NCBI GenBank assembly: GCA_964023275.1 | Contig: OZ029921.1 | Location: 9,291,306 to 9,355,305 of the forward strand | Source: Norana najaformis | Taxonomy: Eukaryota > Annelida > Clitellata > Crassiclitellata > Hormogastridae | DNA: 64,000 nt | Reading direction: 5' to 3' | In this document: in pieces, positions 1 through 64,000 of the stretch | Layout of the letters: the number at the start of each line of letters is the position of its first letter | Numbering within the stretch: position 1 is the stretch's first letter | Notes under the pieces: generated by a model | Told to the model about the DNA's origin: nothing | What the model saw: only the letters and a program-made list of their open reading frames with translations | The model's database searches: none | Translations under genes and position numbers: made by a program

Positions 1-1184
1 ATCATATCAGTGCTCACGATTCTTCTGCCCCTTCCTGTCAGAACAGGCGTCCACAGGTCTTTATATGTGCGGCCGTGATATCATGAATTTTGAATAAAAA
101 TTATTCTTAATTAAGTGCGACTGCAGATTGCACTGTCGAGAAAACTACTGCGTAGGCCTACTGAAAAATAAGTGAACTGTCGGTAGTGATTTCGTCTTTT
201 GTTTGGTCACATATGGATGTGAGTAAAATTTAGGGCCTATATAATTTTTATTTGAACATTATAAACTAAGCCGAAAACACTATGAAGAAAGATTATTTAA
301 CGTTTACTGAATGAAATATAACGTTCAGTGACAACAACGAAGCTATGGTTTACAAAGGGAATCCAATATGCACCCAATATGACAAAATATAATTTGCTCA
401 TACTACTCGCGAGTACTCGTATACTCGACAAAGTACTCGGAAGAGTACTCGATTTATAAAATACTCGATAAAGGCAGCCCTACCTGCATGATAGCGTTGT
501 TCGACAGCGACCGTTCAACGAAGCAACGCATCAATGAGATCAGCTCCACATGTTTCGGCGCCTCCTCGCTTAAAATGGAGGTAACCTCCAACCTTGTCTC
601 AGCGTTTATCACCAACAGACTCTACTGCCGTATCTTACTCATTGGTCAGCTTTCAAAAGTCACAACTGAACTGGTCGAATGCTGCACATTGACTCCTCTG
701 GAAGGACTGGTCAAGGCACTCTAGCAGAGGTACCATGGCGACGATTCTGACGTCAATGTGTGTCAGACCAAGTGAGGCGCCTTGACGTTCGCTTTAACCA
801 ATGTTGCTAACCGGGCCAGCACTCTTGCACTGTTAAGCCTTGTTCGGGCAACATGATTTCAATTTCAGGTGACTTACCTGATTTTGAACCTCAGACATAG
901 TATAATGTAGCGTGGTAAAGTGTAATGCAAGGTAGGATAAATGTTCATTTATTGCAAGCCTCTTAGAAAAGTAATAGGCCTATTCGGAGTTGTAGTCCTG
1001 AGACTGAAGGACGTTCTTCTGGCCGAAACTCAGTCACTCCAACAACTGTACAGCCGTGCGCATGACATCGGTCAACACTGAATTACCAGTTTTACACAAG
1101 ACATAAGGATTCGAACCCCGGACGCTGAAGGGAAAGGCAGAGACCACACACGTGTAGGTTGTATGTGTTGTTTCTGCTATTAAG
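1..1184. other. Sequence upstream of the first module exon, no gene recognised
   Basis: This is probably intronic DNA of the module gene, because the first recognised module exon starts with a splice acceptor and not with a start codon. Open frames at 488-724 (+) and 1034-1279 (-) show no recognisable protein pattern, and the second overlaps the real + strand exon. A cluster of TACTCG hexamers lies at 401-468. I see no promoter and no other coding signal. Confidence 0.5.
401..468. repeat. Degenerate TACTCG hexamer cluster
   Basis: The hexamer TACTCG or ACTCG recurs about eight times within 70 bp, separated by short A-rich spacers, and includes a small palindrome (CTCGCGAG). The spacing is irregular, so this is a degenerate local repeat and not a clean microsatellite. 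No function can be assigned. Confidence 0.55.
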
Positions 1185-1466
1185 GCAACTACACGGTTGA
1201 ACAGTCGTGGGATGTCATAACGATCAAGTTCTACAGCCGCGACTTCTACGACCACTTCAAGGACTCCCTGATTGGTCACTACCCGGTCCTGAGCTGTTGG
1301 AGGGATGCGCGCAAGAAGCAGGAGGCTCAGGTGACGGATTTCAGTGGCCTTGAAGTGACACTCCTCGTCAACGATGACATGAGGTCTCTGCTCGTGACCG
1401 ACGACGGGGCTCTGTCCTGGGTCATGGGCGACTTCCAGACGATCTGCAAAAATATCAAATTATCGG
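1185..1466 (+). CDS. Module-repeat protein, exon A (first visible module), unknown family
   Basis: This is a 282-bp internal exon (94 codons). A pyrimidine-rich acceptor precedes it (…CTATTAAG at 1184) and a consensus donor GGTAAGT follows at 1467. The frame enters and leaves in phase 1. The peptide begins NYTVEQSWDVITIKF, then has an amphipathic helix (DFYDHFKDSLIGHYP), a short W-containing stretch, a beta-rich part (GLEVTLLVNDDMRSLLV), and a closing segment with W and F (ALSWVMGDFQTICKNI). The same order of elements returns in the exons at 1800-2216 and 4817-5181, which is the main evidence that it is coding. Base composition is richer in GC than the flanks. I do not recognise the family. 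The N-terminus of the protein lies left of the window. Confidence 0.72.
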
Positions 1467-1799
1467 GTAAGTGATCGAGCGACCAAGGTCAGTCAGAGGG
1501 GTAATCACTGGCTCAGTCAGGGTTCAACTTGGCGACTGAGGTAAATGATAAAGAAAAACACGTTTATCCATGTAAATAATTTGTCCAAAATCGCAGGAAT
1601 CTCCTAAGTGGTTCAACGGCAGTTGAAGAAGGTAAACAATGAACTAGCCTTACCTTCTTAAAAGTTTTGAAATCGCTATTATATACATGTAGAACAATAT
1701 TAGCGAGGGACACTCACTGGATGAGAACTCTATAAGGGGAAGAAGAGGTGGGTGTATATACGCTACAGTTTCTCTAAGAGTGCAGATTTCGGTCTGCAG
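1467..1799 (+). other. Phase-1 intron between module exons A and B
   Basis: The 333-bp intron has a GTAAGT donor and a TCTGCAG acceptor. It joins G to GA, so the split codon is GGA (Gly) and the frame stays open. It holds no other recognised feature. Confidence 0.65.
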
Positions 1800-2216
1800 G
1801 AATTCCCGAGATGCCTCACCAGGCCACCTGTCGACCGCTGTCGCCAAGGCAACCGACCATCGGCGAAGAGTTCTATGACGCCGGTGACTACAACGTCAAA
1901 GTGTCACAGACGCAGATTGAGATTAAGTTTGTCAACGAGTGTCTCTTCGACAGCTTCAAGAGGGTCCTGCTCTGTCGCTATCCCTCGTTGCCATGGTCCA
2001 AGTATCTGCAGAGGGACTGCGCCCAGATCCAGCTGGAGTCCGGAAGGACGGTCACGGTTCACATGTGGGAAGACATTCGGTCGATCTGGCTGTCCGGAGA
2101 CGGAAAGAAGGAGTGGTATGGAAAGGAATTCCATGAAATCTACTCCAACTCGCAGCTACAGAATCCTTCGCGTACGTCCATCTTTTACAGCCTCACCTCG
2201 AACCCAGAGCTCTATG
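1800..2216 (+). CDS. Module-repeat protein, exon B (second module), unknown family
   Basis: This is a 417-bp exon with TCTGCAG before it and a donor (GGTAAC) after CTC TAT G at 2216. The entering and leaving phases are both 1. After a Pro-rich lead (roughly residues 1-25) comes DYNVKVSQTQIEIKF, a helix (LFDSFKRVLLCRYPSLPW), a beta pair (RTVTVHMWEDIRSIWLSG) and a closing W/F helix (EWYGKEFHEIYSN). Compare exon A: ITIKF with IEIKF, FKDSLIGHYPVLSCW with FKRVLLCRYPSLPW, DDMRSLLVTDDG with EDIRSIWLSGDG. A tail of about 20 residues follows. An ATG at 1811 lies in frame but inside the lead, so the splice entry explains the open frame better than a start there. The function is unknown. Confidence 0.74.
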
Positions 2217-2662
2217 GTAACACGAAATGTACCGTTACCTAGAACAGCTATAGTAACACGTAATGTAACAGTAATTCGCGCTTTGGCCAGGTGTAGTAGC
2301 TTACAGTCATGGTCACGAATGGAGTGTTCCTCAGTTGAAGTCTGTGCTGAGATACAAACCACATAGAGAGTCTTTCTGGGAAGGCAGAGTCACAGATCTG
2401 CTATCTGTTGGAGACAGACAGGCAGACAGACAAAAGAGACGGACAGACAGACGCATACAGACTGGATACTTACTCTGTCTGCATAATTATGATCTGTGGT
2501 TGGCAGCAGTGGCTGGGAGGGTAAGGGCTGTAATGAAATAAATCATAAATGCATTCAGTGGGTAGATTAGATATAGATATAGTCCTCATTTTAGTCAAGA
2601 ATTGATTAGCTGCTCGTATATAAGTCATTAGCCATCGATATATTATTGTATTAGGTCCCCAT

Positions 2663-2826
2663 AGGCTGCCCTAAATTAGCGGGACCTTGGCCCCTTTTGG
2701 GTAGACCTTTGCATTCAGATAATAGGCTGCCCTAACTTAGGGGGGCCTCGGCCCATTTTGGGTAAACCTTTGCAGGCTGCCCTAAATTAGGGGGACCTTG
2801 GCCCATTTTGGGTAGACCCTTGCATC
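2663..2826. repeat. Threefold tandem repeat, units of about 50-61 bp
   Basis: Three units start at 2663, 2724 and 2774 with AGGCTGCCCTAA. Each runs through GGCC(C/T)ATTTTGGGTA and ACC(C/T)TTGCA. The first two carry an extra ATTCAGATAAT segment that the third regains only after its end. An AT-rich stretch with AATAAACAAACAAAC follows and could be the tail of an older retroposon. Confidence 0.75.
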
Positions 2827-3379
2827 CAGATAAGTGTTTATGCTATTTACATTTGTAATGTTTTATTCTGTTTTTGGAGCAATAAACAAACAAACAATCA
2901 AACAAACAATTAGTAGTAAATTTTCCCTTTTCCCTACAAATCATACACTGATGATAGCCATAGAAGTCACTAGATAAGATTAGATTCGGTCAGGCCGTAT
3001 CAGCTTAGTTTGATAAAACATGTTTTAACTTCAAGACCATCACAAGTTTAAACATGTAGTGGCGCTTTATGAATTGCCGGTTACATTGTATTAAAGTGCA
3101 TTTAACGGTTTGTTTTTCGTCAAATTTAGTTCCGAACTCAGCTCAGGGTCCAGCGAATAAAAGTGAGCAATTCTTTCCTCATTTTCGTATTCATAGCTTT
3201 ATAAACTAGAGTACTTGGTAAATTAAGTAAATTTGCGATGCTAATGAAATTAATTGTAAATGAATTTGTCAGATTTGTTAAATTAGTCATAACCTAGTAA
3301 AAAATTTGCAAGGCGCGAACCACTCGTTCGTGAAGGGTGAGGCTTAACCGGCGCATTTCAAGTCAAATCAAACTAACTT

Positions 3380-3690
3380 GCCATTGACCATCCATCATAC
3401 GAACTCGCCATCACTTCACCCCTTGCCATTGCTGCGTAGGTCTTGCACTCAAAACTGAAATCTCTTCTCTTCCGCACATCCTATTCTGATTCCTCTTCTA
3501 CTTATCTCTCCTGAAGATCCAGTTCAAACACCACCCACCGTAGCCATCAGACTCTTGGAGCTTGACATGGAACGGAACCCATCTTGTCTATCAAATTTGT
3601 TTTGACTGCGCGCCTACGAATAAGCTAGTTCCCACGACTTAGCTTTCGTTGGGCGCTGTAAAAATCTCGAGTTTACGAATATGACCAACA
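3380..3690 (+). mobile_element. LINE 3' end remnant, family B copy 1
   Basis: The block around CCCACGACTTAGCTTTCGTTGGGCGCTG is shared with copies near 30.05-30.20, 52.1 and 57.75-57.95 kb. The copy at 51764-52190 shows that this is the 3' end of a non-LTR element: its C-terminal reading frame carries the (F/V)AVPPLWN(K/S)LLP motif typical of CR1/L2/RTE-class ORF2. Here only the distal part remains, with stops in frame. Confidence 0.6.
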
Positions 3691-4816
3691 AAATTGTGAC
3701 AGGATATTTGGTCTTCCGCTGATCTTCCTTTTTCAAGCCTGTCCATCAGTTTATTAATTTTTATGACTTTCTCTTAGGTCCATTCTCTCTATCACACTCG
3801 ACATTAAGTAACGCGTCTGGCTCCTTTGAACCAAGTCTAAGACGGCAGAGAGCGAATCCAGCCTTAAGATAAGGTCACTTGCAATCGTCTGAGCTGATGA
3901 TTTTACTCCTGAATAGTCCATTAAGAACGTCCGCAGAAGGAGAGTCACCCAGAAGCTGACAAGAGGAGGGGGTTATGCCAAATGTGGACTCCCGTATCTA
4001 AATTAGGTATATACAGTTAATTCAGTACAGCCTCTGCCTTAAACACCAATGTGGACAGTCAGACAGCAGACAGTCTGTACGGCTTTGAATCTAATTAGAG
4101 TCCACTTGCTGGACGCCACAGTATCGAAGTATGCCACCACGTAGCACAGTTAGTTCTGCAAGATCAACAGGCCTAAAGCCTAATGTTCGCAAAGGGGATG
4201 GCGGAGGGCAACGACAAATGTGGACAGTGGGGAGGGAGGAGTCCAAAGTACAGTGGTGTAGGTCATTTTTGCGAACGTCATTTATGAATGGCTACAGCGC
4301 ACCTGCCATGCGATGGCAGTGCTAGCGTCAGAAGACTTCCTCAAGGACTGTTATTCATAAATAGCAGAGTATGTGACTACTCAGCATGTTTGGGAATACT
4401 GCTGAAACTGGTTGAGCTGAAACAAGGATGGATCCTGGAGGCAATCCAGCAAGGCCATCCGTTTGAATTTAGGGGAGAGACCATGCCACTGAGTTACCTT
4501 CAACCTGGTTTTGGCACAAGTTGCACCCACATCAATGTTAAATTTTAAAAAGTTTATGATACTACTGTTAGTAGTACATGTAGGCTAAACAAATTTTACA
4601 ACACCTCATTTCAGATCACTGCTGTCATCCTGCTGCATACACCCTGAAAACCTTGCGTTGTGGCATCAAACACAAGGTCTCCTCCTCTGATCTTTTTTGA
4701 ACATTGGATAGTACGTATGTCACCCAACTTAATTCGCTTCTGACGACGGAAATTGCCTGCGCACCGGTGAGCACAGTGTCCACAGCATGTGTAAGATGAA
4801 GTTCTTGTGGCAACAG

Positions 4817-5181
4817 TGACGTTCACAGTCAAGACGCTTTACATGGGCGGCTACGAAATCGAGTTTCCAGTGGCGGAGTTCCTGCCAAAGATTAAGACGA
4901 TGCTCCAGGAGAAGTACCCGACGGCCAACTGGTACGTGTCGAGCTGTCGAGACGAGGCCAACCTACCCGTGTCGGAGGTCAAGAACAAGACGCAGTCGAT
5001 ACTCGTCCAGATGGGAAACGCCAAGGTCAAGGAGAGGAAGATGTGGATCAACGGAGCAGCAGAGGTTCTGAGGCTGTGGCTCGACGAACTCAACCAAATG
5101 TACCTCACGGCTGCCGAATCAATTCACAAGAAACCATATCTTGGTATCAAACGCATTCGTCCTGTCATCGCATCTTTCTAA
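4817..5181 (+). CDS. Module-repeat protein, exon C (third module), unknown family; possible 3' end
   Basis: The exon starts after CAACAG in phase 1, so the split codon is G|TG (Val). It reads VTFTVKTLYMGGYEIEF, a helix (AEFLPKIKTMLQEKYPTANW), a linker, a beta strand (QSILVQMGNAKV) and a long closing helix with W (EVLRLWLDELNQMY). The order matches exons A and B, and KYPTANW corresponds to RYPSLPW of exon B. Two ends are possible. A phase-1 donor at 5144 (CTTG|GTATCA) would give a fourth symmetrical exon of 327 bp. Read-through would end at the TAA at 5179-5181 after a short basic tail (IKRIRPVIASF). I list the longer form because no following module exon is visible. The ATG at 4807 lies before the acceptor and is unlikely to be the start. 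Confidence 0.72.
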
Positions 5182-6317
5182 TGTCAGCCTAGTTCTGTCA
5201 CTTTAGCATCTGTCGCACTTTTTCACTGCATTCAGGCACCTTTCGCTGTCCCTGTCTGCACGTGTCTCTATCTCCTACTGCCTGTCTGTCTGCTTACCTG
5301 GCTGTGTATCTCTCACTTATGCTGCTAATGATGCATGAAAACTTGATACACAAAGTACACTGAAGAACTATAAACCACCAAAAGTTACTGAAGTTTGGCA
5401 AAAGACGCATTTCTCATGCAAGTCCGACTGCTTGGAGCAGTGAGCTCACCTGCAGGAGAAGAATGGCTCTAGAGACAAAACCAAATCAGGCAACAGCTTC
5501 AGTCGCACTTGACTTTCCCAACTGATGATGTAATACGCTTACGTATGAGTGGCGCTACCTATAAAGTCACTTGCTTTGGGCTCGTAGGGGGCTGCATTGT
5601 GCCACTTGTGGCAACCGATGGCCACGCATGGGCCCAATGAAAGACGCTGTCGGGGTTGAAATGTGTAGTGTTGTAATCTTATCTGCTGTACATGTGTTTG
5701 TAATTTGATTTATCTTTTAGACTAGAACAGCCGACGCTATGTCCTGAAGTCAAGGGATTCACTCGTCAAACAGTGCCTCTGTTCTACTAAGAACTGAAGC
5801 AGCTGCCAAAAAGGAACTGTGCAGACTCCGTGAGGACAAGGCTGACATAAAACACAGTCCTATTAAGGGTTTCCGAATCTACCATTTCTGAAGTAAATTG
5901 AGAATTGAACAGCGAGGCCCAAGATCTCCGATTAGCCAAATGTGGACATGCAATGCTAACATCTGCTATGATCCAGCGACAAGATCTGTTTGAACAGACT
6001 GAGACACAACTGCCGAACAACAGCTGAGATAATGAGTTGTAAAACCTAGGTAACAACAGCTGTACCAAACAGGAAGATGCATGATCCCCCCAACGAGGTA
6101 AGACATTAATCAGCAACAACAGAGATCAGCTAAACAAAAAACACATCATCATCGAGATAAACCCATATGAGAGAAGCAAATCACCTGCAAAGAAAACAAA
6201 GCAACAGTTAAAGAACAAGGTACAAGAGACCCACTTTCTGAGAACTTTGTGAAGCTTTCTGGGAACTGATAACCGAGAGTGAAGCCATTAGGCAGAATCC
6301 TAATTAATAAAAGATTA

Positions 6318-6432
6318 CATATATATATACACACACACATAAAAAACCGTAGTCATGTGTGTATGTATATATATAATTATATATATATATACATAGGCAC
6401 GTATACATATATTATATATATATATATATACA
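6318..6432. repeat. AT/AC-rich microsatellite
   Basis: Interrupted runs of TA, CA and TATATA extend over about 115 bp. The open frame translated across it is low-complexity YIYI and is not a gene. Confidence 0.85.
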
Positions 6433-6764
6433 CTCGTCTTAAAGCTACTACTGTTTCAGCAAGTTTTGTGATAAGAATTTCGAGAGAGGAGAAGTACATG
6501 TAATCGGAGACTGACCTCAATCGATCACCAATGTACACATTTCTGAACTGGTCTGTTCAGACTCGACTTGAAGTGGCTACCATGTGTGACAATACTAGTG
6601 ATAGAGGCCACCTGACATTTTCAAAATAGTTTGATTAATCGACTAAACCACCAGTGTAAAACACTTGTTGTTGTCACCGCATGCCAGCTGTAAGCAATGG
6701 TAATAACACATTTATCTGCGTTGCTCAGGCAACAAACTCTGAAGCACATGCAGACGATAATATT

Positions 6765-6975
6765 CAGAAACCAGTTTTTTCAAAGAATTGTGTAAATTTT
6801 AATCAAAAACAAGTTCTTATCAAGAAAGTGATCAATTTTTACCAATTCTTGTCAAGAATGGGATAAATTTATTCAGAATGGGATCAAGTTTAACCAGTTC
6901 TTATCAAGAATGGGGTAATCAAAAACCAGTAAAAATGGGGTAAATATTTTAACCAGTTCTTATAAAAAATGTGGT
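6765..6975. repeat. Degenerate tandem repeat (AACCAGTTCTTATCAAGAATGGGGTAAA-like)
   Basis: Units containing AACCAGTTCTTATCAAGAA followed by (T/G)GGGATAAATTT recur at least five times with indels. The 61-aa open frame crossing the left part is a by-product. Confidence 0.6.
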
Positions 6976-8777
6976 AAATTATCAACAGAGAGCTGCAACA
7001 TTTAGAAGCAAATCTAAAACAAGGACTCCTTCGACCAAAATGAACAGAAGCTGGGAGAGGAAGTTTGAAATGAGACCCCTAACTGTAGAAGAACAATTTG
7101 AAGAGGCACTATATAAATGCCTGTTACATAACAATGGTACCTCACAGTAAAAGTGAAGGTAAGCAGGTGGCACTGATTAAATGAGCGATTTCTTGACTAT
7201 ACAACACTGACAGGTCCTCAGTGGGAGGACACTGAACCTTCTTAATCCATCTGGTATGGCTGTTGAGTAAGCATCCACGACAATATGGTGCACTTGTTCC
7301 AATCTGTCAGACAACATTCTGCAGAGCTTTGAGGCTCCAAAACATGCTATACAAATACCTAGAAACATATTCATATACATTTTAAAATTAAGATAAAACC
7401 CTTTTTCCATTACAGGGTTTTACACCATGCTAATGATAATTATTATTAATAGACTGGTAATAATAATCTTAATAATAATTACTGTGATCTTTTTTCTATT
7501 TGCGTCTAACGCCACATTGCTACTGTATTCCAAGGCATCTCCTTAGGACTATTGTCCTGAGGATATGGTCTGATTTTCTACCAACTAAATTTTTACCCCA
7601 ACTTGATCTTTTCTTGCCTGAAGATTATTTCCACCACAAGCAAATATCACAACTAACCACTAACAATAATAATCATAATATTAACAACAATAATAACCAG
7701 ATGACTCAAACACAGAGTTGAATATATGTATATTTCATTTGCTCACAGGAGGAACGCAATCTTCAAAACCTTAAACCTTCCAAATACCTCAGTTGGCATC
7801 AAATGTTATGTACTTATAAATGATCATTTACATTACATAAGAGACAAAAAATCATTGTGGTAGATCCAACAAGATACAAACCATACAAATCCTCAAACCA
7901 TCACACAATAGCCTAGCCTTTTGTATGCAGGAAGCAAATAAATAAAGAATTGCCAAATGCACGGCGCATTACACTTTGCCATGATCTCATAGGAAAGGAT
8001 ACAGTCCTTGCAACAACATCCTCATCCAAACAGCTAAATGTGATTGATTTCACAATTAGAAAATAAACTTCAAAAAATAAAGCTCTGATGTGTATCCTTT
8101 TAAAGAAGTAGCCAACACAGACCTTTAACAGTAAAGTTATAATAATTCAGCCTTACATGAAGAAAGCCACAAGGTCCAAACAAACTTCTGTTCTCAGCAC
8201 TGCCATCAGCTAGATACTGATGCAACATAACATTTATATAACATAAATAAACACTAATAAAAAGAAGTACCCAGTCTAATAAAAATCTGTAGTAGTCAGT
8301 CAGTAAAGGTGAATCTCACGGTTGTTATGATTCACTTCAAAGTTTGCACTTTCCTTAAACTTTATAATAAGATACACTGAATCCACGACTACTGAGATAA
8401 AGCCATGCAAACCAATGACTCAAATTTTCAAAGGTCGGTTGTAATGGAATGAACTGACCCAAGAACCAGCATCAAACATTCCATGCACAGATGCATGAAA
8501 ACGACTGTCCTACATCTTTGCTGAACAGATGGCTCTCAATTCAATCCAGTCATTAGTAATAAATTACAAAATCCAGAAAAGATTCTGATGCAGACTGCTC
8601 TGCCACAAGCAAGACAATGGCCCATCACCTGCACACTTACTTATGGTCAGTCATTTGCAAGGCACCAAAGTGCATCAGTAGCATTCACTGTTTTCCAACA
8701 TTTTCCTAGTTAGGGATGTTGTTTCTTCCACATATATATAACAGTCTTTGTTTCTGAAACCTGCTTACTCAGCAGCA

Positions 8778-8787
<10 letters not shown>

Positions 8788-8813
<26 letters not shown>
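8788..8813. repeat. CA dinucleotide microsatellite
   Basis: An uninterrupted run of about 12 CA repeats in the gene-poor region left of the kinase gene. Confidence 0.9.
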
Positions 8814-8819
<6 letters not shown>

Positions 8820-9322
8820 GAACAAACACAAATGTCTTCTCACTTGTAGGGAAAAGGCCTTTGGTATTGAAGCATACTTATTTGCTCTAGAACATTCATA
8901 AGCAACTGCAACCAAACAGTGTTGCTACAGTGCCACTGCCATTACAGCCACAAAGCAGGCATACAGGCAGATATCAAACAGATCATGACCTAGATGAATT
9001 TCAGTCAACCTCACATAGGCAGGTTCTTTCAGGCATGCACAGGCGCATGATCTACGTAGAAGCCGTTGTACAATTTAGCCCTTCAGCCAACAGTGTGATT
9101 AAAGCATCTGTGCTAAACAGACTTTCCGTGCACCAGTACTCAATTAACATCCAATTTACAATTTCATTGTGAGCTTTCACTCTTCACTGGGGAAGAGCAG
9201 CAGCTTGCAGTCCTTAGATAAATACAAAAATTTACACCAGGCAATAAGGAGCTAGTTGTCTTGTCAACCAGGCATCACGGCAACACGTTCTCACGGCAGC
9301 AAGGCAACACAGCAACCAGTTG

Positions 9323-9557
9323 TCATGTGTACTCTTTGACGAATTTATGCAGAAGCAGTTGTTCGGCTGACCATCGCTCTTTTGGATTGCGGCAGAAACA
9401 ACATGCAAGGAATTCTTGTGACAGACTGGATGATGTGGGTGGAAGTTGGTAGATAGGCGGATCATGTGTTGCAATCTTAAAAATAGCGGCCACTCCCTCA
9501 AATTCGTGCCATGGTGGATTGCCAGTCAACATCTCGACTACAGTGCAGCCAAGACTC
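9323..9557 (-). CDS. MAP3K2/3 terminal coding exon (kinase C-lobe)
   Basis: The acceptor TTATTCAG lies just before 9557, and the stop TGA is at 9325-9323. The exon opens by completing the Trp codon of VDIW and reads [20 protein letters not shown], then [12 protein letters not shown] and a basic C-terminus [19 protein letters not shown] and AAIFKIAT are near-invariant in MEKK2/3. The antisense frame at 9261-9452 is a shadow. Confidence 0.9.
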
Positions 9558-12500
9558 CTGAATAACACAGAACAACAGGCAATTCCAGCATAGCTGTAAA
9601 ATCTGAGATACTCAATGGCTCCATAGGACAATAGGTACTCCAAAAGTGCCACCCATTTCAGAGTGGCACAGTCGTGCAATGTGCACTTCACCCCTGCATC
9701 CCGGGTGTGGTAAGTCAAATAACATTCACAATTCAAGCAATGTAATCTGGGAATTAAGGATTTGCACTTCAACAGAAGTATTCTTCAACCCAGGACCACA
9801 TCTCTTAAGACTGATGTCGATATGCAGGCAAATACCTTCCTCGCCCTATCCTCTAAATACTAAATCACCCTAGACCTAGACAGCTGGAAAAAGTACTGAT
9901 CAGTAACAACAAAAGCAGAGTTAGGCAACACTGTAATAGTATCTTTGAAAGACTCTTACAAGGCTCTATATGAAAGTTCTGTTACAACTCTATGACAATC
10001 CTGTTTTACAGGATTTTTGGATAAATGTAATAAACCACCACAGTATTTCATTAATTTGACCTTCACAAGAAATTGTTGTCGTGCACACGATGCACCAGGA
10101 TTCAAACTCATGAAGTTGAAAATCCAACAAACAAACACGTCATTACTCAGGTAAACTACACCTCTTTATAATCCCACCTTTAGCAATCACATCAACTACA
10201 ATGTCATGAAGTGGTTGTGCACATTAGAATGAAGTCAGAAGCTTTTGGGATCCATTTTCCCAACCACATTATACAGTATCAGATTCATGCTATAATAATA
10301 CACAAAATTACAATGGTCTGGCACATAAGGAGGCCACTGGTAACTTGGCAAGAGCAGCATTGTCCCTTTTCACTATGCAGTCATCTCGAAATTCACTCAG
10401 TCCATTTGTAAGCCATGTTTCCAACATACCATATATCAACCTTGCGTCCATAACTTTTGCCTTCAATGACCTCGGGTGACATGTAGTATGGCGTTCCAGT
10501 CATCGTTTTAGCATTTGATGCGTCGGCTGATTTTGACACAATAGTTGTCAGTCGCCGAGATGCACCGAAGTCACTCAGTTTGACATTGCCATCATGGTCA
10601 CGAAGAATGTTGGCTCCTAATTAAGCACACACATACAATCAAGAAGACAGAATAAAGATCAGAAAGATTAGAAAAAAAGAAAAGATTGACTGAAAATCAT
10701 TGACTGACTGACCAATCAGTCTAATCTTGTCCAGATTTGGCAGCTGCAGTCAGCATTCAACTGGAGGCAAACTAGCAACGATGCAGTATGCCTAAATTGC
10801 AATTCTGGAATTGGACATTTACCTAGTGTTGCTTCAAGAGACTAATCAGAGGCACTTTCTCACTAGCTCAGGTATTACTTACAAGCACAAAAAACCATCC
10901 AAAAACTCAAAATCCATAGTAAATAAATGTAAATAACTCCAAAATGCCAAATCAATCATAGTGGCAGTCCAAAAATGAAAGATTACCGAAATAATTCATT
11001 TGAGATGAAGTTTAAGATGAAATGTCATATCGTGGCTGTGTTATACCAAAAGCACAGAAAAAAGATTTTCTGCAGTATCGCTAAATACACCATTCGATCG
11101 TTAGACACTTCTCTACTCAAATAACAAGAATCCTGTTGGCCCTTTACACATAAAAGTCCTTTGCAACTATGTCACAATATAGTGTCACAAAGAACTCGAC
11201 GGTCGAGTGTTTAATAACGGCAATGGCACTGATGCTAGTATATGTGTATGTGTACCTGGACGTTTATAACTGAGAACCTTCTAAGTTCATAGCACATAGG
11301 TATGCTCACCACCTTGCACTCTTTGGGCCGATAGTAAAATGCAATCAGCCAAAATGTCCTTCACACCACCAGGTTTGTTGTGCTGTTCAATCTCATACAT
11401 CGGGAGCTGGGCTGGCTCTTGTTAAATGACTCAGATCTTAGTGGATAGTCAATGCCACTCCAAAGACCCGACATGCTGTTCGGTCATTGCTTGGGATTTT
11501 GGCATTCTTCTTGACGGAAGGCACACCGTAACTGACCTGACCTTGTGAATTCTAGCCGCAGGTCACGCTAGTATGAACCGAAGAAGATCAGAGTCATCTG
11601 ATCTGAACCTTGAGTTCTGGCTCTGGCAGCAAACTCATACACTCTTTTGAACTAGCCTGCCCAGGTCACTACAGTGCCATGCTTGCTGACAATCTTGTCC
11701 AGATTTGGCAGCTGCAGTCAGCATTCAACTGTTCTGGCCATCTGCTGACCAAATTTCTTTGTTTTTTTGGAAGAATTATATGTGACATACGCTGCATTAA
11801 CTGTAACCTCACTAGCACTGAACTATGAAAGGTTACCAGTAGTCTGCTAGCAAACCACCACTACAAATGCTGAATTAACATGAGACTATGTCTACCTTTG
11901 ATGTCACGATGTACAATCATGAGGTTGTGCAGGAAAGCAAGGCCTTCAAGAACCTGTCGCGTGTACCGCCTGGTGACATTTTCCGTCAACGGACCATACT
12001 CCTTGATCTGATCCTTAACTGAACCCTGCACAATGTCACAGACAAGTGCAAATTGGAACATAATTTCATTAAGACATTTTAACAAAAAAAATTATTGGAT
12101 TCCAAGATGAAAGCCCAAGAATTTCCAGAGTTCCAATATATTCATACGTGGGTATTGACTGATCTTCCTCGAATATGATTAAAACCCATCAGACAGGAAA
12201 GATTTGGCTTTGATCCAGAGACCAACAAAGACTCAGCTCAATGTATTATCAGAAGAGATTTTCAGAGTCTGGAGCCAAAACTGCAAGAAACAAAGGCAGA
12301 AACAACTACTTATGCCAAAACTATGCAGTTATTACAAAATCATTTAATAACCAAATTCTCCCTTAAGAAAAATTATCATCACATGATGTGAAAGCAGTTA
12401 TTAGATACTGTAAGAATCCTTACCCCCGGTACATACTCCATGAAAATGGACAAAACCTTCAACTCTTCGTGACTGCCATAGTACTGAACAATGCGCGGAT

Positions 12501-15500
12501 GACAAAGATCCTGAAGTAGCTGGATTTCACTTCTTAATGCTTTCACTTCCTACAACAATCAGAAAACCACAGATCAAATCAAATCATCACCAAAATTATA
12601 CACAGAATGCGCAGAATCTCGTGACTCACCTAAAGACTTCTATAACCAATCGTAATCCACAATATGCACACTGCCATAACCAGGTCTCTCACAGTTTACT
12701 AACTTACATAGAAAAGAATAAAAGTCTTCAAATGGTTTTTCTTACACATTTGTACATCATGGTTAATGTAGCGATTTCACTACAGTCAGATAGCTTGTAT
12801 GTTTGCTAATTTAATTAAAATGGCACCTTCATCCAGTTATTTGGCACCATAGATATAAAACGTACATACACACACAAATGCAGAACGATAGTCCACTTTT
12901 TCAACTAGAGACAATCAAATCAATGATGTAACTGGTTGCTATGGAAACTTATGACACTATGTCAAATTAACATCCAGTTAGTCCTTACTAGTTTAAGAAA
13001 ACGAATATAACAGGCATCAAGGGAACTGAAAGAATCAGTCAACTGCAGCAGACTATTTGCAAAGTCAACGTTATGAATTGAACATTAAAGACTTGGCCAT
13101 CGAGTTCTTTGTGTAACTAGTTGCGATAAACTTGCAGAGGACATTTATTTGTAAAGGATCAACAGGACTCTTGTTATCTGAGTCTAATGATTTAATGGTC
13201 GAAAAAGCGATACTGCAGGTTTTAGTATCATCAGAATTACATACGACTCAGCGATTGTGCATACAAAATAGAGCAACAAGGAATCAAAAAGAAAAAAAGA
13301 TTCAAGTCTGCTTCAATCCCCACACAGTATCTAACAGAATTTCTTAATTCCTGTATTCAACTGAATTTCATCTCAGAAGATAATAGAAAGTGTTGAGTTT
13401 ACTGCAACACTCACAGTGAAATATCCTGTATGTAGTTTAATGGAACCGAAATGAGAAGTACCTTGGAAACTTCTTCCGTGGCACAGTAGACATGAACTTG
13501 CTTGACAGCCATTTCACAGCCAGTGTCAGTGTCATACCAGAGGTAGACCTGCCCAAATCCTCCTGTTCCCAGAACACGACCTTTCTTCCAATTGGCAGAA
13601 GTCTGTTGAACTGTGCAGGCAACACAAATCCAGAATATCACTTCAGCTGTTAAGGGTCCTGCTGTTAAGTTAGCTGTTAGACTGCATTAACTGAGCACAA
13701 TTTCTGTATTTAAAATGAATTCTGAGATTCTCATCACAGGTGCTAATAACCATTTCTTGAGTTTGCATAAAAATATGTAGTGTAAGGAAACATTTTTTGA
13801 TGACGACAGAAAACAATATTTCCAGCTGACCTAGATTTCCACGTGACCTACATTTCATCACATGACGTCCTAGACTTATAACAGTGACCTACATTTCTGT
13901 ATGCTAAGTCGTTTCAGACTTCCGGTCAGTTGGTCAGTGTTGGTGATGCTGCCAATGCCACTGCTGCTGCTACTCCCACACAGCCCGGCGTCTGGTGCCA
14001 CCAAGTTTGGCCGTCGGCCATGACGAGGAAACGTGTATGGTGGAACATTCTCTGTGCATAAACAGAAATAATATTTTCTTATAAAAAAATGACTCAGAAC
14101 AAGGACTTTCATGGAAAAACAAATATCAGCAGAAAACATTCTGCAAAGGAAAAAGAAATAAAACATTCCTTCACAACATACAAAACTGTTATTCTGGTCT
14201 TACCAGCAGGAAATACTATTTTGTCAAAATTCTGTTGTGAAATGAATTACAAGATTATCAGACCACATATGGCAGCAAATGCCAGAACTTAAAAAAGAGG
14301 AAACATAATTGTCTGAAGGTCAGTCGTGATTCCTCACATGAAGCTCAACATATTTCCAGCAATACGGACAGAGTGAGATATCATGGAGCATGAACTGAAG
14401 AGACACTAAGCGTATGAGTACTGTCCCCAGCTAGAGCAAAGCTAGGCCAACAGAAACAGATGAAACTGAAACTGATGACAAAAGACAATTCCTATGTATT
14501 AAAAAAGACTAGTGGAAAGTGAAGATATACACTGGTTACCATGAACACTCTGACCATAGGCTGGACTGGACCTAGACTTGGGGTAAGTCCCTCCACGGAT
14601 CTGCTCCATAGCCAGTGTCGCTTCAGAAGAACAACCATGTCCAAACCTGAAGAGAACATCCCATTCATCATGTTTTACTTGTCATCCAGTAGTAAATCCT
14701 ACAAGGAACTGAATTAATACAATGCTGTCATAAATTGAAAAAGAAGCAATTGGACTGAAAGTGCCCAACTAATCCAACCAGGCCTCAGCTGGACACATCG
14801 TGTGACATTTAGGTAAACATCTGAATATCATCTCGATCCCAAATTTAAATAAAATGTGTGAAAACTGTCACTTGCTTTTAAAAGAAATCTGTCTTTACCA
14901 ACAATAAACCAACAGAAGAGAACATCACTTGTAGCCCTAGTAAGTGCCTTGAATAACCATAAAGTAATGTAAAGGGGCCTTTACATATATTACCACTTTA
15001 AGGAAACTCTATGGTGACATGCCTGGCCCATCAACAGCAATCCAACATGGAATAAGGTGGTTCTATCATCCTCTGATGGAATGAAGGAAGGAAAAGGCTC
15101 ATGAGTTCTGAAGTTATTCCTCTGATGGAATGAAGGAAGGAAAAGGCTCATCAGTTCTGAAGTTATTCCTCTGATGGAATGAAGGAAGGAAAAGGCTCAT
15201 GAGTTCTGAAGTGACTACCAGTGGGCAACCCCTTCCACAATGATGGCCTGACAACAACAAAGCTTTCAGACGACAGTAAAACTTTGTTATAATGGACTTC
15301 TGCAGACCAGTTGTAAACGTCCATTATATCCGAGGTCCTCTGTACTCAAACCCACCAGTCCATACCGTACATTACGCATAGGCCTACTGTACGCATACTG
15401 GATATTGACAGTACCAATGAAACCAATTTATTTCTTTATTAGCTTATTTATAAGCTAATGTTAAACTCCTCAAAAGAAGTCCTTCATAGTCGTCTTCGCT

Positions 15501-18500
15501 GCAAACACCTTGAAACACAATGCCATGGCGCGCCTTAAACCGATCGAGCCAGCCAACACTACACTGTGTCCGGAAAAATTCCAAGGCTTTACGGTAAATA
15601 TGAAAATAATTAGTAAACATTAATCGATTTTTAAAATTCCAAAAACAGTTTAATCCTGAAATATTATTTGCACTATAATTGTTGTTTTGGCGTAAAAATG
15701 TTATAACAATTTTGTCTTCCTCGCTGAACGCCATTTTTCTAGCAACTTTCTTTACAAAATATAAAATTCAAATACGTCACTGTGACGTAATTTTAAACGG
15801 GGGCCGTTAATAAATTACAAAGAATTTTGTTGGTAATTATATATTTCAGGATTAAACTGTTTTTGGAATTTTAAAAATCGATTAATGTTTACTAATTATT
15901 TTCATATTTACCGTAAAGCCTTGGAATTTTTCCGGACACAGTGTACATTGGAACGAGTCATGCTGAAGTTTTTAGTGAATGTCTCGGCTTTTTCGCGCAT
16001 CAGCGGACTGTCCACAAGAACATTTTGTGAACAGGCTACTGTAAGCCACTTCAGTAATGCTTCCTCGACATTTTCATACGCAATCACTTCCGGTTATTAA
16101 CTAACTTCACCTCGTATGGTTGTTTAATTTTTTCGCGATCTTGCCAGATTGTGTTAACTGTTTGCTTCACAAGATTTAACTTGGCACAGATAGCCGATTG
16201 TTTCTGCCCACCTTCAATTTCTTTGATTATTCCAAATTTAGCATCCAAATCTAACGCAGATTGTTTTCTTTTTTTCCAGCATCGTTTCGATCACATGATC
16301 GTACTACAAATGACTAGAACTTGGGCTGTGTTTATGACAGTCAGAACCTGACCGTGCCGACACCAAGGGCGTGCGCAGGATTTTCGAAGCGGGGCATGGA
16401 TTTTCTCAGCACACGTTCAAACATGGCCGGCGCAAGTCCCTATGAGACAGTGGAGGTATAGGTAGTGTATGTTCTTTGTCTTGCACCGGCATGCGCCAGC
16501 CATGTCTCAACATTCCCATTCCTCTGTGACGCAGTGGCGGGGGCTTAGGAGACGTCGCAGCCTTTGTCTCATGCCGACAGTGTCAAACAACCGAAATACT
16601 GTTGTTAGAATATTAAAGCACCTGATTATCGGCTGAGTTATACCAACACCTGTGAAACAATTTGGCAGTCGCTTGTCGGCCCAGTGATGCAACTCGGCGC
16701 CGTGCTGGTCGGCACACATGTAAAGCATGTATATATCAAGTCAAGTGCTAACTGGCGTGACATCACAGGCGGCAAAGGTTAAGCAGCCCTGTGGCCTCCC
16801 TGCAACAGCAGTCCGCTATAACCGCAGCAGTACCCGGCCGATGGACCTGATAATCAGTCCATAATAAACGAAAGTCTGTTATAAGCGAGTCCGTTGTAAC
16901 CGTATCAATTTATATGGCGAGAGATGAGAATTTGGCTGGGGCCAAAAAAGTCTGTCTTATCAGAAACTCTGTTTTAACTGGGTCTCTTATAACGAAGTTT
17001 TGCTGTATAAAAATGCATACATAAAAGTTTTAAATTAGGAAAATTAGCAAATCCCCACATGGCAGAATGAAAAGATCTGTGCTCTCTGGAAGGGTCAACT
17101 TATGGTGACATAAATCTCTAAGGCAAAATCAATTGCACAGGAGTACTAACTGGCTGATAGTGTAAGTCCCTACTCAATTCTTCTGTGAAGACAACTGGCA
17201 GGTGCATTTACAAAAGATTTAAATCTATCAAAAAGACAACTTTTATTTTGAATTAATATAAGGAATTAACATCTGTACATAATACTTACTGAACAGTGGA
17301 CTGACTGCTATCGATGCTGGAATGACTGCCTGACAGTGAGCTACCGTGACTGATAACCTTATAAGAAAAGCAGACATCCTTACACTAAATTCGATCAGCA
17401 GCATACATAGGGAAATTGCACACATCTATTACATATTCCTGCTATCAACAATAGTCCCATATGGCTGGATCCTGATGTTGAAAATCTTTTGGTTGAAGCA
17501 CACACGTTACTAAAGCAGTCCAACAACAGCAGAGCCTTATCTTACAAGTTGCAAGGCTTAACAAAGCATAATCAATTTTCCATGTGTGCAATTTACTTCC
17601 TCAAGATTCCATAGAAAATTCCATCATTCTGGGTCACGTTGAAGGCTATCGACACCGTGGCAGACCCCAAATTAACTGGATCGACAATATTCTTTCCTGG
17701 ACTAACCTTTCTGGTTCTTATCTTCTCGCCGCTGCACGCAATAGGCGTCAATGGAGAGCTCTAGTCCATTCATGTAGCCAACCGTCGCGCAGCGACGTTG
17801 GTGCATGACATGACATGACATGATGCAATGGGATTCAAATCCTCAACTCAAGGTGTCATCTTTGTTTTAACTGACTGATTGGTGGCCTTTAAATGGTTAA
17901 GTGAGGGGTAACTAAAACGAAAATCTAGCCAAAAGCTGAAGTTTTTCCACATTACAAACCCAGATGAACAATAACTACTATTTCTGTCATCAACTCATCT
18001 TAGACATTTCAAAGGTACTTTTGAAAAGCATTATGCCAAGTGTCTCAATGCATACACACTTTCAATCACAAGTAATAAAGTAATGCCACAGAAACCATTC
18101 TATCTATTACAATAATTCTGACATTTGTTCAGGGACCTTAAGCACGTCTTTCATATAAATAATTGTAAAAACTGGGCAACCCTGCCAACATAGACTAGGG
18201 CTCCGATTGGGTTTACCCACTGCAGCTGACTGTAGTGTACATTCTGGACTCTGATGATCATAAAGTATCCAAATCTAAGAGCTCTGGGGTGTCGCTAAAC
18301 AACACCAAATAAACATATGAAAATAAGTAAACAGTATACAGACTTTTGTTCAAATGGAAACAATTTGGAACAGCTTACATCGTCTTCGTCGGGAATGAAC
18401 ATTCCGTCCCTGCTGTTTTTCCGCGACAAATACGAGGCACCCGGTTCCTCTGAGGAGTCAGGGACAGTGCCAGGAGGAGGAGATTCTCTTCCAGAGCTGT

Positions 18501-21500
18501 GACCCAACCTTCCTCTCGGGATGTGAATGCTTGTAGGAGAAGGCATCTGGACAAAGGAGAGGCAGATCAGTATGTACACCATTTGTAATCAAAGACCTGT
18601 TCTCAGCAAAGCGGAACTTAATGGTTTATGTTTTAAGACTCATGGACCTATGCAAAAGCCTTATTTGGTTCTGAGGTTGAAGGACCTTTCAGCCAAAGCA
18701 CAAACATGACACACTCAACAACTGGACGATGTCTTCGTAAATATTGTCAGTTACAGTGGGATTCAAATGTTGGTTAGGGAGTAACCGTGGTGACATGACT
18801 TCTGCCTCAAGATATAAATTGTAATTGTAATTGTAAACGAACATTTATAAAGCGCCACTTAGGAAACAGTGGCGCTCCCGACTTGAACAAACAAAAAGGA
18901 TTTCAGGCGTTTGCGAGACTGGGTAGGAGAGAGACTGAGTAACTGAAACCGCAGGTCAAGAGGAAGGCAGTTCCAGCTGGAAGGGCCAACAAAGGCAAAG
19001 CTCCTGGACTGGGCAGTTGTAGTGCGGACGCGAGGGACTACCAAAAGACCACGGGTAGCTGAGCGAAGGGAGGCATGGGCAGGCAACGAGGAAACCGGAA
19101 TACATGCATAATGCAGTCCTGACTAAAAGGCTCAACTGAACTATAAGCATAGGGGGGACACATAAGGCCAACGTAGAGGTCAAGAAGTGTAGCAGAGCAT
19201 GAGCAGACATTCTTTACAATGGTGCATGAACGTTCATTACCGCTGTCTGTGAACCAAAAAGATCCCGAAGACGACCAGGTAGCGGCTGGTCATCAACAAG
19301 TAAAAGCAATCGCAGGCATTTGATATTCTCATTCAAGTCGACCAATCGAACAGCCATGTCGAGATGTTCCTGACTCTCCATGGCAACTGGCATCTATAAA
19401 ACAACAGTATAGGCTTAACTTTTGACAACATAAAAGATTATTGCCATGACTCTCCATGCCACCCTGTTTCTACAAGAACGTCAGATATAGGCAACTTAAC
19501 ATTAGTGATTACTGCCATGGCAACCAGCATCTATGATAATACTAAAATAAACAAATTTCTTGTAATCGTTTTGTCAGTGGTCAACTGGGCTCTTTAAATG
19601 GAAAATGCATGTGAATGTAATGATGACTTTCAAAGGAACTGATATATAAGACAACAACACAACAGGTTCATATAAGACAACAACACAACAGGTTCATATA
19701 AGACAACAACACAACAGGTTCATATAAGACAACAACACAACAGGTTCATATAAGACAACAACACAACAGGTTCATATAAGACAACAACACAACAGGTTCA
19801 TATAAGACAACAACACAACAGGTTCATATAAGACAACAACACAACAGGTTCATATAAGACAACAACACAACAGGTCCATATAAGACAACAACACAACAGG
19901 TTCATATAAGACAACAACACAACAGGTCCATATAAGACAACAACACAACAGGTCCATATAAGACAACAACACAACAGGTTCATATGAGACAACAACACAA
20001 CAGGTTCTAGGATCACTCAGACTACCACATACAAATATACTTAAACACAGTACACAATAATGATATCCAAACAAACATGAAAATCAGCATTTGTAACATA
20101 CACATCCAATCATACTGACACTACCTAACAAACGAACGCATCTATACACACACACAAATGCAAATACACTTACCCAAACAGACAGTCATAGAAATAAACA
20201 AAGAAACACACGTTTCAACCATTCTTTGCCAAGTAAACCTTGTTCAGCCAAGCAATAATCCAGTCAGCCAATGAGTACAGGCAGAATAATGAACAGGAGG
20301 AATGGTGATTCCGAGTGAAACCAGCCAACCTGGATGAACTTGAGAGGTAACCCTGAGCAAAGCTAGTCAGACAATCTGAGAGACAGATACCATTAGGTCA
20401 GTTGTTGTTTATAGTTCTGTTGTTGAAAGAAGGACTGACATGTTCTTGCACATTCCAGGTTGCCCGTATCTAAATCTATTCGCCCTTCCCCACACAAATA
20501 TCCTCACACATCTCTGAATTTAACCTCACTACTGTAAACTAACAATGGCAGTGCAATAGCATGGTTCAGATCATTCTAAGACTTGCAAAAGGAGCAATCC
20601 ATATAAATGGCCAGATCCCCACAGCCGTCATACATTTTTCAGGGTTTTTAGGTTCATACAACAGAAGAAATTGGCAATTCTTCAACTGTCTAGACTTCCT
20701 AATGGTCAAATTTTCACCTCCAATACAGAACTACACTGACTTCAGTGCAGGAATGTCATCTCATGTAACAGCAGAAACAAACTATTATATTCTCGAATAA
20801 ACAATTTGAGTATAAATTCTTTTAAAAAACATACCAAGTCAAAGACACCGGAGCCTGTCCTCCAACATTTGTATCTCTACCTCTCAACTTCGTCTGTATG
20901 TGTGTACACTTTCAATATTAGCACGAAGGCATGGCTGTTGTCTAATCTTTGTCACTCTGCCTAGATAATTAATCACCGAGCACTTGCCTGGTCCTTGTGG
21001 ATCTGATAGCAGAGGACAAATGAATTTCCATAGTACTTCTGGATCTTGGAAAGAAGTTCCTCGTACTTTGGAGGTCGACTTATCTGAAAACTCCTAGTGT
21101 CAACAGACAAAACGCACGCTTGTAATACATGTCGTCCTGTATTTCAGGACCAAATAATAAATGAGCAATTGCCTGTCCCTATTTTAAATTCAAAATGACA
21201 GTTCTGTCTTTGAATCTGCTGCTCCATTTCTCCAAATCCCATTTTCATACAAGGCTGGGCTTCATTTTGATCAGTGATGCAAGCAGATCTCTCCTGGAAT
21301 CAGGATTTGTCCATCGAATTTACACAGGCATTAAGAAAGAAAATGCAAAATCTCAAGATTTCCTCTTATCAAGTACCAAGCTACGAGAATAGCACCACTT
21401 GTGCCCAAATGTCCATGCGTTCCATGTGACATCCTGCTTTGGAATCTGCAGCTTTGCCCTCCATGGGAACCGTTTACTGGCATTACTTCTCATCAGAATT

Positions 21501-24500
21501 GTGGCACATGGCTACCAACAGATGTCTAATTTGCAGGCTCAACTGACAAAATGGAGTTTTTCAGCCTAGTTGTATAGCTAAAAGGAAAATAAATATCAGT
21601 ACAAACTGGACAGGATTGCTCAAATACAAAAATCTAATTTACTTCATTTTAAATTTGCTACATCACACAAATGGGACGATTAATTTCTCTTGAAGTGGAG
21701 CTATACAAATTTCTGATTACAACTGGATGTAAAAGAACTTTTCAAAGAACCTTACAACACTTCATACAGTGATGTATTTCATATGTTTGCTTTGCATTTA
21801 GTTCATGAAAAGTCACTGGTTTAAACTGGTCATCCAATTACAAATAACAAACACTAGATATTTTAATCATCAACAAAGCTGAAAACATGGTGCTACAATT
21901 TTTCACTGAATCATAACACCACCAACACCATAACCACCACCACTATCGGCAGCTTGGATGTCATCCAAATGCCTATCAGCAAAACACAAGCAGAAACTTT
22001 CTCTCTGCATTTATTCTCCTTTCACCCATGCACTGCCGACTTGATTAACAATGCTTGTAACTATTTTTGGCCTTGAACGGTTTTATCATCCATTGAAGCC
22101 CAGTTGTACAGGAAAGGCACCTACCTTATCTCGCCCTGATATTTGCAGATGCATTTCACTCGCAGCAGTTCCTGTACAGAGAAAATAACTCACGATAAGT
22201 CCAGCAATTATGCCAGGTTTCCTTCAAGTTAATGTAAGATTATCACACATCTATCATGCCGCTTCATCAGCTAAGTCCTCAATCAACAATAACGTCTCTA
22301 CCCTCAATGATTTCCCATGAGTCCATCAACGGGAAACCCTCTTCTTACAGGTTGCATTGTACAGAAGTACACTGCTCATGACGTATTAGATTTCGATGAA
22401 CAATGCAGCACTGGGAAAGACAGAGGGCCAAACACTGTGACAGCACTCTCTAAGCCTTCAGCGAAATGCACAAATATGTGCCAGTGAATGACAAATATGG
22501 CTCATAAGAAACCAGGCAGAGAAAAACAAAGAAATAAAGTTGACAAAGCAACATAACATTCAAATGTCCAGAACCTCCACAGCATGGTAGACAAGACGCA
22601 TTATGCTAATCATTCACAATTTTACTGACTTATTTTGTGCCATTGCATTTGGAACTGGGTCTGTGCAAGGGTATTAAAGACTTAACCAGAGGTGTTTAGG
22701 GGCAGTGGCCAGGGTTAGTTGGCTAAAGCTCTTAGGAGAGTATAACCTCAACTGTCTGCTATTCAGAGGCAGTGGCTAGTGTTTGCTGTTCGCTGCAAGC
22801 CAGGAAGCACAACCTGAAATGTCTGTCTAGATGGGTTTTCTGTAAAATATATATCTGATAAATTCATATATTTATATAATCAAGCCCAGTGTGAATTATT
22901 ATAAAAAAGCAAGTACATAATCAATGCTTCAATCACAATACACTGTAGAAGCAACAAATTAATCTGACATAAGCATCACAAAGTTCCAGAGAATGCTTCT
23001 ACTTCTGTTAAGGTGAAGTGGTAATAGCGGTGGTCAGCTGCTGACTATCAAAACCTGCAAAAGGCTTCACTCAGAATACACCAACTTAGAAGCAGAGTTC
23101 TCTTTTAAAGAATCAGTGGGCTGTTCACGTGCACATAATGCTTGGACATTTGACTTTCTGTCGGTCACTTTATTTTCGCCTACTGCTCTTCAATTCCCAC
23201 TCAATCTAACAGGTTAAGCCAGTGGATCTTCTGGCCATTACTTTTTATATTTATAAATGATAAATGTAGACCATAATGTATCTACATATGTCAGCACAAG
23301 GCAAGTTGCTTCAGTTTTGAAAATATATGAATATTTAACGATAGTCCAACAACAGTTCAATCAAATTGATAAGATCAATAGACCATTACACTTCTAACCT
23401 ATCATAGACTAAATCCTGCTTACTTAAGCCAGCACTGTTACTAACTTATCTTAATATTACACATTTAATCAACCTCCCTCGATGGCATGAATGCTTGATA
23501 AATTCTTTCTGTCTTGACAGGTGTATAGGCAACGACTTTTTTCGTCAATAGATATTCACTTCTTTTGGCCACGAAGAAGTCCTTCACAACTACAGAGATG
23601 TCTGTGAAATGTCCGACTCATGCCCCAGTTTTACTGTAAATGTACACAATCTCTTCTTGATTAGCTGATTCGTGAAGATCTGACATATATAAGTCACCTG
23701 AACCTAACGCATTTCCGAGTAATGAACGTCTCTGGAAGCCAATCCCCCAACAAAGGATTCTCACAATCAGCAAAAAACTTCCCACAAATAACAATCGATT
23801 CGTACCATGATACATCTTTAGTATCGCTCATTTGTCAAACAGCGGTTGATCACACGGCACTTTATGACTGATTCAGAGTTGTCAGAGTCCACAATTCATA
23901 TATCCACTTCCTTCGATGACTTCTGCACAACTAAACATTGAGCGCCTCGCTCTGTCGCGTGAAAGTCATCTGCTTCATTCACCAAACGATTCCAGTTCAC
24001 AGCTGAGTTTTTAATTTTTGCTGCTGGTTTAATCCAGTTTAGAGTGTTCAGCAGGTCCCCATAGACTAATAATTAACTATTATTATACCTTACTATGCTG
24101 ACATAAACTCATTTAATATATCTACCCATGTAAATGCTGGCTTTATATATATATATTATATATATACATATAATTACACACACATACATATACACTAAAC
24201 CAAAGCATTATGTTACCTATGTACACTCTAGCCAATCATTTTACATATGGAATGCAATGGGAATATCAAGACAACAGCTCCAGTGCAATTACAAGGAATA
24301 ACAATAGTCTAATGGGCAAACAGTTGGACTGGTACCAGCCAAGCCAGCTGTTACAAGCATCACCTACACAACTGATACACCTGTAACTCCCATACATTGC
24401 CAGGAATGGCATTATCCAGTCAGTACAGAGTATCTGAAACTACTGATGAAAGTTCAAGGCAAGTGCTCCTTTCTAATGCAAGTAAGTAAAATCCGTTTTC

Positions 24501-27500
24501 CATATATTGTGGCTGCCAACAGCCTGAGCTCCAAGACCTCAAAGTCTAGGACATGAAACCAGGGCTATCGATGACTTGCCGCTTGCTTCTAAGGTCATCT
24601 CAGTATCATTTAGCCGGCTAGTTACGCAGGCATCAAACTCCTTCCCACAAGATCACATGCAAGTGCTGCTTCAATCTGTACCTTGCTGTCACCCAATTCA
24701 GTTCCACACAATTAGCTCAGCGAAGAACAGGTCCAAAGTTAAACAACAGTTATAGTTTGTTGACAGAGTCCAAGCCATTACCTTAGTTTGTACTGCTTAA
24801 ACAATTTGCGATTAATGACAAGACAAAGTGAATTGCCACATCAACATTTAAACAAACCTCTGGGTTTGACTGATCTAAACAAGAATTAAATGGCCTGAAT
24901 TATGAACCTGAAAGTGATTATGGCAGTTAAAGTTTAAGTCTTCAGATCAACGAAAAAGATGCCCTGATTATAACAGTCTGCATAACTAGCACAGCATACA
25001 ATCTAAGGTAGTGATCAAACTAATCAGTTAAACTTACACCATACTCAAACCAGTCAAGCTACTGCAACTGAATCTCACAGTTACTTAAGCTAACCTCCAG
25101 CATATTATTAAATGTAAAAAATACTTCGCTGTTTAATCTAACCTAATCTAATCTGGTAACTTCAAAAGCCAAATACCAAATGCACAGCAGACAGCTACAA
25201 AGAGCTTCATAATCATAATGCACAAGGCATCAATAAATGGTCACTTCTAAGCAAAACCAGATTCCAAAATCACAGTCAAATGGACAAGAACTAGTCTAGA
25301 TCCATGACACACCTGAGAAGACAATAGAAATAATGCATGCAAACCAACCAAAATTAAATGCCACTTTTTAAACCTTACCACTAATCTCCTGACTCAGAAG
25401 TTTGCAATGTTTTGGCATAAATTTTTGTCACATAACATGTCATTTCTAATGACAGTCATTTCATTTATTAAGCTTAATAAGATATGTTTCCTCTGACACT
25501 GGGGTGTACTACCCTAGCAGCCTGTGATGATTATACTAGTAATATTAAGTATCACACAGGTCCAGGTTCAGATCCAGGCCTCAAACCAATAAACAGGAAA
25601 TCCAATGCACATGAGGTCCATCACAAGACAATAAACACAATATAATCTACAGTTCTCTCTCCACAGTCAAGCACCTCTCTACAGAATGGTCTCCAGACAC
25701 CTATGATATCCGTTCTATGAACCGGAACTGAGAATGAACAGTCTTGCAAATAAATACCCCACAGGTTATCCACAGGTCTATGATCTAGCCTACAGAAGGT
25801 TGACTAGCAAGGCAATTCATGGGTTATAGCAGGGTTAGGAGGTCATGAGATAAAAGGCAAATGAAGAGCAATTTTACTTTATTGGCACGCAATTCTGTTC
25901 TCATGCCGTGGTCTGGTGGTAGCAGTACACGGTTGTGACACACGGGGTTGAGGTTCAAATCCAAGTGCCAACAATGTTGACAGTGGCAATTAATATAAAA
26001 CCTAAATACTAATTATACTTTGCTGACAGAGTCAAACCTATTCCTTTCGTTTGCATTGTTTGAACAATTTCAGAGTACTGCAACAGAGAATGGACACAGA
26101 CACAGCTGATAATTAGTTTTCCAACCACAAGAATTCAAGAATCTCTGCAAAATAGAGCTAAAGCGGAAGTTGTAAATGTAATCACACATTTCTTCAACGC
26201 CTCTTCACGAGAGACTCCTCACAGGCACCTCCAACCTAACAACACAGAACCATGATCCTCTCTCTGTTCAGAATGGCTTTCAAGCGCTTACTGAAAAGAG
26301 GAAAGACCAAGAAGCTCGTGCTGCAGGTTACTGACCAACCTTAGAAACCACAATGAAGGACAAACCACAGCAAAGCTTCTACGCTGCACTTTGGAAGTTT
26401 GGGCTCAAAGGACAAGATGTAGCATTGTCTGCACAAACAAAAATGCATGACTGCTAAGGCCTCAAACTCCGAGTGTAACTGTATAGGTAACCAAAGCAAT
26501 TCCTTCTGCGTGAAACTGGACATATGTCTAAACCTAGGAATACCACTGATCAACATCCAAGCCAAAGAATTTAAAGCACATAGCAGCTGGTCAGTTGCTT
26601 AAGCTGAGCTACAGTGCTAAATAAATAGTCATGGCTTGTAGCCCAGCAAGCTAACCAACAGACTACAAAGCCATCCTTTGTAAGGTAATGTAACGATCAA
26701 AGAAGAACAGCAGTCCCTTGAGCTAACCTGAGCGGCAGCCATGAATACAAAGTCTTAAGAACTTCATTTTTTTAGCCTTGGCATACGAGAGTGGATAGCC
26801 AGTCCTCTCCTTTGCTGCCTGATCCCCCTCTGACAGTATATGGCCAGTATACTCTTTTACAGCAGGGTTCGCTAGTGGGCATAAGTGGAACATAAATCTA
26901 AAATGTCTTTCTGCCCTGGCAGATATCTGAACTCCACACTTTGATCTGACAGTTCAGCACACTAACCCCTAGACTATCGAATATGGTTCATTTATTACAT
27001 TTCTCTGTCAACACTAATTCTTACAGGCAATACACAGGAGTTCAGAAGTTAAAGGACTTTAGAGCAGAAGTAGGAGAAGCAGACACCCGCTATCCAACAT
27101 CGAGAAGCTTTCAATAAGATGCAAGGCTCAGAAACAGTCACTTCACACGGCGCACTGAGATTCCAACTCCAAACACAGTGTCTACTGGAAGATTGGCATG
27201 ACTGCTACATCAACATTTTACCACTTGAAGTCATCTTACAGTGATACGTGGTCAGGTAATAAAGTGTGTGAAAACCTTGAATTACAAACAACATGTTAAT
27301 ATAGACATATTCAGTTCTGCCAGATTTTGTACTGTCATCAGACTTAGAATTCTCTATAACAACTGTGGTTTTTCCATGCAATGCAGTTAATTTTTGTAAA
27401 GCTGACTCAGGTCTACCATCGAGTTAATAAACCCACCATGTTTGCAACATCTTGTACGTATGTATGGATCCGAGCATTTCTACACTGACTCTTACGAACA

Positions 27501-30500
27501 TCTCAAAGGTTCTGCTTGTTAGTCCAAATGATGTTGAAGTTCTAAACAAATGACTCGTCTAAAGTAGATATGGTCTTGCTCACTGAAGTAGATATGCTGC
27601 TGCTCACTGTTATAGAGATCAGCCATCAAAAACCCTTTCATGGTTGACACTTGTGTTCAGAGTCCTTGGTCCATGTTGCACTGAAGACGACAACGACACT
27701 GAACTGAATGAAACACCACCCACACATAATTACGCATTCACAACTGCTCATCCTTCGGTTGACAAATGCAAAGTCTGTGCTGTGTTCAGAATTCACAGAA
27801 AGCTGACCCCAAATTACCTCTCCATGAAGGACAATCACGCTGGATTCCAAAAGCAGAACTGAATCCCAGACACCTAAGTCTGTATTATTTGACAGTGGTC
27901 TCACTCGTTCGGGTCGGGACCGCCTCTGATGAGTCTATTCTTGAAGTGGCGCTTTATAAATGTCAGATTACAATTACAATACAATTACTGTCAGTCCAAC
28001 TTCATTCATTAGCAAATTTTACATACTGCCTCTCCTACATATACCTCTCATACCTACTCAGAGCAATCCGAACTGAGCCTCAGCAAAACAGAACAGTTTA
28101 TAAGTGTTGACAAAGGGAGTATACAGTGTGGATGGTCACAAGGAGATCCATATCCGGGGAAGACCATTCTAGGCAGACAGCCCAACCACTGAAAAGGCAT
28201 GCCGTCTGCTTTGCCTTTACAAAACTCTGACCAGCTGGTTTAGCTGGGGTTTAAGTCATCTGTGTTGAGGCTTAGATAAAGGAATCAGCTTTTCCACTGA
28301 TCATTTAGATTCCCAGTTACTACCAACAACCAGTGTTTATGAATTATCAGACGATGTGCGTACTACAGTACATATGATATGTATACATATGATACTGAAG
28401 TGGGTAGTCACTAGAACAGAGGTGAACTGTATTTAATAAACACAAGCCCTACTGCACTTCCTCTAGCAACATTTGGTTAAGGGCAGAGTGAAACATTCAG
28501 GTTGTGAAGTAGGTATCAAAGCCACCAGTGATCTCTTTCACTGGTTAACTTCGTACGTACCTATTCAGCCAACATTTAAGTATAGAAACCAGCAATTTCT
28601 GTCAACATCTGTGAGGTCAGTCTCTGTGGCAGTCGGCCATTCACTTGACTAGTTGATTGTTTGGTTGGTCACCCTCACCTACCCATACCTAACAAGTAAG
28701 TCTACTTCCAACCTAACAGTGTGGCCTCAGAAGGACCTGAACTTATATGAACTGGTCACGATGTAGACCAGGACACACTAGAGGGTCTAAAAACACTGGA
28801 ATAGATCAGCCAGCTCAGCAGCAAATACCAAGCATGGATATCATAGCAGCCTTACCCCTCCAGATAATCTGCACTGAGGCCTAAATAACAGTATCACATA
28901 TCCTTACAGCATGTACCCAGAGCTATTCTGGTTTCAATTTCCATTAATACCCAATAAAGTATTTCTGCTGGGTCAATGGCAGTACCCTTGCTACAAACTG
29001 TCCTCAAGGAGTTGTCCTTGATGTCTGTTGGGTATTAATCAGCCATTTTATAACCAGTCATTACAACCTATTTTCTTCTTCTCATGAAACTGGCCAAATT
29101 GTGCTGAAAGAATTACAGTTTTCAAATGAAAAAGGTAGGATCATTATTGATTTACTCCAATTTTCTATCAACTACAGTCCTCAAAGGAATGATCCAGGGG
29201 TTTTGATGTTCTTTTGGCTGAAGTGCATACATGACAGGAGAAAGAGAATCTGATAAAAACAGCATAGAAGACATGTAGAAAAACATACAACAAGGAATAC
29301 AAAGAGCAACCAACATAGTTGGCTGCGATATACTTGGATGGACTTGCAAGAAGCCTAAAGACGAGAAGATATCAGATGATCAGATGAAACGCTAGAACTC
29401 GGGGAGGAAACAAACACCTCACAAACATTCTGAAAAACTACCAAGATAAGAAGAAGTAGGAAAAATAATAAAGAAAACAAAGCTATGAACACAAGAGACA
29501 ACAATATACCCCATTTTCATATATGGATCAGAATGCTGGACAATGAGAAAGCAAGATGAGGACAAATTCTTACAACAAAAATCAGAAAACAGAATGAATC
29601 TCAATACTAAAAAATTAAAAATGAGAAATATGACAGTCTCTCTGGAATCATAGTATGGATAAAGTTGTTCAGCAAAGACTCCTATGGTTTGGTCATGCAG
29701 AAAGAACACTAGCTGATCAAATCCCACACAATGCACTGCTTTCAAGATTCAAAGGAAAGGGAAATAAAGGAAATCCACAACTATGTTGGATAGACAGCAC
29801 AAATGAAGGCGTAACAAGATTTGGACAAAACATGATCAAAGCATCAGATATGATAAATGACTGAAAAGAATGGAAAATATGTCTTTGCACCCATTGCCGC
29901 AAATGGCTGACGTTCAAACTGATGGTCATGATGATGCAACCAACCGCACTTCAACAATGTGTTGCTGGGTAAAGCAGAAGTTTCTACAGCCAGACGCTGG
30001 TTGTCAAAAGAAAGCTGGATGTCAGCCAGTTGGAGCAAACCATTTCTGTCTCTCCGTCTGACTTTTGGATCTTGACCTGAAACCGAACCCTTCTGCCTAT
30101 CGATTTTGTTTTGACTGAGCAAATGTGAATAAGCTGGTCCCCGCAGCACGGCTTTTGTTGGGCGCTGTAGAAATCTCGGAATTACGATTACGAACCATGA
30201 CAAAGATCTTGTCCCAAGTCAATAAAGAATGGTTTATCACAGATTCCAACAAATGTCACAGCTTAAATGGCTAAGAATAATTGGGCCTTTGGTAAAGTGT
30301 TTAATAAAATTTGGCTTCTGTAAAATCTACAAAGAAGTTAAGTGCTGCTGGTGAAACTGCTCCACATCTAATGGTTTCAAAATTTATCGTGTTCTTGCAA
30401 CTGTTTTGTAAATTTTGGTAAGCTACTCATGACACTGGCAACCACACACTTCTCAAACTTCTGAAAGTGCTCAGTTTTAACAGCTAATTAACAGGATTAA

Positions 30501-33030
30501 TGGATTTTTGGCTGAAGCACAAACAATACCTTCATTTTAAGCCCAACAATAGCATGGCACCCCTTTCATGTGGCTCTGAATCCTAAATGCAGCGCTGAAT
30601 GCCACAACAGTACTTGTAAGTCACTCACTCACAGATAGACACACTAAGAGCCAGCCGCCAGATGGAGCCAGCACATATTAATGGTTTCTGCCTATGTTGT
30701 AGCCTTTGGTGATACTGTGTACTTTTGATATTCATAGCACAGCATCACCACTGCGCTACCAAATGTAGGTCAGTCAATAGTCACTCAGCTCACTGCAAAC
30801 TCTTTAGAACTCCAATTTAATCTGAGCCCCATAATTTATTATGAGTCAGTCTCCACGGGGTTTCCAATGGAATTTGCTATGCCAGGTACTTTCTGATGGG
30901 ATCCAGACAATCAGCTGGCTTCATGTGGTAGCACAGTCAAGTGGTTGATACATTCAGGTAGACAAGCAAATCCTGGTACATTCTGACTATAGGTGCTGCA
31001 TAAGAGAATGCAGGTAAAACAATTGGAAATGATAACAACAAATGAGCTCACAACAAATGAAGTTTGATAAAGCAAGTTGCTGCCAAAGAGAGTTCTTTAT
31101 ATCTTCCAATAAAAGGTTCTGCAGGTGCTAGCTATCCTCTGACTAGAAATTTAACCAGCACAAACACATCAACACTTGTACATTTTAAGTAGAGTCTAAA
31201 AGTATTACAAATACCACCCTTAATGAAATGGGAATCATTTAGCAAATCTCTTACTGAGGAAAGTGCAGGGTTGATCCTTCTTCATCTTTAGCAAAACTAT
31301 CACTTTATAATCAGACACACATAAATCATGCTGAAACAAATCATATCAGGTCAGGAACACTGAACTGGTTTCAAACATACTGCTGTCACAGCATTCAGCC
31401 TCCCTGTCTGCATAAATGGAACTCTTATAACTAAATTGCAAGTGAACCTCAAGGTTCAGTACTTGGAACCATTGTCTTTTGCTCTGTATACCACTCTACT
31501 GGACATTTTTAGGTTATAGGGGTCTTTTCTAACTTCTGATGCAGATGACATACAAATAGTCTCTTCATAATTTTCCATCTCCACGTCCACTCAAATTATT
31601 ATCAAAGGCTCCTGACAACGAACAGTCCTGGATAGCTCAAAATCAGCTTCTGCTGAATCCATTATTTCCTGGTGCTTGCAACATCGCAGCACTTTAAAAT
31701 CGTAACTGGCTAAAAACAGTAGAGTGGGAAAATAGAATGCTTGAAACTGGCACTGAATTTGATTCTTGCTTATCTTTCACTGAACAAGTGCATTTGCTGT
31801 GCAGGTCAATTCGTCTGTGCAACTCTATCCAGTGCTGATCAAACACCATAACTTCCCTGATTTGGCAGTCCTAGCTAAAACCCTGCATTCAAGCTGTCCT
31901 GACTTCCACAATTCCATCCTATCATTATAATTATTACAATTATCAAGTCAATTTGTAAAGCACAAGATGATGTAACTAAATGTATCATAAATGCACTAAA
32001 GGTTCACGCCTCAGATTCACATTTGCGTGTGACTTTGCACGTGCAAAACTTTTTCGTAATAATTATAATAATAATAATGAAGTAGCTGGGCATTAATAGA
32101 TGACATAAAGAGATGAGTCTTCAGCATCTTTCAAAGGTCTTCATGAACATCTGAGGATCATGAAGCACAACAGACTGAGCACTCCATACTTCTGGGCCAG
32201 ACAGAGCAAAAGTCCTTGCTCTAGACCCTCCACCAGGTCACAATTCACGGTAATCCTATCTAGCATTGCAAATATAACTTGATGACACTAAATAAGCATT
32301 CAAAACTCTAGGTAGAGCTGCTATCGCAGACTCCAAAGTATATCTTTAAATTCTTACAATGGAATTCTATTTTGAGGCGAAATAACTGTAAACTGACCTG
32401 CTTGTTTCTAAGGGTTTGTATTCTCACCACGCTCGTTACTTTTCATCTTTGCCATGGTTTACCATACATCAACCTAATCAACTGATTGGTTCACTGAGAG
32501 TTTTTCTTCGGCAATCCCAGGTCTATGGTTTCTAACCTTTCTTCCACAGCTCTAGAGATATGATTAAAACCATGGACAGTCTTTTCCACACCTTTTCCTT
32601 CTTTGAATAAATTGTTTACTGGATTTCAAACAGACTGAATCTGGATTATGGACTGCCTACTGGTCACCTTGCACTGAACGAACAACTGAAACCTACAATA
32701 TTATTACATCAACGGGCACAATTCAAGTTCCTTAAATTAGATTCTATTAGATTGGAGTAGAATAATGCTCCAAACACAGACAAAACAAATGAACAGCTAT
32801 TGTACAATTAATGAGTACTGTCTATGTTTTAATATGACACCTCTGACGTCAAACGACATTCTGGCTATATTAGTGACTGGTGTTACCAAACATTATGTTC
32901 AAGAATGTATATTCTCTTATAATATACATACGCTTTTGGGTGACAGAGGCAACTCCTGGTTCCTCTGCTTAAATCCTAAGGCCAGGCATTCGTAGATTGT
33001 GTTGAATGCCTCGTCTTTGTTGCTGATCAT
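9323..33030 (-). CDS. MAP kinase kinase kinase 2/3 (MEKK2/3) orthologue, split gene
   Basis: This is a cytoplasmic Ser/Thr kinase of the MEKK2/3 class, which phosphorylates MAP2Ks; in vertebrates the PB1 domain pairs with that of MKK5 to drive the ERK5 cascade. Thirteen exons are placed on the - strand, from the ATG at 33030 to the TGA at 9323. They sum to about 570 codons, against about 620 in the vertebrate proteins. The order is an N-terminal helix ([16 protein letters not shown]), a PB1 domain (about residues 40-125), a Ser/Pro-rich linker, then the kinase domain. All catalytic marks are present: GTGGFGQV loop, AVKQV lysine, SEIQLLQ helix-C glutamate, VHRDIKGANIL, SDFGA and [11 protein letters not shown]. 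Most joins keep the frame. Two do not (33.0 to 22.2 kb and 18.4 to 17.3 kb), so small exons are missing from my model. The introns are rich in transposon debris. Confidence 0.88.
10430..10616 (-). CDS. MAP3K2/3 exon with DFG and activation segment
   Basis: This 187-bp exon starts after TTAATTAG and ends at the donor GTATGT. The peptide contains [20 protein letters not shown], an activation loop with several Ser/Thr, [11 protein letters not shown] and YGRKVDIW. The Tyr in GTPYYM replaces the Trp usual in MEKK2/3 (GTPYWM). Both joins keep the frame. Confidence 0.9.
10723..10763. repeat. 41-bp direct duplication, copy 1
   Basis: A 41-bp block beginning AATCTTGTCCAGATTTGG occurs here and again, identically, at 11691-11731 in the same intron. 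The flanks differ. Given their identity, this looks like a recent short templated duplication. Confidence 0.85.
11691..11731. repeat. 41-bp direct duplication, copy 2
   Basis: An identical copy of the block at 10723-10763, 968 bp away in the same intron. The + strand open frame at 11610-11828 crosses it but shows no protein character. Confidence 0.85.
11896..12025 (-). CDS. MAP3K2/3 exon with HRD catalytic loop
   Basis: This 130-bp exon lies between the acceptor TTGTGCAG and the donor GGTAGAC. It reads [20 protein letters not shown], then [13 protein letters not shown] and MIVHRDIKG. TENVTRxYTRQ(I/V)LEG is a strong MEKK2/3 signature, and HRDIKG is the Ser/Thr-kinase catalytic loop. Confidence 0.92.
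12424..12549 (-). CDS. MAP3K2/3 exon with helix C
   Basis: This exon of exactly 42 codons has phase 0 at both ends (acceptor TTGTAG, donor GTAAGG). It reads [20 protein letters not shown], then [13 protein letters not shown] and SIFMEYVPG. The Glu of SEIQLLQ pairs with the VAIK-type Lys of the preceding exon. [14 protein letters not shown] across the junction is a family hallmark. Confidence 0.92.
13462..13610 (-). CDS. MAP3K2/3 exon with glycine loop and catalytic lysine
   Basis: This 149-bp exon starts after TGCACAG and ends AAG|GTACTT. It reads [30 protein letters not shown] and EMAVKQVHV. It carries the nucleotide-binding Gly-rich loop and the ATP-anchoring Lys of AVKQV. Confidence 0.92.
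13893..14051 (-). CDS. MAP3K2/3 linker exon before the kinase domain
   Basis: This 159-bp exon has the acceptor GCACAG and the donor GTAGGT. It reads [17 protein letters not shown], then a Ser-rich run ([11 protein letters not shown]) and LKRLSIQK. It corresponds to the low-complexity linker (…YPRR…FPR) that precedes the kinase domain in MEKK2/3. Both phases fit their neighbours. Confidence 0.85.
14540..14646 (-). CDS. MAP3K2/3 linker exon (Ser-rich)
   Basis: This 107-bp exon has the acceptor CTCTTCAG and the donor GGTAACC. It reads [20 protein letters not shown], then [20 protein letters not shown] matches a short conserved linker motif of vertebrate MEKK2 (SYPKSR). It splices to its neighbours in frame (Q split before FGHG, E after SVH). 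Confidence 0.83.
15069..15215. repeat. 49-bp tandem repeat, three units
   Basis: Units start at 15069, 15118 and 15167 with TCCTCTGATGGAATGAAGG and are nearly identical. Single substitutions distinguish the second and third units. It lies in an intron, just left of the Tigger-like transposon. Confidence 0.9.
15274..17005 (-). mobile_element. Tigger/pogo-like DNA transposon, degraded, with nested insertion
   Basis: Inverted termini: CAGTAAAACTTTGTTATAA at the left, and at the right the reverse complement of CAGCAAAACTTCGTTATAA. TA follows the right end. On the - strand it holds remnants of a CENP-B/Tigger-type transposase. An N-terminal helix-turn-helix ([17 protein letters not shown]) lies around 16260-16150, and the second HTH ([14 protein letters not shown]) around 15558-15515. 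Frameshifts and a 382-bp hairpin element inserted between the two helices have inactivated it. The catalytic DDE part is missing. The total span is about 1.73 kb. Confidence 0.8.
15562..15943. mobile_element. 382-bp hairpin MITE (TA target) nested in the Tigger-like element
   Basis: Two arms of roughly 100 bp (15562-15663 and 15842-15943) are near-perfect inverted repeats with termini CACTGTGTCCGGAAAAATTC. TA flanks both ends (15560-15561, 15944-15945), as expected of Tc1/mariner-superfamily insertion. The spacer of about 180 bp has an open start ([10 protein letters not shown] on the - strand) but no recognisable transposase. It splits the host transposase between its two helix-turn-helix domains. 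Confidence 0.8.
17290..17349 (-). CDS. MAP3K2/3 small linker exon (60 bp)
   Basis: It lies between the acceptor GGTTATCAG and the donor GTAAGTAT. In the frame required by the next exon it reads [20 protein letters not shown], matching the SLSGSC(Q/P)SLD region of vertebrate MEKK2/3. The incoming phase needs two bases that the exon at 18379-18546 does not supply, so a further small exon is expected between the two. Confidence 0.75.
17560..17825 (+). mobile_element. Non-LTR retrotransposon C-terminal fragment with TGACA-repeat tail
   Basis: The frame reads [20 protein letters not shown], then [10 protein letters not shown] and [20 protein letters not shown], followed by a stop. This is the C-terminal pattern of a widespread LINE ORF2 class (RGRPxxxWxDxI…W…[15 protein letters not shown]). 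The stop is followed at once by CATGACATGACATGA repeats, the usual microsatellite tail. It lies in an intron of the kinase gene, in antisense orientation. Confidence 0.8.
18379..18546 (-). CDS. MAP3K2/3 linker exon (SPPPG motif)
   Basis: This exon of 56 codons has phase 0 at both ends by the visible sites (acceptor GTCCAG, donor GTAAGC). It reads [20 protein letters not shown], then [16 protein letters not shown] and [17 protein letters not shown](I/V)P and GEFIPE are landmarks at the same places in vertebrate MEKK2/3. The preceding join to SQTA is in frame. Confidence 0.82.
18800..19190 (-). mobile_element. L2/CR1-like LINE 3' end, antisense copy
   Basis: Read on the - strand, the block encodes [20 protein letters not shown], then RLKSFLF. 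It ends in GTGGCGCTTTATAAATG and a TTACAATTACAATT tail (18816-18850 on the + strand). The same C-terminal motif and tail occur in the longer copy at 36590-38035. Confidence 0.85.
19241..19393 (-). CDS. MAP3K2/3 exon with C-terminal half of PB1
   Basis: This 51-codon exon is phase 0 (acceptor TTTATAG, donor GTAATG). It reads [20 protein letters not shown], then [15 protein letters not shown]. It corresponds to TTQDDLDKA…LLDRS…MKSLKILL of the MEKK2/3 PB1 domain, the last helix and strand of the ubiquitin-like fold. The upstream join uses a GC donor. Confidence 0.83.
19645..20009. repeat. 26-bp minisatellite, about 14 copies
   Basis: The unit is AACAGGTTCATATAAGACAA plus CAACAC. Copies are almost identical, differing mainly by GGTTC/GGTCC and one ATATGAGAC. 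It lies in the intron between two PB1-linker exons. Open frames on the - strand ([16 protein letters not shown]-like) are products of the repeat. Confidence 0.95.
20988..21083 (-). CDS. MAP3K2/3 exon with N-terminal half of PB1 (GC donor)
   Basis: This 32-codon exon is phase 0. It reads [20 protein letters not shown], then [12 protein letters not shown], matching (F)PRPVK(Y/L)EDLRSK…FGQ…LHY of MEKK2/3. The acceptor is TTTTCAG. The donor is CAG|GCAAGT, the standard form of a GC-AG intron, and the join to the exon at 19393 is in frame. Confidence 0.82.
22125..22171 (-). CDS. MAP3K2/3 47-bp exon, first strand of PB1
   Basis: It lies between the acceptor CTGTACAG and the donor AAG|GTAGGT. In the only frame that joins the following exon without a stop it reads [13 protein letters not shown], equivalent to the DVRVKFEHRGEKR strand that opens the MEKK2/3 PB1 domain. 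The preceding placed exon (32932-33032) ends in a phase that does not fit, so an exon between the two is likely. Confidence 0.68.
25905..25985 (+). mobile_element. tRNA-like SINE head
   Basis: GTCTGGTGGTAGCAGTACAC resembles a pol III A box, and GAGGTTCAAATCC a B box about 25 bp further on. The spacing is tRNA-like but no cloverleaf is preserved. It differs from the SINE family at 26700-26985, so it may be another family. Confidence 0.5.
26190..26580 (-). mobile_element. L2/CR1-like LINE fragment, antisense copy
   Basis: The - strand peptide [20 protein letters not shown] lines up with GVPRYGHITSFMRDTLHWLP of the longer element at 36590-38035. A second piece ([10 protein letters not shown]) matches the end of ORF2. 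Stops and frameshifts show decay. Confidence 0.7.
26700..26985 (-). mobile_element. tRNA-derived SINE family 1, copy 1
   Basis: It shares a body of about 290 bp with the copies at 35035-35330, 48272-48555 (both -) and 33252-33530 (+). On the - strand the tRNA-like head lies at the high-coordinate end (box-A-like CTAGGGGTTAGTGTGCTG). The body contains …CAAGGCTAAAAAAATGAAGT… and ends near AGCAGTCCC/CTGCTGTTCTTC. Confidence 0.8.
27850..27985 (+). mobile_element. L2/CR1-like LINE 3' tail
   Basis: CTGTATTATTTGACAGTGG, GATGAGTCTATTCTTGAAGT and GGCGCTTTATAAATGTCAGA, then TTACAATTACAATACAATT, are nearly identical to 37928-38033. Only the last portion of ORF2 and the 3' UTR are present (5'-truncated). 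Confidence 0.85.
29180..29860 (+). mobile_element. RTE-like LINE ORF2 C-terminal fragment
   Basis: [20 protein letters not shown] is followed by [12 protein letters not shown] and GNPQLCWID. The pattern (IYGSECWTL…RRxRWFGHVxR…GRPxxRWxD) is characteristic of the C-terminal part of RTE-type ORF2. Stops interrupt it. A related antisense copy sits at 45540-46230. Confidence 0.75.
30045..30205 (+). mobile_element. LINE 3' end remnant, family B copy 2
   Basis: It shares CCTATCGATTTTGTTTTGAC and GGGCGCTGTAGAAATCTCG with the copies at 3380-3690, 51764-52190 and 57750-57950. It ends in ATTACGATTACGAA-like sequence. Confidence 0.7.
31440..31830 (+). mobile_element. LINE reverse-transcriptase fragment, heavily decayed
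   Basis: It reads [10 protein letters not shown] near 31450 and DADDIQIV near 31540, relics of the (P)QGSVLGP and YADDTQ motifs of non-LTR reverse transcriptase. [16 protein letters not shown] near 31760-31820 matches the following DxxLSFxxHV region. Many stops and indels. Confidence 0.65.
31960..32240 (-). mobile_element. LINE ORF2 C-terminus, antisense
   Basis: On the - strand, [14 protein letters not shown] is followed by a run that ends in an AATTATTATAAT-type tail. It matches the RxFxxAGPxxWNxLP end of CR1/L2-class elements. It faces the + strand fragment at 31440-31830 head to tail. Confidence 0.6.
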
Positions 33031-33032
33031 GC
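32932..33032 (-). CDS. MAP3K2/3 first coding exon (N-terminal helix)
   Basis: The acceptor TTTTTTACAG precedes GC and the ATG at 33030. It reads [20 protein letters not shown], then [13 protein letters not shown], up to the donor GTATGT. The layout parallels the vertebrate start MDDQQALNSIMQDLAVLHK…, so this ATG is the likely initiator and anything upstream is 5' UTR. The exit phase does not match the 47-bp exon at 22125-22171. Confidence 0.72.
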
Positions 33033-33251
33033 CTGTAAAAAAATGAAAAGAAGACCTTGTGAATTTGGAACAGTCACGATTACACAAAAAGAAAAAGGCC
33101 AAAACGTCGCACCCTGTGACAGCAAATACAGACAACAAATATGACTTCTCATGATGCATCAACATTGATGACGTGGTCTTGTAGGTATTTTAAAAGAGAT
33201 AGGCTAGTTACTGAAACCAGTGCCACTTTAGATTTACATCACATGCTATGC

Positions 33252-33530
33252 CAAGTGTGTGATGGGCTAGTGGTTAGTGTGCTGGACTCTCAACCCAGAG
33301 GGTGAGGGTTTAAACCCTACTGCGACTGAAAGACATTTCAAGATATCTGCTCTGCTAGTGCTTCCTAGCAAACATGGCCATCAAATGAGTACAGTGACTT
33401 CTCTGAAGAAGTAAATGAGTAAGATCTAATGAGTACAATGACTGTCAGTAGGAGACTCAGACTGTCAAGGAGAAGACTGGTCACCTGTTCTGCTATGCCA
33501 AGGCTAAGAAAATGAAGTCATTAACACTTT
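33252..33530 (+). mobile_element. tRNA-derived SINE family 1, sense copy
   Basis: The head GGGCTAGTGGTTAGTGTGCT (A box) is followed by GAGGGTTTAAACCC (B box). The body continues with GAGTACAGTGACT…, CTGGTCACCTG… and CCAAGGCTAAGAAAATGAAG, the reverse complement of blocks in the three - strand copies. Confidence 0.8.
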
Positions 33531-33849
33531 ATACCTATGCTAGCTTCTTGGTAGTAGCCTAAGAAACTGCCCTTCATTTTCTATGCTGAGGATACAGTAA
33601 TAAAATCTATCACATGCAGTTATCTTGCATATATTGCAAGATGCAATTTTGCAAGATGACTTCAAAGACACTAGTAATTACTACTGAACTGTTGCACTGT
33701 TCTACTGACTATCACTCATTCTTTGAACATATTCACAGAAATCACCTGAGCTGCTGAACGTTATGTCTAAGAACTGCAAAATAAGTTAACCTTGCATACA
33801 AGGCAAACCTACTGATACAGATCAATTTGTCATTCTTGGAGGTCAAATA

Positions 33850-34060
33850 ACCAGATCTAATAACAAGCAGTTGGTACTAATGAAAACGACATACAGAACG
33901 CAATTGGATATACCTTACAGGCATTTGGAAGAATGGACAGGATGCAGAGAAGAAGGGAAGTAACAATGAAAACAAAGGCAAGAATAATGAGACAACGGAA
34001 TGCCCCATTTTTGCAAGATGCAGAAAATAATCCCCACAACAGAAATGATCTGCAAATTGC
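33850..34060 (+). mobile_element. Probable RTE-like LINE tail fragment
   Basis: CATTTGGAAGAATGGACAGG and AGAAGGGAAGTAACAATGAA resemble, on the opposite strand, the antisense copy at 45540-46230 (CATTTGTCCAAATGC…, GGGCAGGATGGGGAG…). Similarity is short and the protein frame is lost. Confidence 0.4.
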
Positions 34061-35034
34061 GGTGTTCTACTCCGAACAAATTTCCTGCTTACAACTGAAA
34101 CAATGGTGCTGTAGTATATTGCAGTCTGAAAAGAACCAAATAATTATAAAGAAAACAAATGGGTTGTAAATTGGTGTAATAAGTATAAACAGTGCTCCAC
34201 TGGTGATTAAACATTTCAATACCTTCATTAAAGGGATGGAACAGATCAACAGGTTTCTGCAGCCACCTGTTGACAGACATAAGAGAATATCCTAAGAAGT
34301 CATCCAGTTCCTTGCTTTCCAAAATCACACAACATGGTCTGCATTATCTGACAGCATTCAACAGCCTATACTCACAACACCCTCTCACTCATCCTGAGAC
34401 AAAGATAGCAAACCATCAAAATCTAATCCAGATGGCAGCGGAAGGAAGATCCAGCTAAGGAAGAAGCTTAGCAGGACCATTAATCCTAGTCTATCCCCCT
34501 CTATGAACTCTCTCATCACAAAGACCACAAGCCACAAAGGATAAGATCTTACTCTGGCCCTTTTATTACAGACTTCTGACTCTCGTTTGACAGATGAAAT
34601 ACCAGACAACATAAGTGACAGCTCTAAAAGACAGCCTACATTCTTGTTTCCACATGCTGTCTCCATAGCTCTGTCTCTCTTGCCCTATCTGCATCTACCT
34701 CTTTTGTCATTCCATTTCTTCTGCCATCAGAGATATTTATTCCCCTCACCATTTGCCAATATGCAATTCATCTGCAAAAGCATGTCTCCAAGCCAGGCTC
34801 CTGTCCAGTCTAACTGTGATGCATTTGGACCTCAACTTTGCTGCACATAAGGCAAGTCATCATCATCATCATCATCATTTCATTTACTGCTCCACTAAAA
34901 CCTGGAGCATCATCGGTGATGAACCCAAAACACAAGATCAAACTGCAAGGTTTTCAACAAATTACGAGAAGAAACCTGGGAAACTGTCTTAACTGCAGAA
35001 GTGTAGGGCTGGTTGGCATTAGTGCACTTGACTT

Positions 35035-35330
35035 AGAAGAGCAGTCCCTCATGATGCAACCATGGGTATGAAGTGTTTGCAACTTCATTTTTCTTAGCTT
35101 CAGCATATGAGGTTGGGTGGCCAGTCCTCTCCCTCACTACCTGATCTTCTCGCTGATAGTTTACAGTCAGTGTACTCATCAGTATATAGCTCAGTGCAAT
35201 AGCTAGCACAGCCAAAATCTGTAAAAAATTTCTGCTCTGAAGGGATTTAAAAAAATTTCTGTCCTGGCTGGATTTGAACCTCTGATCTTACTACGGACAG
35301 TCTCTTACCACTACACTATCTTGCACAAGA
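35035..35330 (-). mobile_element. tRNA-derived SINE family 1, copy 2
   Basis: This is the best-preserved head. The - strand gives TAGTGTAGTGGTAAGAGACT, then CAGAGGTTCAAATCCAGC (clear B box GGTTCAAATCC) near 35263-35325. The body matches 26700-26985 over its length, including the AGAAGAGCAGTCCC end. Confidence 0.85.
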
Positions 35331-36329
35331 TGCACAAGTGTCGAATAGAGTCTATTATTATTTCCAAATTTTTAAAATGCTTCTATTTAATGTCAAATTA
35401 TCAATCACTGATGATGCCAGGTAATTGTGAGTGAAGGACTTGCGCATGGTCACTGAAAAGCAATCATTTCAAGCGACTCTGAATCCCACCCTCAACACTC
35501 TTATGCAAGCACTCAACCAATCAGCAAATCCTATGCAGAAAAAATGAAGAAACACGCTGTTAAAATTATAATTTTGTCTAATACAAACCATTCAGAATCA
35601 GATAAACTGTAAGGTTGGATAACCCTACATTTTCTTTTATGCACAAGCATGAATAAGCAACTGACAAGGATACATAGGGCGTCAAGCCCACATTTTCAAG
35701 AATTACCCAGGAGATGCTTTTAAATTAAGTAAGAATACCTTTAAATAACTCAGGCAAATCTCCCATTTTTGGCATTACCCACTCCCACTGTTTCCATCCC
35801 AGTATCCAAAAATTCATGTAAAAGCTTCACTTACACACTAGATCACCCACAGACCACATGAAAGCAGAGACTAGGCACAATATGATAAAATCAGTTTCAC
35901 TTACACCCCAACACTACATATTCTTTATAAAGACATTTAGTCAGCACTTTTTAAGAGCTCTCAAACAGTGATTATTTCTTGTTTGTTGCCAAAGATTGCC
36001 TTCTACAGCTGTCTCATTCACAAACGACCAAAATGCCAATTTTTGACAGATATTGTAGGAGGAATGACATTCACCATTCAGCAAGTACATGGCACATCAT
36101 CAGGCCATAAATGTTTTACAGCTTACAGAAAGTGGTATTTCAAGCACAAGCTGCAACTTATCAATATTCTGTAGAAGTTTCAGTACTCAATTACAAGACA
36201 AAGATCCATACAACAGTCAGTCAAACAAACATGTAATAGAGCACTGGACTGAAAATAGGCTGACAGAGGCCACGCATTAAAACTGAATCAATCAACAAAC
36301 CAAAACAATTGCACATGCACGCATGCATG

Positions 36330-36385
36330 CATGCACACACACACAAACACACACAAACATACACAGAAACACACACACACAGAGC
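36330..36385. repeat. CA-rich microsatellite
   Basis: Interrupted CACACA/AAACAC runs, preceded by an alternating GCATGCATGCATGC block. Confidence 0.85.
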
Positions 36386-36589
36386 TGTCTTGAGGCTATT
36401 CAATCTAGGGTCAAAACTTGTGTAGTTATGTTCTACATGAGTTTTATCACAATTACCACAAAAATCAGTTGTCCAGTCTCTGCTGAATTACAACAACCAC
36501 TGAGCAGACTATCATATCTGTTTCTACTTCAGACAGGCAACGAAGCTCCTGTTGTTTGTCGATGACTTCTCCACACTTAGATACCTTAC

Positions 36590-38035
36590 AAAACATCTCT
36601 AACGATGACAATGGTTACCACACTAATAAAGGTGATATCTCTAACTACCGACCTATCTCTAACCTTTCCTTCCTCTCTAAGCTTCTTGAAGATGCGTGTC
36701 CATCCAACTGGTTGACTACCTTGACTCTAACTCCCTCATGCCTCCTCTTCAATCCGGATTTAGGAAGTTCCACTCTACTGAATCACTTATTACACGTCTC
36801 TTGGCTGACGTCTTTGGAGCTTTTGACCGTGGACAGGTTACTCTTCTTGCCCTCTATGATGTTAGTGTTGCTTTTGACACTGTGGATCACTCTATCCTTT
36901 TGGAGCGTCTAGAAAAATCTTTTGGCATTACTGATACTGCCTTCTTTGGTTTCAGTCATTCCTCTCAGACGTTCCACCTGGTCCCTTCTACCTTTTGCCC
37001 TTCCTCAGGGTTCTGTCCTGGCCCCTCTCCTTTACATTCTGTACACTGCCGACCAGGCACGGGTTCTCCTTCCCATGGGTGTTGCTGTCCATCAGTATGC
37101 AGATGACACTCAGGCCTTCGCTCATGGCCCAGGGAAGTGGCTTCCTCTCTGGTTGACAGGATTCTTGACGCAACATCTGCCCTTGGTCGCGATGTCCTCT
37201 AATCGCCTTCGACTGAACTGTGCTAAGACCCAGTTCATCTGGCTTGGTGGTCGTGCTCAGCTTGCTAAGATTGATTCATCATCCGTACACCAGAGGTTTC
37301 CGGACATTCTATTCTGTTCCAAAGTCCATGATCTTGCGGTTGTTCTGGACCGGGAACTCTCCTTGACCGATCATGTTAACAGTGTCTCCCACTCATGCTT
37401 TTCCCAACTTTGTCACCTTTGTACCATCTGCTGCTCCCTCTCCTTTCATGCCGTTACTACTCTAATTCACGCCCTTTTCTGCATCAGGGTGGACTTTGGT
37501 AATGCTATCTTTGCTGGACTCTCACTTGCCAATATTTCCAAGCTTCAGTCTGTTCTCAATGCTGCTGCCCGTCTTATTGGAGGCGTCCCCAGGTATGGCC
37601 ATATAACTTCCTTTATGAGGGACACTTTGCACTGGCTCCCCAGTCAGCAGCGTATCCAGTTCAAGATCCTAACCCTTACGCGTAATTGTCTCGTTGGCTC
37701 TGCTCCATCATATCTTAGAGACTTCTGCATTTCGGTCTCCTTGGTTCCAGGCTGTAGCACTATCCGGTCGGCCTTCCTTGGACTCCTGACTGTCCTTCGT
37801 ATGTGCACTGCTACAGCTCAGTCTAGAAGCTTTGCCTATGTTGGACCTAATAGCTGGAATCGCCTTTCCTGAGAGCTGCGGCTTGAATTCCTCAGTTTCT
37901 CCCTTCCGCAGTTTCACAAGTGCCTGAAGTCTGTATTATTTGACAGTGGTCTCACTGGTTCGGGTCAGGAGCGCCTCTGATGAGTCTATTCTTGAAGTGG
38001 CACTTTATAAATGTCAGATTACAATTACAATGGTT
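36590..38035 (+). mobile_element. L2/CR1-like LINE, 3' part with reverse transcriptase
   Basis: The longest element here. It reads NYRPISNLSFLSKLLE, QSGFRKFHSTESLI, AFDTVDHSILLERL, then after a frameshift near 36960-37000 PQGSVLAPLLYILYTAD and VAVHQYADDTQAF (catalytic YADD). It runs through GVPRYGHITSFMRDTLHWLP and ends [19 protein letters not shown], with an in-frame stop about 35 codons early. The 3' UTR has GTGGCACTTTATAAATG and a TTACAATTACAAT tail. The endonuclease is absent (5' truncation). It is antisense to the kinase gene. Confidence 0.92.
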
Positions 38036-41000
38036 ATGATGATGATTATGATGGTTATGACGAGAACAATGATTACAAAATCATAATAGCAACATCAGTA
38101 AAAAGACTACCTTGAGAAATAATTACGTTTAAAGGCAGTTTAGTGATTTTACCCATGCTGTGCTATACAAATGTCTTATTATAATTTATTAAATTACACC
38201 ACTATGCCACCACTTATTACACAGTAACAGGAAAATAGCCTCCTCTGAACTTAGCTGTAAAGACTGAAAGTGACCGCAGACCTTAAAATATTGCACCAGC
38301 CTTGTCCTTAGAGGCACCAAACTGAACCCCAGCTGCACTTGGAAATAGACAATCAAAGGATTTACCACAACCTGTGTGGGTGTCTTAAGGAGAAAAGTTC
38401 CACTCATCTTCAGCAAAGAACACTCCTACTAATAACTTCCATTTGTGGCCTTGCTGTGCAAAGACAACTCATGCAATACCCATCCAGGCAGGGTTTTCCA
38501 TCACTTGAAATAAACTCAGTACCCTCAGCTGTGAAAAACACCCCAGGATATAGCAGTAGGTTATTAGAGGACTTGGGAATCAAGGTACAGACAGCCACTA
38601 CTTGCACTCCAAGCCCAGCATATCAACCATGACAGGTGATTCCACAAAATAGCTGCCATTATCATGGGTCAAAGATTAAGAACCATCGGAACTTGGGTCC
38701 AATTGGATTCCCTTTGAGATGATTAAAAACAGGCCTGCTTACTGAAACTACCATGTGTCTCCTCTTTTCTTGAAGATCCTACCCCTGCAAAAATTCTACA
38801 GTTGGCAGAACATCTATAACTGGATTAATAGCTTCAGCAGGAAGAAGCAATTTAGACACGGAACCTCTGAAACAACAGCTGCTGGCTGAGCACCTTAAAA
38901 ATATCATAGTTAGAACGCTTTTGCATGCACAGAAGCATTACTTAATTTGCCAATACTTCACACATCACTACTTTTCTTTATGGCAGGAGAACCTTATGTG
39001 CATGAGCCAATACACAAGTGCGTAAAACTAATATGGATCCTACCTCACACAATGTAATAGACCAACATATTTCTACTTCACCACTTACACCTATAGTGAC
39101 AAATATTGCAGAACATATGACAATGTGTTTAAGGATGTCAGATGATGTCCTTGCGTCTAACACAACTTTGGGATTTTACTTTTCCTGAAGTAAGTGAACA
39201 GATGTTTACAGGTCTATCTGCATCTTACCCATATTTCTGCTTCTAATCATTTTAGCAATCATCTACTGGTTATGTGCATACTGAGTAAGTGCATGACCTA
39301 GAGAGTCATATATACTGGCTAAGGAGCACATAACAAAACACAATATGTAAGATAGATAACCATAAGAATATGAATTCTTATAAAGTGACAAACACAGTGA
39401 GTTAAATCCCAGAGTTGGGTTAAAATGCGCCAGATCATAATCAAGTAAATTATGGAAACTGGAAATCAACTTATCAGTATTATCTCAATAGCATTCCTAT
39501 AACCCCACAAGACATCCCACATCTAGACATCTAGACCCACTTCAGGATAGACACTAGTTGAAAACATCACAATGCTCCAGTATGGAGTGACTGTCAGCTG
39601 TTCAACTGAAAAGTACCACCTGCAGCTCAGGTATAGTTGCTAAAGAGATCATTTTCATCATCTTTAATTGTAGGCCTTTCAAAGCTCACAACAACGGCAA
39701 CAACACCTTATATCTTCACAAAAGAACTGTCCAAGTAAGGTGGGGAGAGTTCCTTTCACATTCAAAAGAAATTAATCTGTAAATGTGACGTGGCAGTTAG
39801 TCAGAGCACGACAACCGCTCATAAACAGAGATGTCTGCAAACATCTATACACCACAGTCCAGTCTACAGCTGAAATAGGACTTGGTGTCTTTATTGTATA
39901 AGAGCTGACCTCTTGGTCACCATCACTCAGGCTGAGATGCAGTTCTCTGATAGATGGGATGAGATAGCCTTCCAAGCAAACATTTATTACCCTCTCACAT
40001 CAGTCCATCAGGTTTTACTGTGTACAACAGAGACACTCCATGACTTACACAAAAATCAACTCACTGAAAATTAATAATAAATGATAATTAATATTAAAGC
40101 TTCTTAGAATTATTATTAGAATCAATTATTAGAATCCTTTGCTGTTTCCTTTTACCTGAGGAATGAAAATAATAATTAACACAGTGAAAAGATGTTACAC
40201 AAAGGCTGATAAACAGTACAATATAAATTTTGTGTTCCTATCGAAAAGTTTCATATCCAGGGTATCATTTAAAAAAATCTTTACAACAGATTTAATCAGA
40301 AATAGAAATAATACAAAAAACCAACAGCAAGCATCAAATATTTCTTGAAATATCAAAATAGTTAACATCTGACTGCTTAGGTTAATCAATTCAAAAATTA
40401 TACTGTTCAGTGAAAACACTAAAGTTCATAGTTCCATCAAAAATAAATGCTTAATATTTATTCTTTAAAATATTTACAACTTGGTTAAAAACTAAAGTCT
40501 TCAGTTCAGTTTAAAAAATAAAGATTACACTTTAATCACAAATACAAGTTTACAGTTCAGCAAAAATAAGATTTTACATTTTAGTCCAAAATACAAGTTA
40601 ACAACTGAAGCAAAAAACAATAGTTTATAGTTTAGCCAGAAGCAAAAATCTGAAAGAAATCTATCGAAAAGTGGTCACAGTGCGCATACTTAAACTGTGT
40701 TTATGTTTTACCAACTTAACTAGGCCAACCAGCCAGCAAATAAACCATTCACTAGCTAATGACATCTGGTTAGGCTCTACTTTGTTATTATCATTAACCT
40801 TACACGTGTACGTGTGTTAGTCAATTATAATATCAAATAAATTACTTGCCCACTTATTCACCTTTAAAAAATTAATTTACCAAGCTGACAGAAACACATT
40901 CCACTGAGAAGTGGTGGTGATTCATCGGCTCAATACAACCATAAAATCATCTGCGACTCAAAAACACTCCTAACCTTATACAGTACAAATCCAGTAACAT

Positions 41001-42104
41001 GCAGATGTCAGGAGTGAGTCGTGCTATCGGAACTGTGTGTAACTGAGTCGGTTGCCACTGAATATATCAACATTCCTTAGCAGTAGAGCCTACTTTGGTT
41101 AGCATCTATGTAAGTATTTCTTGCATCCTTGTAATAAGTCTATCTGTTGATGTCAGTTTAAAAACATAAATTCTAATTTGTAACTAAGACAAAGTAAAAT
41201 AAAAGTCATTAAAACTTCTCAAAAAGTATAATTTACATTATAAATGCTTATTGTGTTACCATTAAAAGTGCACAGCAAAAGAATACAATAAATGCCTGGC
41301 AACAAGTCTCCTGGTAATTCTCACATTGGGTTCATGGTACAGCCATGCATCCTAAGGCTACCAAATTAACGCGTAGAAATAACTAACGTGTGGTACATGG
41401 TACATTGTAAAGCACCCTTGAAGTAGCTTGCTACTGACAATGCTGTAGAAACTTTTATGATTACAATTACAGTTACAACGAACTAAATAGTACGTGAAAT
41501 TTATTTGTGACGTTTTGCATGTTAATCTCGCTCATTTACGTAATAAATGGTTAGTACATGAACAGGTATTTCCTTTTTCTCTTGTGATTTCCAACATTGG
41601 TGAGATGTCTCATGCACACTTACACTTAAACGCTTGTAATTTCCTATATTAATATAATATTAGAAATGTGATAATCTTAGCATATACCGTATACTGGAAA
41701 TGGTGCATAGTGCTCGAGCACCAACATTTCTACTTTGCAAGAAAGTGTTGGGAGACCCAGGCAGAGTTTCTAAAGCTGTTGGGGTTGACCTCAATATCCA
41801 TGAGGACCTCAATACCCACAAGGACTCTCCATATATTGAATAATATGTAATTTCACTCTGTACTCTGTGGATTCATGTTACATGTTATAGATATTGTCTG
41901 TGGAAATAAACCAAGTAGGCACTCACGTGAAACTAACTTGAAACTATTCTTTTGTCATATGCTTGTAATGGTAATGCATAAACATTTCTCATTTAAATTT
42001 ATACATTTTAAAGTTTTCCTGACTTTTACTTAGCTTTATAACAGCTACAAATTTAAATTTACATTTCTGAAACTGAAGTCAAGAAATAGGTGTATTACAA
42101 GGAT

Positions 42105-42185
42105 GCCAAAATTGTTTATTGTAATTCAAAACTTATATAGCACCACTTCAAGACAGACTCATCAGAGACACTCCTGGCACAATGT
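42105..42185 (-). mobile_element. L2/CR1-like LINE 3' tail, antisense
   Basis: TTGTTTATTGTAATTC, then ACTTATATAGCACCACTTCA and GACTCATCAGAG, are the reverse complement of the tail seen at 27950-27985 and 37975-38033. Confidence 0.7.
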
Positions 42186-42657
42186 CCCAGAGCTATACAC
42201 ATACAAACCTCAGTAGGCTATATGCTAATACATAAATGCTGAGATATTCAGTGAATTCCAGTAGCAAATGACTCAGTAACATGCGGTTCTGAAAGCTTGA
42301 CTCACGACATCCGTGTTACCGGGCTTTTACTGTAGTTTCAAGTTAGCTTCACATGAGGGCACATTTGAAGTTCATTTCCACAGACAATACTTATAGCATA
42401 TCACAAGAGTCAACATCGATACAGGATGCAGAGTGAACCATACATAACTTTATAATATAGAGTCCATGGGGTATCAAGGTCTTGGATCCAAAGACTCTGT
42501 CAATTATAAAGTATTTGCTGCTACATTTTGTTTACAACTTTTTATTTTATAAGGTCTTTATTCTTCAGAGATGACTTATTTCCGTGTTCTGCACCCTGCT
42601 CTTCTAAAATTGTATGGCTGCATCTATGCTACTGAGATCATCTACGGATGATAGGTT

Positions 42658-42720
42658 TATTTCACCTTCACCTTCACCATCAGCATCAGCATCACCATCA
42701 TCATCATCATCATCATCATA
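42658..42720. repeat. CAC/CAT trinucleotide microsatellite
   Basis: Compound CACCTT, CAGCAT and CATCATCAT repeats. Confidence 0.9.
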
Positions 42721-43993
42721 CAGCCTATGCTGCAACTCTCACCCTTGCTATCACTGTTCAATTTAGCAGTAACTCGATTTATATATAAACACTTGGCTGG
42801 TTTGGAATGACTTGTCCCCAGCTAGATTTCCACAAATTGTTGCATGTGCTTGAAGAATTTGGCTACTTATCAGTGTTCCCTTTTTCCTCTCTTGAGCAAA
42901 CCACGTGCAAGTGGATATGTCTATTTCCAGTTATTGGAATAGCACACACGTTTTTGCTCAAGCCTAGCACTAGAATCAACATCTTTTACAATATCACAAA
43001 GCCTTGCTTTGTTTTTCATGCATTACTTAATTACTTACTTTTCAGCCAACTTCAATGGGTAGAATCGTTAACTCCAACACCTTCAGGAACTCTGCCCGAG
43101 TCTCCAACAATTTTCCTTGCAGAGAGTACAAATGTTGCTGCTCGAGCAGTATCCACCATTTTGCAATTTATGACATAAGCTAAGATTATCAAATTTCTAA
43201 TATTACATTAATATACAAAATTACAATTGTGTTTAAGTAAGAACATGCATGACACATCTCACCAATGTCGGAAAAGGAAATGCCTGTACAGGTACTAACC
43301 ATTCATAGGTAAATGAGAGAGATTAAAGTGCAAGTCGTCATGAATAATTCACTTTCTAATTAGTCTATTTACTGGATGTTAGCAATTTCTACATGTTAAG
43401 TTGGTAGCCTTAAGGTGCAGGCCTCTACTGTGTGTTAAGCGAATACATATGTAACCCAGACGCATGATACCGGACTTTCACTGTACAAGGATAGTTTAAT
43501 ATACATTAGTAAACAAAAACAGAAAGACACTAACAGCGGGACAAGCAGACATATACAAGACAGTTAGACAGGTATTTCTCAATTACCCTGCAGTGTATAG
43601 GCAAGCGCTGTGTAAGAGTCTTGAAAATAATGAATGTAAACAGCTGATACTAAAGTACTCACAGGCATCAGTTTTGCTGATAATAAGCACTGTGGTCAAC
43701 GGCCAGACACCACTTAACTTTTGTAGTATTGTAATTAGACAAAGCTGCCTGGCTATACATGTAGGTCATAGTGAATGCATTATAAGTCCATGAGGGCTTT
43801 AGCCACTGTTGCCATACTGTACTCTCTGCATTAAGCAGACAAAAGTTTTAAGAGCATAGTTTAATGGTTACAAATTTGCATACAAGTCACGTATGTGATA
43901 TACTTATGCCAACAGTTAGCATAAAATCAGGCAATAAAACCAAAAAGTTAACCTGCTGTATTCTTAACCATTTGTGAGTCAGATATTTTTAGC

Positions 43994-44057
43994 CAAATAA
44001 TGTGGTCCTTGCCAGATATTTTCGGGATTTGATACAATCTCACCACTTAAGGGTAAA
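43994..44057. mobile_element. Small TTAA-flanked MITE, copy 1
   Basis: TTAACCATTTG, then AGATATTTTTAGCC and GCCAGATATTTT, ending CTTAAGGGTAA. It aligns along its length with the reverse complement of 54124-54217. It is shorter through internal deletions, and its right TTAA is mutated. Confidence 0.55.
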
Positions 44058-44844
44058 AACACAATATCTCGGCAATCGTGGAAGATACAGTGTGAACATG
44101 AAATTTGCTTAAAAATCAATTTTAAACATGCCTAAGTCATTTTATTGTTACTACTTGCTCGTGTTTTTTAGATGCGGCAAGTCAAAGACATGGTTTGGCA
44201 TGTACATGATCACAAGAAGCCATTACGTTTTCTTTTTATATTCTGCCACTGTTTTAAATAAATATATGTAACGAATATATAGCGTTCCTTTGTTATTATC
44301 AGGTCAAAATTTAAACTATAGTTCAGGCAAATGTCCTTGTCATGGATGGTTTAGTATGTAAACCAGGATTTATGAATGCACCATTGCTTTCTTCACCATT
44401 TACTTCACAAGCTGGGTAGTAATCAAATCTCCACCAGGTCATTGATATTAGTGAGCAGCAGATGGAACTTGACATGTGGTTATATTTTGAAGGGCAGAAG
44501 GCAAAGAATCAAAGTTACTTACATGTGCTGAAGGCATTGCCATTTAGGTAAAACAGACATCATTTTCTCTAAACTTCTTGTGTGGTACAAAAAATCTGAA
44601 GCCAGGAATCTGCAGGTAAGGTTATGTTGGCCAGTAACTTTTGCAGAGGCATTTCTATAAGTCACTAGAGCAAAATAAAAGTAAGAAACTTGCATCTAGT
44701 TCTGCTCTGCGAGCATCCAGGCATCGCCAGTTTAGTGCTGAAAGCGCTGGGTTGATGGGCAATTCTTAGCATCCTGCTATACTACAGGGACAATCTCAGC
44801 CCGCAATTCTCATTATAAAACTATGAAAATATACTAAACATCAT

Positions 44845-45365
44845 ATCAGCAGGCAGGCCAACCCTTTACGTACAATTTTTCAACCAGCCTTTATCAAAGG
44901 CTGACAAAACACTAGTCTAGCAATGCCACGTTGCCCACCATCACTGCAGTTATCGCTTGAAAAATTCTATAAATCACTAGTATGAACACTACTTACAGTA
45001 CTGTTGGTCCTGCTACTCGGAACTGCATGAAGTCCTTCAAACTTAACTCTTCATCTGGCTCTGAATTACCAAAAATCATATGCCAAACTACATATCCATT
45101 CGTGATCGCAATCCATAACATGAATGCAAAACGAAAAAGATAGCTCACTTTCACGTTGAACTCAGACCCAAGCAACCAATGGCAAATCATAGCATATTTA
45201 TTTGAGCTACTTATCTATGAAGCTATTTATATAGATTAAACGCTTGTTCCATACCCTCCAAGAGCTTTATTAAGGAAACCTATACCGTTGCAAATCTGTG
45301 CCTGTGGCACAGGTGGAGAGTTATCAATTGTTGCAAAATTGCATCCGTGGTGTGCAAAGGGTTAA
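44845..45365 (-). mobile_element. piggyBac-like DNA transposon remnant
   Basis: The - strand frame 45190-44993 ends ITNGYVVWHMIFGN, EPDEELSLKDFMQFRVAG and a stop. This resembles the C-terminal (N)(A/G)YxLW…LxxFRxxLA block of piggyBac-type (DDE_Tnp_1_7) transposases. Outward lies GCAAAGGGTTAA at 45354-45365, the reverse complement of a piggyBac-like terminus TTAACCCTTTGC. The other end has CCAACCCTTTACG at 44858 and a hairpin CCAGCCTTT…AAAGGCTG. The element is internally deleted. Confidence 0.5.
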
Positions 45366-45539
45366 AATTCAAAAACAATTATGTTAACCAGAGACCAAGC
45401 AAACTGCCCGTGGGTTGAGAAAGTCCTTAATATCCCTGGTAAATAATGTACTGGCACATTTATTGAAAATCAACTGGAGTCTAAGGCATTAAAATTTCAG
45501 ACTAAAAGACCCTAACACAGAATGACATATATATACCTA

Positions 45540-46230
45540 TATATATAAAATTCTGCTTTGTCCCTCAGAAAAGGTTGCACTCATCATCATTGTCTTCTTC
45601 TTCATCATCACCACCACCACCACCATCATCATCATCTTTGTCATCGTCGTCATCATCATCATGTTTCTGAAGTCAGCCATAAGGCAGCAACGAGCATGAA
45701 TAAATGATCTCCATTCTTTCCGGTCATGTGTCCAAATTAGGATTATTCTCATGTTTAGCCCATCTTGTTATGTCCTCATTAAACTATCTATCCAGCATAG
45801 TCATGGTCTTCCTTTGCTTCTCTTATCCTTTGTATCTTGCATGTAGCACAGCAAGTGAGATTCACTCACCTGTCATTCTTGCCACATGACCTAACCCTCA
45901 TTCGAGTCTTCACTGAATGACTTTACCTAACAGAGTTATCTGTATACCCAACGATTGCCACATATCATCATTTCTAATTTTTTGTAGTCTTGAGATGCAA
46001 GCAACTTTCCTTCTGCCAACTCAATTCTGTTTTGAGGATCCTTTTTAAAGCATCTTTCTTTCTCACTGTCCAGCATTCTGATCCATACGGAAATATGGGT
46101 TGTATCATCATCTCATATATTCTTGCCTACATTTGCATAGTCCTTTCCATACTTCTCCCCATCCTGCCCATTTGTCCAAATGCTTGTGATGTGCATCCAA
46201 TTCTTCTTTATGTGGCTTCTGACTGAGTGT
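45540..46230 (-). mobile_element. RTE-like LINE 3' fragment, antisense, with TCA-repeat tail
   Basis: On the - strand it reads IYGSECWTV… then a region equivalent to the WFGHM segment, with stops. It ends in a TCATCA/CACCAC tail at 45581-45661 (+ coordinates). It matches the sense fragment at 29180-29860. Confidence 0.7.
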
Positions 46231-48271
46231 AAGCACTGATTATGCCACTAAATAAACTTAAAAACTCCTTCTACATAGCAGGACAAAACCTGCCAACATC
46301 AAATTACATCAAATGCCTATTTGACTGTTAGCTAAACAACTTCAGCAACTAACTTGTTTGGAGTTTCCCATTCCAATTTCATATTTTCAGTTAATTTATC
46401 ATGCTTTGTTCATCATAATTGTGATAAAATCTGGCAGATTGTCATCCAATAAAAACCAAACACTAACCTGACGCATCAGCAAAATTTGCAGCATGAGGTT
46501 TATAACTCAGCCAGACCAAAGAGCTTAATACTCATACACAGCATTATATAGGTAAGCAGCAATTTAATCACAATGTTGGACAGATTCAAATCACACTAAA
46601 CCTGGTAAGTTCTATAAAAATTGTAACTTTTAACCAAGAACATTTCTGAGTAGTGAACAGGTGCAATAAACAAACTTTGACATCACATAAAGCTTTTACG
46701 ATTATAAATGTTTACTATGGACTAAAATTCCATGAAATATATTGCACTATGCCAGCTTTCTGACACAAGATGACAACTGAAAGAACAACAGTAGTAGTAT
46801 AAGGAAAAGACAGCAGATATCATCAACAGAAGGACCATTTGTTGGCAAGAACAACAAATTCAGCCTTTGGGGTACATTACCACAAAGCCTATTGCCATGG
46901 CAAGTCAGTAAGGCAATAACACAAACAGACAACCCACACAAATATTAAAAACACACAAGGCCTACAGCCAAGTATGAGGCGACTGAACATGGGAACAGCA
47001 GAGGCCACAGTGATGAGACAAATAAACTGAGCACAACTAATTCCCACCAGCAAGAATTAGAATTATTAGGACATCATTAAATCCATCACTTCTTCCATTA
47101 AAGGCCCAAAAACACTCATGATGCTTTAAGAAATTAAATTTTTGCTGTCCACAAATTCAGTCAAGCAAACTTTCAAAGTGGCATAAATGTAAGATCTGCA
47201 GTGTCCTTACTGTGATCAAGGTAGTATCAATCAATATTTGCAAATAAACTAAATTACAATGACTGCCCCTTCGCTTTAGATCTTTGCTTTAGATTTCTTT
47301 CTCTTCTTCTATAGACTTAAGGCTTAAAGTAACCGGACTATGATGTAATGCATTATTTGGTTGCTAAAGGTGTAAGTGGCACATTAGAAATGTAGCATTG
47401 CATTTCAATGAGAAGGAGAAGCAGGCACCTTAAACCACTCTGCAGAACAAAACAGATGTAATATGAGTGTCTTTTCCTTTGACTCTTATGGCTCCTCGTA
47501 ATGTAAACAAATTGAATAAGCAATTGTTAAAATGAAATGTAAATATCTATGCAGAAATATCATACTTGTGTTTGAACCAGTTACCTCTCAGCACCCAAAC
47601 ATTGCAAATCAGAGACAAATTACTGGGCCAAAGCCAATGTCCCTCAAGTTTGACTCCTGTGGTCTTGTGCAAAATTCTCAACTACTGCAGTCTAAGAAAA
47701 GGCAGCACAATTGTTGGAATGCTGGTGGTGTGTCCCCAGAAAATGTAATCTGACTGTTTGTCTCTGAACACTATTATAACTGACTAGAGTCTGCAGTAAA
47801 TTAGCCAATACCGCTGCTTACCTTATCTTCCAAATAAAGCACAGCTGATGATGATTACTGGCACAAGAAACTCCACTTTCTCATATGCACATAACTGCCC
47901 CACTTTGGAATATTTTCATAGCCCAGAGACTTGCTGTATCTATTGCACTAGTCTCCGTTAATCCATTAGTTTGTTAGGGTTTAAAAGGAAACCAGGCTGG
48001 TAATTCTGGGTCAAGCTGAGACTATTGAGACTGTATTAGGCAGTGAGTTGCATAAACTTTCCCAAGTAGGCACCTAACTGGAGTGGCTTATGCCAGGGTG
48101 TAGGTACTTAACAAAGGATCAAATTTCTCAAACGGCTTTGAACCTCAGCAAGCCAACACCTAACAGCTCTAGGCTAGCATCTCAGAACTGAGACACAGGC
48201 ACAGATAAATAAGATCACAAGTGTATTGTGGACTTCTAAAAATAGTCCCCTGTGGTGGTATTACAACATAG

Positions 48272-48555
48272 CAAAGAAGAGCAGTCCCGTAAGCTAGTTC
48301 CATGAGGAAGCCATGGACATGAAGCATTAGCAACTTCATTTCCTTACACTAGTCGTATGAGGGCAGGTGGACTGTCCTCTTCCTTGTCCGGTCTTCCCAC
48401 AGACAGTGTATGAAAAGAATACTCATTTTATAGTTAAATTTGTTATGGGGCCCAAGTGAAGCAGAAATCCTTAAACATCTTTTCTGTCTGACACGCATTT
48501 ACCCGATCTCTGGGTTGACGGTCCAGTACTCTAAACACTAGACTAGACAGAGGGT
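48272..48555 (-). mobile_element. tRNA-derived SINE family 1, copy 3
   Basis: It shares AAGAAGAGCAGTCCC, the AACTTCATTT…TCGTATGAGG block, …GTCCTCT… and the tRNA-like head (GTCTAGTGTTTAGAGTACTG on the - strand) with the copies at 26700 and 35035. The B box is eroded. Confidence 0.75.
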
Positions 48556-51399
48556 CTCCCACTGCACATCACAGCCACAACAAAATGCCATTATCAGTAA
48601 TCTTTACATGCGTCACTAATAAAAAAATTGTTGAACTACTATGCAGGCCAATTCACAGACCTGTAACAATAAGGTCACATTTTTCAATAAAAATCACACT
48701 CATAAAAGTAATGTGTGCTAACTGTAGACACTAATTTTGCTATACTGCTCAAGTAAACAAGTTTTCTAACAATAAGGGACAGTCAGTATAAAAGATGCCA
48801 TGTCATCAAATATGACTCACAGTAAGCTACAATAATTGTGCTGTTACCTGACAATATATGTGAGCATTAAGGCCACACTGGCATCTGCTCTTGTCAGAAA
48901 ATACATTAAAATACAACTGCAATTTGATAATGCCCCTTACAGTAGTTCAGAGGTGCATTTTAAACCCCAACTAACAACAAGAAACTTTATGAACAATAAG
49001 CTGAAATTAAGAGTCGATGCTTCAGTTAACAGCAATGTTCTTGAGTTTACAAGCAATGTTCTAATTCGGTTTACAGCAAATGATTTGTTCTGTTCTGATG
49101 AAACCTGACTCTTTAGCCACATACAACAAGTGCTTTCTGTGGACTTCAAAATAAACATGCACGACAGAGCTGTTACCAAGTATAGCTCCAGTATTTACTA
49201 ATTACATTACTTTTCCGAACATTACCTTGGGTAGGACTTACATTACCTTGGGTAGGACTTGAAGGACATCACTAATATGCAAACTAAAAAGCTGTCATGC
49301 AGGACTGTCCTTAAACAAAAGGCAATTTTACATGGTCAAAGGACAGTTATTAACAGTTTTCTGGGGCTGACAGACCTTTGCCTCAAATCTCAGTTACTAA
49401 CAAGAAAACATTTACTGCCAGGCTAAATGGCTTTAACAGTCAATTTCACACAAGGCTGGTTGCCAAACAGAAAGGCTTATGGGTAAAAACTTTGAAAATT
49501 TTTGCAAGTATTTCTTTCTGTTCTGATGAACATACTGTATGTAACTAGAAAACCAGGCACTCCAATCATCCTTATCTGCCTTTTCAGATCTGGTTTGCAG
49601 TCAAATATGTTTATACCAGATAAATTCACTGAATATGACATAAGGAGCTTTTTATGCAGCTACGGATTTCAGTCGGTTCTCTGTATGGCATGAGCATCAA
49701 TGTAACCTGGCCTGAATACACATTTAGAAATTTCATACATTTACTAAACCAAAGCTCAAAAAACTTTATTGGTGATGGGCTAAACCAGCAAACTGGGATG
49801 GTCCCATGTGCCAGATGGGATTTGTACAGAGAGTCTGGGGTCTCTGCCCCAAAGCCAAAGTCCAGTTCACTAGTAATTCAGACTGTAAGAAAAGGGTTAA
49901 TAAAAATGGAATGAGGTGTGCAATTCAAACAATATACTTCGTATTGCGTGTAGGCCTAGCTTGTCTGAAATCAAGAATTCTACCGTTGCAACCAAGCATT
50001 CCTTCACAAACACACCATCAGAGTGGGACTTCAGCTGCTAGCACAGCTAGCTTGCAAGCAGCATAATGTGCTGCCATGGCTTTTTTAAAGAGTCCTTGCT
50101 GTTTGAAGTGTCTTTTTCTAATGGTCCTTAGAACAAGTAAAATTGTACTAAATGAACTGAATGAACTGAATGAATTGTTACGGAAAACTTCAGACTTTGG
50201 CAGTTCATTCAAAAAAAACAAGTAGCAAAATCATAAAGTAGTGTAAGGCAATAAAATATTTTCACAGTGTCTGTCTAAGAATCCCCTGGAGTCCCACTGA
50301 ATTGCACCTACACGTGTCTTTAACTACTTTGAAACTGTCCAGTTTCTTCACAATCACACGATGCTTCAATGCTGGCCAAAAGTTATGCAAAAATGTTATT
50401 GTTACCAAAGTCATTTCACCACTAAAATTTGTTTACTACTTTTGTGCCATAGTTAACCCAAACAAGGATGCTCTGGATGCTGGGACATATTTTTGAGGTC
50501 CTTAAAAGGCACTGTATTTAGTGTCTCAGAACAATATACTGCATACTGCAAGCATGGTGCTCTCAAGCAGCTTGAAGAGATAAATAAGTCTGATGGCTCA
50601 GGCAGGACCTGGACATGGAGGGTGGAGGCCAACTGCCACCCACTCACTACATCAGGTAACATACAGCCTGTATATAAGGACAGGGAAAGCTGGCACTGGT
50701 GTCACAGAAATAGCAACACTGCAGAGGAGAATGCTGATAATTATGGCTTATACAACACCTTCAATTTACAGAAAGACGTAAAAGTTGGCAAAACATTATT
50801 TGGCACAAATGACTTTCCAAACAAGTAAATGTTGCACATGAAGAGAACAAGGACAACTCACAAGATCCAGTTCCTGGATGGTCTTAGAGGAGAAACATGA
50901 CTGCTTTCTGAGTAACTACATCTCTTCGGCAAGCTAAATTAAGTACAGACCCACCACAACCATATTTCACAATATTAATTTACAACTTGACTGGGCCATT
51001 TCTGAAGCAAAAATATTCATTCCCCATGCTTTAACAATCCAACTAAACCTGTCAACCTATGGGGTCCATCGTTAAGAGGATTGCAGTCAGACACTTCGGG
51101 TTAACAGGGGTCCATAAGCCTCTCCGAAGTATATCTGGTTATGAGTCACATTACCAATGTGTGACAATATGAACTCAGAGCAACCCTATTAACCCTATCC
51201 CTTCATCCAATCAACAGACACTTCACCCACTTTACACTGACTCCAATGATGACAGTAACAGCAACTACTACTATAACCTGACACAATAATATGACGATGG
51301 CAAAGACAACATTACCATCAACAGCAGGGGCAAACTCACAACATTTTGTTGCATGCTTTGATTTTATCCATTTTTCTGATAGTAATGTTGTGACAATTA

Positions 51400-51690
51400 T
51401 CTAATGATGTCAGTAGGTAACAATAATCTGACGATGTCAGTAGGTAACAATAATCTGATGATGCCAGTAGCTAACAATAATCTGACGATGTCAGTAGGTA
51501 ACAATAATCTGATGATGGCAGTAGGTAACAATGATCTGATGAAGTCAGTAGGTAACAATAATCTGATGATGTCAGGAGGTAACAATAATCTGATGATGGC
51601 AGTAGGTAACAATGATCTGATGATGTCAGTAGGTAACAATAATCTGATGATGTCAGTAGGTAACAATGATCTGATGATTCAGTAGGTAAT
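51400..51690. repeat. 27-bp minisatellite, about 11 copies
   Basis: The unit is ATGATGTCAGTAGGTAACAA plus TAATCTG, with a few variants (GCAGTAG, CAATGATCTG). Because 27 is a multiple of 3 and the unit lacks stops in some frames, both strands stay open for about 90 codons (MSVGNNNLM-type and LLPTDIIRL-type). No start context or splice signal suggests a real gene. Confidence 0.95.
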
Positions 51691-51763
51691 AATCTGATAT
51701 GCCAAATACAACATTACCATCAACCAATTTTGTTGATGTTGCTCTTGCTCTTGAAGGCACTGT

Positions 51764-52190
51764 TTGACCTTCTGTCACCCATCCTTAAAATCTGAAAATC
51801 CCTCCATTGCCATAGCAGTTCCACCCCTCTGGAATAAACTCTTGCCAGAATACTATGATCTGATCCATCCTACAAATTCACCAAAATCAGCACTTCTGCC
51901 CTTTCAATCTTTGTGCAAGTCTTTCACTCAGAATATAAAACACACCTCTTCCACACATTCTATTCTGATTCCTCCTCTTCCCTTAATCTACCTTGCTGTT
52001 CCAATTCCAAGCAATATCCATCATAGTCCTCTGACTGTCTGCCTGCCTGACCCTCGGATCATGACCTGGAACCAAATTTGACCCTTCCTGCCTATAGATT
52101 TTGTTGTGACCAAGTGCCTGGTAATAAGCTGGTTCTTGTGACTTGGCTTTCTTTGGGCACTACTGAAATCTAGAGTTCATGATTCTGATT
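51764..52190 (+). mobile_element. LINE ORF2 C-terminus and 3' UTR, family B, longest copy
   Basis: The frame at 51764-52081 reads PSLKSENPSIAIAVPPLWNK, then FQSLCKSFTQNIKHTSS. This is the ordinary xxxFSVAxPxLWNxLP…FKxxLKTHLF end of non-LTR ORF2. After the frame comes the family-B 3' UTR (ATAGATTTTGTTGTGACC, GACTTGGCTTTCTTTGGGC). Confidence 0.8.
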
Positions 52191-52280
52191 TGGAATCATC
52201 AGTTTACAAATGGAGGAAAGCAGTGACCTTGTCATCAAGAACAAGGACACCAAAAACACGAAAGGCAAGATTAACAACAA

Positions 52281-52327
52281 AATCATCATCATCATCAACA
52301 TCAACAACAACAACAACAACAACAACA
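52281..52327. repeat. ATC/AAC trinucleotide microsatellite
   Basis: ATCATCATCATC followed by AACAACAAC repeats. It directly follows the family-B LINE tail, so it may have grown from the element's 3' tail. Confidence 0.85.
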
Positions 52328-53404
52328 GAGAAGGACAACAATGAAGGCATCAACATCCAAAGACAGTTAATGGAATTGCCTCAAGTGGAATGTTCAAACC
52401 ATTAAAGAATGTTTAGCTCAACCCATATCCTGGACCCGGCAAAGATTGTCTGATGCCAACAATCCTAGGCACCCCACATAATCAGTACCAGACAGAGTTT
52501 ACATACTACATTATACATTGTATAAACCTTTCAGTCTCATTTGTATCAGAACATCCTCCATAAATTATTGTATTACATTACTAGGCACTCTGTTCCGCCT
52601 GATAGACCAACTGGGTTGTTTGAGGGTCAACAGATTTCAATCCATCAAATCTACATATCCTCTGAGTTCTTGGGCATCGCCAATAGCAACAGCAGCAGCA
52701 GCAATAGTCAGACAAGTCAGTCAGTTACAACATCCACACACAACCATAAGCAACTATAACCTGCTTCTGTAGATAATCTGCCATTTTGACTCCTGTCTCC
52801 TTCTCCAGTGTCCAAATGGTCCAGGATTTAAATCATTCAAACCCTGTCAGTTGAAAATTTACCACTTTAAGAAAATGTTATCCAGTCGCTGTTGTCGTGT
52901 CACCATAAGATCTTACAACCTCATGGCTACAGCTTTAAGGACTACCATGTTCTCACGCATATACCCTGCAGGTTACACGAGATTTTACAAATCCACATCC
53001 CCTGCGGTTTACCTTGATGTGCAGGTTATAACGCTTTATTTTACACAGATGGTCACCATCAGTTTATTATATTTTGCTGACCATACAGTGACAGCAGTAC
53101 CATAACTTGCAGAACACCATTAAACAAGTTGGTGATAGTCAGAAATTTAAAAATAACTGCTAAAGATTAAAGTCTGTTCTGACTTAAATATTTCTTACAC
53201 TTGCCAAATTAAAGATTGTTGTGTGTTGCATTATCACAGTTGATGATTTCAGATGAGATTTCTTTGATAAGAATACTACTTTACAATAACAACCGGTCCA
53301 AGGAATCTAAATATAGCAACCAAAAATACTATATAGAATTCATCTGCAAACTATTAAAAAATATATCTTATTATAGAGTTAGTTTAGAAGGATATCACAC
53401 ATTC

Positions 53405-53605
53405 ATGGGTAGCAGGACCAACAGTACTGTAAGCAGTGTTCATACTAATTATTTTTTAGAACTTTCAAATGACAATGAAAGTAATACAATAGTGATGGTG
53501 CGTCTCATGGCGTCACTCTGACTAGTTTTTTTGCCAGCCTCTGATAAAGGCTGGCCGAAAAATTGTACAAAAAGGGTTGGCCCACTTGCTGATATGATAG
53601 ATTTG
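53405..53605 (+). mobile_element. piggyBac-like terminal fragment, inverted relative to 44845-45365
   Basis: The block from GTAGCAGGACCAACAGTACT through CCAGCCTCTGATAAAGGCTG to TACAAAAAGGGTTGG matches the reverse complement of 44845-45010. It keeps only the last codons of the transposase frame, the hairpin and the end. Confidence 0.55.
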
Positions 53606-54123
53606 TCAGCGTTTGCTATATTTTGTAGTTTAATAATGATAATCACAGGCCAATATCATCCCTTAAGCTAATCAGGGTGCTCTGTAACACAGCGGTTCGA
53701 ACGTCAAGCTAGCGAAGCCCTGATGTATACAAATGGACATGAATTTATCATTCTTCTGCTGCTCTAGAACTTTGTAAAACTGCCTCTGTGGTAGTCACTG
53801 AACAACATCACTTTATCAGAAGCTGCATGGCTTGATACCACACTAAAAGGTACAGATAATTTTGAAATTTTTCATAAAAATGGTAATGCCACTTCTTTGC
53901 CCGCTACCCTTAAAAAACATAACCCTAGGCGAAGTTCGACCACTCCTACCTAACATCAGTGACCGCTTAAGATTTGCGTATCACCCAGATGGCGAAGTGA
54001 GTGCTAACAACAGCAATGGTGAAATCAAAAACAGGATTTTTACCTACTAGACCAACCGAAGCAAAGATATTCACCTAAACTTTAAACTGTGACCTATCTT
54101 CAGTGGTTGATGAGATGTAAAAT

Positions 54124-54217
54124 TTAACCCTTAAGCGATAAAATGAACCATAATCCCATAAAATATCTGGCTGGGGCCAGAACAAGGGCTAAAAATACCT
54201 GGCATGCAAACGGTTAA
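54124..54217. mobile_element. 94-bp TTAA-flanked MITE, copy 2
   Basis: It begins TTAACCCTTAAGCG and ends CATGCAAACGGTTAA, with imperfect inverted termini. TTAA at both ends suggests piggyBac-type mobilisation. The copy at 43994-44057 is in the opposite orientation. It abuts the LINE C-terminus at 54218-54350, which it may interrupt. Confidence 0.6.
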
Positions 54218-54350
54218 GTTTAAATCCGAGCAACAGTAAAGAACTGACAAAACACTCAGAACTGGGAAGTAAATTCCAAAGCTTAGGACAAGCCACCGAG
54301 AAAGCCTGAGAGCCCGATACTCTTCTGGAACAAGACAATGCAAGAGCCAA
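54218..54350 (-). mobile_element. LINE ORF2 C-terminal fragment, antisense
   Basis: The - strand reads SQAFSVACPKLWNLLPSSE, the common C-terminal signature of CR1/jockey-class ORF2. The reading frame then runs into the 94-bp MITE. Confidence 0.7.
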
Positions 54351-54651
54351 AGGCAAACAGCAATATTTTTGACAAGGGGGTGAGCTAGAAGCAGACAGGT
54401 TGGCAGATTTACATGTAATACTTTTTGAACTAAATGACAGAGTTTAAACTAGGTTCTATGCTTGATGGGCATCAAGTGTAATGAATTCAATACAGGTGTG
54501 ATATGCTGATATTAGGCCCTACCTTAGTTTAACTAACAACCATAGTTCTGGAATGAGAGACAGTGACTTTTTGACCCAAGGCAATTTCTACCAGGCAACC
54601 CAATTCCTAAACTGCACTTCAAAGAGCCAAACATCTAAGACCAACATCTCA

Positions 54652-54672
54652 GCAGCAGCAGCAGCAGCAGCA
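54652..54672. repeat. CAG trinucleotide run
   Basis: About seven perfect AGC repeats. Confidence 0.9.
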
Positions 54673-55214
54673 TACATCAAAGAAGCCCAATAAGACTGCC
54701 TGGAGAGCTGAAATTAATGAAAGGACTCGCCAGTTTACGGGTGTCTAAGAAGCCTGTCTAAACCAATCAGAAAACACAGGCATACTTTAGCCGGAACCTG
54801 CTCAAGCGAAGCCCATGCTTCCTCTTGATCTCACAGTTGCAATACTCAAAAACATTGGGATATTTAGCACATATAGTAGTAAAAAATAAAATAACAGAGG
54901 ATTTCATTACTTTCTTATGCACACTGATATTATGATTTTAAAATATTAAATTCAGTCACTGGTTAACAATCATTATGATTATAACACAATTTTGTTATTC
55001 AGCAAACAAACTTAATTAATTTATCCAAAAGTAGCATGTATACTGCTGTTTTCAGAATTCATAAACTGCCTAATTATTCACATGCTATTACTTCTGCCTT
55101 TTCAGCACAGCTTTCTACTCAGACCAGTAAATGTAAGCAAATGACCTTTTAAGGGAAGATAGGCCAGGTTTCAACAACTGTCCTCCAGGTGTGGTCCTGC
55201 CTTAGAGGATATTT

Positions 55215-56060
55215 CCGCTTCATTTTATACTATTTGCGGATGACACGAATGTGTTCTCATCTAATAAATCTCTGGATGTTCTGAATGAGTCTGTCAATAG
55301 TGAACTTGTATCAGTTACTAACTGGTTTGGTGCAAACAGATTATTTTTGAATTTACATCAGACTAACTTCATATTATTTCAATCATATAGGAAGGTTATC
55401 CATAAATCATTCCCAAATATTTTTATCAACAACCAACTTATAATACAGATGAATTTGCATAAATTTGTTGGAGTTTATATTGACTCTATATTGACTCTCA
55501 CCTAATGTCGAAAGAGCATATACTTCGTATATCAAGTAAAACTGCTTAATGTGCTGGTACATTATCATGTATTCGCTACATTCTACCTCATCTACCCCTT
55601 CATTTGTATTATTCATTGATTTATCCATACTTGCCCTATTGTAACCTTTTCTGGGCCTCTGATCTGCAAGGAAAGGAATACTGCAAATTGTTTTGTTAAG
55701 CTAAATATCTTAAAAGTTAGCCTTATTAATAGGTTTCAAATTTCTATGTTTATGTATCAATATCAGCATAAAAAACTATTGCTGTTGGTGTTCGTTGGCA
55801 GAACTACCAATCAACACTCATACTTCACTAGAATTCAAGGAAATTACTATAGCAGTTTTTCATGCACTAACACTTGATTGTTTAATATTAAAAGTACAGT
55901 CATTTAGTTTGGAATGTGTTACCAATGAACATTCATATGTTGCCTAATTTGCAATTGTTTAAGAGGCAGCTATGACACTTTTGCACTTGATTGCCAGTTG
56001 AACTGTATGCATATTATTCTTAGTTTTTTTCTGAGATTTTTACAAAACTGTCCAGTTGAT
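55215..56060 (+). mobile_element. Jockey/CR1-class LINE reverse-transcriptase fragment
   Basis: It reads LFADDTNVFSSNKSLDVLNE, then VTNWFGANRLFLNLHQTNFI and HKFVGVYIDSILTLT. ADD is the polymerase active site; the WFxANKLxLNxxKTxFI block is diagnostic of this class. Later pieces (SLINRFQISMFMYQYQHKKL) are in shifted frames with stops. It comes from a different LINE lineage than the element at 36590-38035. Confidence 0.82.
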
Positions 56061-57348
56061 TGGACTGGTATATAATTATTATTTTTAGTTTCATTTTACG
56101 TACAGCTTGCACACTGTTTACTTCAGTGTACTACTCATGCATAGAAAAGTGCTCATTTATATTTCGATTGCCAACAAACCATTAACAATGTTAATGGGTG
56201 ACCCTAATCAGTGGGGACTCAGGTCCTGTTTGGGTTTGCCTTTTGCATCCCAGAAAATTGTACATTACATCTGAAACCAGATATGTTGCAATCTAATAGT
56301 TAACAGATTGAAAAAAGATATTTTGGCTGAAACGCAAGCATGACAACATCAATTCAAGAACTGAAAATCCTTTTATTAAGGGTAACAAAGAACCCCAATT
56401 CCCAATGCACTAGGATTCAATCCCCAAGCACAAAGCTTAAAAGCAAGCACACCGACAGTCGGTTATTCTGAAACCATGGTCCTCGATCAGCACATATCCT
56501 AAGCCATGATCAACTCAATTAAACAGCTCTTGCAAATCTGTCTAATGCAGGTAACCTCTAACTGAATAAAACAAGCTTAGTTCTGCAGACCTGTACAGGA
56601 AGGCCTAAGTACTCAGTACAGAAGTTCTGCACAGAAAGCCAAGCCTCTATAATGTTCATAATGTAACACGTATATTTGTTAAGCAGTAAGGGATTTACTT
56701 AAAATATCCAGACTCCAACTTTCTTAAGAAACATGAATCTATAGGACTTATGCTCCAAGAACTACCCCATCTTCGGAATCTACAGGAAGAGGATAAGGCA
56801 ACATTTTGTACATAAAAGCTCAAAAAAGAGAAGAAGACAGCAATCAGCAGTAGTAATAAAAGTAAATACAGTACATTATTCTGCAAGTCAACTGCCAGCA
56901 CTACGCTCAAAACGAATTTATAATTTCATATTTGCAAAAACTACAGTTCTCTTGCCCACTCCTAGGACTATGTACCAACCTTGATTAAATCCGTCATCTA
57001 AATGCAAATATTATATATTGGCCTTTTCGGTTTATCTAGTAGCCACTTACAACAAGTCTTAGCCAAGGTTATTTTATTATAATAAGACACAGGCGCACAC
57101 GCACCCCAAAGCGACAATCAGCAAAGCGATGTAGGGCAATTATGTTCACTGATTCACCCATCATGTCTAAAACTGTGCAGTGGCTACTATCTTTAAAACG
57201 TCAAGAAAAATCTATAACAACCCAGCGCCTATATTTCTCGGTTCCTAGGTCTGACATGACTAGGTATAATAGGATTATAATGGAACACTTGTTGCAATGA
57301 TTAGTCATAGTGCTCTGACTCATCCACGTAGCACGAACATCCACATAC

Positions 57349-57540
57349 CTTCTGCTTAAAACGTCTCTAGCGTTGACAATCGCACAAAACCAGGCCAATC
57401 CTCTTCCCAGAAGACTAATAAATGGCCTAGATTCTCGTTCATTCGGAACTAAGCGTTAAGGCAACTATCGATACGTGCTTTCGTTTGTAAATAAATGCGA
57501 ATTAATTAACTATGTAAGACAAAACGCAATCAACCAAAAT
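57349..57540 (-). other. Candidate noncoding first exon of MAP3K2/3
   Basis: A consensus donor (GCAGAAG|GTATGTGG, exon end at 57349) lies on the - strand about 200 bp downstream of a CpG-rich promoter-like patch. No recognisable coding frame connects to it. Linking it to the kinase gene 24 kb away is an inference from strand, spacing and the need for an upstream UTR exon, since the exon at 32932-33032 begins with an acceptor. Confidence 0.35.
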
Positions 57541-57660
57541 ACTCCTTTCCCTGCCCTGTCGCCCACCATAGCGCAACATCGCGCAAGCGCCGCCACCGGC
57601 ACTTCCGTAAAATACGTTTTGTAGCGCTACTCTAGCTTTTTATAGCGAGCGATTGACGCA
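57540..57660 (-). promoter_or_regulatory. CpG-rich promoter-like patch
   Basis: Within otherwise AT-rich DNA this 120-bp patch has many CpGs, including GCGCAAGCGC (57581-57590, close to an NRF1 palindrome) and CACTTCCG at 57600 (an ETS-type site on the - strand). No TATA box is placed convincingly. It could drive the kinase gene leftward. Confidence 0.4.
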
Positions 57661-57749
57661 ATAATTTCTGCGTTAAGCTTAAGAATTAAAATTACAAATC
57701 ATAAAAATAGGTTGCCGAATATTCCTGTGTTTTGCTGGTAATTCTTCCC

Positions 57750-57950
57750 GTATCTTTCTACTCAGATCTAATTCCAAACACGACCCACCGTAGTCGTCTG
57801 ACTGACTGATTGCCTGACTCTTGGATCTTGAGCTGGAACCGAACCCTTCTTACCTATCGATTTTGTTTTGACTGAGCGCCTGTGAATAAGCTGGTTCCCA
57901 CGACTTAGCTTTCGTTGGGCGCTGTGGAAATCTCGAGTTGGCGTCGGCCA
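57750..57950 (+). mobile_element. LINE 3' end remnant, family B copy 4
   Basis: CACGACCCACCGTAGTCGTC, CCTATCGATTTTGTTTTGAC and CGTTGGGCGCTGTGGAAATC match the other family-B tails. It lies just right of the promoter-like patch. Confidence 0.75.
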
Positions 57951-58409
57951 ATGGACTTGCACAGCCTAGCAAAAATTGTTAATTCTTATGTGTGAGCTTC
58001 TGCTATATGAAGCTTAGTTAAGTTTTAATCCTTATGAAATATTAGGCAGGTGCCAAAAGGGCGGAGCAAGCACATTCCAATTCGGTTCAGTTCTTCAATG
58101 GCGTCATCATCAGTAGGCTAAACCATTTATTACGTGTTATGTTCTGAGGTTGATATTATTTATGCACAAAACACCAGTTGCTCTCGGCACCTATATATAT
58201 CCTGGTGTCGGCGCTGGTCACCGCTAGTGAAATTCGGAATTTTTCATATACCGACATAATCTTCAAGGGACGAAGTGCAAAAGGCTTTGACCTATGAACA
58301 TCGAGTTTCAAATTCATTAGTTTAACAAGCCGTAAAGCCTCCTGAAGCCGAGACCTCTAATCTAATAACTTCTATAGCGCCGTTATCAGAATGCCCAAGG
58401 CATCGATCG

Positions 58410-58670
58410 ATGATCGCTTCAAGTGATGTCTGAATCGGAATCGGAATCCATTGAAGCAGCTAGGTCGAATTCCGATAGGTTACAGAAACCAGAAGTTAGA
58501 CTGCGGTGGATAAGCAGATGTGTTTTAAGTTTAGACCTGAATGACATCACAGAACTAACAGAACACAATTTCATAAAACTTGGCAACGAATTCCAAATCC
58601 ATGGACCAGCGGCCGAGAACACTAGGTCATCTCAGCACTGTCCTGGTATGAGGAACAACAAGCCATAGTC
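58410..58670 (-). mobile_element. LINE ORF2 C-terminal fragment, antisense
   Basis: The - strand reads FSAAGPWIWNSLPSFMKLCS, then FRSKLKTHLL, the typical end of CR1-class ORF2 (FSVAGPxxWNSLP…FKxxLKTHLF). A GAATCG/GATTCC hexamer run near 58435 encodes the DSDSD tail. Confidence 0.82.
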
Positions 58671-59289
58671 TTCACTGATCGAGTGCAGTATTTGTTGGTG
58701 TAACTGTTGATGATAGCGGTATATTGGTAGATTCTGAGCATTGTAGTGTCGTAGCATCGTACAATAAAGTTGTATCATATCATAAGAAGCCTAGCCTACT
58801 GTCACAGGGTGTTTGGTCAGAGGGTTAATCACCCTAGACGCCATTAACTGACAGGCATTCAGTCACAACAAGATCAATCGAAGGTTATAGGTTAGGTTCC
58901 GAGCCCAAATTCAAGTGTGAGAGAAACAGATTACGGCGGTGGTGATTTAAGTTGCAGGCATAAGCTAATCTCGATCGCAATAGGCCACAATCATTATTAT
59001 TTTACGAGGTAATTTATAGGCCTACCCAGCAATACTTCTCATTTGAAATAATTACTAGTAAGAGTGTGAGGACCAGTAATTTACTTTCTTGCTTACTTAG
59101 CTCTTGGCGACTTAGCCGTAATGGCGACGACGCATATAATAATAACAATAAAGACAAGTTTGCGATTTTTGTCCCAGTGACGTCATCGCAACATATATCA
59201 CGTCATCTTTGACACTATTGTTTCGTGTCTTGGAAACGAAGTTCATTTGGCAAATCGACTTGGAAGAGACAGGAAGAAAAGTTATTTCG

Positions 59290-59500
59290 ATCATTGAAAA
59301 TCATCGAACAGAAAGAATCAGAAATCTGTTGAAGACAAATCTACCAAATATTGAATGATCGACATAAAATTGTCACTTCGAGCAGAAAATCATTTAAAAT
59401 CATCGAACAGAAACAAGCAGAAATCTGAAGTTCGATATGAGAACTGTTCCTCTTGAAGACAAATCTACCAGAAATCCGAAGTCAAATGTAAGAATTGTTT
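59290..59500. repeat. Imperfect direct duplication of about 100-125 bp
   Basis: AAAATCATCGAACAGAAA occurs near 59297 and 59396. AGCAGAAATCTG/ATCAGAAATCTG and GAAGACAAATCTACCA follow in the same order at 59331 and 59455, with an insertion in the second copy. Confidence 0.7.
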
Positions 59501-60187
59501 GACTAGATGACATAAGTGATCAACAATTTAAATACTAATCGATCGATAGATTTAAAAATTTCATCAAATCTGGAAACCATTCTAGCACCTTAATTATAAT
59601 ATAATGCACAGACATCAATCGATTGCCATTTGAGCAAAGCTGCACATTCCAAAACACATTCCATTGGAACCAATCGAGATCTAGAAGACCCTGTGAGACT
59701 TCAAGAAGCCTAATTACTAATTAGCTTTTATTTGTAATCTGTCAAAAAGTCATACCAAGTAAGTAAGCAAGCAAGCAAGCAATTAAGAATGCATTTGTTA
59801 ACAGGCCATGTGTCCATCGACTGAGCGTAGGCGTTGGTGAGCCACAGCGGTCAGATAAAAAGAGCAAAACGTACTAGCTCGTTGTTTTAATTTCTCCCAG
59901 TTTCGAATCATCAGCAACATGAAATATTCGACTTGAACTCTAATTCCAAGTGCCAATGGAGTTTAGCCTAGTCGTGGGCCTGACATGTGCAAGTCTAATG
60001 TATCATTTAATAATTACACGGACTCTCCATTTCTCCATTTCTTAAGTTTCCTGCTGCAGATACTCATCCTTGGTGACGAAGAATTTTCTGAGATGAGTTG
60101 CGGATATCTTGGTGCCTCGCTGCCTCACTTTCTCTCGTCTCTGTCAATCTATGTCTGTGGTTGTGTGTTAGTCGTAGAATTCCAGAG

Positions 60188-60396
60188 GCCTCTGGCGTGG
60201 CGTAAAACCCCGTAAGCTTCTGGGGTCTGTTGGGTCACTGGCGCGGCGTAAAACCCCGTAAACCCTAGTCGTAGATTTTGTTTTAGTCGTAGGAACCCAT
60301 GGGGCCTCTGGCGTGGCGTAAAACCCCGTAAGCTTCTGGGGTCTGTTGGGTCACTGGCGCGGCGTAAAACCCCGTAAACCCTAGTCGTAGATTTTC
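60188..60396. repeat. 116-bp tandem duplication containing four GGCGTAAAACCCCGTAA motifs
   Basis: The units start at 60188 and 60304 with GCCTCTGGCGTGGCG. Each contains GGCGTAAAACCCCGTAA twice, plus CTTCTGGGGTCTGTTGGG and CCCTAGTCGTAGATTTT. The copies are almost identical, implying a recent duplication on top of an older internal one. Confidence 0.9.
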
Positions 60397-61983
60397 TGTT
60401 GCGTTTTTGTCGTCTTGTGCCCGGGGGACACTCGAGGAAGGAGAATGGAGGGATGGAAGGCGAAAAGTCTCAGGAAGCAGAGGCAAAAACTGGAAGACTG
60501 CCACCGAACAGCAACAACAAATTAAATCGTACAACATATTACACTGTATTAATTCTAATAAAACTTAATTGATTAATTATTAACGTTTTAAAGAAACTTT
60601 TCAATATATAGTTCTAATATTGAATAAAATAAAAATTTATACTTACTGAAACTATCAACGATCGCATGCCTCACTATATATTTCTCCATTTGCTTCTGTT
60701 CTGTGCCAATAGTTCTTTTAAAATTGAGCCCACAAAAAGTTTGAAAAATTCTGAGTAAGAATCTTAGTGGGATTTAGTCTCAAAGTCTCTGATCCAACTC
60801 GGTTCTCGTTGAATTCATCCAGTAGGTAGGATATCAGCTTAACAATCAGCTGAATGCGCGTGAAAGTGGCGCCCCTGGCGAACATTCAGTAGACGACCAC
60901 AGCAGCTAGGCTCGAACTGATCCTCCACTGTTACTTACCTGGCTTCGATTCCGTTGTATCTGCGCCTGCAATTCTAATTATGCGCTTTTTCGGCCATCTT
61001 ACGATTTGAAGAACTGTAAGACAGGCTTCGGCACTTGAACCGAACATATCCTGAACTGAACCAGCCCTTCCAAGCAAACAAAAAAGTCCTCGAGATGAGA
61101 CTTGGGCCAAGGTGCGATTTGTAGAGGAAGGGGACACGTAACCCACACGGGATCCCACCGAAGGTGCAGTGTCTCCATACATTTTTTTGCTGCCAATAAG
61201 TCGTTTCATCTCACAGCTGCCAACCACTAATCGTCCTCTGATTCAGATGAAGTAGACTTGGAAGCCAGTGCAAAAACCTGTATAACTTTGTATTACATTA
61301 CATGTCTATTAGGTTACAGTAACATTAGAAACTATTGCACACAATGAATTGTATAGCTTCGATGGCACATTACACAACATCTTTTTGAACTTTAACAATC
61401 TGGCGCTATATAAACACAATGTAGTATTGTATACTGGTGTGGATAATTAATGACACAATCCTGGTTTTTTATAAGAACAAAACATTCATATATTACACGA
61501 ACTAAAGAAAGACTTTATTTTTAGTTTATTGAACTGCCAAGTCTATCTGCATTGTAAATAACTTCAATAAAGAAATGTAACTTCTCTTGAGCCACGGGAA
61601 GGAGGAAGCGTACCGACCCGACCTAATTCATGTTAAGACTACACAGAGGGCTCATCAGGCCTGACCTTATTTTGTTTTGAAAACAAGTGTACCAACTGGG
61701 AGCTACATTCCATGGCCTCAGCATGTTTACCTTACGTTTCTACACATATCCTCGTGTATGGCATTGAAGTAGACATATTCCTACAGTATAATCTATAGCC
61801 TATTTATGCTAAGAACAGATTACTTAGACTTATAGTATGGCTACTCTAAATAATTTGTCTAGTAATGCTAAAACTGCAATTGCTGGAGCCAAAGCTCAAA
61901 TATTATTAAAAATGTACCTACTGTAGAAATCAGATAGGCTACTTTCAGACTACAAGACTGCCTGCACTCTGTTTGCATCTACT

Positions 61984-62075
61984 AGTTTTCTGACTACATA
62001 TTTTCTGACTACATATTTTCTGACTACATATTTTCTGACTACATATTTTCTGACTACATATTTTCTGACTACATG
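61984..62075. repeat. 16-bp tandem repeat, about 6 copies
   Basis: The unit is TTTTCTGACTACATAT. The last copy degenerates to TGACTACATGTTGTC. Confidence 0.93.
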
Positions 62076-62687
62076 TTGTCTAGCTTACTGTGGACACGTT
62101 GGACAGAGGCGGTTCCTAGCGGCAAAGCGAAGCCACTGAAAAGGTTTCATGACAATACCTCCTGGTCAGCCCTTAATGAAGCGCCTAATTAATTGTCTCG
62201 ACCTATAAAAATAAGAAGCAGAGAATCAGAGAAGACAGTTGGTTGAGCTGCTTGTATGAGACACTCCGGCTCCTTAGAGTCATCGGTTGCTCCCTCAAAA
62301 GCAGTGTATACAGACACGGATTATCGGTTAGCTATTAATCGTTCTCTACTACCAGAATAAACAAGGTTAAGGAACTGTTTAATTGCAGACAATTCTCTGT
62401 AGGTTATCGTGTATACCAGCATTCTACAACCACTTTTCAATGTAATGTCTAGCAAAACAGATACTATCTGTGTGGCCACGCTCAGCCTTTACAGTGCTCA
62501 ATACTCAGGGATGCTTTTGCCATAAAACTAACAGCTTTGTCTGCCTGTGGGCCACTGTCAGTGCGTTGCATTGCCATACGGAACATGGCATCTACGGGCC
62601 ACATCACTGGCTGAGCAATTTGCAGACATTATTCTTAACACAGGTCAAAGCATTCGACGATTGTTATCAGACGAGACACCGTTGTCG

Positions 62688-63688
62688 TCATACGGAAGTC
62701 GATGTATTGAGAGAGTTGCAATTGTTCTCGTCGACGCTCAGCGGAAGATACTTGATTGCATGACAGTCGACGTGGTTTGAGGAGGATGCCGTGTGACTTC
62801 GAGGAGGGGGAGGAGGAGCGGAACAAAAGGTTGACGATGACGAAGATGAGGTGGTGGTGGTGGATGTCGTCGTCGTTGTCGTCGTTGTTGATGGTGAGGT
62901 TATGGCGGCGTAAGGAGCTGCAGGCACTGCGACGGGGATGGGCGATGTCCTGCGCTGGAGACTCGACGCGCCTTCCTGGGAGGCAACCAGCTGGTGCCGG
63001 GTCGATATGGACAGCGGCGGTGGAACAGGTCCTGTCAGGGTCGCCGTTGCATCGCCGTTCGAGTCAGTGGCGTCGGCCAGAGCTGAGCTGCAGCGCAGGC
63101 GGTACGTCTGCTGCGCGATCAGTTCCTGGTCTTTTTCGAGCAGACTGAGTTCACCGGCGCAGTGCAGCCTCAGCTCTCGACGCATTCGGTCCTTCTGGTA
63201 GAAGAGAACGACGAAGATGAGCAAGTTCAAGAGGAACAGAGCGCAGCCGACGCCGACCGTCACGCTCAACGACAGCGTGTTCGTCGTTGTCGTCGTCTTA
63301 TAGGGCTCGGCTGCGTCCGGTCGAGCGTTTGACTGTTTCGTCGATGCTTGGAGGACTACTTTCGGCGGAGGAACTGTGCTTCGGTTCTGGTGTCGTCTGC
63401 TCCATGACGTCGGCCTCCGCGGGAACGGTTGGTAGGTAATGGCGTTCGTCGACTTTTTGACGTCGTAGTCGGAAGTGGGGGAATTGAGGGCGATTTCATC
63501 TTGCCAGAGCATGGCCGCATTCGTCAAGCGAGTGTACTGTTGGTCCTCGAACGTCGACAGGTCGGCGTAGTTGTCCAGCTGGTGATACCTGGCGTCCAGT
63601 TGGTCGGATTTGTGCAACCGAGGTATGAGCTCCAGCCACAGCGCCATCTTGGAACTGCGGTGGTGGTGACGAATGATTGCTCGAGGAC
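62688..63688 (-). CDS. Neuroligin, terminal coding exon (partial gene)
   Basis: This is the last exon of a neuroligin, the postsynaptic cholinesterase-like adhesion protein that binds neurexin. The acceptor TATAATGCAG lies just before 63688; the stop TGA is at 62690-62688. The exon opens with PRAIIRHHHRSSKMALWLEL, then IPRLH, matching KPRVRD(H/Y)YRATKVAFWLELVPHLH at the end of the esterase-like ectodomain. A stalk of about 110 residues follows. A single membrane segment (LSLSVTVGVGCALFLLNLLI) ends in the basic stop-transfer KDRMRRE. The cytoplasmic tail of about 165 residues has poly-Thr, poly-Ser and PPPPP stretches and ends NTSTSV, a class I PDZ ligand where vertebrates have TTRV. The ectodomain exons lie beyond 64000. 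Neurotactin or gliotactin are alternatives, but the LWLEL…LH and TM blocks favour neuroligin. Confidence 0.87.
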
Positions 63689-64000
63689 CTGCATTATACA
63701 ATCATTCGTGTGTTGCTGATTTGTCTAGTGTCATCTGTTGTAGGCTTATCAAGGTCTATGGTGCACTTGTAACCGTCATGTATGTGTAATTATTAGAATT
63801 TGAAGGAACTGCCTCCTATATATGTGTTGCAGAGCCAAATAATTCCTGTGCAGAAGGCAAAGAGGAGGAAAGCAAGGATGAGAAACAAGTACAATGAAGA
63901 GATGATCTACTCAGAGTTATATAGCATCGGCCACTCGAAGACAAGGGGTATGGCAAACGACATTTAGCCCTTTTTATATTCAGCCATGTCGTCCCTGAGT
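63689..64000 (-). other. Start of the neuroligin intron, no exon seen
   Basis: On the - strand this is the intron upstream of the terminal exon. It ends in the acceptor TTGTATAATGCAG. No open frame of esterase character appears in the remaining 310 bp. Confidence 0.6.

What the first reader, a model, noticed from the sequence alone, without database searches (positions are those of the whole stretch)
1185..5181. Unrecognised protein built from tandem ~85-residue modules, one per symmetrical phase-1 exon
Seen: three + strand exons whose translations repeat the same order: beta strand ending (I/E)(K/E)F, amphipathic helix ending (H/R/K)YP…W, beta-rich stretch, then a short beta hairpin and a closing helix with W/F. 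Each junction that can be tested (A-B, B-C) is phase 1, and the outer ends also fit phase 1. Known: symmetrical 1-1 exons are the units of exon shuffling and tandem domain growth. Inference: this is a multi-module gene grown by exon duplication, with modules diverged to about 20-30% likeness, suggesting old age or fast evolution as in recognition proteins. I cannot match it to a named domain.
Basis: partly seen in the sequence, partly recalled or inferred. Interest (0 to 1): 0.82.

Follow-up and report, generated by a model that had tools for sequence, protein, structure and literature searches.

The report
Animal gene of three TBP-fold-like modules
An animal gene carries three diverged copies of one small protein module, one per exon; no library searched here names the module, but its predicted shape resembles one lobe of the TATA-binding protein, a fold often used to grip nucleic acids.

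The parts
853..868 (+). Candidate first coding mini-exon (M-I-S-I-S + 1 base), phase-1 donor CAG|GTGACT; speculative
   Evidence: One of 5 ATG-to-phase-1-donor candidates in 6.2 kb upstream of exon A; donor 8 of 9 consensus. No transcript.
1185..1466 (+). Exon A: module 1 (about 93 aa), phase 1-1
   Evidence: homologous to B
1800..2216 (+). Exon B: about 28-residue linker plus module 2 (core 1886-2161), phase 1-1; alternative donor after 2171, also phase 1
   Evidence: predicted fold pLDDT 91.3
4817..5181 (+). Exon C: module 3 and C-terminal tail; most likely the last coding exon (stop 5179-5181)
3390..3684 (.). Interspersed repeat of about 300 bp inside intron B-C; 39 near-full copies elsewhere at 79-84% among those scored; not part of the coding gene
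   Evidence: query 2206-2500
6306..6311 (+). First AATAAA after the stop; possible poly(A) signal

Best explanation
This is one animal gene that encodes a protein of about 350 residues (start exon not established, cellular location unknown), built from three diverged copies of a domain of about 92 residues. Each copy lies in its own phase-1 exon, so the gene most likely grew by exon duplication (strongly supported for A and B, well supported for C). Each module folds as a TBP-like (beta)beta-alpha-beta4-alpha unit: two helices pack on one face of a curved antiparallel sheet and the other face is exposed (secondary structure predicted with high confidence for B; packing by analogy with the fold neighbours; A and C inferred from alignment). 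Mechanism (inferred, about 35% for nucleic acid): the exposed sheet faces, which by strand alternation carry aromatic and polar residues (B: H59, W61, W68, Q47, Q49; C: the W of KMWING), grip an extended ligand, as TBP and the RNase H3 N-domain grip the minor groove of DNA or RNA/DNA hybrid. Three modules joined by linkers would give affinity through repeated weak contacts. The alternative ligand is a protein partner.
Confidence: 0.6

Rival explanations
1. Same gene and fold, other ligand: a protein-protein scaffold whose modules share the TBP-like/helix-grip topology but bind protein partners or dimerise, as BamC, COR and adaptin appendage domains do (functions recalled). This rivals only the ligand step of the best explanation.
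For: Flpp3, BamC, COR and the beta2-adaptin appendage are among the fold neighbours; A and B are acidic.
Against: Several other neighbours with comparable Z (RNase H3-N, METTL16, TBP) bind nucleic acid; none of either kind matches by sequence.
Confidence: 0.4
2. Only A and B form a duplicated pair; C is an unrelated exon, perhaps of another gene, that looks similar by chance.
For: A-C shuffles 580 of 5000, B-C 55 of 5000, C at E 0.45 with an A+B profile; not reported by A or B alone in the genome; C has a weaker acceptor and a 2.6 kb intron before it.
Against: Sole third genome-wide candidate for the A/B mix; 0 of 300 shuffles and 0 of 200 ORFs; same phase, same start relative to the first strand as A, similar GC3.
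Confidence: 0.12
3. Cyanovirin-type (CVNH) lectin modules.
For: A scores CVNH at E 0.14 in Pfam; one member scores a mannose-binding lectin model at 0.019 in NCBIfam; the three-module profile hits tandem cyanovirin in the PDB at E 0.2.
Against: The Pfam score is below the curated cut-off and none is significant; the Pfam and PDB matches cover only about 30 residues at the module's end; B and C give no CVNH match; the model has two long helices beside a sheet, unlike the cyanovirin fold (recalled as nearly all-beta).
Confidence: 0.03
4. Decaying gene or pseudogene of a once larger array.
For: No clear start exon; no other module accepted around it.
Against: Three exons open throughout with strong coding bias and a strong donor A; A and B agree most at the second codon position (0.53 against 0.43 and 0.41), as expected under protein selection.
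Confidence: 0.08

Closest known systems
RNase H3 (RNase HIII) N-terminal domain, Pfam PF11858 DUF3378
   Different: No sequence or profile similarity found; no Pfam-recognisable RNase H domain in the three exons; three copies instead of one
TATA-box-binding protein, Pfam PF00352
   Different: Three modules, no sequence similarity found; the animal's TBP-family matches lie elsewhere (C9 26.09 Mb and C6 32.84 Mb) and appear cut by introns inside the domain
RnlA/LsoA endoribonuclease (RNase LS) N-terminal region
   Different: No HEPN nuclease recognised in the three exons; no sequence match
KA1 domains (SAD, Chk1) and METTL16 KA1/VCR region
   Different: Parts of kinases or of a methyltransferase; no sequence match
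BamC / Flpp3 lipoprotein domains
   Different: Bacterial envelope proteins, no sequence match

Membership tests
TBP (PF00352) | Match to the family profile | tested here: not met
   No PF00352 hit for A, B or C; hhalign score reached by 146 of 150 column shuffles, with a thin profile of the animal's own two TBP repeats
TBP (PF00352) | beta-alpha-beta4-alpha fold repeated in tandem | tested here: inconclusive
RNase HIII N-domain (PF11858) | Match to the family profile | tested here: not met
   the 2 hits in the own genome lie elsewhere and are below cut-off; hhalign against 79 of the 80 fetched RNase HIII loci: 15 of 150 shuffles reach the score
RNase HIII N-domain (PF11858) | Fold of the N-domain | tested here: inconclusive
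RNase HIII N-domain (PF11858) | Fusion to an RNase H-type catalytic domain | tested here: inconclusive
   No such Pfam match in the three exons; other exons of the gene, if any, are unknown
CVNH lectin | Match to profile above cut-off | tested here: not met
   13.4 bits against a cut-off of 24.5, A only
KA1 domain / BamC domain | Fold | tested here: inconclusive
Symmetrical 1-1 exon module genes | Module bounded by phase-1 introns on both sides | tested here: met
   A and B both ends, C 5' end, from sequence alone; C's 3' end is more likely a stop
Symmetrical 1-1 exon module genes | Exons joined in a transcript | not testable with these tools
   No RNA data

The most novel reading that the evidence does not exclude
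An animal protein family, unrelated to TBP at the level of sequence, in which a TBP-fold domain has become an exon-encoded tandem module: a three-saddle clamp for nucleic acid (for example RNA/DNA hybrid or foreign nucleic acid) that adds modules by exon duplication.
Probability: 0.18. Interest if true: 0.65.

Novelty: new variant of a known kind. Interest (0 to 1): 0.4.

Why it matters
TBP-like domains are known from a few ancient nucleic-acid-binding proteins (recalled; also PMC4132731, passages). An animal gene that multiplies such a fold as 1-1 exon modules, with no recognisable family, would add a new module to the exon-shuffling set and a candidate nucleic-acid or protein binder that can be tested directly. 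If it is only one more uncharacterised lineage-restricted scaffold, it is a modest addition to annotation.

Tried and rejected
Relatives outside this genome: GTDB genome contigs with B (24 pattern matches, none confirmed) and IMG/VR with the three-way alignment (97 pattern matches, none confirmed) gave nothing; no eukaryote collection was on hand, so absence of relatives in other animals was not tested. Paper searches: no listed title or abstract start describes such a protein; (TBP-like domain + invertebrate + tandem) listed 0 papers. Of the listed papers I read passages of two only (PMC3710099; PMC4132731); PMC3597702, on the TBP-domain superfamily, is not held.

Further modules: 230 kb upstream plus the window, 7,516 six-frame ORFs of 25 aa or more. 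Best non-self matches: E 0.15 with the three-module profile, and with single modules E 0.055 (B to 46116-46247, - strand) and 0.27 (C to 27546-27644). None accepted: short or partial matches. In the smaller set of 1,848 ORFs the same B match stood at E 0.014 and a profile hit at -3047..-2880 at E 0.038; both rose in the larger set. DUF3378-like hits at C5 and C11 were rejected: two near-identical ORFs of what looks like a repeat. A recalled motif of other animal proteins ('LLVQG...W') was tried as a query and found nothing, which shows nothing. B alone without an alignment gave a useless model. A weak PDB match of C to poxvirus OPG104 (E 0.099) was not pursued. hhalign with RNase HIII-N gave probability 0.7%.

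Full report
What was checked. The window is part of contig C9 of an unnamed 608 Mb genome in 17 contigs; which animal it is was not established. On the + strand three stretches are open in one frame each: 1184-1471, 1778-2239 and 4795-5178 (translations). Within the exon borders their third codon positions are 77%, 73% and 76% G+C, against 41% and 43% G+C in the introns between them and 40% in the window. Among 7,516 six-frame ORFs of 294 kb (230 kb upstream plus the window), a filter for coding-like composition left 14: the three exons, one antisense shadow of exon C, and ten others that include low-complexity stretches, ORFs over the reverse-transcriptase relic at 37 kb and an ORF at 62.7 kb.

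Borders. Acceptor and donor sites fit exons A 1185-1466, B 1800-2216 and C 4817-5181. Every testable junction is phase 1: A's last base plus B's first two give a glycine codon, B's last base plus C's first two a valine codon, and A starts with two bases of a codon whose first base lies in an unknown upstream exon. Donor A scores 8 of 9 against a simple consensus, the two possible B donors 6 of 9 (both phase 1), and a possible donor at the end of C 4 of 9, so the stop at 5179-5181 is the more likely end. A five-codon first exon at 853-868 with a phase-1 donor (8 of 9) is possible; it is one of five such candidates in 6.2 kb, so it is only a suggestion.

Repeat of the module. A and B: 34% identity, local score 117 against a maximum of 53 in 5000 shuffles; in the whole genome B finds A at E 7e-7 (2 matches of 4 candidates) and A finds B at E 5e-6 (2 matches of 3 candidates), and neither reports C. 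C is much further off. Pairwise it is weak: 55 of 5000 shuffles reach the B-C score and 580 of 5000 the A-C score; an A+B profile ranks it first after A and B among 1,848 ORFs, but at E 0.45 with the next ORF at 0.62. Two tests speak for it. A query in which every residue comes from A or B (checked), run against the 608 Mb genome, had three candidates in all: B, A and C (E 2.0, 29%). And hhalign of the A+B profile with C gives score 21.67 (E 0.0024, probability only 12%, 40 columns), reached by 0 of 300 shuffles (maximum 17.5) and 0 of 200 real ORFs, a random 200 of those of 90-160 aa in the 294 kb (maximum 18.2). With the matching phase and exon start I take C as the third copy. C as query found only itself in the genome (1 candidate).

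Not a named family. Pfam, NCBIfam and PHROGs give nothing below E 0.01; PDB sequence searches give nothing below E 0.09. The weak cyanovirin/lectin matches (Pfam E 0.14 for A; NCBIfam E 0.019 for one member; PDB E 0.2) are rejected, since the Pfam and PDB ones cover about 30 residues and the predicted fold does not agree. Direct profile tests against RNase HIII N-domains (79 of 80 fetched loci; one partial match left out) and the animal's own TBP repeats find no sequence link (15 of 150 and 146 of 150 shuffles reach the score). So this shares a fold type with TBP-like domains, if the model is right, but is not a member of either family by sequence.

How it may work. In the RNase H3 complex the exposed sheet of the N-domain lies across the minor groove of an RNA/DNA hybrid and stacks a histidine and a tyrosine on deoxyriboses (PMC4132731, passages read). 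From the strand assignment and simple alternation I infer that B exposes E12, K14, C45, Q47, Q49, T57, H59, W61, S66, W68 and S70 on that face, and C the tryptophan of KMWING; no coordinates were inspected. This fits a binding face with aromatic residues. Against nucleic acid, the translations of A and B are acidic (pI 4.9, 5.9) and only C is basic (9.35, B with its linker). I give nucleic acid about 35% and a protein partner about 40%.

Setting. The gene is tail to tail with a protein kinase on the - strand: five ORFs between 9.3 and 13.7 kb match Pkinase, three of them over the curated cut-off, and a weak PB1 match lies at 21 kb (E 0.021); by its text it resembles MAP3K2/3 (recalled). The intron between B and C holds a roughly 300 bp interspersed repeat with 39 near-full copies at 79-84% among the candidates scored.

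Verdict. Speed of evolution, expression, lineage range and function remain open.

Noticed in passing
window 9326-13686, - strand; 20976-21143, - strand: Exons of a protein kinase (Pkinase in five ORFs, three over cut-off) with a weak PB1 match at 21 kb (E 0.021, below cut-off); text resembles MAP3K2/3 (recalled).
   Followed up: partly
window 36690-37869, + strand: Reverse-transcriptase relic in two overlapping frames (RVT_1 E 2.8e-6 and 4.7e-5, both below the curated cut-off).
   Followed up: no
window 62691-63701, - strand: 337-aa ORF with high third-position GC (0.68); a transmembrane-like stretch and tail read like a neuroligin C-terminus (recalled); Pfam gives nothing significant.
   Followed up: no
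window 3390-3684: Interspersed repeat of about 300 bp; 39 near-full copies at 79-84% on 14 of 17 contigs among the candidates scored; SINE-like by size.
   Followed up: no
G000:C9:26090935-26093228 and G000:C6:32844559-32847774: Two places with TBP-family exon matches: probably TBP and a TBP-related factor, each apparently split by introns inside the domain.
   Followed up: no
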